Source of the DNA: an uncultured bacterium | GTDB taxonomy: Bacteria > Actinomycetota > Actinomycetes > S36-B12 | Assembly (NCBI GenBank): GCA_903909555.1 | Contig: CAIVWG010000118.1 | Location: 1-38,500 of the forward strand | DNA: 38,500 nt | Direction of reading: 5' to 3' | Shown here: positions 1 to 38,500 of the stretch, in pieces | How the letters are laid out: the number at the start of each line of letters is the position of its first letter | Numbering within the stretch: the stretch's first letter is position 1 | Notes under the pieces: model-generated | Seen by the model: only the letters and a program-made list of their open reading frames with translations | The model's database searches: none | What the model was told of the DNA's origin: nothing | Translations under genes and position numbers: made by a program

Positions 1-1245
1 CCCCGTCGCGCAGCCGAGGTTCACCAGGCGGCCCTCGGCGAGCACGATGATGCTGTGGCCCTTGCCGCCGGGGCCGTGCGTCGTGTCGCGGAAGCGCCAC
101 TCGTGCACCTGCGGCTTGATGAGGATCTTTTCGACCAGACCCTCGGCCGCCAGCCGCTCGAGCCCGGCCATGTCGATCTCGTTGTCGAAGTGCCCGATGT
201 TGCCGACGATGGCCTGGTGCTTCATGCGCGACATGTGATCGGCCGTGATGACGTCCTTGCAGCCCGTCGCCGTGATGAAGATGTCGGCGCTGTCGATGAC
301 GTCCTCCATGGTGGCCACCTGGTAGCCGTCCATCGCGGCCTGGAGGGCGCAGATGGGATCGATCTCCGTGACGATGACGCGGGCGCCCTGGCCGCGCAGG
401 GAGTCCGCGCTGCCCTTGCCCACGTCGCCGTAGCCGGCGACCACGGCCACCTTGCCGCCGATGAGCACGTCGGTGGCGCGGTTGATGCCGTCCACGAGGG
501 AGTGCCGGCAGCCGTACTTGTTGTCGAACTTCGACTTCGTCACGGAATCGTTGACGTTGATGGCCGGGAAGAGCAGCCGGTTCTCGCGCGACATCTCGTA
601 GAGACGGTGGACTCCGGTCGTGGTCTCCTCGGTCACGCCGAGGATGCCGGCGCCGATGCGCGTCCAGCGCTCGGGGTCCTCGGTGAGCGAGCGGCGCAGC
701 ACCTCCAGGATCACGGCGTACTCCTCGGAGTCGCTGGGATCGGTGCTCGGCACGACTCCGGCAGCCTCGAACTCGGTGCCCTTGTGCACGAGCAGCGTCG
801 CGTCACCGCCGTCGTCGAGGATCATGTTGGGGCCGCCGCCATCGGGCCACAGCAGGACGCGCTCGGTGCACCACCAGTACTCCTCGAGCGTCTCGCCCTT
901 CCAGGCGTAGACCGGGATCCCCTGGGGGTTCTCGGGCGTCCCGTGCGGACCTACGACGACCGCCGCAGCCGCGTGGTCCTGGGTGGAGAAGATGTTGCAC
1001 GAGGCCCAGCGCACCTCGGCGCCGAGGGCGACCAGCGTCTCAATGAGCACGGCAGTCTGCACGGTCATGTGCAGCGACCCGGTGATGCGCGCGCCCTTGA
1101 GCGGCTGGGTCGGGCCGTACTCCGCGCGCATCGCCATGAGGCCGGGCATCTCGTGCTCGGCCAGCCGGATCTCATCGCGACCGAACTCCGCGAGGGAAAG
1201 ATCGGCGACCTTGAAGTCGGGGGACGGGGTGGTGGCAGCGGACAT
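1..1245 (-). CDS. ahcY: Adenosylhomocysteinase (S-adenosyl-L-homocysteine hydrolase), 3' end truncated by window edge
   Basis: Reverse-strand translation from ATG at 1245: [40 protein letters not shown]...[69 protein letters not shown]; classic SAHH NAD-binding motif. Confidence 0.97.
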
Positions 1246-1402
1246 CGCAGGACCTTCTCGAGGAGGAGTGCCCGCGAACGGCTCGAGGCTTCGATGGCTC
1301 AGCGGGTCGTGGTCCCACCATACCCCGGGTCGCGTGGGTCGGCCTGTCCACAGCCTGGCCCGGCGGGCACGGGCCGGCCCCCGCCGCGCCGACCCTGTCC
1401 CC

Positions 1403-2107
1403 GTGATCTCCCTGGACCTGCGTCCCCTGCTCGCCGACGCGCTCGAGTTGGTGCTGCCGGCCCCCTGCGCCGCGTGTCGGAGGGTGGACGGCGAGGGCGC
1501 CCTGTGCCGCCGGTGCGCGCAGGCCCTCGCCGACCCTCCCCGGCAGCATCGGCCCGTGCCGTGTCCGCCCGGTCTGCCGGGGGTGTGGGTGACGGCGGGG
1601 TACGAGGGCGCCGCTCGGGAGGCGATCGTGGCGCACAAGGAGCGCGGGCGGCGCGCCCTGGCGTCGCCCCTGGGCCGCGCCCTGGCCCGTGCCGCCGAGG
1701 CGGCGCTCCTCGGGATGCCGCCCGGTGGCGCGGTCACGCCCATCGCGCTCGTCCCGGTGCCGAGCTCCCGACGATCGCGGCGGGAGCGCGGGGACGACCC
1801 GCTCCTGCGCATCACCCGCTGCGCGGCACGGTCCTTGCGCGAGCGCGGCGTGCCCGCCACGGCCGCTCCACTCCTATGCCTCGTGCGTGAGACGCGGGAC
1901 CAAGCCGGCCTGGCCGCGTCCGAGAGGCACGCGAACCTCCGGGGGGCCATGACCGCCCGGAGGGTCCCGGCGGGCGCCCGCCTGGTCATCGTCGACGACG
2001 TGGTGACGACGGGGGCCACCCTCGCGGAAGCCGTGCGGGCCCTGGGGCCGCACGGCCGGGTGGCGGTGGCGGCGATCGCCGCCACCCGGCTGCGGCGGCT
2101 AGGGTGA
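1403..2107 (+). CDS. comF: ComF family phosphoribosyltransferase-like protein
   Basis: CxxCR zinc motifs ([18 protein letters not shown]) and PRPP-binding motif [25 protein letters not shown] start inferred within ORF 983..2107. Confidence 0.9.
2100..2105 (+). promoter_or_regulatory. -10-like element TAGGGT, 8 nt before GTG 2114 (orphan LuxR)
   Basis: ggcTAGGGTgacgagtcGTG; overlaps the comF stop. Confidence 0.5.
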
Positions 2108-2113
2108 CGAGTC

Positions 2114-2755
2114 GTGGCCGACGCTGGGAGGACTCGCGGCGTGATCGTCGCCGATGCGTCGCCGGTCTTCCGTCGTGGCGCGCGCTCGGTGCTCGACGAG
2201 GCGGACGACCTGGCGTGCGCGGGCGAGGCCTCCTCGGTGGAGCAGGTGCTCTCCGCCGGCGATGCGCGAGCGCTGCTGTGGGACGCGGGTCTCGACAGCC
2301 CGGACTTCGCCGGTCTCGCCCGCATCCAGGACACGAGACCCGATCTCGCGACGATCGTGGTGCTGCGCACCGGCCGGGCCCTCGATGTCTCGCGTGCCTT
2401 TGGCGCGGGAGCGCTCGGCGTCCTCGATCGCGATGTCGAACCGGAGGGCCTCGTCGACGCCCTGCGCGCTGCCCTGTCGGGGCGGACAGTCCTGGCCTCG
2501 GGCTCGTCCGGGGCGCTGTGGGGCCAGGTCGCCGCCCGAGGACGGGGGACCCGGCCGGAACTCACCCGCCGCGAGCGGCAGGTCCTCGAGCTCATGGGCC
2601 GGGGCCTGGGCAACCGCGCTATCGCGGAGGAGCTCTTCATCAGCGAGAACACGGTGAAGAATCACGTCCGCAGCGTCCACGAGAAGCTCCAGGTCCGCTC
2701 GCGCACCGAGGCGGTGGTCCGGGCGGCCCAGGAGGGAATCGTCGAGATCACCTGA
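2114..2755 (+). CDS. Orphan LuxR/NarL-type response regulator with degenerate receiver domain
   Basis: C-terminal [52 protein letters not shown] is a LuxR HTH; N-terminal receiver-like fold lacks the canonical acidic pair and the conserved Lys. Confidence 0.9.
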
Positions 2756-2768
2756 TCGGGGCTCCCCC

Positions 2769-2774
2769 TACACT
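2769..2774 (+). promoter_or_regulatory. -10-like element TACACT, 6 nt before GTG 2781 (secA)
   Basis: ccccTACACTgacgggGTG. Confidence 0.55.
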
Positions 2775-2780
2775 GACGGG

Positions 2781-5600
2781 GTGGGCATCCTCGACAAGAT
2801 CCTTCGCGCCGGCGAGGGCAAGATCATCCGTTCCCTGGAGGGCATCGCCAGGCAGGTGAACGCCATCGAGGAGGACTTCGTCGCCATGAGCGACGAGGAG
2901 CTGCGGGGGCTCACCGCCGACTACCGCAAGCGCCTCGACGAGGGCGAGTCCCTCGACGACCTCCTGCCCGAGGCCTTCGCGACGGTGCGCGAGGCTGCCC
3001 GGCGGACCCTCGGGCAGCGCCACTACGACGTCCAGATCATGGGCGGAGCCGCCCTCCACCTCGGCAACATCGCCGAGATGCGCACGGGCGAGGGCAAGAC
3101 CCTCGTCGCGACCCTGCCGGCGTACCTCAACGCCCTCTCGGGCAACGGCGTTCACGTCGTCACCGTCAATGACTACCTCGCGGAGCGCGACTCGGAGTGG
3201 ATGGGCCGCATCCATCGCTTCCTCGGGCTCGACGTGGGCGTGATCCTCGCGCACATGTCTCCGGCGGAGCGCCGCGTGGCCTACGCGGCCGACATCACCT
3301 ACGGGACCAACAACGAGTTCGGCTTCGACTACCTCCGCGACAACATGGCGTGGTCCCGGGACGAGATGGTCCAGCGCGGGCACAACTTTGCGGTCGTGGA
3401 TGAGGTCGACTCCATTCTCATCGACGAGGCGAGGACCCCGCTCATCATCAGCGGTCCGGCAGACCAGCCGACCAAGTGGTACGCCGAATTCGCCCGCATC
3501 GCGAAGACCCTCAAGCGCGACGAGGATTACGAGGTCGACGAGAAGAAGAAGACGATCGGCGTCATCGAGGCGGCCATCGACAAGGTCGAGGACCAGCTCG
3601 GCATCGACAACCTCTACGACACGGTCAACACGCCCCTCGTCGGCTTCCTCAACAACGCCATCCGGGCCAAGGAGCTGTTCAAGCGCGACCGGGACTACGT
3701 CATCCTCGACGGAGAGATCCTCATCGTCGACGAGCACACCGGTCGCCTCCTCAAGGGGCGCCGCTACAACGAGGGGCTCCACCAGGCCATCGAGGCCAAA
3801 GAAGGCGTGGAGATCAAGGCGGAGAACCAGACGCTCGCGACCGTCACCCTCCAGAACTACTTCCGCCTCTACGACAAGCTCTCCGGGATGACCGGAACGG
3901 CCATGACCGAGGCCAACGAGTTCCACCAGATCTACAAGCTCGGCGTGGTGCCCATCCCCACCAACCGCCCGATGGTCCGCGAGGACGCCCCTGACCTCGT
4001 CTACCGCACGGTCGACGCGAAGTACGCCGCTGTGGTCGATGACATCGAGGAGCGTCACGCGGCCGGGCAGCCCGTGCTCGTCGGCACGACCAGTGTCGAG
4101 AAGAGCGAGATCGTCTCGCACGAGCTCAAGAAGCGCGGCATCCGTCACGAGGTGCTCAACGCCAAGAACAACGAGCGCGAGGCCGCGATCGTCGCCGAGG
4201 CCGGGCGCAAGGGCGCTGTCGTGGTGGCGACCAACATGGCCGGCCGCGGCACCGACATCATGCTCGGCGGCAATCCGGAGTTCCGTGCCGCCCAGGAGCT
4301 CGAGCGCCGCGGCCTCGACCCGGTCGAGGATCCCGAGGGCTACGAGAAGGCCTGGCCCGAGGCGCTGGCCGCCGCGCAGGCCTCGGTGGCGGACGAGCAC
4401 GACGAAGTCGTCGAGCTCGGCGGTCTCTACGTGCTCGGCACCGAGCGCCACGAGTCCCGGCGCATCGACAACCAGCTGCGCGGGCGCTCCGGACGACAGG
4501 GCGACCCCGGCGAGACGCGCTTCTACCTCTCCCTCGAGGACGATCTCATGCGCCTGTTCAAGGCCGACATGGTCGACGCCTTCCTGCGCCGCTTCAACGT
4601 CCCGGACGACGTTCCCATCGAGGCGAAGATGGTCACCAACGCGATCCGGTCGGCGCAGACGTCCGTCGAGGCGCAGAACTTCGAGATCCGCAAGGACGTC
4701 CTCAAGTACGACGACGTGCTCAACCGGCAGCGCCTCGTGGTCTACGACGAGCGGCGTCGCGTGCTCGACGGCGAGGACATCCACGAGCAGGTCCGGTCGT
4801 TCTTCGACGACGTCATCGGCGGGTACGTGCGCTCCGCCACGTCCGAGGGCTACCCCGAGGACTGGGACCTCGAGCAGCTGTGGACCGCGCTCCGGCAGCT
4901 GTATCCCGTGGCCATCACCATCGAGGAGGTGGAGGAGCAGTCCGGCGGAGGACGATCAGGGCTCACCACGGAATTCCTCGTCGAGGAGCTCACCAACGAC
5001 ATCCACCTCGCGTACGACCGACGCGAGAGCGAGCTCGGCGAGGAGGTGGCGCGCGAGCTCGAGCGCCGCGTCATTCTCAGCGTGCTCGACCGCAAGTGGC
5101 GCGAGCACCTGTACGAGATGGACTACCTTCGCGACGGCATCGGCCTGCGCGCGATGGCCCAGCGGGATCCCCTGGTGGAGTACCAGCGCGAGGGCTACGA
5201 GCTCTTCAACGCCATGATGGAGGCCATCAAGGAGGAGACCGTCGGCTTCCTCTTCAACGTCGAGGTGCAGGTCGCCCCGCAGCCCGGTCCGCAGGCCGCG
5301 GAGGCGGTCGAGGAGTTGCAGGATGCCACGGCCAGCGAGGCTGTGGCCGCCATCGCCGCAGCGGCACGAGGCCAGGCGCCCGCGGTCGCGCCGCGGGTCC
5401 CGGCCCCCCCTCCCGCGGTCACCGCGAAGGGCCTCGGCCCGAGCCGGCCCCGGCTCCTCGAGTACTCCGCGCCCACCGCGGAGGGTGGCGTCACGCACGA
5501 GTCGCTGCAGGCGGATGGCGAGGAGCCGGTCGAGGTCGATCCCAACGCCAGCCGCGCCGAGCGCCGCCGCGCTGCGCGCGCGCAGCGCAAGCGCAAGTGA
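2781..5600 (+). CDS. secA: Preprotein translocase ATPase SecA (SecA1 type)
   Basis: [61 protein letters not shown] Walker [37 protein letters not shown]-terminus [15 protein letters not shown] without a zinc-binding SEC-C motif. Confidence 0.99.
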
Positions 5601-6514
5601 CCGCGCCCAGGGACATCGTCTGGCGGGAGGCACCCCACCAGCCGGTCTTCGTGGGCGGCACCGGGCGCAGCGGCACGACCATCGCCGGAAGGCTGCTGGG
5701 CCACCATCGGGACCTCGGTTCGACCAATCCGCGCGAGTTGCGATTCGTCTCCTCCTCGGGCGGTGTCGCCGATGCGTACGCCGTCGCGACCGGGTCCATG
5801 ACGGGACCCCAGGCCGTGGGGCCGCAGGACGTCGTCGACAACCTCTGGGCGCACTGGTACCAGCGCGTCAAGCCCTCGGGTGCTCACGGCGGGCTGTACC
5901 GGAGGCTGGATCGCGACGAGATGGCCGAGGTGTGCCGGCGCTACGTCGCCGAGTTCCCCGACGACCCGTACGCCGCCTCCCGTCGCTTTACCGAGACGAT
6001 CGTGTCCGCGAACGTGCGCCGCGACCCCGGGTCCCGCTGGGTGGACACCACCCCGGCCAACGCCCGCGCGGCCGACCGGGTCCTCGCGCTCTTCCCCGAG
6101 GGCGTGGTCGTGCACATGATGCGCGACGGCCGGGATGTCGCGGCGTCGTTCGTGTCGAAGCCCTTCGGGCCCAAGGAGGTCTTCGCGGGCCTGGATGCCT
6201 GGCGGGAGCGCATGATCGAGGCCTGGCGCGCAGAGCAGGCCAGCCCGCCGGGAAGGGTCGTGCGCATCGACCTCCAGGATCTCGCGGTCACGCGACGGGA
6301 GGAGACCCTCGAGCGGCTGCTCGCGTCGATCGGCGTGGGCGATGACCGTCGCATGCGCGCATGGTTCGATGCCAAGGTCCTCCCGCAGCAGGCGCACGTC
6401 GGTCGATGGCGCCGTGACTACGACGACGAGACCGCCCGACGCATCGACGAGCGGTATGCCCGCGTCATCGAGGAACTCGATGCCCTCGGCGTCCCCCGTC
6501 CCGCCTCGGTGTAG
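5597..6514 (+). CDS. Sulfotransferase family protein (PAPS-dependent)
   Basis: [20 protein letters not shown] 5'-PSB loop and [34 protein letters not shown] 3'-PB motif; GTG start overlaps the secA stop (GTGA). Confidence 0.85.
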
Positions 6515-6517
6515 TTC

Positions 6518-6913
6518 CTAGGCGGTCTCCCTCAGGAACCACCGCGCGGCGACCGCGCAGGCCGTCGTGCCGACCCCCAGGACCACGGCCCACGGCAGGT
6601 CGCGCAGGAGCACGGCGCCGAGGAGGCCCAGCGCGGCGTACGCCCAGCATGCGCCGCGCGCCCCGCGACGTCGACCGGGGATGGCCATCGAGGTCGGCCG
6701 GGTGAGCGCGAGCACGACGATGAAGGCGAGCGCGAGCACGGCCGCGATGGGGCCGAAGAACAAGACCGCTGCCTGCACCGTGGCGAGGCCCTGCGACTCG
6801 TCGGGGTCCTGGGCACCGGTGGCGAAGACCGTGAGGACCAGGCCGATCCCCGCCGCGGCGAGCAGGACCGCAGACGCGCGCAGCAGGCTCACGCCCGCGG
6901 CCATCCGGTTCAT
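6518..6913 (-). CDS. Small multi-pass membrane protein of unknown function
   Basis: MNRMAAGVSLLRASAVLLAAAGIGLVLTVFATG...VLFFGPIAAVLALAFIVVLAL...: about four hydrophobic helices; ATGA overlap with upstream gene. Confidence 0.75.
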   Translation of the reverse strand: MNRMAAGVSLLRASAVLLAAAGIGLVLTVFATGAQDPDESQGLATVQAAVLFFGPIAAVLALAFIVVLALTRPTSMAIPGRRRGARGACWAYAALGLLGAVLLRDLPWAVVLGVGTTACAVAARWFLRETA

Positions 6914-7794
6914 GCGGGGACGGACGCGGCGGCCTCGAGCGCGCCGAGCAGGCGGCGGCGCTGCTCCTGGCCACGTCGCGCGAAGTCGCGCTGCAGTGCG
7001 ATGAACTCCGCCCGGCCGTCAGGCGTCTCGATGCGCAACGGCGCGTAGCCGAGTGCGGACAGGTCGTACGGAGCCGCCCTCATGTCGACGGCGCGCACCT
7101 CGCGGGCCAGGGCGAACAGGTCCGCCGTGAGGTCTGCACCCACCACCGGATAGCTGCGGTAGGCCCACTTGTACAGGTCCATGGACGCGTGCAGGCAGCC
7201 CGGCTGCTCATGGTCGGCCTGAGTGGCGCGGGAGGGGCGGACGACGTTGAGCGGAATCGCGTCGGGGGCGTAGAAGCGAAAGGCGTCGAAGTGCGTGCAG
7301 CGCAGGGGGGCGGACTCGACGACCTCGGCAATGGCCTCGGGGGGAAGCCGCAGGGGCCACCCCGAGTGCCGGATGTCGTCCTGAGCCCGGTGGTAGACCA
7401 TGGCCCACTCGTGACGTCCGAAGCAGCCGAGGGCCGCGGGGCGCTCGCCGGTGCGACGCAGGAGGACGGCGATGTCCCGGATGGCCCGATGGTCGATCGC
7501 GGTCTCGTCGACGCGCGCGCCCTGCTCGTCGACGACGTAGCCGCGGACGGATGCCCAGGGGCGCACGTCCCCGGTGAGCGTGACGCCGAGGCCGGGGTGC
7601 CAGCGCGCGAGTTGTGCGGGGCGGAACGAGTAGTACTCGAAGAGGAAGTCGTCGACGGGATGACGCTCCCCGCGCTGACGACGAGCCAGGCGCGGCTCGA
7701 TCCAGGGTCGCACCCGATCGGCGTGCGCCCGCTGTCGCTCCCGCCACTCCGCCTCGCCCATCACGGTCGTCTCAGCGGCCGCGTTGTCACTCAT
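6910..7794 (-). CDS. Conserved actinobacterial hypothetical protein (family often labelled 3-methyladenine DNA glycosylase-like)
   Basis: MSDNAAAETTVMGEAEWRERQRAHADRVRPWIEPRLARRQRGERHPVDDFLFEYYSFRPAQLARWHPGLGV...; continuous coding frame, start inferred at 7794. Confidence 0.7.
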   Translation of the reverse strand: MSDNAAAETTVMGEAEWRERQRAHADRVRPWIEPRLARRQRGERHPVDDFLFEYYSFRPAQLARWHPGLGVTLTGDVRPWASVRGYVVDEQGARVDETAIDHRAIRDIAVLLRRTGERPAALGCFGRHEWAMVYHRAQDDIRHSGWPLRLPPEAIAEVVESAPLRCTHFDAFRFYAPDAIPLNVVRPSRATQADHEQPGCLHASMDLYKWAYRSYPVVGADLTADLFALAREVRAVDMRAAPYDLSALGYAPLRIETPDGRAEFIALQRDFARRGQEQRRRLLGALEAAASVPA

Positions 7795-7843
7795 GGTCGT
7801 CCTGTCGGTGCGGTGACGACCCTGGGTGACCACTGCGCGGGCA

Positions 7844-8977
7844 TCAGGTGACCGCCACGAGGCCCATGTCCGCGCAGCCGCGCTCGAGTGCGTCGAGGCC
7901 GAAGGCGTCCACGGGGCCGTGCGCCCCCGGCGCCACCGCCTGCGTCGCGGCCATGGCCGCGCCCCACGCCAGCAGGTCGGCGGTGAGGTCGTACGGCGAG
8001 GGTCCCTCCAGGCGCACGGACACCAGCGGGCGCCCGACGGCATCGGCGGCGTCCGCCTGCACCAGGGTGCGCGCAGCGGCGCGCGCGGACGCGTCGGGGC
8101 CGACCCCGGTGGTCCGGGCGGCCCGGCGGCTCACGTGGGCGAGCACGCCCTCTCCCACGCCGGGAAGCGCGGCGAGAGTCCCGAGAGCGGAGCCGGCGTA
8201 CGACGCCGTCGTCGTCCAGCGTCCGGCCCAGCCCAGCCACACCTCCACGTCCGAGAGCGCCGGATCCAGGAGCGGAAGAGCGAGGTGCTCGCTGCCCGCG
8301 ACCGGGAGGCCCTTCCAGGAGCGCCCACGCCCGAGGTCGAACTGGCGGACCCGGCCCCCGGTCGACCGTCGCTCGGCCACGACTCCGCTGCGGTAGGCGA
8401 ACGACGGCGCGACCAGCACGCCGAGCGCGCTCGCGCGCGTCCCGGAGCTCACGCCGAACCGACCCTCGATGAAGTACCCGATGTCGAGCCGCGATGCCGG
8501 GCGTCCGGCGTCTCGGCAGCGTCGCAACGCGAGCCCACCGGCGAGGTTGCCCGGCACGTAGTCGTAGCCGAAGGCGGGCATGAGGCGCGCACCCGTCTCG
8601 CGCGCCCGCGGGCCGAACTCGTCGAACACGCGCCGGATGAACGGCGGCTCGCCGGTGGAGTCGAGGTACGCCGCGCCCGCTGCCACTGCGGCCTCGACGG
8701 CGGGCAGCCCCAGATCGAGGAACGGGCCGACGGTGGTGACGAGCACGTCGTCGGGAGACTGGAGGAGAGCGCGCACGGAGTCGGCATCGGTCACGTCGGC
8801 CAGGGCGATGCGCGGCTCGTCGGCCGGGGACGGCGCCAGGGGCGCGAGGCGGTCGGCGAGGCGGCTCACGGAGTCGTGGTGGCGCCCGGCGAGGACCGGG
8901 GCGAGCCCCGCGCGGACCATCGCGGCCGCGGTGAGACGGCCGGTGTACCCCGTGGCCCCGAGCAGGACGATGCGCAT
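7844..8977 (-). CDS. Saccharopine dehydrogenase NADP-binding-fold / trans-acting enoyl reductase-like protein
   Basis: MRIVLLGATGYTGRLTAAAMVRAGLAPVLAGR Rossmann motif; AYLDSTGEPPFIRRVFDEFGPRARETGARLMPAFGYDYVPGNLAG; start chosen at 8977 from the upstream -10-like element. Confidence 0.85.
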   Translation of the reverse strand: MRIVLLGATGYTGRLTAAAMVRAGLAPVLAGRHHDSVSRLADRLAPLAPSPADEPRIALADVTDADSVRALLQSPDDVLVTTVGPFLDLGLPAVEAAVAAGAAYLDSTGEPPFIRRVFDEFGPRARETGARLMPAFGYDYVPGNLAGGLALRRCRDAGRPASRLDIGYFIEGRFGVSSGTRASALGVLVAPSFAYRSGVVAERRSTGGRVRQFDLGRGRSWKGLPVAGSEHLALPLLDPALSDVEVWLGWAGRWTTTASYAGSALGTLAALPGVGEGVLAHVSRRAARTTGVGPDASARAAARTLVQADAADAVGRPLVSVRLEGPSPYDLTADLLAWGAAMAATQAVAPGAHGPVDAFGLDALERGCADMGLVAVT

Positions 8978-8984
8978 GGCGGCC

Positions 8985-8990
8985 ACGCTA
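8985..8990 (-). promoter_or_regulatory. Minus-strand -10-like element TAGCGT, 7 nt before ATG 8977
   Basis: Reverse complement aggcTAGCGTggccgccATGCGC. Confidence 0.55.
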
Positions 8991-8994
8991 GCCT
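8989..8994 (+). promoter_or_regulatory. -10-like element TAGCCT, 6 nt before GTG 9001 (aminotransferase)
   Basis: cacgcTAGCCTgcgctcGTG. Confidence 0.55.
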
Positions 8995-9000
8995 GCGCTC

Positions 9001-10404
9001 GTGGACCCTGCCTCGCCCGCCGTCACCACGCGGCTGTGGCATCCCTTCGCCGACATGGCCGCGGTGTCCGCCTCGGGGGAACTCGTGCTGGAGTCGGGCG
9101 AGGGGGCGTACGTCGTCGACGAGGAGGGCCGCCGGTACCTCGATGCCGCGGCCGGCCTGTGGTACTGCAACGTCGGGCACGGCCGGCGGGAGATCGCCGA
9201 GGCCGCGGCCGCCCAGATGACGCGCCTGGCGGCGTACTCCGCCTTCGGCGACCTCGCCACGCGCCCCGCGCTCGACCTCTCCGAGCGGCTCTCGGCGATG
9301 GCGCCGATGCCGGACGCGCGCGTGTTCCTCACCAGCGGCGGCAGCGACTCGGTCGACACCGCGGTCAAGCTGGTACGCCGCTACTGGACGGAGGTGGGGC
9401 GCCCGGAGCGCACCGCCATCGTGACGCGCACCCACGCGTATCACGGCATGCACCTCGCGGGGACCAGCCTCGCCGGGATCGCCGCCAACCGCCTCGGCCA
9501 CGGAGATCTCGATGCCGCCGTCGTGCAGGTCGACTGGGACGACTCCGGCTCCCTGGAGGCGGTGCTCGACGAGCGCGACGACGTCGCCGCCTTCTTCTGC
9601 GAGCCCGTCATCGGAGCGGGCGGCGTCTACGCGCCTCCCCCGGGATACCTCCGGGAGGTGCGTGAACTCTGCCGGCGCCACGACGTGCTCTTCGTCGCCG
9701 ACGAGGTCATCACCGGCTACGGGCGCGTGGGCATCATGTTCGGCAGCGAACGCTGGAACCTCCGGCCCGATGTCGTCCTCACAGCCAAGGGCATCACCTC
9801 CGGCTACGTCCCTCTCGGTGCGGTCCTCGTCTCCGGGCGTGTCGCGGAGCCGTTCTGGGTGGATCGCGGATCTCCCGTCATGTGGCGGCACGGCTACACC
9901 TATTCCGCGCACGCGACCGCGTGCGCCGCCGCCCTGGCCAACCTCGACATCGTCGAGCGCGAGGGCCTGGTGGAGCGGGTCGCTTCACTCCAGCACGTCC
10001 TCGGCCGCGCGCTAGCGCCACTGTCCGCGTACGACGCGGTGTCGGAGGTGCGCGCGGGCGTGGGCCTCCTCGGGGCCGTGGAGTTCACGCCGGACGCGGT
10101 CGGCACGGGGATGCCGGCCCGGGTCATCGCCGGGCTGCGCGAGCGCGGCGTGCTCACGCGCACGCTCGCCTCCGGGGCGATCCAGGTGTCGCCGTCGTTC
10201 GTGGTGTCCGAGGCCGACATCGCGGTGATCGCGGCGGCCCTCGAGGAGTCCCTCCGCTCCGCCGGGGCCGTGCGCGCCTCGGCGGCCCGCGTCGACCCTG
10301 CGGCCCCGCTCGGCGGGTCCCTGCTCGGCAACCCCAGCCCGGGAGAGCGTGCCGTCGCCTTCGACGATCGGTACTACGCCGACCAGCGCCCGCCTCACCA
10401 CTGA
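9001..10404 (+). CDS. Class III (PLP-dependent) aminotransferase, omega-amino acid transaminase-like
   Basis: RRYLDAAAGLWYCNVGHGRREIAEAAAAQM; LFVADEVITGYGRVGIMFGSERWNLRPDVVLTAKGITSGYVPLGAVLVS (PLP Lys). Confidence 0.95.
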   Translation: MDPASPAVTTRLWHPFADMAAVSASGELVLESGEGAYVVDEEGRRYLDAAAGLWYCNVGHGRREIAEAAAAQMTRLAAYSAFGDLATRPALDLSERLSAMAPMPDARVFLTSGGSDSVDTAVKLVRRYWTEVGRPERTAIVTRTHAYHGMHLAGTSLAGIAANRLGHGDLDAAVVQVDWDDSGSLEAVLDERDDVAAFFCEPVIGAGGVYAPPPGYLREVRELCRRHDVLFVADEVITGYGRVGIMFGSERWNLRPDVVLTAKGITSGYVPLGAVLVSGRVAEPFWVDRGSPVMWRHGYTYSAHATACAAALANLDIVEREGLVERVASLQHVLGRALAPLSAYDAVSEVRAGVGLLGAVEFTPDAVGTGMPARVIAGLRERGVLTRTLASGAIQVSPSFVVSEADIAVIAAALEESLRSAGAVRASAARVDPAAPLGGSLLGNPSPGERAVAFDDRYYADQRPPHH

Positions 10405-10521
10405 GCAACGCGGGGGCGCCCGTCGTCGTGCTGTCGGGTTAACCGAACGTGGGGGTCCTGGGCTGCCTTGCCCGGCCTACGCTCCGTCGAGCCCGGAAGA
10501 TCAGGGGCCGAGGGGAGCGAC

Positions 10522-11349
10522 ATGGACCAGGGAACCGTCCGCGAGTTCATCCGACCCTCGGTGGAGGACCCCACCTCGGAGTGGCAGCCCGGGGACGCGT
10601 GGCTGGCCGGGGGGACCTTCCTCTTCTCGACGCCCCTGCCGGACATGCGCCGGCTGATCGACCTGACGACCCTCGGCTGGCCCAGCCTCGAGGTGAGCGA
10701 TCGGGGACTCCGGATCGCCGCCACCTGCCGCGTGGTCGAGCTGTACGACTTCGATCCGCCCGCCGAGTGGACGGCGGGCCCCTTCCTCCGTGAGGCCGTG
10801 GATTCCTTCCTCGCCGGATTCAAGATCTGGAACACGGCCACGGTCGGGGGGAACATCTGCACGTCGCTTCCCGCCTCTCCCATGACGACCATGGGGGCTG
10901 CGCTCGATGCGACCCTGGAGATCTGGGGCCCGGAGGGAGCGCGACGCACGATGAGCGTGCCCGACTTCATCCTGAGCAATCACGTCAACGCCCTGAAGCC
11001 GGGCGAACTACTGCGGGCGATCGACATCCCGCTCGAGTCGCTCATGCGTCGCTACTCCTATCAGCGATTCACCCTCACCAAGCACGGTCGCTCGAGCGAG
11101 TTCCTCGTCGGTACGTCGGACCCGAGGAAGCGCGACCTGATGCTCACCATCACGGCTGCCACGTCACGGCCCTTCGTCCTGAGGTTTGCCGTCATGCCAT
11201 CGGCCGCGGAGCTTCACGACGCGATCACCTCGGCGGTCAGCGACCCCGACTACTTCGACGATCCCAATGGGAGCCCGGCCCACCGCAAGCACATGACCTA
11301 CTACCTGGCCGAAGTCATCCGCACGGACCTCGCAGGGGAGGCGTCATGA
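10522..11349 (+). CDS. Molybdenum hydroxylase FAD-binding subunit (xanthine dehydrogenase/CODH medium-subunit family)
   Basis: LAGGTFLFSTP FAD motif, FKIWNTATVGGNICTSLPASPM (TxGGN motif); immediately upstream of the fused Fe-S/Mo subunit with ATGA overlap. Confidence 0.9.
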   Translation: MDQGTVREFIRPSVEDPTSEWQPGDAWLAGGTFLFSTPLPDMRRLIDLTTLGWPSLEVSDRGLRIAATCRVVELYDFDPPAEWTAGPFLREAVDSFLAGFKIWNTATVGGNICTSLPASPMTTMGAALDATLEIWGPEGARRTMSVPDFILSNHVNALKPGELLRAIDIPLESLMRRYSYQRFTLTKHGRSSEFLVGTSDPRKRDLMLTITAATSRPFVLRFAVMPSAAELHDAITSAVSDPDYFDDPNGSPAHRKHMTYYLAEVIRTDLAGEAS

Positions 11350-14075
11350 CGTACACGATCAATGGCACGGAGTTCCACTCCACGCCCGCTCCCGGGCAGT
11401 GCCTGCGTACGTTCCTGCGCGATCTGGGTCACATGGGTGTCAAGAAGGGCTGTGATGCGGGCGACTGCGGGGCCTGCACGGTATGGATCGACGGGCATCC
11501 CGTGCACAGCTGCATCACCTCGGCGGAGCAGATGCGCGGACGCAGCGTGACCACCATCGAGGGCCTGGCCGACGGCGACGCCCTGCACCCGATGCAGGAG
11601 CAGTTCCTCAAGGCCCCCGGCTTCCAGTGCGGCTTCTGCACCGCCGGGATGATCATGACCTGTGCATCGCTCAACGATGAGCAGCGTGCCGACCTTCCGG
11701 CGGCGCTGCGCGGCAGTCTCTGCCGATGCACCGGATTCCGAGCCATCCACGACGCTATCGATGGCGTCGCCCACGTCGAGTCCGACGTGTCACCGGGCAA
11801 GGAGATCGGCGCCAGCGTCGGTGCCCTCGAAGGGCCAGGCGTCGTCACCGGCACGGTGCGCTACACCATGGACGAGGTCCCTGCCGGGGTCGCCCACCTG
11901 AAGGTGGTGCGGTCCCCGCATGCGCACGCACGCGTCATCGGTATCGACACCTCCAAAGCCAAGGCCGTGCCGGGCGTGCTCGGCGTGTTCACGTGGGAGG
12001 ACTCGCCGACCAAGAGGTTCTCGACGGCACTCCACGAGAACCACCTCGTCGATGCCTCCGACACCCTCGTACTCGATCGCGTGGCCCGATTCAAGGGCCA
12101 GCGCATGGTGGCCGTCGTGGCGGAGACCGTGGCGGCTGCCGAAGAGGGCTGCCGCCAGGTAGCCATCGACTGGGAAGTCCTGCCTGCCGTGACCGACGTG
12201 GAAGAGGCACTTCTTCCCGGCGCGCCCCATGTGCACGATCGGGGCGAGGACGCCTGGATCGTCAACCCCGAGAAGAACATCGTGGCCGCGCTGGAGTTCG
12301 GGCGAGGCGACCTTGACGAGGGGCTCGCGGCCGCCGACGTGATTCACCGGGCGACCTACCGCACGCCGCGCCAGGTGCACGCCCAACTGGAGACTCACGG
12401 CAGCATCGCCTGGGTCGACGAGTCCGGGCTCGTCCAGGTCCGCACGAGCACGCAGGCGCCGTTCATCACGATGGAGAAGCTCGCGCACATCTTCGACATG
12501 CGCCAGAGTCAGTTCCACGTCTTCACCGGACGCGTAGGTGGCGGATTCGGCAGCAAGCAGGAGATGCTCACCGAAGACCTGCCGGTGCTCGCGACCCTGC
12601 GCCTCGGGGTCCCGGTGCAGTGGGAGTGGACCCGCGAGGAGGAGTTCATCGGGGGCACCACCCGGCACCCCATGATCATCGAGGTGACTCTCGGAGCGAC
12701 GAACGACGGACGCCTCACGGCGATGGCTCTCGACGTCACCTCCAACACGGGCGCCTACGGCAACCACGGCGGCGAGACGCTGGGAGCGAGCTCCGCCCCC
12801 TTGGCCGGGTACCGGTGCCGCAACAAGCGGTTCACCGGCCGAGCTGTTTACACCAACGTGGTTCCGGCGGGCGCCATCCGCGGCTACGGCGCGGCGCAGC
12901 CCACGTTCGCGATGGAGTCGGCCATCGACGAACTCGCACTCAAGCTCGGCATGTCGCCGCTGGAGTTCCGCCGCCTCAACGGGCTGAAGCCGGGCGACAC
13001 GATCGGCGTGGGCGGAGCGCCCAATGATGACGTGATGAGCAGTTACGGCCTCGATCAGTGCTTCGACATGGTGGCCAGCGCCATCGAGTCAGGGCCTTCG
13101 CTGCCCGCCCCCGAGGGCCCGGAGTGGTCCACCGGTGTCGGCTTCGGGATGTCGATGTACGACACGTCGCCCCCGACCGAGCATCGCTCCGACGCCAGCG
13201 TCGAGGTCCTCCCCGACGGCACCTATCTCCTCCGCGTGGGCACGTGCGAATTTGGCAACGGCACCACGACCTCCCACGTGCAGTTCGCCGCGGCCGCCTT
13301 GCGAACCACGATGGATCGCGTCGCCATCCGCCATGGCGACACGGCGGAGTCCGGATGGGACACCGGCGCGTTCGCCCAGACCGGGCTGAACGTCGCGGGT
13401 CGCGCGGTGACCCTGGCCGCCGAGGGACTGCGACTGCGCATCCTGGAGTACGCAGGACGCTTCGCGGAGGAGGGAGCCCGCATCGAGCTGCTTCCCGACT
13501 CCGTCGTGGTGGGAGACCAGCAGATCTCCTTGGCCGAACTGTGGCGCAGGGCCGATGCCGATGGGGTGACCCTCGGCCAGGCGCGTCGGGCCTATGGCAC
13601 GCCCATCAGCGTCGGCTTCAACGTCACGGGCGTGCGCGCGGCCGTCAACAGCGTCACCGGTGAGATTCGGCTCCTTCAGGTTGCGCACGCCGTCGACGCG
13701 GGGGTCGTGATCAACCCGCAGCAGCTGCGCGGTCAGGTCGAGGGAGGGGTCACGATGGGCATCGGCTTCGCCATGACCGAGTGGCACCAGATGACCGACG
13801 ACGGCACGATCCTCAACCCCGGCATCCGGATGTACCGCATCCCCAACTACGCGGACGTCCCTCCGATCCAGGTCTTCTTCTCCGAGGATGCGGACGGCGT
13901 GGGGCCCTTCGGAGCCAAGGGCTGCGCGGAGTCGCCCATCGATCCGGTGGCCCCGGCCATCGCCAACGCGGTGGCCGATGCCACGGGGGTGCGGATCCGC
14001 GAACTCCCCCTCGTGCCGCCGCTCATCTTCGAGCGGCTGTACGACGAGTACCTTCAGCGCACCCCAGCGGTCTAG
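11346..14075 (+). CDS. Fused 2Fe-2S / molybdopterin-binding subunit of a xanthine dehydrogenase-family molybdenum hydroxylase
   Basis: N-terminal GCDAGDCGACTVWIDGHPVHSC and CGFCTAGMIM...CRCTGF (two 2Fe-2S sites); C-terminal GRVGGGFGSKQE, PAGAIRGYGAAQPTFAMES, GPFGAKGCAESPIDPVAPAIANAV. Confidence 0.95.
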   Translation: MTYTINGTEFHSTPAPGQCLRTFLRDLGHMGVKKGCDAGDCGACTVWIDGHPVHSCITSAEQMRGRSVTTIEGLADGDALHPMQEQFLKAPGFQCGFCTAGMIMTCASLNDEQRADLPAALRGSLCRCTGFRAIHDAIDGVAHVESDVSPGKEIGASVGALEGPGVVTGTVRYTMDEVPAGVAHLKVVRSPHAHARVIGIDTSKAKAVPGVLGVFTWEDSPTKRFSTALHENHLVDASDTLVLDRVARFKGQRMVAVVAETVAAAEEGCRQVAIDWEVLPAVTDVEEALLPGAPHVHDRGEDAWIVNPEKNIVAALEFGRGDLDEGLAAADVIHRATYRTPRQVHAQLETHGSIAWVDESGLVQVRTSTQAPFITMEKLAHIFDMRQSQFHVFTGRVGGGFGSKQEMLTEDLPVLATLRLGVPVQWEWTREEEFIGGTTRHPMIIEVTLGATNDGRLTAMALDVTSNTGAYGNHGGETLGASSAPLAGYRCRNKRFTGRAVYTNVVPAGAIRGYGAAQPTFAMESAIDELALKLGMSPLEFRRLNGLKPGDTIGVGGAPNDDVMSSYGLDQCFDMVASAIESGPSLPAPEGPEWSTGVGFGMSMYDTSPPTEHRSDASVEVLPDGTYLLRVGTCEFGNGTTTSHVQFAAAALRTTMDRVAIRHGDTAESGWDTGAFAQTGLNVAGRAVTLAAEGLRLRILEYAGRFAEEGARIELLPDSVVVGDQQISLAELWRRADADGVTLGQARRAYGTPISVGFNVTGVRAAVNSVTGEIRLLQVAHAVDAGVVINPQQLRGQVEGGVTMGIGFAMTEWHQMTDDGTILNPGIRMYRIPNYADVPPIQVFFSEDADGVGPFGAKGCAESPIDPVAPAIANAVADATGVRIRELPLVPPLIFERLYDEYLQRTPAV

Positions 14076-14109
14076 CGGGCGCCCCGTCCGCAACAGAGGA
14101 GGCACAGGC

Positions 14110-15171
14110 ATGGCGAACGCAGTCCCCGACTTCATGCGGCCGGTCGTCGTCGACGAGCCGCCGGCGAGTGCCCAGTTGGTCGCGGAGCAGGCGGTCCTGG
14201 CACTCAATGACTCCATGATGCGCTACTACGACGCATCGCTGGCGAAGTTCATCGCCAACCTGCGCGAGCAGTCGCCCATCATCCTGGCGATGTTCACGGG
14301 GCAGGGTGGCCAGATGATCCTGTACCGACCCGGACGGGACCCGGAGCACGCACCTCCGGTGCCCCTGGTCTACCAACTGGCCAAGTCAGTCGGGCACAGC
14401 AGCATGGCGATCTACGAGATCGTCTCGCCCTACATGTCGAATGCGCACGCCAACCAGCTGTGGCGGGCGCCCCTCGAGACCTACCGCACCGAGAATCGCC
14501 TGGCACTCGAGGGCCTCGATGCCCTGGATATCAGTGAGGAGACACGGTCGATCCTGCGGGAGATCCTCGGGCTCAACCTGGCCTTCATGGACGAATGCCT
14601 GGCCAGGGGCGGCTACGGCCCTGACGACATCCGGGACTTCGTGCGCAGCACGGTGCCGCACGCCTTCAAGGCGATCGGCGTGGGGTCGGGTGCGCAGGTC
14701 GGCCACTGGATGAGCGTCGTGGAGCGCTGGCAGGAGGAGCTCGGCGACGACTGGGATCGAACGTACGCGGTGAGCAACACGCTGTACGTCACCCGCCAGA
14801 ACAACATCCTCTTCAGCGTCCTTGCGCAGTTCATGGGTGAGGGGGCTATCGGCGACCGACTGCTCCTCATCGAGACACCGGAGTTCGAGACGACGCCGGA
14901 GAAGATGCTCGACGTGCTCGGCCGCATCATCGCGGACCGCTCCCTCGGCATGATGTTCTTCCGCGACTACTTCCTCATGGACGTGGAGCTCCTCGGTGGC
15001 GGCGCCCGAGCGGCCATCGAGCGCGAGATGGCGGCACGGGGCCGGACGCCGGTGCTGCCGCCCCTGGTCCCCTTCCGATCCTCCGACTGGCCCTGGAAGA
15101 CGGATCCGACGAAGGGGACGGGCCCGGCGCGACTCCAGGACGCCGCCTTCGACACCCCTGTCGAGTACTAG
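14110..15171 (+). CDS. Uncharacterised 353-aa protein encoded within the molybdenum hydroxylase operon
   Basis: Uninterrupted frame starting MANAVPDFMRPVVVDEPPASAQLVAEQAVLALNDSMMRYYDASLAKFIANLREQSPIILAMF, with GAGGAGG-type RBS upstream (caacagaggaggcacaggcATG); no family recognised. Confidence 0.85.
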   Translation: MANAVPDFMRPVVVDEPPASAQLVAEQAVLALNDSMMRYYDASLAKFIANLREQSPIILAMFTGQGGQMILYRPGRDPEHAPPVPLVYQLAKSVGHSSMAIYEIVSPYMSNAHANQLWRAPLETYRTENRLALEGLDALDISEETRSILREILGLNLAFMDECLARGGYGPDDIRDFVRSTVPHAFKAIGVGSGAQVGHWMSVVERWQEELGDDWDRTYAVSNTLYVTRQNNILFSVLAQFMGEGAIGDRLLLIETPEFETTPEKMLDVLGRIIADRSLGMMFFRDYFLMDVELLGGGARAAIEREMAARGRTPVLPPLVPFRSSDWPWKTDPTKGTGPARLQDAAFDTPVEY

Positions 15172-15179
15172 GGGATCCC

Positions 15180-15974
15180 ATGTCGTCGGAGGTCATCCAC
15201 CATGAGGTGGTCGGCGAGGGGATGCCCATCGTCTTCATCCACGGGTTGGGGGCGACATCGAATGTCTGGTTCGCCGAGCGCGAGGCGCTGAGCGAGCGCT
15301 TCCGGGTCGTGGTCTACGACCGCAGCGGCTGCGGACAATCGTCCCGACGGGACGATGGCTACTCCGTCGAGTCCTGGGGCGCTGAACTCGCCGGCCTCCT
15401 GGACGATCTCGGAGTCGAGACCGCGGTCGTGGTCGGCCACTCGCTGGGCAGCATGGTCGCCCAGCACTTTGCCGCCACGTATCCCGAGCGAACCCGCGCG
15501 CTCGTCCTGGTGGGGGCCGAGGCCGCGCTCAGCCCGGAGGGCAGGGACATCCTCAGCACGCGGGCGAGCCTCATCGAAGAGCGTGGCCTCTCCGGCGTCG
15601 TCGACTCGTGGCTCGGTTCGGTGCTCGCGCCAGCGAGCCGGCTTGCCAACCCCGTCATGGCAGGGCTGCTGCGAGCGATGTTCCTCTCCTACGACGCGCG
15701 CTCCTACGCTCAGCAGGCGAGGGCCCTGCGCGACGCCGATGTGCGTCCCCAGCACCGCGGCATCTCCTGCCCCACTCTCCTCCTCGCCGGCGACGAGGAC
15801 CCGGTGACTCCCCTGGCCTGGCAGCAGGCCATTCACGAAGCCATCCGCGGCAGTCAGGTGCGCATCATCCCCGGCACGGCGCACATGCCCATGCTGGAAT
15901 CTCCGATGGAGTTCCACGTCGCGCTTCTCGAGTTCCTCACCGGACTGGGGCCGCCTGCCCGGGGGGAATCGTGA
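15180..15974 (+). CDS. Alpha/beta hydrolase (3-oxoadipate enol-lactonase-like fold)
   Basis: IVFIHGLGATSNVWF oxyanion motif, VVGHSLGSMVAQHFA nucleophile elbow, LLAGDEDPVTP acid, GTAHMPMLE His. Confidence 0.92.
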   Translation: MSSEVIHHEVVGEGMPIVFIHGLGATSNVWFAEREALSERFRVVVYDRSGCGQSSRRDDGYSVESWGAELAGLLDDLGVETAVVVGHSLGSMVAQHFAATYPERTRALVLVGAEAALSPEGRDILSTRASLIEERGLSGVVDSWLGSVLAPASRLANPVMAGLLRAMFLSYDARSYAQQARALRDADVRPQHRGISCPTLLLAGDEDPVTPLAWQQAIHEAIRGSQVRIIPGTAHMPMLESPMEFHVALLEFLTGLGPPARGES

Positions 15975-15996
15975 CGCGTGGGGCGCGCCCCCCGGC

Positions 15997-16002
15997 TAGC
16001 CT
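15997..16002 (+). promoter_or_regulatory. -10-like element TAGCCT, 6 nt before GTG 16009 (response regulator)
   Basis: cccggcTAGCCTgcagacGTG. Confidence 0.55.
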
Positions 16003-16008
16003 GCAGAC

Positions 16009-16680
16009 GTGGCCCTGGTGGGAAGCGATGCGCCGGCGATGACCCGCAGCCTGCTCCTGGTGGAGGACGATCCGTTCTCACGGGGACTCCTCGAGCAGAC
16101 CTTCCGCGCTGCCGGATTCGAGGTGGCGGCGGCCGCCAACGCGGTCGAGGCGGTGCGGCTGTTCGAGGAGGCCGACCCGGACGCGCTGGTCGTCGATATC
16201 AACCTGGGGCCGGGCGCCGACGGGCTCGAGCTGGCCAATGCCCTGCGATCGCAGGCGCCGTACCTCGCCGTCCTCGTCCTCACGCGATTCCCGTCGCCGG
16301 CGGTCGCGGGCATGAGTGACCGGACTCCGCCGCACGCCGCCTTCCTCAGCAAGGACGCGGCCGACGACCCCTCGGTCATCGTCGCCGCCCTCGAGTCGGC
16401 GCTCGACGACGAGGTGCCCCCCGTCACCGGGGTCGCGCCTGACAGCCCCCTGGCGCGGCTCACCCCCGCGCAGCTCGCCGTGCTGCGGATGGTGGCCGAG
16501 GGCTGGACCAATGCCGAGATCGCCGCCCAGCGCGGGAGCACCCTGCGCGCGATCGAGAAACTCACGCACCGCGCCATCGTGGCACTGGGCATTCCCGACG
16601 ATGCACGGCGCAACGCCCGCGTCGAAGCCGTGCGCATGTACGTCGCCGCCTTCGGCGTGCCCACCCCCCGCGATGGCTGA
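16009..16680 (+). CDS. Two-component response regulator, receiver plus LuxR-type HTH
   Basis: LLLVEDDPFSRGLLEQTF, VVDINLGPGADGLEL (phosphoacceptor Asp), VLTRF, FLSKDA (Lys); LTPAQLAVLRMVAEGWTNAEIAAQRGSTLRAIEKLTHRAIVALGI HTH. Confidence 0.92.
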   Translation: MALVGSDAPAMTRSLLLVEDDPFSRGLLEQTFRAAGFEVAAAANAVEAVRLFEEADPDALVVDINLGPGADGLELANALRSQAPYLAVLVLTRFPSPAVAGMSDRTPPHAAFLSKDAADDPSVIVAALESALDDEVPPVTGVAPDSPLARLTPAQLAVLRMVAEGWTNAEIAAQRGSTLRAIEKLTHRAIVALGIPDDARRNARVEAVRMYVAAFGVPTPRDG

Positions 16681-18505
16681 CGCACGCGGGCCCGAGGCCC
16701 TCACGCCAGCGTGGCGGGCCGCCGTCGGCGGCCGTCACGCGCTCTCCGTGTGGTCGTGGCTGCTGCCCACCGCGGCGGCGCTCGCGTTCACGACCCTCTT
16801 CGAGGTGCCCGCGTTCGGCTACCGACTGTGGCCCCGGGTGGTCCTCGTGCTCTGCGTGCAGGTCCTCCTCATCCCCCTCATGGTCCTGGGATACGCCCTG
16901 CTCCGTCGGCAGGCTCTCCCCAACCCGGTGCTGGGCTTGTCGGTCTTCGTGGCTCTCGGCCTCGCTCGCGGACTCGCGGTCGACGGCGTCGCCCCCCTGA
17001 TCGAGCCGGTGGCGAGGGACTCCCTCGCCTACCAGCTCGCTCTCAATGTCACGTACGCGCTGCTCACTCTGCCCTTCATCGCCCTGGCAGTCGACTCCGT
17101 CCGGCGCTACCGGGATCTGCGCGCCCGCGTGCACGACGAGGGCCTCCGTTGGCAGAGCGCCCTGAAGGAGGCGGAGTCGGAGTTCGCGCTCGAGTATGCC
17201 CGCTACCGCGAGAAGGTCGACCACGAGGTCGTGGCGCGCGTCGTCCACCTGCACGACGAACTCGCCTCAGTCGCGCGCGAGGCGGCGGGCGCGGGAGCGG
17301 TCGCGGGTGCGGAGGAACTCCGGCGACTGTCGGCCGAGGTCGTGCGCCCTCTCAGCCACGAACTCATCCTCGAACCGACGAGCATCGAGGTCATCCCCGC
17401 CCCGTTCTCTGCCCCCCCGCCGCATCTGGGTGTGCGGGACATCCTCCGAGAGGCGTCCCGGTGGCCCCTGGCCGGGCACTGGGGCGTCTGCGCCGTGATG
17501 GGCCTGCTCGGTCTGGTCGGCCTGTCCCTGTATGGATCGTCGACCCTGCTGGCCCTCAACCTCGGATGGGACATCGTCATCTTCGGTCTCATCCCGGCGG
17601 CGGTGGCACCGACGATCAACGCGCTGTGGGCGCGCATGTCGCCGGCGTGGGCCTGGATCGCAAGCGTCGCCCTCTGGTTGGCGTTCGGCGTCGTCGCCGT
17701 CGCCGTCACCGCGGTCCTGATGGCCTGGATCACCGGCCGCGGGAACGCGTTCTGGGGAGTGACGGTGGCGTACATCGTCCTCTGCGCGCTCTCGGTGGTC
17801 GCGGTCGCCGGCTACCGCCGCGAGCGGGCGCTCGAGGCCGAGCTCACGGGCCTCCTCACGCGGCAGGAGGCTCTGGCATCGCGCCTCATGCAGCGCATTG
17901 GCCGTGAGCGTCGTGATCTCGGCCTCGTGCTTCACGGCTCGGTGCAGTCGAGCCTGACCCGGGCAGCCCTGGCCCTGGACCGCTGGGGCGCGACGCTGGA
18001 CCCGGAGACCCTGCCCGCCGTGATCGCGGAGGTGCGCGTGGCCCTTGAGGGCGTGGTGAGCGCACTCGACGTCCGCGATCCCCTTCATGCCGGGCTCGAG
18101 GTGGTCGTCCGGGATCGGCTGCGCCTGTGGGAGGGCGCCGTCGACTGCCGAGCGGCCATCTCGACGGAGGCGACGGCAGCCGCGGACAGTGCCGTAGCCC
18201 ATGCCGTGGGCGAGATCGTGGGGGAGGCCATCACGAATGCCGTCCGTCACGGGCATGCCGAGACGGTCGAGGTCGACGTTGCCCTCGAGGGCGACTGGAT
18301 CAGCGTCCGCGTCTGGGACGACGGCCTCGGTCCGGTGGACACGCGCGACCTCGGAGCGGGCCTCGGCACCCTGGGCCGCGCCGGCTTCTCGTGGAGCCTG
18401 GAGCGGGTGGGAGGACGGACCCTGCTCACCGTCCGCCTCGGCCTTCCGAGAGGCCCGGTCATGGAAACCGAACAGTGGGAGGGGCCGGCGACGGTGATTG
18501 CCTAG
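16673..18505 (+). CDS. Membrane sensor histidine kinase with two separate transmembrane blocks
   Basis: GRERRDLGLVLHGSVQSSLTRAALALDRWG phospho-His region; N-box EAITNAVRHG, G1 VWDDGLGP, G2 GAGLGTLGRAG; starts in an 8-bp overlap with the regulator (ATGGCTGA). Confidence 0.88.
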   Translation: MADARGPEALTPAWRAAVGGRHALSVWSWLLPTAAALAFTTLFEVPAFGYRLWPRVVLVLCVQVLLIPLMVLGYALLRRQALPNPVLGLSVFVALGLARGLAVDGVAPLIEPVARDSLAYQLALNVTYALLTLPFIALAVDSVRRYRDLRARVHDEGLRWQSALKEAESEFALEYARYREKVDHEVVARVVHLHDELASVAREAAGAGAVAGAEELRRLSAEVVRPLSHELILEPTSIEVIPAPFSAPPPHLGVRDILREASRWPLAGHWGVCAVMGLLGLVGLSLYGSSTLLALNLGWDIVIFGLIPAAVAPTINALWARMSPAWAWIASVALWLAFGVVAVAVTAVLMAWITGRGNAFWGVTVAYIVLCALSVVAVAGYRRERALEAELTGLLTRQEALASRLMQRIGRERRDLGLVLHGSVQSSLTRAALALDRWGATLDPETLPAVIAEVRVALEGVVSALDVRDPLHAGLEVVVRDRLRLWEGAVDCRAAISTEATAAADSAVAHAVGEIVGEAITNAVRHGHAETVEVDVALEGDWISVRVWDDGLGPVDTRDLGAGLGTLGRAGFSWSLERVGGRTLLTVRLGLPRGPVMETEQWEGPATVIA

Positions 18506-18508
18506 GTT
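18503..18508 (+). promoter_or_regulatory. -10-like element TAGGTT, 6 nt before GTG 18515 (ABM-like protein)
   Basis: tgccTAGGTTccctccGTG; its TAG is the histidine kinase stop codon. Confidence 0.55.
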
Positions 18509-18514
18509 CCCTCC

Positions 18515-19501
18515 GTGACCACCTCCCCGCTTGCGCCCCCCGCTGTCTTCCTCCTCACCGCTCACGTGTTCGTGCGGAATGACCAGGAGGGTGCCTTCCG
18601 CGAACGGCTGCCGGCGATCAACGCCCGATGCGCGGGGGTCACCGGATTCCTCGGCATGGGCGCCGATGCCGACCGTCCGGGACCGGAGTCCACGCGATGG
18701 GCGCTGAGCTACAAGTTCGCGTCTGCGGAGGGTCGCGATGCGTGCCAGGCCCTCCTCGGGCAGGAACTCGACGGTGCTCACGACCTGCTGACGGCGCCCC
18801 CCGTCTTCGACGCGGGGGACCGTGGCGACGAGCGGCGGCCCGTCGAAGCCATCACCACCCGTATCCCCGAGGGGCAGAGGGAGAGGTACGCGTCCTTGCG
18901 CGAGGAGATGGACGCCGTGGTTGCGGCCGCACCGGGATTCGTCAGCCTCGAGACCTTTCCGCCGGGACCGGGCGACGACACGTGGGTGACCATGATCATC
19001 TTCGATTCCCAAGAGGACCTCGACGCCTGGTACGCCTCGCCGAAGCGGCGCGCGGTGCTCACGAAGATCCACGACCTGGCACCGGATGAGGTGCGTACCC
19101 TCCCCACGGGGTTCGGTCAGTGGTTCTCGGTCAACGCCGTGAGCATGGTGCAGACCCCCGCGTGGAAGCAGGCCATGACGGTCCTGGCGGTGCTCTTCGC
19201 GATGGTCTCCATCCTCAACATCACCATCGGCGACGCACTCCTCGGAGGCTGGACCATCCGTGGCCAGACGATCTACGAGGGCTTGGGTCTGCCCTTCCCC
19301 GTCGTGGTGTTCGTCGGCAACGCCATCGGCACGGCGCTCCTCACCTGGGTCCTCATGCCGATCGTCACGCGCCTGCTCGCGTGGTGGCTCGATCCCGGGG
19401 CCTCTCGGCGCCACACGATCATGGGCGTCCTGCTGCTCCTGGTGGTCTACGTCGTGGAGATCGCGATCTTCACGACGATCTTCAAGACCCTCGGGATCTA
19501 G
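18515..19501 (+). CDS. Antibiotic biosynthesis monooxygenase (ABM)-like tandem-domain protein with C-terminal membrane helices
   Basis: Two dimeric alpha/beta-barrel-like stretches (FVRNDQEGAFRERLPAINARCAGVTGFLGMG; TRIPEGQRERYASLREEMDAVVAAAPGFVSLETFPPG...WYASPKRRAVLTKIHDL) followed by about four hydrophobic helices. Confidence 0.75.
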   Translation: MTTSPLAPPAVFLLTAHVFVRNDQEGAFRERLPAINARCAGVTGFLGMGADADRPGPESTRWALSYKFASAEGRDACQALLGQELDGAHDLLTAPPVFDAGDRGDERRPVEAITTRIPEGQRERYASLREEMDAVVAAAPGFVSLETFPPGPGDDTWVTMIIFDSQEDLDAWYASPKRRAVLTKIHDLAPDEVRTLPTGFGQWFSVNAVSMVQTPAWKQAMTVLAVLFAMVSILNITIGDALLGGWTIRGQTIYEGLGLPFPVVVFVGNAIGTALLTWVLMPIVTRLLAWWLDPGASRRHTIMGVLLLLVVYVVEIAIFTTIFKTLGI

Positions 19502-19511
19502 CGACGAGCCC

Positions 19512-21896
19512 CTACGGGTTCCACGGGCCCTTGCGCGGCGACACGGGGTCGTTCATCGGATCACCGGGCACCGCTCTGGCGCTCTCGGCATCCTCGCGGA
19601 TGCGCTTTCGGGCGGGACCCGTCGGTGCGCCCGTGGGCGCGGCGTCCGGATGCAGGTCCGCGACGCGCTCAGGCGTGGCGGGGATGGACGGCAGGGGCAG
19701 CCCCGTGGCCGCGCGGAGCGCGGCGAGCACGGCCGGCGGCCCCTGCACGTGCGGCAGCTCGGCGATCCCGCGCATGCCGTAGGGGATGCGCGGCTCGGGA
19801 TACTCCAGGAAGGTCACGTCGATCCGCGGGGCATCGATCATGGTCGGCACCAGGTAGTCGTCCCAGGTACGACGCGTGGGCACACCGTCGGCGTAGGGAA
19901 ACTCCTCCATGAGCGCGAGCCCCATGCCCATGACGAGGCCGCCCGCGATCTGTCCGGTGGCCTGGGCAGGGTTCACCGTCCTGCCGACGTCCTGCACGAC
20001 ATCCATCTGGACGACCCGCACGAGCCCCAGTTCGCGATCGACGTCGACGGTGCACCGGGTCGCGGAGAAGTTGAACGTCACGTGCATCGGCTGCCCGGGC
20101 TCGCGCCCCTCGAGGTCGTAGGTCTGTCGCTGTGCGAAGCGCTCCGTCGCCTGGAACACCAGGTGCATGCCCGCATCGGACACCGTCATCAACCGGGTGC
20201 CGTCCGTGAGCACGACGTAGTCGTCACGGACGTCGAGATTCTCCACGGCGTGCCCGTACTCGCGGGAGACGAACTTCAAGAAGCGCTCCTTGAGGGTCGC
20301 CGCGGCCATCGCTACCGCGCCGCCGGACGTCATGGTCTGGAGCTGCCCGTCGGTGGTCGAGCCGTCGGCCATGCCCGAGTCGGACCCCGTGATCGTGACC
20401 TTGCTGATGCCCAGAGTCGTCTGGACGATCTGCTCGGCGATGGTCTTGAAGCCCTGTCCCACCTCGGCGGCCGCACACTCGATCACGGCCGCGCCATCGC
20501 GCAGCGTCACCAGCGCCGTCGAGTTCACGGGCGCGCCCTCGGACAGGCACACGTTCTTCGCCACCGACGAGGTCGCCGTCGCACGCGTGACGTCGCGCGG
20601 TCGCGTGGGGGTGGCAATGCCGCCGGGCAGGTCGATACCGGGCGCATCGTCGGCGAGAGGCTCCGGAAGGGGGGACTGCCCGCTCACGTCGATCAACTCG
20701 CGCACGGGAGCCGGGGAGTCCATCAGCTGATTGAAGGTCCAGGTGTCCCCCTCCTTCATCGCATTGCGGCGGCGCAACTCCGCGCCATCCATGCCCAGCG
20801 CTCGCGCAAGGGCGTCCATGTTGGACTCGGAGGCGAACGCCGGCTCGACGACGCCGAAGCCGCGGAGCGATCCGCACATGCCGTTGTTGGTGCCGACTGA
20901 CCACCCCTCGATGTGCGCATTGGGGATGTTGTAGGGCCCCTGCAGAAGGGTGCTGCCGTTGCCGATGCCCGGGCCATTGGTGTTGCTGTAGGGGCCGTCC
21001 TCGTGGATGACCTTGCCCTCGATCTTGACGATCTGGCCGTCCGTGGTCGCGTGGTGGCGAACCCAGATGCGCGTGGGATGGCGGTGGTAGCGCGCGAGGA
21101 AGGCCTCCTCGCGCGAGTAGAGGAACTTCACGGGTCGCTCGGTGTGCAGCGCCAGGAGGGCGCCGTGGATCTGCCAGGACAGGACGAAACGACCGCCGAA
21201 GGACCCGCCGATTCCGGAGTTGATGACGAGCACGCGCTCCGGAGGCAGGCCGAGGGCGGCGGCCACCTGGGCGCGATCGCTGTGCACCCACTGAGTGGCG
21301 CCGGTGATGACGACGCCGCCGCGGCCGTCGGGCTTGGCCACGCCGCCGTCGAGCCCGAGGTAGGAGTGGTCCTGGCGCGGCGTGGTGTACACGCCCTCCA
21401 CCTGCACGTCTCCGACGACACTGGGGTCGCCATGGGTGTAGTCGACGTGGCGGTAGACATGACCCTCCTCGAGGGCGCGCATCATGTCGACGAGGGGATC
21501 GAGGACGTCGTACTCCACCACGATGGCGTCGAGGGCGCGACGGGCGATCTCGGGATCCTCGGCCGCCACGATGGCGATGGGCTCGCCCACGTAGTTGACG
21601 ATCTCATCGGCGAGGACGGGAGTGTCGCGGTTGATCGCACCGTAGCGATTGTCGGGGACGTCCCAGCCGCCCAGGACGGCGTGCACGCCGGGCATCGCCT
21701 TCGCCGGGTTGAGGTCGACGCGCACGAGGCGCGCGTGCGGGTGCGCGGACCTGAGAGTGGCACCCCACAGCATGCCGGGCTCGGTCGCGTCGGGCGCGAA
21801 CTCGAATTCGCCCCGAGCCTTGGCAGTGGCATCCGGACGTCGGCGTGAGGTGCCGATGCCGACGGCGCTGGGATCCGTGCGCAGGTCGTCGCTCAT
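19512..21896 (-). CDS. Molybdopterin-binding (large) subunit of a second xanthine dehydrogenase-family molybdenum hydroxylase
   Basis: RRRPDATAKARGEFEFAPDATEPGMLWGATLRSAHPHARLVRVD; NSGIGGSFGGRFVLSWQIHGALLA; MCGSLRGFGVVEPAFASESNMD; PYGMRGIAELPHVQGPPAVLAALRAATG. Confidence 0.95.
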   Translation of the reverse strand: MSDDLRTDPSAVGIGTSRRRPDATAKARGEFEFAPDATEPGMLWGATLRSAHPHARLVRVDLNPAKAMPGVHAVLGGWDVPDNRYGAINRDTPVLADEIVNYVGEPIAIVAAEDPEIARRALDAIVVEYDVLDPLVDMMRALEEGHVYRHVDYTHGDPSVVGDVQVEGVYTTPRQDHSYLGLDGGVAKPDGRGGVVITGATQWVHSDRAQVAAALGLPPERVLVINSGIGGSFGGRFVLSWQIHGALLALHTERPVKFLYSREEAFLARYHRHPTRIWVRHHATTDGQIVKIEGKVIHEDGPYSNTNGPGIGNGSTLLQGPYNIPNAHIEGWSVGTNNGMCGSLRGFGVVEPAFASESNMDALARALGMDGAELRRRNAMKEGDTWTFNQLMDSPAPVRELIDVSGQSPLPEPLADDAPGIDLPGGIATPTRPRDVTRATATSSVAKNVCLSEGAPVNSTALVTLRDGAAVIECAAAEVGQGFKTIAEQIVQTTLGISKVTITGSDSGMADGSTTDGQLQTMTSGGAVAMAAATLKERFLKFVSREYGHAVENLDVRDDYVVLTDGTRLMTVSDAGMHLVFQATERFAQRQTYDLEGREPGQPMHVTFNFSATRCTVDVDRELGLVRVVQMDVVQDVGRTVNPAQATGQIAGGLVMGMGLALMEEFPYADGVPTRRTWDDYLVPTMIDAPRIDVTFLEYPEPRIPYGMRGIAELPHVQGPPAVLAALRAATGLPLPSIPATPERVADLHPDAAPTGAPTGPARKRIREDAESARAVPGDPMNDPVSPRKGPWNP

Positions 21897-22366
21897 CGTG
21901 CACTCGCCTCCCGGATGCCCTCGATGATGCCCAGGTATGCCGTGCAGCGGCACAGGTTGCCGCACATGCCCTCGCGCACCTCGTCCTCCGTGGCGTTGGG
22001 GTGCTCTTCGATGAACGCCGAGCCGGCCAGGACCATGCCGGGCAGGCAGTACCCGCATTGCACGTCGCCCGCGGCAATCAGGGCTTCCTGCAGGGGGGTG
22101 AGGGATCCGTCGGCGGGGGAGTAGCCCTCGATCGTGGTGACGTCACCGTCCACGTCGGCCGCCAACGCGACACAGGAGTTGATCGGCCGACCGTCGAGGA
22201 GCACCGTGCACGCGCCGCAGGACCCGGTCTCGCAGGCCTGCTTCGTACCCGTGAGTCCCAGTCGGTAGCGCAGCACCGACAGGAGCGTCTCGAAGTACCA
22301 CGCATCCTCGATCCGGTGCGTGGCGCCGTTCACGCGCAGGCTCAGGCTGATCCGCTCGTCATCCAC
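21893..22366 (-). CDS. 2Fe-2S subunit of the second molybdenum hydroxylase
   Basis: ACETGSCGACTVLLDGRPINSC; CGYCLPGMVLAGSAFI; MCGNLCRCTAYLGIIEGI; GTG start, 4-bp overlap with the Mo subunit. Confidence 0.95.
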   Translation of the reverse strand: MDDERISLSLRVNGATHRIEDAWYFETLLSVLRYRLGLTGTKQACETGSCGACTVLLDGRPINSCVALAADVDGDVTTIEGYSPADGSLTPLQEALIAAGDVQCGYCLPGMVLAGSAFIEEHPNATEDEVREGMCGNLCRCTAYLGIIEGIREASAR

Positions 22367-23231
22367 GCTGCTGCTCCTCGTTCCAGGCCTCGATGAGGCG
22401 TCGTCCCATGACGGCAATCGCATGCCGGCGGTAGCCGGCTGACGCCCGGTCATCCGTGGGCGGGTCGCATGCATCGGCGAGCAGCCGCCCGTACTCCTCC
22501 GCGGCGCCTGCGGGCACTGCGCCCGACTCCCAGTCCACGGCCCCGGCGAGGAAGTCGTCCGCCGCGGTCCCAGGCAGGGCCGTGGGGCCGCTGCCGCCGA
22601 TCCCGCTGCGCACCGAGCGCGCGGTCGGATCGATGGACACGGCCACGCTGGCGATGGCGTACCCGGGTCCGTTGCGGGGCGCCACACGGACGAAGCGCTG
22701 GAAGCCCCCGCGCGCGGGCAGGGCGACGTCGACGAGGATCTCGCCCGCGCCCAGTCCCTCGGCCGCGAAGTCGCGGATGGACCGCCGCCGGGAGCCCTCG
22801 GGGCCCGCGCTGCCGACGGAGGCGTCGAGGGCCAGGAGACACGGCGCCAGCGTGTGGGCGGGACGGCGTTCGGCGATGTTCCCGCCCACCGTGGCGCGAT
22901 GGCGGATCTGCGGCGTCGCCAGGGAGCGCAGGGCGACGTCGAGCATGGGGGACAGGGCCGCGTCGAGCAGGGCGCGCAGCGTGGTCTGGGCGCCGATGCG
23001 CGCCGCCCCCCCCGTCGCGGTGGCGCCATCGGAGGTCACGCCCCGAAGCTCGGCAATGCCCGAGAGCAGCAGATAGGCGGGCGGAATGTCGATCCCCAGG
23101 GACCGCTCCGCCACGACGAGGGTGCCTCCGCCCAGGATGCGGGCGTCCGGTCGCTCCGTGCTCGCGGCGATGGCTTCTTCGAGCGACGTGGGGCGCACGA
23201 TGCGCCCCGAATCGGTGGACGTGACGGTCAC
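22359..23231 (-). CDS. FAD-binding subunit of the second molybdenum hydroxylase
   Basis: ARILGGGTLVVAERSLG, ATPQIRHRATVGGNIAERRPAHTLAP; GTG 23231 chosen because it is preceded by gggaggaggcac (strong RBS); ORF extends to 23270. Confidence 0.9.
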   Translation of the reverse strand: MTVTSTDSGRIVRPTSLEEAIAASTERPDARILGGGTLVVAERSLGIDIPPAYLLLSGIAELRGVTSDGATATGGAARIGAQTTLRALLDAALSPMLDVALRSLATPQIRHRATVGGNIAERRPAHTLAPCLLALDASVGSAGPEGSRRRSIRDFAAEGLGAGEILVDVALPARGGFQRFVRVAPRNGPGYAIASVAVSIDPTARSVRSGIGGSGPTALPGTAADDFLAGAVDWESGAVPAGAAEEYGRLLADACDPPTDDRASAGYRRHAIAVMGRRLIEAWNEEQQRG

Positions 23232-23270
23232 CGTGCCTCCTCCCGCGGCACCGCGTGCCGCGGGCGCCAT

Positions 23271-23323
23271 CGTGGGGGAGGCCCCGGCCCGGCGGAGGCC
23301 CCGTGGGCGGCTATCCCCCCACG
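23271..23323. other. Inverted repeat CGTGGGGG...CCCCCACG enclosing a 10-bp direct repeat (GGAGGCCCCG twice)
   Basis: CGTGGGGG 23271-23278, CCCCCACG 23316-23323; GGAGGCCCCG at 23277-23286 and 23294-23303; lies between mscL and the second molybdenum hydroxylase operon on the minus strand. Confidence 0.6.
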
Positions 23324-23342
23324 ACCCTGCTGGGGCAGCAGA

Positions 23343-23750
23343 TCAGGGCGCGGGACTGCCGCCCTGCTGCTGCTTGAGCAGGTCGCGGATCTCCTCGAGG
23401 AGCTGCACGTCCGGCGGGCGGGTGTCGACCTCGCCCTGGCCCGTCATCGCGCGGTACTTGTTCATGGGCAGCACGAAGAAGAAGTACAGGGCGGCCAGCG
23501 TGACGAAGAACGTGATGACGGCCCCGATGAGCAGCGCGAAGTCGATCTCGTAGCCGGGGGCCAGCGTGATCGTGCCACCGATGCTGCCGTCGCTGCCGCC
23601 GAGCAGGCTGAGGATCCATCCGACGATGGGCTCGATGAGCGCCTTCGTCACGGCCGCGACCAGCGCGGCGAGCGCCGTGCCGACGGCGACAGCGACGGCG
23701 AGGTCGATGACGTTGCCGCGGAACACGAACTCCTTGAAGCCCTTGATCAT
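23343..23750 (-). CDS. mscL: Large-conductance mechanosensitive channel MscL
   Basis: MIKGFKEFVFRGNVIDLAVAVAVGTALAALVAAVTKALIEPIVGWIL...YEIDFALLIGAVITFFVTLAALYFFFVLPMNKYR...LLEEIRDLLKQQ. Confidence 0.98.
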   Translation of the reverse strand: MIKGFKEFVFRGNVIDLAVAVAVGTALAALVAAVTKALIEPIVGWILSLLGGSDGSIGGTITLAPGYEIDFALLIGAVITFFVTLAALYFFFVLPMNKYRAMTGQGEVDTRPPDVQLLEEIRDLLKQQQGGSPAP

Positions 23751-23774
23751 TGCCGTCCCTTCCCCGTGCTGTCC

Positions 23775-24416
23775 CTACCTGAGGATCGCGTAGAGGCCCT
23801 CGTCACCTGACGAGGCGAGGCGCACCGCGGTCTCGCGGTCAGCCTCGACGAGGACGAGGGTACCGGCGACCCGGGGGCCGCCGAAGGCGCTGTCCTGGGC
23901 GCTGCGCGGCACGGTGATGACGAGAACGTCCTCGGCCACCAGGGAGGGCGCGCCGGCCCGCCGGGCGCGGATGAGGTCGATGCGGTGGCCGGCCTCGAGC
24001 AGCCCGGCGACCTCCCTGTCCCCCAATCGGACGGGGACGGCGTACGACGAGCCGTCGCGTTCGGGCGCTCCGGACGCGAGCCCGGGACTCACCAGGCGGC
24101 TGGCGGTGACCATCTCGCCGGCGTCGATCGGGGAGCCCACGATCCTGCCGACGGCGTCGGAGATCTCGAGGACGGCCCCCGGCGGGACGTGATCGGCCGG
24201 GATGGAGCGCATCTCGAGGTCGCGGGGCTCCAGCGCGGCGCCCCCCGGGATCGCGGTGGCGGCGACCACCACGTCGCGCGTCGGGGCGGCGTCGGGGGCC
24301 AGCACCGGGACGACGCACAGGACCGCGAGCCCGGCGAGGATGGCGGCCAGCGGTCGACGATGCCGCAGGATGCGTCGGCGCAGGGCGGTCCAGTCGCGAA
24401 GGGGGCCTGGCTCCAT
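23775..24416 (-). CDS. SAF-domain / RcpC-CpaB-like membrane-anchored protein
   Basis: Single N-terminal TM (LAAILAGLAVLCVVPVLA), then SAF signature DVVVAATAIPGGAALEPRDLEMRSIPADHVPPGAV...GRIVGSPIDAGEMVTASRL. Confidence 0.85.
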   Translation of the reverse strand: MEPGPLRDWTALRRRILRHRRPLAAILAGLAVLCVVPVLAPDAAPTRDVVVAATAIPGGAALEPRDLEMRSIPADHVPPGAVLEISDAVGRIVGSPIDAGEMVTASRLVSPGLASGAPERDGSSYAVPVRLGDREVAGLLEAGHRIDLIRARRAGAPSLVAEDVLVITVPRSAQDSAFGGPRVAGTLVLVEADRETAVRLASSGDEGLYAILR

Positions 24417-24488
24417 GGGACACGGACGCTAGCCGCGTCGGCGCGGCGATCGCGCGCGTCATCCACAGGGGCTCACGCCACCTGCCAC

Positions 24489-24887
24489 TCAGCCCGAGGT
24501 TGACGTGCCCGACGTTGCCGAGCCAGAGGAGGACGAGCCGGAGGAGGACGAGCCGGAGGAGGACGAGCCCGAGGAGGACGAGCCCGAGGAGGACGAGCCG
24601 GACGACGTGCCGCCGGACGACGACCCGGCGTCCTTGGCCGCGCCGCCCGATGCGCCCTCCTTGCCGCCCCCCGACCCCGTCGAGGACGACGTGTCCGACG
24701 CGGAGGAGCTCGAGCGCGAATCCGTCCGGTAGAAGCCCGATCCCTTGAAGACCACACCGACGTTGCCGAATCTCTTGCGCAGGGATCCGCCGCACTCCGG
24801 ACAGTCGGTCAGCGCATCGTCGGTGAAGGACTGCACCACCTCGAGCTCGTGGCCGCAGTCATTGCAGACGTACTGGTAGGTGGGCAC
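24489..24887 (-). CDS. FmdB-family zinc-ribbon protein with Ser/Gly-rich disordered tail (Rv0991c/Ruc-like)
   Basis: MPTYQYVCNDCGHELEVVQSFTDDALTDCPECGGSLRKRFGNVGVVFKGSGFYRTDSRS followed by (SSSSG)n; two CxxC; GTG start with ggaggaagc RBS. Confidence 0.92.
   Translation of the reverse strand: MPTYQYVCNDCGHELEVVQSFTDDALTDCPECGGSLRKRFGNVGVVFKGSGFYRTDSRSSSSASDTSSSTGSGGGKEGASGGAAKDAGSSSGGTSSGSSSSGSSSSGSSSSGSSSSGSSSSGSATSGTSTSG
24526..24600. repeat. Five tandem 15-bp units (gaggaggacgagccS) encoding the SSSSG pentapeptide repeat on the minus strand
   Basis: 24526-24540, 24541-24555, 24556-24570, 24571-24585, 24586-24600 are identical except for the last base (g/c). Confidence 0.98.
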
Positions 24888-24978
24888 GCTTCCTCCCGGG
24901 GCGGACGCATCAGATTAGCGCTCGCCACCGTGACGCGTGTCCTGGGGATGAGGCGCGCCGGGCGGGCGGCACGGGGGA

Positions 24979-24984
24979 TAGGGT
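24979..24984 (+). promoter_or_regulatory. -10-like element TAGGGT, 7 nt before ATG 24992 (ABC ATPase)
   Basis: cgggggaTAGGGTcccggtcATG. Confidence 0.55.
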
Positions 24985-24991
24985 CCCGGTC

Positions 24992-25918
24992 ATGGCAGTG
25001 ATCGCTGAGGGCCTCGGCAAGTCCTTCGGCTCCGTGCGTGCCGTCGACGATCTCTCCTTCGAGGTCCCCGACGGCGTCGTGACCGGCTTCCTCGGGCCGA
25101 ACGGCGCGGGCAAGTCCACCACGATGCGCCTCATGCTCGGGCTCGATCGCGGGCAGGGACGCACCCTGTTCGACGGCAAGCCGCTCATCGAGCATCCCCA
25201 CGCGAGCGAGGTCGTGGGCACCCATCTCGACGCCCGGCCCTTCCTGCCCGGCCGCACCGCACGGGACCACCTGCGCATGCTCGCGACGGATGCCCGCCTC
25301 CCGGCGTCGCGCATCGACGAGGTCCTCGCCATGGTGGGACTCACCGAGGTGGCCAACAAGCGGCCCAAGAGCTTCTCCCTCGGCATGGCCCAGCGCCTCG
25401 GGCTCGCGGGTGCGGTGCTCGCCTCGCCGGGGGTCCTCATGCTCGACGAGCCTGCGAACGGGCTCGACCCGCAGTCCATCCAGTGGCTGCGCGAGTTCCT
25501 GCGCTCGTATGCCGCCGAGGGCAATGCGGTCCTCGTGTCGAGTCACCTTCTCAGCGAGATGCAGGTCATGGCCCAGCATGTCGTCGTCATCGCGCGCGGG
25601 CGCCTCGTCGCGGACGGCACCATCGAGGAGCTCGTGTCCGAGCGCAGCGACGTGCTCGTGCGCAGCGACGACCCGGCGCGCCTCGCCGATGCCCTGCGCG
25701 CGGCAGGGGGGCTCGTCGAGCGGGAGGGCGATGACGGCCTCGCGGTCACGGGCATGTCCACCGACGACGTAGGCAGGCGGGCGTTCGACGCGGGCATCGC
25801 GGTCCGCGAGCTGAGCCGCCGCCGTGCGAGCCTCGAGGAGACGTTCATGGAGCTCACCGGCGACGCGCAGGAGTTCGCCTTCGGGCCCACCGGCGCGGCA
25901 GGGGAGGTGCCCTCATGA
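24992..25918 (+). CDS. ABC transporter ATP-binding protein (ABC-2 type exporter)
   Basis: GFLGPNGAGKSTTMRLMLGL Walker A; SFSLGMAQRLGLAGAVL signature; VLMLDEPANGLDPQSIQWLREFL Walker B. Confidence 0.97.
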   Translation: MAVIAEGLGKSFGSVRAVDDLSFEVPDGVVTGFLGPNGAGKSTTMRLMLGLDRGQGRTLFDGKPLIEHPHASEVVGTHLDARPFLPGRTARDHLRMLATDARLPASRIDEVLAMVGLTEVANKRPKSFSLGMAQRLGLAGAVLASPGVLMLDEPANGLDPQSIQWLREFLRSYAAEGNAVLVSSHLLSEMQVMAQHVVVIARGRLVADGTIEELVSERSDVLVRSDDPARLADALRAAGGLVEREGDDGLAVTGMSTDDVGRRAFDAGIAVRELSRRRASLEETFMELTGDAQEFAFGPTGAAGEVPS

Positions 25919-26667
25919 GCGGGCCCCTGGCCTACGAGTGGGTGCGCATCAGCACGGTGCGCTCCACGTGGGCGCTCATCCTCGTCGGCGCCCTGGTGCC
26001 GGCGGCGCTCGTGCTCTTCGTCACCTGGCTCGTCAACAGCGCCGACGACTTCCAGGGCGGCCCGCCGGACGGCGGGGCCACGACCGGCTTCTCGGGGTTC
26101 CTCCCGCTCGTCGCCGCCGTCCTGTGCACCATCGGGGCTGCCTCATTCGGTCAGGAGTACCGACACGGCCTCATTCGCATCACGCTGGCCACGTACCCAC
26201 GGCGCAGCACCGTCTTCGCCGCCAAGGTCATCATGGTCGTGCTCATCGTCATCCTCGCGGCGATTCTCGCGATCGCATGCATCGTGGTCGCCAATGCGCT
26301 GGGCCCGGCGATCGCGGGCAAGGGGGTTACCTGGGACACGAGCGCGCTGGGGCCGCCCGGGCTCCGCGGGATCATCTACGTCGTCATCTTCGTGCTCATG
26401 GCCTTCGCCTTGACAGCGCTCACCCGCAATCAGCCGCTCGGCATCATCGTGCCGGTCGTCATGGCGGTGCTGATCGAGCCGATCATCCAGACGGTGGCGC
26501 TCGTGCAGGAGTGGACCTGGATCGACTGGGTGCTGCCGTTCACCGGTGCCACGGCGGGCGTGGGCGGTGACGGACTCGAGGCCTGGGGTCACCTGGGCGT
26601 GTTCTTCCTGTGGTTCCTCGTCCTCGCCATTCCCGCCTGGGTGCTCTTCCTGCGGCGCGACGCCTAG
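25915..26667 (+). CDS. ABC-2 type transporter permease
   Basis: MSGPLAYEWVRISTVRSTWALILVGALVPAALVLFV..., about six TM helices, ATGA overlap with the ATPase gene. Confidence 0.9.
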   Translation: MSGPLAYEWVRISTVRSTWALILVGALVPAALVLFVTWLVNSADDFQGGPPDGGATTGFSGFLPLVAAVLCTIGAASFGQEYRHGLIRITLATYPRRSTVFAAKVIMVVLIVILAAILAIACIVVANALGPAIAGKGVTWDTSALGPPGLRGIIYVVIFVLMAFALTALTRNQPLGIIVPVVMAVLIEPIIQTVALVQEWTWIDWVLPFTGATAGVGGDGLEAWGHLGVFFLWFLVLAIPAWVLFLRRDA

Positions 26668-26683
26668 TCGGAGGCCGGGCGAC

Positions 26684-27136
26684 GTGACGGAGCCGCGGCA
26701 GCCCCCGGCTGCGTGGACCGGCCCGCGCGCGGTGGCCGCTGTCGCCGCGGGAGGCGCCCTGGGTGCCCTCGCGCGATTCGGCGTCGACCGACTCGTCCCG
26801 CGCCCGGGCGACCTGCCCGCCGGGACCCTCGTCGTCAACGTCCTGGGCTGCGTGCTCATGGGGCTGCTCGTCGCCGCGATCCTGCGCAGGCCGGACGTGC
26901 ACCCGGTGATGCGGCCCTTCCTCGCTGTCGGGCTCCTCGGCGGCTTCACCACGTTCTCGACCTATGCCGCCGAGATCCGCGCGGCGCTCGTGGAGGGGCG
27001 CCTCGTCCTCGGCGTGGCCTACGCGCTCGGCACCGTGATCCTCTGCGTCGCCGGCGCCGCGCTCGGCGTCACCCTCGGGATGCGGCGGTCGGGCACGCCC
27101 GACGAGACAGCGCACCCGGACGAGGATCCATCGTGA
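26684..27136 (+). CDS. crcB: Fluoride efflux channel CrcB/Fluc, first copy
   Basis: GGALGALARFGVDRLVP...LPAGTLVVNVLGCVLMGLLVAAI...FLAVGLLGGFTTFSTYAAEIRAAL. Confidence 0.93.
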   Translation: MTEPRQPPAAWTGPRAVAAVAAGGALGALARFGVDRLVPRPGDLPAGTLVVNVLGCVLMGLLVAAILRRPDVHPVMRPFLAVGLLGGFTTFSTYAAEIRAALVEGRLVLGVAYALGTVILCVAGAALGVTLGMRRSGTPDETAHPDEDPS

Positions 27137-27489
27137 TCGACGTTGTCCTCGTCGCGGTCGGCGGAGCGGCAGGCGCCCTCGCGCGCTACGCGATCGCGCG
27201 GGCGTTCGGCTCACGCCGGCTGGGTTCGCCTCCGGCCATCCTCGTCGCCAATGTCATCGCGTCGATCTTCCTCGGACTGCTCATTCCCACGGTGCACGGA
27301 CCGTGGTCGGCGCTGCTCGCCGTCGGATTCTGCGGCGCGCTGTCGACGTACTCGTCCTTCTCGATCGACGTCCTCGAGCTCGGGCGCCGTCGCATCGGCT
27401 CCGCCGTCGGGTACTCGATCCTGTCGATCGTGGCGTGCGTGCTCGGCGTGACGCTGGGGGCCCTGGTGGGCCAGGCCGTCACGGGGTAA
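27133..27489 (+). CDS. crcB: Fluoride efflux channel CrcB/Fluc, second copy
   Basis: GGAAGALARYAIARAFG...PPAILVANVIASIFLGLLIP...LLAVGFCGALSTYSSFSIDVLELG; GTGA overlap with the first copy. Confidence 0.93.
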   Translation: MIDVVLVAVGGAAGALARYAIARAFGSRRLGSPPAILVANVIASIFLGLLIPTVHGPWSALLAVGFCGALSTYSSFSIDVLELGRRRIGSAVGYSILSIVACVLGVTLGALVGQAVTG

Positions 27490-27492
27490 GCC

Positions 27493-28173
27493 TCACGGCG
27501 ACGGGTCGAGGCCGCCGCACACGATGAAGCGCGTCGGAGTGATGATCGCGTCGATCCGCTCGTCGTGAGGCTGCGTCGGGATCTCCTCCCACACGTCCTC
27601 GTCACGGAGCACGGCGATCACGGGAGGCGCGTCGTCGCATGCGCGCATCCGCGCGATGGTCCGGTCGTAGAAGCCTCCGCCCTTGCCCAGGCGGTCGCCG
27701 CGCGGCGAGGCGGCGAGCGCGGGAACGAGCATCGCCCGCACCGGGAGGAGCGGCTCGGCCGGACCCGCTGGCTCCTCGATCCCCATGGGGCTGACCTCCC
27801 GAGGACCGTCGGCGCGGCACCACTCGAGGTCCTCGGCGCGCACGCGGGGGAGCAGGACCTCCAGCCCCGCCGCTGCGAGGCGGGCGAGGAGCGCTGCGGT
27901 GTCGGGCTCGGTGCCGTAGGACGCGTACGCCGTCACCCGGGGCGGCCCGGGCAGTGCGGCGAGCGCCGCGAGCGCCTGGTCGGCGAGGCCGTGCGGATCC
28001 GCAGCCGGCCCTGCGCGGCGAGCGGCCCGCGCTCGCGACCGGGCCTCGGCCTTGGCATCGGACCCGGCATGGGCCGAGGCATCGGGCCGGGGCGGGGGAT
28101 CGGGGTCGGCGGGAGCTCCTGGCGCGGCCGGTGACCCTGGTGCGGAGCCCGGATCGATCGGCGTGCTGCCCAT
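27493..28173 (-). CDS. 5-formyltetrahydrofolate cyclo-ligase with Pro/Ala-rich N-terminal extension
   Basis: AEARSRARAARRA...VTAYASYGTEPDTAALLARLAAAGLEVLLPRV...LVPALAASPRGDRLGKGGGFYDRTIARM...PTQPHDERIDAIITPTRFI. Confidence 0.94.
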   Translation of the reverse strand: MGSTPIDPGSAPGSPAAPGAPADPDPPPRPDASAHAGSDAKAEARSRARAARRAGPAADPHGLADQALAALAALPGPPRVTAYASYGTEPDTAALLARLAAAGLEVLLPRVRAEDLEWCRADGPREVSPMGIEEPAGPAEPLLPVRAMLVPALAASPRGDRLGKGGGFYDRTIARMRACDDAPPVIAVLRDEDVWEEIPTQPHDERIDAIITPTRFIVCGGLDPSP

Positions 28174-28199
28174 GGCGCCATTCTCGTCCAGCCCGGATC

Positions 28200-28205
28200 T
28201 AGGGT
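28200..28205 (+). promoter_or_regulatory. -10-like element TAGGGT, 6 nt before ATG 28212 (galU)
   Basis: ccggatcTAGGGTgggcccATG. Confidence 0.55.
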
Positions 28206-28211
28206 GGGCCC

Positions 28212-29114
28212 ATGGGCGTCGACAAGGCCGTCATTCCCGCGGCCGGGCTGGGCACGCGATTCCTCCCCGCGACCAAGGCCACGCCCAAGGAGATGCTGCC
28301 CGTCGTCGACACGCCGGCCATCCAGTACGTCGTCGAGGAGGCCGTGGCCGCGGGCCTCGACGACGTCCTCTTCGTCACCGGTCGCAACAAGGGGGCGCTC
28401 GAGGACCACTTCGACCGCAACCTCGAACTCGAGGAGGTCCTCGTCGACAAGGGCGACGACGCTCGCCTGCGCCTCGTGCAGCGATCCGCGGATCTCGCGC
28501 GCATCCACTACGTCCGCCAGGGGCAGCCCCTGGGCCTCGGGCACGCGGTGCTCATGGCGCGGCAGCACGTCGGGGACGAGCCCTTCGCCGTGCTGCTCGG
28601 CGACGACCTCATCGACCCGCGCAACGCGATCCTGCCGCGCATGATCGACGTGCGCGAGCGCCGGGGTGGCTCGGTCCTCTGCCTCATGGAGGTGCCGCGT
28701 GAGCAGATCTCGCTGTACGGCTGCGCGGCGGTGGAGCCAACGGATGAGCCGGGAGTCGTACGCGTGATCGACCTCGTGGAGAAGCCCAGCCCGGACGACG
28801 CGCCGAGCACGCTCGCGGTCATCGGTCGCTATGTCCTCGACCCCGCCGTCTTCGGGATCCTCGCCGACACCCCGCCCGGACGCGGGGGCGAGATCCAGCT
28901 GACCGACGCACTCCAGCGGCTGTGCGATCCGGGCGTGCCCGGGGGCGGCGTCCACGGCGTGCTCTTCGACGGCCGCCGGTACGACACGGGGGACCGGCTG
29001 TCCTACCTCCAGGCGGTCATCCGGCTGGCCCTCGAGCGCGAGGACCTCGGGCCTGCGCTGCGCGCCTGGCTGGTGTCGTATCTCGGATCCGGTGGCGACG
29101 GCGGAGCCCCGTGA
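28212..29114 (+). CDS. galU: UTP--glucose-1-phosphate uridylyltransferase
   Basis: KAVIPAAGLGTRFLPATKATPKEMLPVVDTPAIQYVVEEAVAAGLDDVLFVTGRNK...GLGHAVLMARQHVGDEPFAVLLGDDLI. Confidence 0.98.
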   Translation: MGVDKAVIPAAGLGTRFLPATKATPKEMLPVVDTPAIQYVVEEAVAAGLDDVLFVTGRNKGALEDHFDRNLELEEVLVDKGDDARLRLVQRSADLARIHYVRQGQPLGLGHAVLMARQHVGDEPFAVLLGDDLIDPRNAILPRMIDVRERRGGSVLCLMEVPREQISLYGCAAVEPTDEPGVVRVIDLVEKPSPDDAPSTLAVIGRYVLDPAVFGILADTPPGRGGEIQLTDALQRLCDPGVPGGGVHGVLFDGRRYDTGDRLSYLQAVIRLALEREDLGPALRAWLVSYLGSGGDGGAP

Positions 29115-30337
29115 TGCGCAGCGTCGACGAGCATCGGCGGATCGCCCTGGAGGCGGTGAGCCCCCTGGAGCCGATCACGCTGCCGCTGCTCGACGCCGCG
29201 GGATGCGTGCTCGCCGAGGACGTCACCGCAGCCTGGCCGCTCCCCTCCTTCGACAACAGCTCCATGGACGGGTACGCCGTCCTCGCGGCCGACGTCGCCA
29301 CCGCGTCCGCGGATTCCCCGGTCGAGCTCGCGGTGGTCGATGACGTTCCCGCGGGGTACCGCGCCACGGAGCGCGTGTCCCCCGGCCGCGCGATCCGCAT
29401 CATGACCGGCGCACCCCTTCCCGACGGGGCCGACGCTGTCGTTCCGGTCGAGGCGACTGATGCGGGCACCCAGCGCGTGCGCATCGCATCCCCGGTCGCC
29501 GCGGGCTCCTACATTCGGCGCGCGGGCGAGGACGTCGTTGCCGGCACGCCCGTGCTCGAGGTGGGCACGGTACTCACGGCGCGCTCGATCGCCTTGGCCA
29601 CCGCGGTGGGGCGCGCGGAGGTGCGCGTGCATCCGCGACCGCGGGTGGTGGTGATCTCGACCGGAAACGAGCTCGTGGACCCGGGAGTGCCGCTGCGCCA
29701 TGGGCTCATCGCCGACTCCAACAGCGTCATGCTCGTGACCGCGGCCCGCGAGGCCGGGGCCACGGCGTACCGGGCCGGGCCGGTGCCGGACGACGAGGAC
29801 CGTCTCATGGCGACGCTCGACGACCAACTCGTGCGTGCCGATCTCGTCATCACCTCGGGTGGGGTGAGCATGGGCGCCTACGACACGGTCAAGGCCGTCC
29901 TGTCGAGGATCGGCACGGTGGAGTTCGTCAAGGTGGCGATGCAGCCGGGGATGCCGCAGGGCTTCGGCGTCCTGGGGGACGACGCGGTGCCCATCGCGAC
30001 GCTGCCGGGCAACCCCGTGAGCGCGTACGTCTCCTTCGAGATCTTCGTCCGCCCGCTCATCCGTCGCATGATGGGATTCCGCGACGTGCACCGGCCTGTC
30101 GTGAGCGCGGTGTGCACGGCACCCTTCGATTCGCCGGCGGGCAAGACCCAGTTCGCGCGCGTGCAACTGCGCGTCGAGGACGGGCGATACGTCGCGCATC
30201 CCGAGGGGGCGCAGGGCTCGCACATCCTCGGGGGACTCGCCCGCGCGGATGCCCTCGCGGTCGTGCCTCCCGAGGTGACGCGTATCGAGGCCGGCGACCT
30301 CATCACCGTCATCGACCTGGGGAGGGACGCGCCATGA
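29114..30337 (+). CDS. moeA: MoeA/gephyrin-like molybdopterin molybdenumtransferase (possible Glp homologue)
   Basis: MRSVDEHRRIALEAVSPLEPITLPLLDAAGCVLAEDVTAAWPLPSFDNSSMDGYAV; VVVISTGNELVDPG; TSGGVSMGAYDTVKAVL; VAMQPGMPQGFG; TLPGNPVSAYVSFEIFVRPLI. Confidence 0.96.
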   Translation: MRSVDEHRRIALEAVSPLEPITLPLLDAAGCVLAEDVTAAWPLPSFDNSSMDGYAVLAADVATASADSPVELAVVDDVPAGYRATERVSPGRAIRIMTGAPLPDGADAVVPVEATDAGTQRVRIASPVAAGSYIRRAGEDVVAGTPVLEVGTVLTARSIALATAVGRAEVRVHPRPRVVVISTGNELVDPGVPLRHGLIADSNSVMLVTAAREAGATAYRAGPVPDDEDRLMATLDDQLVRADLVITSGGVSMGAYDTVKAVLSRIGTVEFVKVAMQPGMPQGFGVLGDDAVPIATLPGNPVSAYVSFEIFVRPLIRRMMGFRDVHRPVVSAVCTAPFDSPAGKTQFARVQLRVEDGRYVAHPEGAQGSHILGGLARADALAVVPPEVTRIEAGDLITVIDLGRDAP

Positions 30338-30840
30338 CCGAGCGGCTCGGCGCGGGGGGATTCACTCACCTGGACGAGCAGGGCCAGGCCCGCATGGTCG
30401 ACGTGAGCGGCAAGGACGTGACGGTGCGCACGGCCACGGCGACGGGTCGGGTGCAGGTGTCGGCCGAGGTCATCCGCCTCCTGCGCTCCGGAGGGGTGCC
30501 CAAGGGAGACGCCCTCGCCGTCGCCCGCATCGCCGGGATCCAGGCGGCCAAGCGGACTCCGGACCTCGTGCCGCTGTGCCATCCGCTGGCCATCCACGGG
30601 GTCACCGTCGACCTGGACGTGCGCGACGATCACGTGGCGATCGAGGCCACGGTCCGCACGGCTGATCGCACGGGCGTCGAGATGGAGGCGCTCACCTGCG
30701 TGGCAGTCGCGGCCCTCGCCCTGGTCGACATGGTGAAGGCGGTCGACCCGGCGACGGTCATCGGCGACATCGCGCTGCAGGAGAAGTCGGGAGGCCGCCG
30801 GGGGCACTGGTCGCGCGATGCGCGCACGGCGGCCCCGTGA
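30334..30840 (+). CDS. moaC: Cyclic pyranopterin monophosphate synthase
   Basis: FTHLDEQGQARMVDVSGKDVTVRTATATGRV...AKRTPDLVPLCHPLAIHGVTVDL...GVEMEALTCVAVAALALVDMVKAVD. Confidence 0.98.
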   Translation: MTERLGAGGFTHLDEQGQARMVDVSGKDVTVRTATATGRVQVSAEVIRLLRSGGVPKGDALAVARIAGIQAAKRTPDLVPLCHPLAIHGVTVDLDVRDDHVAIEATVRTADRTGVEMEALTCVAVAALALVDMVKAVDPATVIGDIALQEKSGGRRGHWSRDARTAAP

Positions 30841-31445
30841 CCCCGGGCTGGCCCGCACGGCTGAGCGAGGGCCCCATCGGCCTGCGACCGCTCCGGCTGC
30901 GCGACGCATCAGCGTGGCGTGAGGTCCGCAGCCGCAACGCGTCGTGGCTGCGGCCCTGGGAAGCCACCGTTCCCCTCGACAACCGAGACGTGCCCCACAC
31001 GTACGGCGCCATGGTGCGCCGACTGCGTGCGGAGGCGCGCGAGGGACGCGGCCTCCCCTTCGCCCTCACGTACGAGGGGCGGTTCGCGGGGCAGCTCACG
31101 GTCGGGGGCATCGCGCGGGGCTCGCTCATGAGCGGGTACATCGGCTACTGGATCGACCAGGCGGTGGCCGGGCGAGGCATCATGCCGACGGCCGTGGCCC
31201 TGGCCACCGACCACTGCTTCTCCGAGGTGGGCCTCCACCGGATCGAGATCAATATCCGGCCAGAGAACGCCGCGTCGCTCCGCGTGGTCGAGAAGCTGGG
31301 CTTCCGGTCCGAGGGGCTGCGGCTGCGCTACCTGCACATCGACGGGGGATGGCGGGACCACCTGACCTTCGCCCTGTGCTCGGAGGAGGTCCCCGGGGGG
31401 CTGCTGTCCCGCTGGCGTGAGACGCGGTCGTCGCTGCGCCCCTGA
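30837..31445 (+). CDS. rimJ: GNAT N-acetyltransferase, RimJ-like
   Basis: IGLRPLRLRDASAWREVRSRNASWLRPWEAT...IGYWIDQAVAGRGIMPTAVALATDHCFSEVGLHRIEINIRPENAASLRVVEKLGFRSEGLRLRYLHIDGGWRDH. Confidence 0.92.
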   Translation: MTPGWPARLSEGPIGLRPLRLRDASAWREVRSRNASWLRPWEATVPLDNRDVPHTYGAMVRRLRAEAREGRGLPFALTYEGRFAGQLTVGGIARGSLMSGYIGYWIDQAVAGRGIMPTAVALATDHCFSEVGLHRIEINIRPENAASLRVVEKLGFRSEGLRLRYLHIDGGWRDHLTFALCSEEVPGGLLSRWRETRSSLRP

Positions 31446-31507
31446 TGAGGTGCGCGACACGTCCGTCCGTCGGGGCGCAGATGCGCGGACTTCGCCGCTC
31501 GGACGCA

Positions 31508-31513
31508 TAGCGT
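31508..31513 (+). promoter_or_regulatory. -10-like element TAGCGT, 8 nt before GTG 31522 (GlpR-like)
   Basis: gacgcaTAGCGTtcacctctGTG. Confidence 0.5.
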
Positions 31514-31521
31514 TCACCTCT

Positions 31522-31989
31522 GTGACGGGCATGATCTACGTCGCCATCGTGGCCCTCTGGGCGTGCGTGCTCATCCCGATGTGGCTGAGGCGCCACGTGG
31601 ACGACGAGGCCAGCCGTATCGAGCGCCACCAGGACGCCCTCGGGGCCCTCGCCCGCGTGCACGGATCCGCCCCCAGTCCGGCGGCAACCGCCTCGCGTCG
31701 GCGCCGCATCTGGCTGGGGGTCCTGGCCCTCGTCGCGCTCGTCGCCGTCACCGGCTGGGTCCTGGAGTTCGTCCCCCTTCCGGGGGTGGCGGTGAGCGTC
31801 GGCCTGCTGCTCGCGTTCTGCCTCGGCATCCTCGTGGCCCGGCGCTCCCGGCCGCTGGCGTCCCCGGCCCAGGAGGAGCCCGCCGGTGACCTCATCCGGC
31901 TCCGTCCGCGCGCCGCGCGCGGACGGCATGCCGCGACCTGGACTCCCTCGACCCCCGATGTCGACGACGCGGACCGCCTGACCGCCTGA
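31522..31989 (+). CDS. Small membrane protein, Rv0996/GlpR-like by position and topology
   Basis: VTGMIYVAIVALWACVLIPMWLRRHVDDEASRIERHQDALGAL...WLGVLALVALVAVTGWVLEFVPLPGVAVSVGLLLAFCLGILVARR; directly downstream of rimJ; GTG 31522 in frame. Confidence 0.75.
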   Translation: MTGMIYVAIVALWACVLIPMWLRRHVDDEASRIERHQDALGALARVHGSAPSPAATASRRRRIWLGVLALVALVAVTGWVLEFVPLPGVAVSVGLLLAFCLGILVARRSRPLASPAQEEPAGDLIRLRPRAARGRHAATWTPSTPDVDDADRLTA

Positions 31990-32070
31990 CCGCTTCGGCG
32001 CGCGAGCGCTTGATAGGCTCGCGGACGCCTCGGCGGGCGATCGCCGGGTGCTTCGCGGGCCCGCCCGCGA

Positions 32071-32144
32071 GGGGCTGTAGCGCAGTCCGGTAGCGCACCT
32101 CGTTCGCATCGAGGGGGTCAGGGGTTCAAATCCCCTCAGCTCCA
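32071..32144 (+). tRNA. tRNA-Ala(CGC), 3' CCA not encoded
   Basis: GGGGCTG/CAGCTCC acceptor stem with G3:U70 identity pair, D-stem GCGC..GCGC, anticodon arm CCTCG-TTCGCAT-CGAGG (anticodon CGC), T-arm AGGGG-TTCAAAT-CCCCT. Confidence 0.95.
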
Positions 32145-32157
32145 CAGGGAGGTCACC

Positions 32158-32697
32158 ATGCTCGGATCCGTCGCCCACGGGCGCAGGGCACCCCGTGCCC
32201 TGGTCGTTGCTCTCGCGGCCCTCGTCGCCGCGGCCGGTGCGGCCAGCCTCCTCACGGCCCCGGCCGTGGCCGCGCCCGCCGCCAAGCTCAAGTCGGCCTG
32301 TCACTGGGTCGAGGGCGACGTCGACAACACCTTCACCTGCGGTCCGCTGTCGAGCCAGCTCCCGACGCTGTCCATCTCCCAGTGCTGGAAGTACCCGCCC
32401 GCGGAGGGGACCTACATACGCCGCAAGGGGGCGTCGGGCTGGAAGGCCGCTGACGTGGGCTACCGGGTGCGCGAGCTCAAGGGCTGCGCGAAGCCCTACC
32501 CCTGGAAGACCGTCATCACCATCCCCGCGGAGACGATGAACTCGTTCGCGCCGCTCGCCGTGGCGCGCTACCGCCTGACCATGCCGGCGAGCAAGGGCAC
32601 GTACGACGGCAAGCCGTACTCCTACGGCAAGACCGAGATCACCTGGGGAGTCTGCGTGGTCCTCGAGGGCACCACGGAGCCGTGCGAGACGCGCTGA
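32158..32697 (+). CDS. Putative secreted protein with six cysteines, unknown function
   Basis: Signal peptide RRAPRALVVALAALVAAAGAASLLTAPAVAAPA; mature part with 6 Cys; RBS agggaggtcaccATG. Confidence 0.8.
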   Translation: MLGSVAHGRRAPRALVVALAALVAAAGAASLLTAPAVAAPAAKLKSACHWVEGDVDNTFTCGPLSSQLPTLSISQCWKYPPAEGTYIRRKGASGWKAADVGYRVRELKGCAKPYPWKTVITIPAETMNSFAPLAVARYRLTMPASKGTYDGKPYSYGKTEITWGVCVVLEGTTEPCETR

Positions 32698-32704
32698 GCC
32701 CGCG

Positions 32705-34327
32705 TCACACCCAGGTCGGCATCCACATGCGCAGCCGCCACATGTCGTAGGGGATCTGCTCGGCGGTCCATACCGGGTAGAACCACCAGGCGGCGATGAC
32801 CGCGAGGAGCACGATCCCCCCGGCGCCGATGGATCCCCATCTCCGGCGTTCCGGCGGCGCAGTCGCGGGGCCGAGGATGCTGCCGATGGTGAGCGTGAGC
32901 GCCATGATGGTGAACGGCACGAAGACCACCGAGTAGAACGTGAAGATCGTGCGATCCAGGTAGAGCATCCAGGGCAGCCAGCCTGCGGCGAGCCCGACGA
33001 GCACGGCTCCCGAGCGCCAGTCGCGCCGTGCCGCCCAGCGCCACAGCTGGTAGAGAACGGCGCCCACGCCGATCCACCAGATCACCGGATTGCCGACGGC
33101 GGCGACGGCGGAGGCGCACGTGGTGGCATCGCACCCGTTCACCCCCAGGTCCACGCTGTTCCAGTAGAAGGACGTGGGCCGCGTCTGGAAGAGCCAGCTC
33201 AGGGGGCTGGACTCGTAGGAGTGATCGGACTCCAGGCCGACGTGGAAGTTCCACGCCTCGGCGTGGTAGTGCCACAGGGACCTGAGCGCCGCGGGGATGG
33301 GGGAGTCGGGCTGGCTGTCCGCCCAGTCGCGACCCCAGCCCCCCGTGGTGAGCAGCCACCCCGACCACGTGACGACGTACGCGACGACGGCGCTGCCGAC
33401 CATGGCGACGAAGGCGACGGGCGCGCTGCGGAGGAGGGTCGTGGTCCAGGGTCGGGTGACGCCGAGCGAGCGGCGCAGGCCCACGTCCCACACGACGGTC
33501 ATGAGCCCGAAGGCCGCGAGGTACCACAGGCCGGACCACTTGACGGCGCACGCCAGCCCGAGGGCCAGGCCGGCGGCCCAGCGCAGTGGGCGCGGGCCGA
33601 GCGCCGGACCCCACTCGCTCGGAGCGAGGGGGATGCGTTGCGCGAAGCGACGCCGGACGAGGTCTCGGTCCCAGATGAGGAAGCCGAAGGCCGCGAGCAC
33701 CATGAACGACAGCACCATGTCGAGGACCGCCGTGCGGCTCATGACGAGGTGAATCCCGTCGATGGCGAGCAGCAGCCCCGCGACGATGCCGAGGAGGTTG
33801 GATCGGGTGAGCCGGCGCACGATCCGCGCGATCATGAGCACGGCGAGGGTGCCGAGGACGGCCACGGAGAATCGCCATCCGAACGGCGTCACCCCGAAGA
33901 GCCACTCCCCGCCCGCGATGACCCACTTGCCGAAGGGCGGATGGACGACGAAGGAGGCGTCGGGGCCGAAGACGTCGATCGTGCGCCAGTTGCCGTCCGA
34001 GGCCAGGATCAGGTCGTTGGCGTCCTCCACGAACTGCTGCTCGTAGCCGAAGCGGAGCAGGGCCAGGGCGTCCTTCGCGTAGTACACCTCGTCGAAGGCG
34101 AAGGCGTTGGGCCGGCCCAGCTCGGTGAATCGCAGGATCCCGCCGAACGCCGCCACCGCGAGGGGGCCGGCCCACCCGCGCCAGCCGCCGACGGGCATGG
34201 GGGGGTAGAGGGCCGCGGCCATGGCCGCGGGGGACGCCGCCGGGGATGCGTCGGGGACGGCCTCGTCGGGGTCAGCCGAGCCCTCCCGCGCGGCGGCCTC
34301 GGTCGGGTCTGCCGTCGACGCCGCCAT
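32705..34327 (-). CDS. pmt: Dolichyl-phosphate-mannose--protein mannosyltransferase (GT39)
   Basis: ILRFTELGRPNAFAFDEVYYAKDALALLRFGYEQQFVEDAND...FVVHPPFGKWVIAGGEWLFG...WYLAAFGLMTVVWDVG...TRPTSFYWNS; multi-TM. Confidence 0.95.
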   Translation of the reverse strand: MAASTADPTEAAAREGSADPDEAVPDASPAASPAAMAAALYPPMPVGGWRGWAGPLAVAAFGGILRFTELGRPNAFAFDEVYYAKDALALLRFGYEQQFVEDANDLILASDGNWRTIDVFGPDASFVVHPPFGKWVIAGGEWLFGVTPFGWRFSVAVLGTLAVLMIARIVRRLTRSNLLGIVAGLLLAIDGIHLVMSRTAVLDMVLSFMVLAAFGFLIWDRDLVRRRFAQRIPLAPSEWGPALGPRPLRWAAGLALGLACAVKWSGLWYLAAFGLMTVVWDVGLRRSLGVTRPWTTTLLRSAPVAFVAMVGSAVVAYVVTWSGWLLTTGGWGRDWADSQPDSPIPAALRSLWHYHAEAWNFHVGLESDHSYESSPLSWLFQTRPTSFYWNSVDLGVNGCDATTCASAVAAVGNPVIWWIGVGAVLYQLWRWAARRDWRSGAVLVGLAAGWLPWMLYLDRTIFTFYSVVFVPFTIMALTLTIGSILGPATAPPERRRWGSIGAGGIVLLAVIAAWWFYPVWTAEQIPYDMWRLRMWMPTWV

Positions 34328-34333
34328 GCCGAC

Positions 34334-34339
34334 ATCGTA
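34334..34339 (-). promoter_or_regulatory. Minus-strand -10-like element TACGAT, 6 nt before ATG 34327 (pmt)
   Basis: Reverse complement gcgcccTACGATgtcggcATG. Confidence 0.5.
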
Positions 34340-34365
34340 GGGCGCGGCCCTGCGAGGATGGGCCG

Positions 34366-35235
34366 ATGACCGGTCCCGGCCGGGTTATCCTCGCGGCCAC
34401 GCCGCTGGGCAATCCCGCGGATGCCTCCCCCCGTCTCGCCTCGGCGATGGAGACCGCGGACGTGATCGCGGCCGAGGACACCCGCCGGCTCCGCCGCCTC
34501 GCCCGCGACCTCGGTGCCACCCCGCGTGGCCGGGTCCTGTCGCTGCACGACTCCATCGAGGGGCGCCGCGCCACCCAGCTCATCGCGGACGTCCGTGCGG
34601 GGTCGGACGTGCTCGTCGTGACCGACGCCGGCATGCCCGGCGTCAGCGACCCGGGCTATCGCATCGTGCGTGCGGCTATCGACGCCGGCATTCCCGTCAC
34701 CGTCCTCCCGGGCCCGAGCGCGGTCCTCGCGGCGCTCGTCGTGTCCGGGCTCCCGGTCGATCGCTTCTGCTTCGAGGGCTTCCTCCCGCGCCGGCCCGGG
34801 GAGCGCCGCCGGCGACTCGAGGAGCTGGCGCGGGAACCGCGCACCATGGTGTTCTTCGAGGCCCCGCATCGCCTGTCGGCGGCCCTGGCGGACATGGCGG
34901 TGGCGTTCGGGGGATCGCGCCCGGCGGCACTGTGCCGGGAGCTCACTAAGACCTACGAGGAGATCCGCAGGGGAAGCCTCGAGGAGTTGTGCGCCGGGGC
35001 CGAGGGCGTGCGGGGGGAGATCACGCTCGTCGTCGGCGGGGCCCCCGCTGTGGCCGACGCGGGAACTCCCGCGGAATGGGCGCGCCACGTGGCCTTCCGG
35101 GTGGCTGCAGGGGAGGATCGGCGCTCGGCGATCTCCGGCGTGGCCGAGGATCACGGAGTCCCGCGTCGCGCGGTGTACGACGCCGTGGTGAGGTCCAAGC
35201 ATGCGGACGGCGATCGTCCGCGCGAGCGAAAGTAG
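34366..35235 (+). CDS. rsmI: 16S rRNA (cytidine(1402)-2'-O)-methyltransferase
   Basis: GRVILAATPLGNPADASPRLASAMETADVIAAEDTRRLRRL...VTDAGMPGVSDPGYRIVRAAIDAGIPVTVLPGPSAVLAALVVSGLPVDRFCFEGFLPRR. Confidence 0.97.
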   Translation: MTGPGRVILAATPLGNPADASPRLASAMETADVIAAEDTRRLRRLARDLGATPRGRVLSLHDSIEGRRATQLIADVRAGSDVLVVTDAGMPGVSDPGYRIVRAAIDAGIPVTVLPGPSAVLAALVVSGLPVDRFCFEGFLPRRPGERRRRLEELAREPRTMVFFEAPHRLSAALADMAVAFGGSRPAALCRELTKTYEEIRRGSLEELCAGAEGVRGEITLVVGGAPAVADAGTPAEWARHVAFRVAAGEDRRSAISGVAEDHGVPRRAVYDAVVRSKHADGDRPRERK

Positions 35236-35238
35236 GAT
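35233..35238 (+). promoter_or_regulatory. -10-like element TAGGAT, 8 nt before ATG 35247 (metG)
   Basis: gaaagTAGGATcgacccccATG; its TAG is the rsmI stop codon. Confidence 0.5.
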
Positions 35239-35246
35239 CGACCCCC

Positions 35247-36830
35247 ATGGCCGACTTCTACGTCACGACGCCGATCTACTACGTCAACGACGCCCCCCAT
35301 ATCGGCCACGCGTACACGACGACGGCCGGGGACGTCCTCACGCGCTGGCATCGGCAGCGCGGGGAGTCGGTGTGGTACCTCACCGGCGTCGACGAGCACG
35401 GGACCAAGGTGCAGCGGGCGGCGGAGGCCGGCGGCGTGGCTCCCCAGGAGTGGGTGGATCGGCTCGTCACCGAGTCCTGGAGGCCGGTGCTCGGCACCAT
35501 CGACGCCGCCAACGACGACTTCATCAGGACCACTGAGCCGCGGCATCAGGAGCGCGTGCAGCGGTTCTGGGAGGTCGTGCGGGACAACGGGTACGTCTAC
35601 GAGGCCGACTACGAGGGCCCGTACTGCGTCGGCTGCGAGGAGTTCAAGCTCCCCGGCGACCTCGTCGAGGCCGAGGGCGGCGGCCCTCCGCTGTGCCCGG
35701 TGCACGGCCGCCCGGTCGAGATGCTGCGCGAGAAGAACTGGTTCTTCCGCCTGTCCGCGTTCACCGACGCCCTCATCGAGCACTACGAGCGCCACCCGGA
35801 GGCCGTGCAGCCGGCCAGCGCCTACAACGAGGTCATGAGCTTCCTGCGCGGGGGCCTCGTCGACATCTCGATGTCCCGCTCGAGCGTGGCGTGGGGGATC
35901 GGCCTGCCCTGGGACGAGCAGCAGGTGGTCTACGTCTGGTTCGACGCCCTGCTCAACTACATCACCGCCATCGGCTACGGCGCAGACCCCGGCTCCGAGG
36001 AGGCACGGTTCTTCGCTGACACCTGGCCCGCCGACGTCCAGCTGGTCGGCAAGGACATCCTGCGCTTCCATGCCGTGTACTGGCCGGCCATGCTCATGGC
36101 GGCGGGCCTGCCGGTGCCCCGCTGCGTGTTCGCCCACGGATGGCTTCTCGTGGGCGGGGAGAAGATGAGCAAGACGCGGCTCACCGGCATCGCCCCCGAG
36201 CAGATCACCGATCACTTCGGCTCCGACGCCTTCCGCTACTACTTCATGCGCGCGATCCAGTTCGGCCAGGACGGGTCGTTCTCGTGGGAGGACATGTCCG
36301 CGCGCTACACCGCGGAGCTCGCCAACGGCCTGGGCAACCTCGCATCGCGCGCCACCGCCATGGTGCAGCGCTACCGGGACGGGCGCCTCCCGGCGCCGGG
36401 ATCACCGACCGACGACGAGCGCGCTCTCCAGGACCTTCTCGCCGAGGTGGCGCGCGCGGCCGATGACGCGGTCGAGCGGCTGGACTTCGCGGGAGCGATC
36501 GCGCACGTGCGTCGCTTCATCGATGCCGTCAACCTCTACGTCACCGAGCGCGAGCCGTGGGTGCTGGCGAAGGATCCCGGGGAGGCGCAGCGGCTCGACA
36601 CCGTCCTCTACACCGTCTGCGAGGCGCTGCGTGCCGTTGCCGTCTTGTACAACCCCGTGATGCCGCGCGCCATGACGTCGATGTGGGGGCAGATCGGCGC
36701 CGAGGCGACTCTCGGTCCGATCGGCGAGCAGCGTCTCGGGGACGTCGCGCGCTGGGGGCAGCTCCCGCCCGGGACGACGGTCTCGAAGGGCGCGATCCTG
36801 TTCCCCCGGCTCGAGGAGCCCGCCGAGTGA
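35247..36830 (+). CDS. metG: Methionyl-tRNA synthetase
   Basis: DFYVTTPIYYVNDAPHIGHAYTTTAGDVLTRWHR (HIGH-type), WLLVGGEKMSKTR (KMSKS), FIRTTEPRHQERVQRFWEVV. Confidence 0.98.
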   Translation: MADFYVTTPIYYVNDAPHIGHAYTTTAGDVLTRWHRQRGESVWYLTGVDEHGTKVQRAAEAGGVAPQEWVDRLVTESWRPVLGTIDAANDDFIRTTEPRHQERVQRFWEVVRDNGYVYEADYEGPYCVGCEEFKLPGDLVEAEGGGPPLCPVHGRPVEMLREKNWFFRLSAFTDALIEHYERHPEAVQPASAYNEVMSFLRGGLVDISMSRSSVAWGIGLPWDEQQVVYVWFDALLNYITAIGYGADPGSEEARFFADTWPADVQLVGKDILRFHAVYWPAMLMAAGLPVPRCVFAHGWLLVGGEKMSKTRLTGIAPEQITDHFGSDAFRYYFMRAIQFGQDGSFSWEDMSARYTAELANGLGNLASRATAMVQRYRDGRLPAPGSPTDDERALQDLLAEVARAADDAVERLDFAGAIAHVRRFIDAVNLYVTEREPWVLAKDPGEAQRLDTVLYTVCEALRAVAVLYNPVMPRAMTSMWGQIGAEATLGPIGEQRLGDVARWGQLPPGTTVSKGAILFPRLEEPAE

Positions 36831-37672
36831 GGGAGCGCCCGCCGATCGCCGATCCGCTGCCGCGCCCCGTCGTCGACACGCACTGCCACCTCGACGTCGT
36901 GGATCGCCAGCTGGGCGACGGACCCGGACCCGACGACGCCCTCGCCCTCGCGCGGGACGCGGGTATCACCCGGGTGGTCCAGGTGGGATGCGACGTCGCC
37001 TCGTCGGCGTGGGCGGCGGACTTCGCCGGTCCCCGCGACGACGTGGTCGCCGCCGTGGCCCTGCACCCCAACGACGTCCCGCGCATCGTCGAGCGCGAGG
37101 GCCACGCGGGCCTGGAGGCGGCGTTCGACGCCATCGAAGCACTGGCGGTGCGGCCCCGCGTGCGCGCGGTGGGGGAGACCGGCTTGGACTACTACCGCAC
37201 GCGCGACGAGGATGCCCGGGCACTCCAGCACGATTCCTTCCGGAGGCACATCGACATCGCGAAGAGGCATGACCGCACGCTGGTCATCCATGATCGCGAT
37301 GCCCATGCCGACATCCTGCGCATCCTCGACGAGGAGGGCGCACCCGATCGTGTCGTCTTCCACTGCTTCTCGGGCGATGCCGTGATGGCACGGCACTGTG
37401 CCGACCGGGGCTGGCTGTGCTCCTTCGCGGGAGTCGTGACCTACAAGAGCGCCGAGGGCCTCCGCGAGGCGCTGGTCGCGCTGCCGCGCGAGGCGCTCCT
37501 CGTCGAGACTGACGCCCCGTACCTCACCCCCGTGCCGCACCGTGGCGCGGTCAACGCCTCCTACCTCATCCCCCACACCGTCCGGGCCATGGCGGACGTC
37601 CGCGCACAGCCCCTCGACCAGCTGTGCGACGACCTGTGGTCCAACTCCGAGCGCGCCTTCGGGCCCCTGTAG
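36827..37672 (+). CDS. tatD: TatD family metal-dependent hydrolase
   Basis: [96 protein letters not shown] start overlaps metG stop. Confidence 0.96.
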
Positions 37673-37677
37673 GCGCG

Positions 37678-38500
37678 ATGGCGGAGGGTTTCCTCGGCGC
37701 CGCCGAAGCGCGTGCCATCGCCGAGCAGCGCGGCATCCGGCCCGCGAAGCAGTGGGGCCAGAACTTCGTGATCGATGCCAACACCGTGCGCCGGATCGTG
37801 CGCCTCGCCCGGGTGACCCCCGGGGATGTCGTGCTCGAGGTGGGCCCGGGACTCGGGAGCCTCACCCTCGGGCTCCTCGCGGCCGGTGCGGAGGTCGTCG
37901 CCGTGGAGATCGACCCGGTCCTCGCCGAGGCTCTCCCCGCCACCGTCGCCGAGCTCCGGCCGCAGGACTCCGCGCGCCTCACGGTCATCGCGGACGACGC
38001 CATGCGGGTGGTGTCGCTGCCGAAGGCGCCGACCTGCCTCGTCGCGAACCTTCCGTACAACGTGGCGGTGCCCATCGTCCTGCACCTGCTGGCGACCTTC
38101 CCGGGCCTCGAGCGGGGCCTGGTGATGGTGCAGGCGGAGGTCGCCGACAGGCTCGTCGCGGCGCCGGGATCGCGGATCTACGGGGTGCCCTCGGTCAAGC
38201 TCGCCTGGTTCGCGCGGGGCGAGCGTGCCGGGGCGGTCCCCGCATCGGTGTTCTGGCCGGTCCCCCGGGTGGAGTCCCAGCTGGTGTCCTTCGAGCGCCG
38301 ACCGCCGCCCGAGTCGTCGGCGTCGCGCGAGGAGGTGTTCGCCTGCGTCGATGCCGCCTTCGGGCAGCGCCGCAAGACCCTGAGGTCGGCGCTGTCCGCG
38401 TGGGCCGGCTCCCCACCCGCCGCGGAGAGCGCCCTGCGTGCCGCGGGCGTAGACCCCTCGGCCCGAGGGGAGTCCCTCACGGTGGAGGACTTCGCCCGTA
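37678..38500 (+). CDS. rsmA: 16S rRNA (adenine(1518)-N6/adenine(1519)-N6)-dimethyltransferase (KsgA), truncated by window end
   Basis: [56 protein letters not shown]...[18 protein letters not shown]...[12 protein letters not shown]. Confidence 0.98.

Follow-up and report, generated by a model that had tools for sequence, protein, structure and literature searches.

The target gene of the window (the whole stretch of 38,500 nucleotides analysed here) encodes a 353-residue member of an undescribed protein family, which we found at about 60 loci. Our preferred reading, with a probability of about 0.42, is that the family consists of small-molecule enzymes recruited into several pathways, and that the target provides an optional step rather than a subunit of a Mo enzyme. 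We read it as a small-molecule enzyme because of its invariant polar and aromatic residues and its enzymatic neighbours.

The target is a real gene. An AGGAGG lies about 6 bp before its ATG, 8 bp separate its end from the next ATG at 15180, and comparison with orthologues at 89% and 87% identity gives dN/dS values of 0.094 and 0.081, indicating strongly purifying selection. Mapped open reading frames and domain matches bear out the preliminary description, which had placed the gene between a Mo subunit and a hydrolase with a clear RBS and an 8 bp gap. It had also called the protein soluble and mostly helical, in agreement with the lack of any hydrophobic segment, the highest 19-residue Kyte-Doolittle mean being 1.06, and with a helical AlphaFold model. 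A simple gene caller based on GC content by codon position missed the target and favoured short antisense ORFs; composition-based callers may thus overlook it.

The target lies in a same-strand gene row (Table 1). The nearest PDB entries to the fused 2Fe-2S/Mo subunit upstream are the aldehyde oxidoreductases 1sij/1vlb. The downstream alpha/beta hydrolase scores 181.8 bits against TIGR02427, below the cut-off of 255.85. The sensor kinase gene is co-located in two related loci, L008 and L106. The second Mo-hydroxylase faces the first; comparison with L008 puts its Fe-S subunit near 21.9–22.3 kb, and a relative of its FAD subunit also adjoins a target relative in locus L011. The order FAD subunit, Fe-S/Mo subunit, further enzymes and alpha/beta hydrolase is shared with catabolic clusters of Mo-hydroxylases (xanthine dehydrogenase family), such as those for nicotinate or caffeine. 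The target is optional and is also found in other pathways. We know of no characterised Mo-hydroxylase catabolic cluster that contains a relative of it.

Table 1. Features of the window and of related loci. Several of the neighbour calls are mechanical ORF calls; coordinates with a locus prefix refer to that locus.
Feature	Coordinates	Strand	Basis or remark
Class-III aminotransferase, opening the same-strand row	9001-10404	+	NCBIfam aminotransferase matches; order kept in G009
FAD subunit, Mo-hydroxylase 1	10522-11349	+	PF00941, E 8e-18
Fused 2Fe-2S/Mo subunit, Mo-hydroxylase 1	11346-14075	+	PF00111, PF01799, PF01315, PF02738, PF20256
RBS of target, AGGAGG	14098-14103 (approximate)	+	Sequence
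Target, undescribed 353-aa protein	14110-15171	+	ATG start, TAG stop; ORF, RBS, dN/dS
Alpha/beta hydrolase, PcaD/RutD-like, 8 bp downstream of target	15180-15974	+	PF00561
LuxR-type response regulator	16009-16680	+	PF00072, PF00196
Probable sensor kinase, paired with regulator	16673-18505	+	ORF only; start by eye at overlapping ATG
ABM-domain protein with C-terminal membrane segments	18515-19501	+	PF03992; hydropathy
Second, separate Mo-hydroxylase (Mo2, FAD2), facing the first	19512-23270	-	Fe-S subunit by comparison with L008
ABM/target relative/HMG-CoA reductase row	L085:6771-10214
ABM/target relative/HMG-CoA reductase row	L084:6697-9913	-
Rhizobial plasmid operon	L005:1582-8885
Rhizobial plasmid operon	L007:2597-8999

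No Pfam family matched the target even at E ≤ 1, and nothing in NCBIfam or PHROGs came near its cut-off. The preliminary description had seen no motif of a known family, which agrees with this, and the match to a characterised Pfam family that it had allowed for was not found. Queried with the whole family or its representatives, these three libraries returned only Tat signals and chance matches, and PDB sequences, searched with single sequences and with profiles, gave chance matches only. The earlier label of ‘orphan’ therefore holds in the sense that no named family includes the protein, but not in the sense that it lacks relatives. With tblastn and profiles, relatives at 67–89% identity turned up in actinobacterial MAGs, and two genomes from a different genus (g6) of the window's family have others at 45%. 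More distant relatives, at about 20–27%, occur in Streptomyces, Kitasatospora, Streptacidiphilus, a Streptosporangiaceae MAG, an acidobacterial MAG, and Agrobacterium and Rhizobium plasmids. The rhizobial members represent two plasmid types, and sampling outside Actinomycetota was thin. No relative was found in viral contigs. A profile built only from Streptomyces members recovered the window protein with an E of 2e-25 and reported none of 20,000 shuffled decoys, and hhalign across clades gives a probability of 99.6 (E 1.9e-24). Judged by these profile comparisons, homology across the family's clades is firm. The window clade is monophyletic and distant from the others. Distribution is patchy: the family occurs in 3/59 relatives, 5/166 genomes of the order, 5/395 genomes drawn from the class and 22/247 Streptomyces species. 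The family gene of Streptomyces musisoli (L037:7887-8960) looks frameshifted, its frame stopping at 8354 while the similarity runs on to 8960.

Across 21 diverse members from five clades (the window clade and the ABM/HMGR, Streptomyces, rhizobial and acidobacterial members), 16 positions are invariant: Y40, P56, G66, G67, L71, K92, H96, W118, Q196, W207, G212, W215, Y219, R272, D276 and F284. The window protein belongs to the family on ten of them (Y40, K92, H96, W118, Q196, W207, W215, Y219, R272 and D276; alignment A6), and reciprocal profiles and hhalign agree. From the pattern of conservation, the invariant set that includes these ten looks like a putative active or ligand site. Metal chemistry has no sequence support, because just one His and no Glu or Cys is invariant.

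Mean pLDDT is 88.6 in the AlphaFold model of a mature Streptomyces relative and 77 in that of the window protein. In the predicted fold a small sheet is surrounded by long helices, two of which are separated by a break at H96. The preliminary description had proposed Foldseek on an AlphaFold model: the window model matched nothing at E ≤ 0.001 (best TM about 0.25), and the Streptomyces model gave 4jx2 as its sole match, with a probability of 0.99 over 326 columns but a weak E of 0.016, a TM-score of 0.36 and 10% identity. No fold came closer to the confident family model than this entry, the putative secreted protein lpg1979 of Legionella pneumophila. It is uncharacterised by its title, and the target family's sequence profile did not find it. 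Text searches on 4jx2/lpg1979, like those on the isochorismatase/Tat operon, turned up nothing relevant.

The ends of the protein differ between branches. A twin-arginine (Tat) motif is present in 28/31 Streptomyces-type members and absent from the window clade. A C-terminal Cys-Pro occurs in 30/31 Streptomyces-type, 2/2 rhizobial and 2/6 window-clade members; the tail of the window protein has no Cys and is conserved in its own branch and that of genus g6. Between the two ABM-linked genera, residues 1–20 and the tail (281–343) show identities of 0.50–0.65, against 0.44 for the core, and model confidence is low over much of both segments. Docking segments would be expected to show termini of this conserved, low-confidence kind. 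A tail of the window type is lacking in the Streptomyces and rhizobial members.

Each of the six window-clade members is found immediately 3′ of a fused Fe-S/Mo subunit, including a paralogous second copy in genome G009. In that copy (L078) the order is Mo subunit, target, MscL. In L011, the Mo subunit is followed by the target, an HbpS-like lipoprotein, and then the FAD and Fe-S subunits of another Mo-hydroxylase. In G002, a genome of the same genus, the Mo orthologue (81%) runs directly into MscL and the target is absent, so the target is dispensable beside a Mo orthologue. At that locus (L070, G002:C136, about 680–720), a few tens of bases lie between the Mo orthologue and MscL, with no target or hydrolase. 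G012 and G024, from a sister genus, have Mo orthologues at 62% and no target. Where neighbours were clustered, Streptomyces-type and rhizobial loci showed no Mo-hydroxylase gene next to them, and the roughly 16 kb examined at the genus-g6 loci contained nothing that matched the window's Mo genes. The target itself has no Fe-S, FAD or Mo domain (PF00111, PF01799, PF00941, PF01315, PF02738 or PF20256; Pfam, E ≤ 1). TorD-like and XdhC-like chaperone models did not match the window protein, and one family member reached only E 0.12 against a DMSO-reductase-II chaperone model.

A Mo-specific component was considered and rejected in view of the G002, G012, G024 and genus-g6 data. The preliminary description had proposed an undescribed component of the Mo-hydroxylase operon. 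The protein is undescribed and lies inside the gene row, but the data, such as those from G002, do not support a role as a component of the Mo enzyme. The association with fused Fe-S/Mo subunits holds only in the window's clade, and other clades have other partners. Family members do occur mostly in unrelated contexts when the whole family is taken, as the preliminary description had considered, but this is not so for the window's clade.

Those other partners fall into distinct sets. An isochorismatase-family hydrolase adjoins 22/28 Streptomyces-type loci with enough flank, and 14/20 in a second set; these loci often also carry a divergent GlxA-type regulator and a CynX-type MFS. Such isochorismatase/GlxA/CynX-MFS rows hold the family's main branch, which is predicted to be Tat-exported, and contain no Mo enzyme; the window protein differs from that branch in having neither the Tat signal nor the C-terminal CP motif. 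The rhizobial operon comprises a substrate-binding protein, a dihydropyrimidinase, an SDR, an HbpS-like protein, an ABC transporter and the target relative; a DUF1445 gene is annotated only in the Agrobacterium operon (L005). HbpS-like proteins (PF03928) are not a general partner, because the window's own genome has none. In genus g6 the order is ABM-membrane protein, target and HMG-CoA reductase; the target and reductase genes share an ATGA overlap. In one of these loci (L085), an isochorismatase lies about 3 kb beyond the three-gene row.

The ABM-membrane protein is the partner common to g6 and the window. Orthologues of the window's ABM gene (threshold at least 225 bits) score 225–735 bits in exactly the five of 166 order genomes that carry the target; all other genomes of the 166 give at most 107 bits. 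Under independence, this co-occurrence would arise by chance about 1 in 1e9, a figure that we do not take at face value because only two lineages are represented. The sound statement is that there are two independent ABM–target co-occurrences with physical linkage. The ABM gene adjoins the target in g6, is four genes away in the window and in L008, and is on a separate contig in G009. No ABM partner was found at the Streptomyces and rhizobial loci tested.

Three other explanations have to be weighed. A maturation chaperone or extra subunit of the Mo-hydroxylase would account for the invariable position of window-clade members, G009's second copy included, directly 3′ of the Mo subunit. We consider this improbable: the target is missing beside the 81% and 62% Mo orthologues, no Mo-hydroxylase was found beside the clustered Streptomyces-type and rhizobial loci or in the g6 loci, and no chaperone family matches. 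The absence from G002 and the Mo-free contexts of other clades are our reasons for disfavouring a Mo-subunit or chaperone role. A non-catalytic protein that holds substrate, or whose conserved flexible tails anchor enzymes to the ABM-membrane protein, is unlikely too. It would fit the terminal segments common to the two ABM-linked genera, the strict co-occurrence with the ABM-membrane gene and the diversity of enzymatic partners across clades, but the invariant polar residues K92, H96, Q196, R272 and D276 exceed what a scaffold needs, and Streptomyces and rhizobial members lack both the tail and, at the loci tested, the ABM partner.

A haem-binding oxygenase, peroxidase or carrier is doubtful, if attractive. 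H96 at the helix kink would be the axial ligand, the aromatic residues would pack the porphyrin, and the Cys-Pro tail would be a haem-regulatory-type motif. The single invariant His, the many invariant aromatics with K92 and R272, and the Cys-Pro ending of nearly all Streptomyces-type, both rhizobial and a minority of window-clade members are consistent with this. So are the HbpS-like neighbours in two lineages (L011 and the rhizobia), the partnership with an ABM family (PF03992), and the Tat signals of most Streptomyces-type members, which fit export after cofactor loading. IDO/TDO-type haem-dependent aromatic oxygenases are likewise helical, have one conserved His and act in aromatic and N-heterocycle pathways. 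But haem binding has no fold support: neither the IDO/TDO-type fold nor other natural haem enzymes were among the Foldseek matches listed for the window and Streptomyces models, and the sequence matches listed included no IDO/TDO-type protein either. The window protein also lacks the tail Cys, and in L011 the HbpS-like gene may be part of the second Mo-hydroxylase next to it. Most HbpS-like and ABM proteins do not depend on haem, which counts against a haem role as well.

The reading as a small-molecule enzyme has its own difficulties. No catalytic motif or cofactor was identified, the partners are so varied that one common reaction is hard to name, and a ligand-binding or structural role would produce the same conservation pattern. 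Against the ABM partnership stand its two lineages only and the four-gene distance in the window. If the family is nonetheless enzymatic, the target would be its cytosolic branch in actinobacterial MAGs, with a putative site formed by K92, H96, Q196, Y219, R272 and D276, and with W118, W207 and W215 as its lining. Its substrate would probably be an oxidised or ring-containing intermediate. In this window, its step would come between hydroxylation by the Mo-hydroxylase and hydrolysis by the alpha/beta hydrolase, possibly together with the co-occurring ABM-membrane protein. More tentatively, these proteins may form a new enzyme family that lacks any solved relative whose function is known; its fold would be helical and include a small sheet, and its site would consist of K92/H96/Q196/R272/D276. 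It would serve in N-heterocycle oxidation, hydantoin-type and isochorismatase-type catabolism and an HMG-CoA reductase operon, being intracellular or, in Streptomyces, Tat-exported.

About 9% of the Streptomyces species sampled carry the family, whose members share residues resembling an active site and have recurrent operon neighbours, but it has no name in any family library. Knowing what it does would supply a step in several unassigned catabolic operons, among them the window's Mo-hydroxylase cluster.
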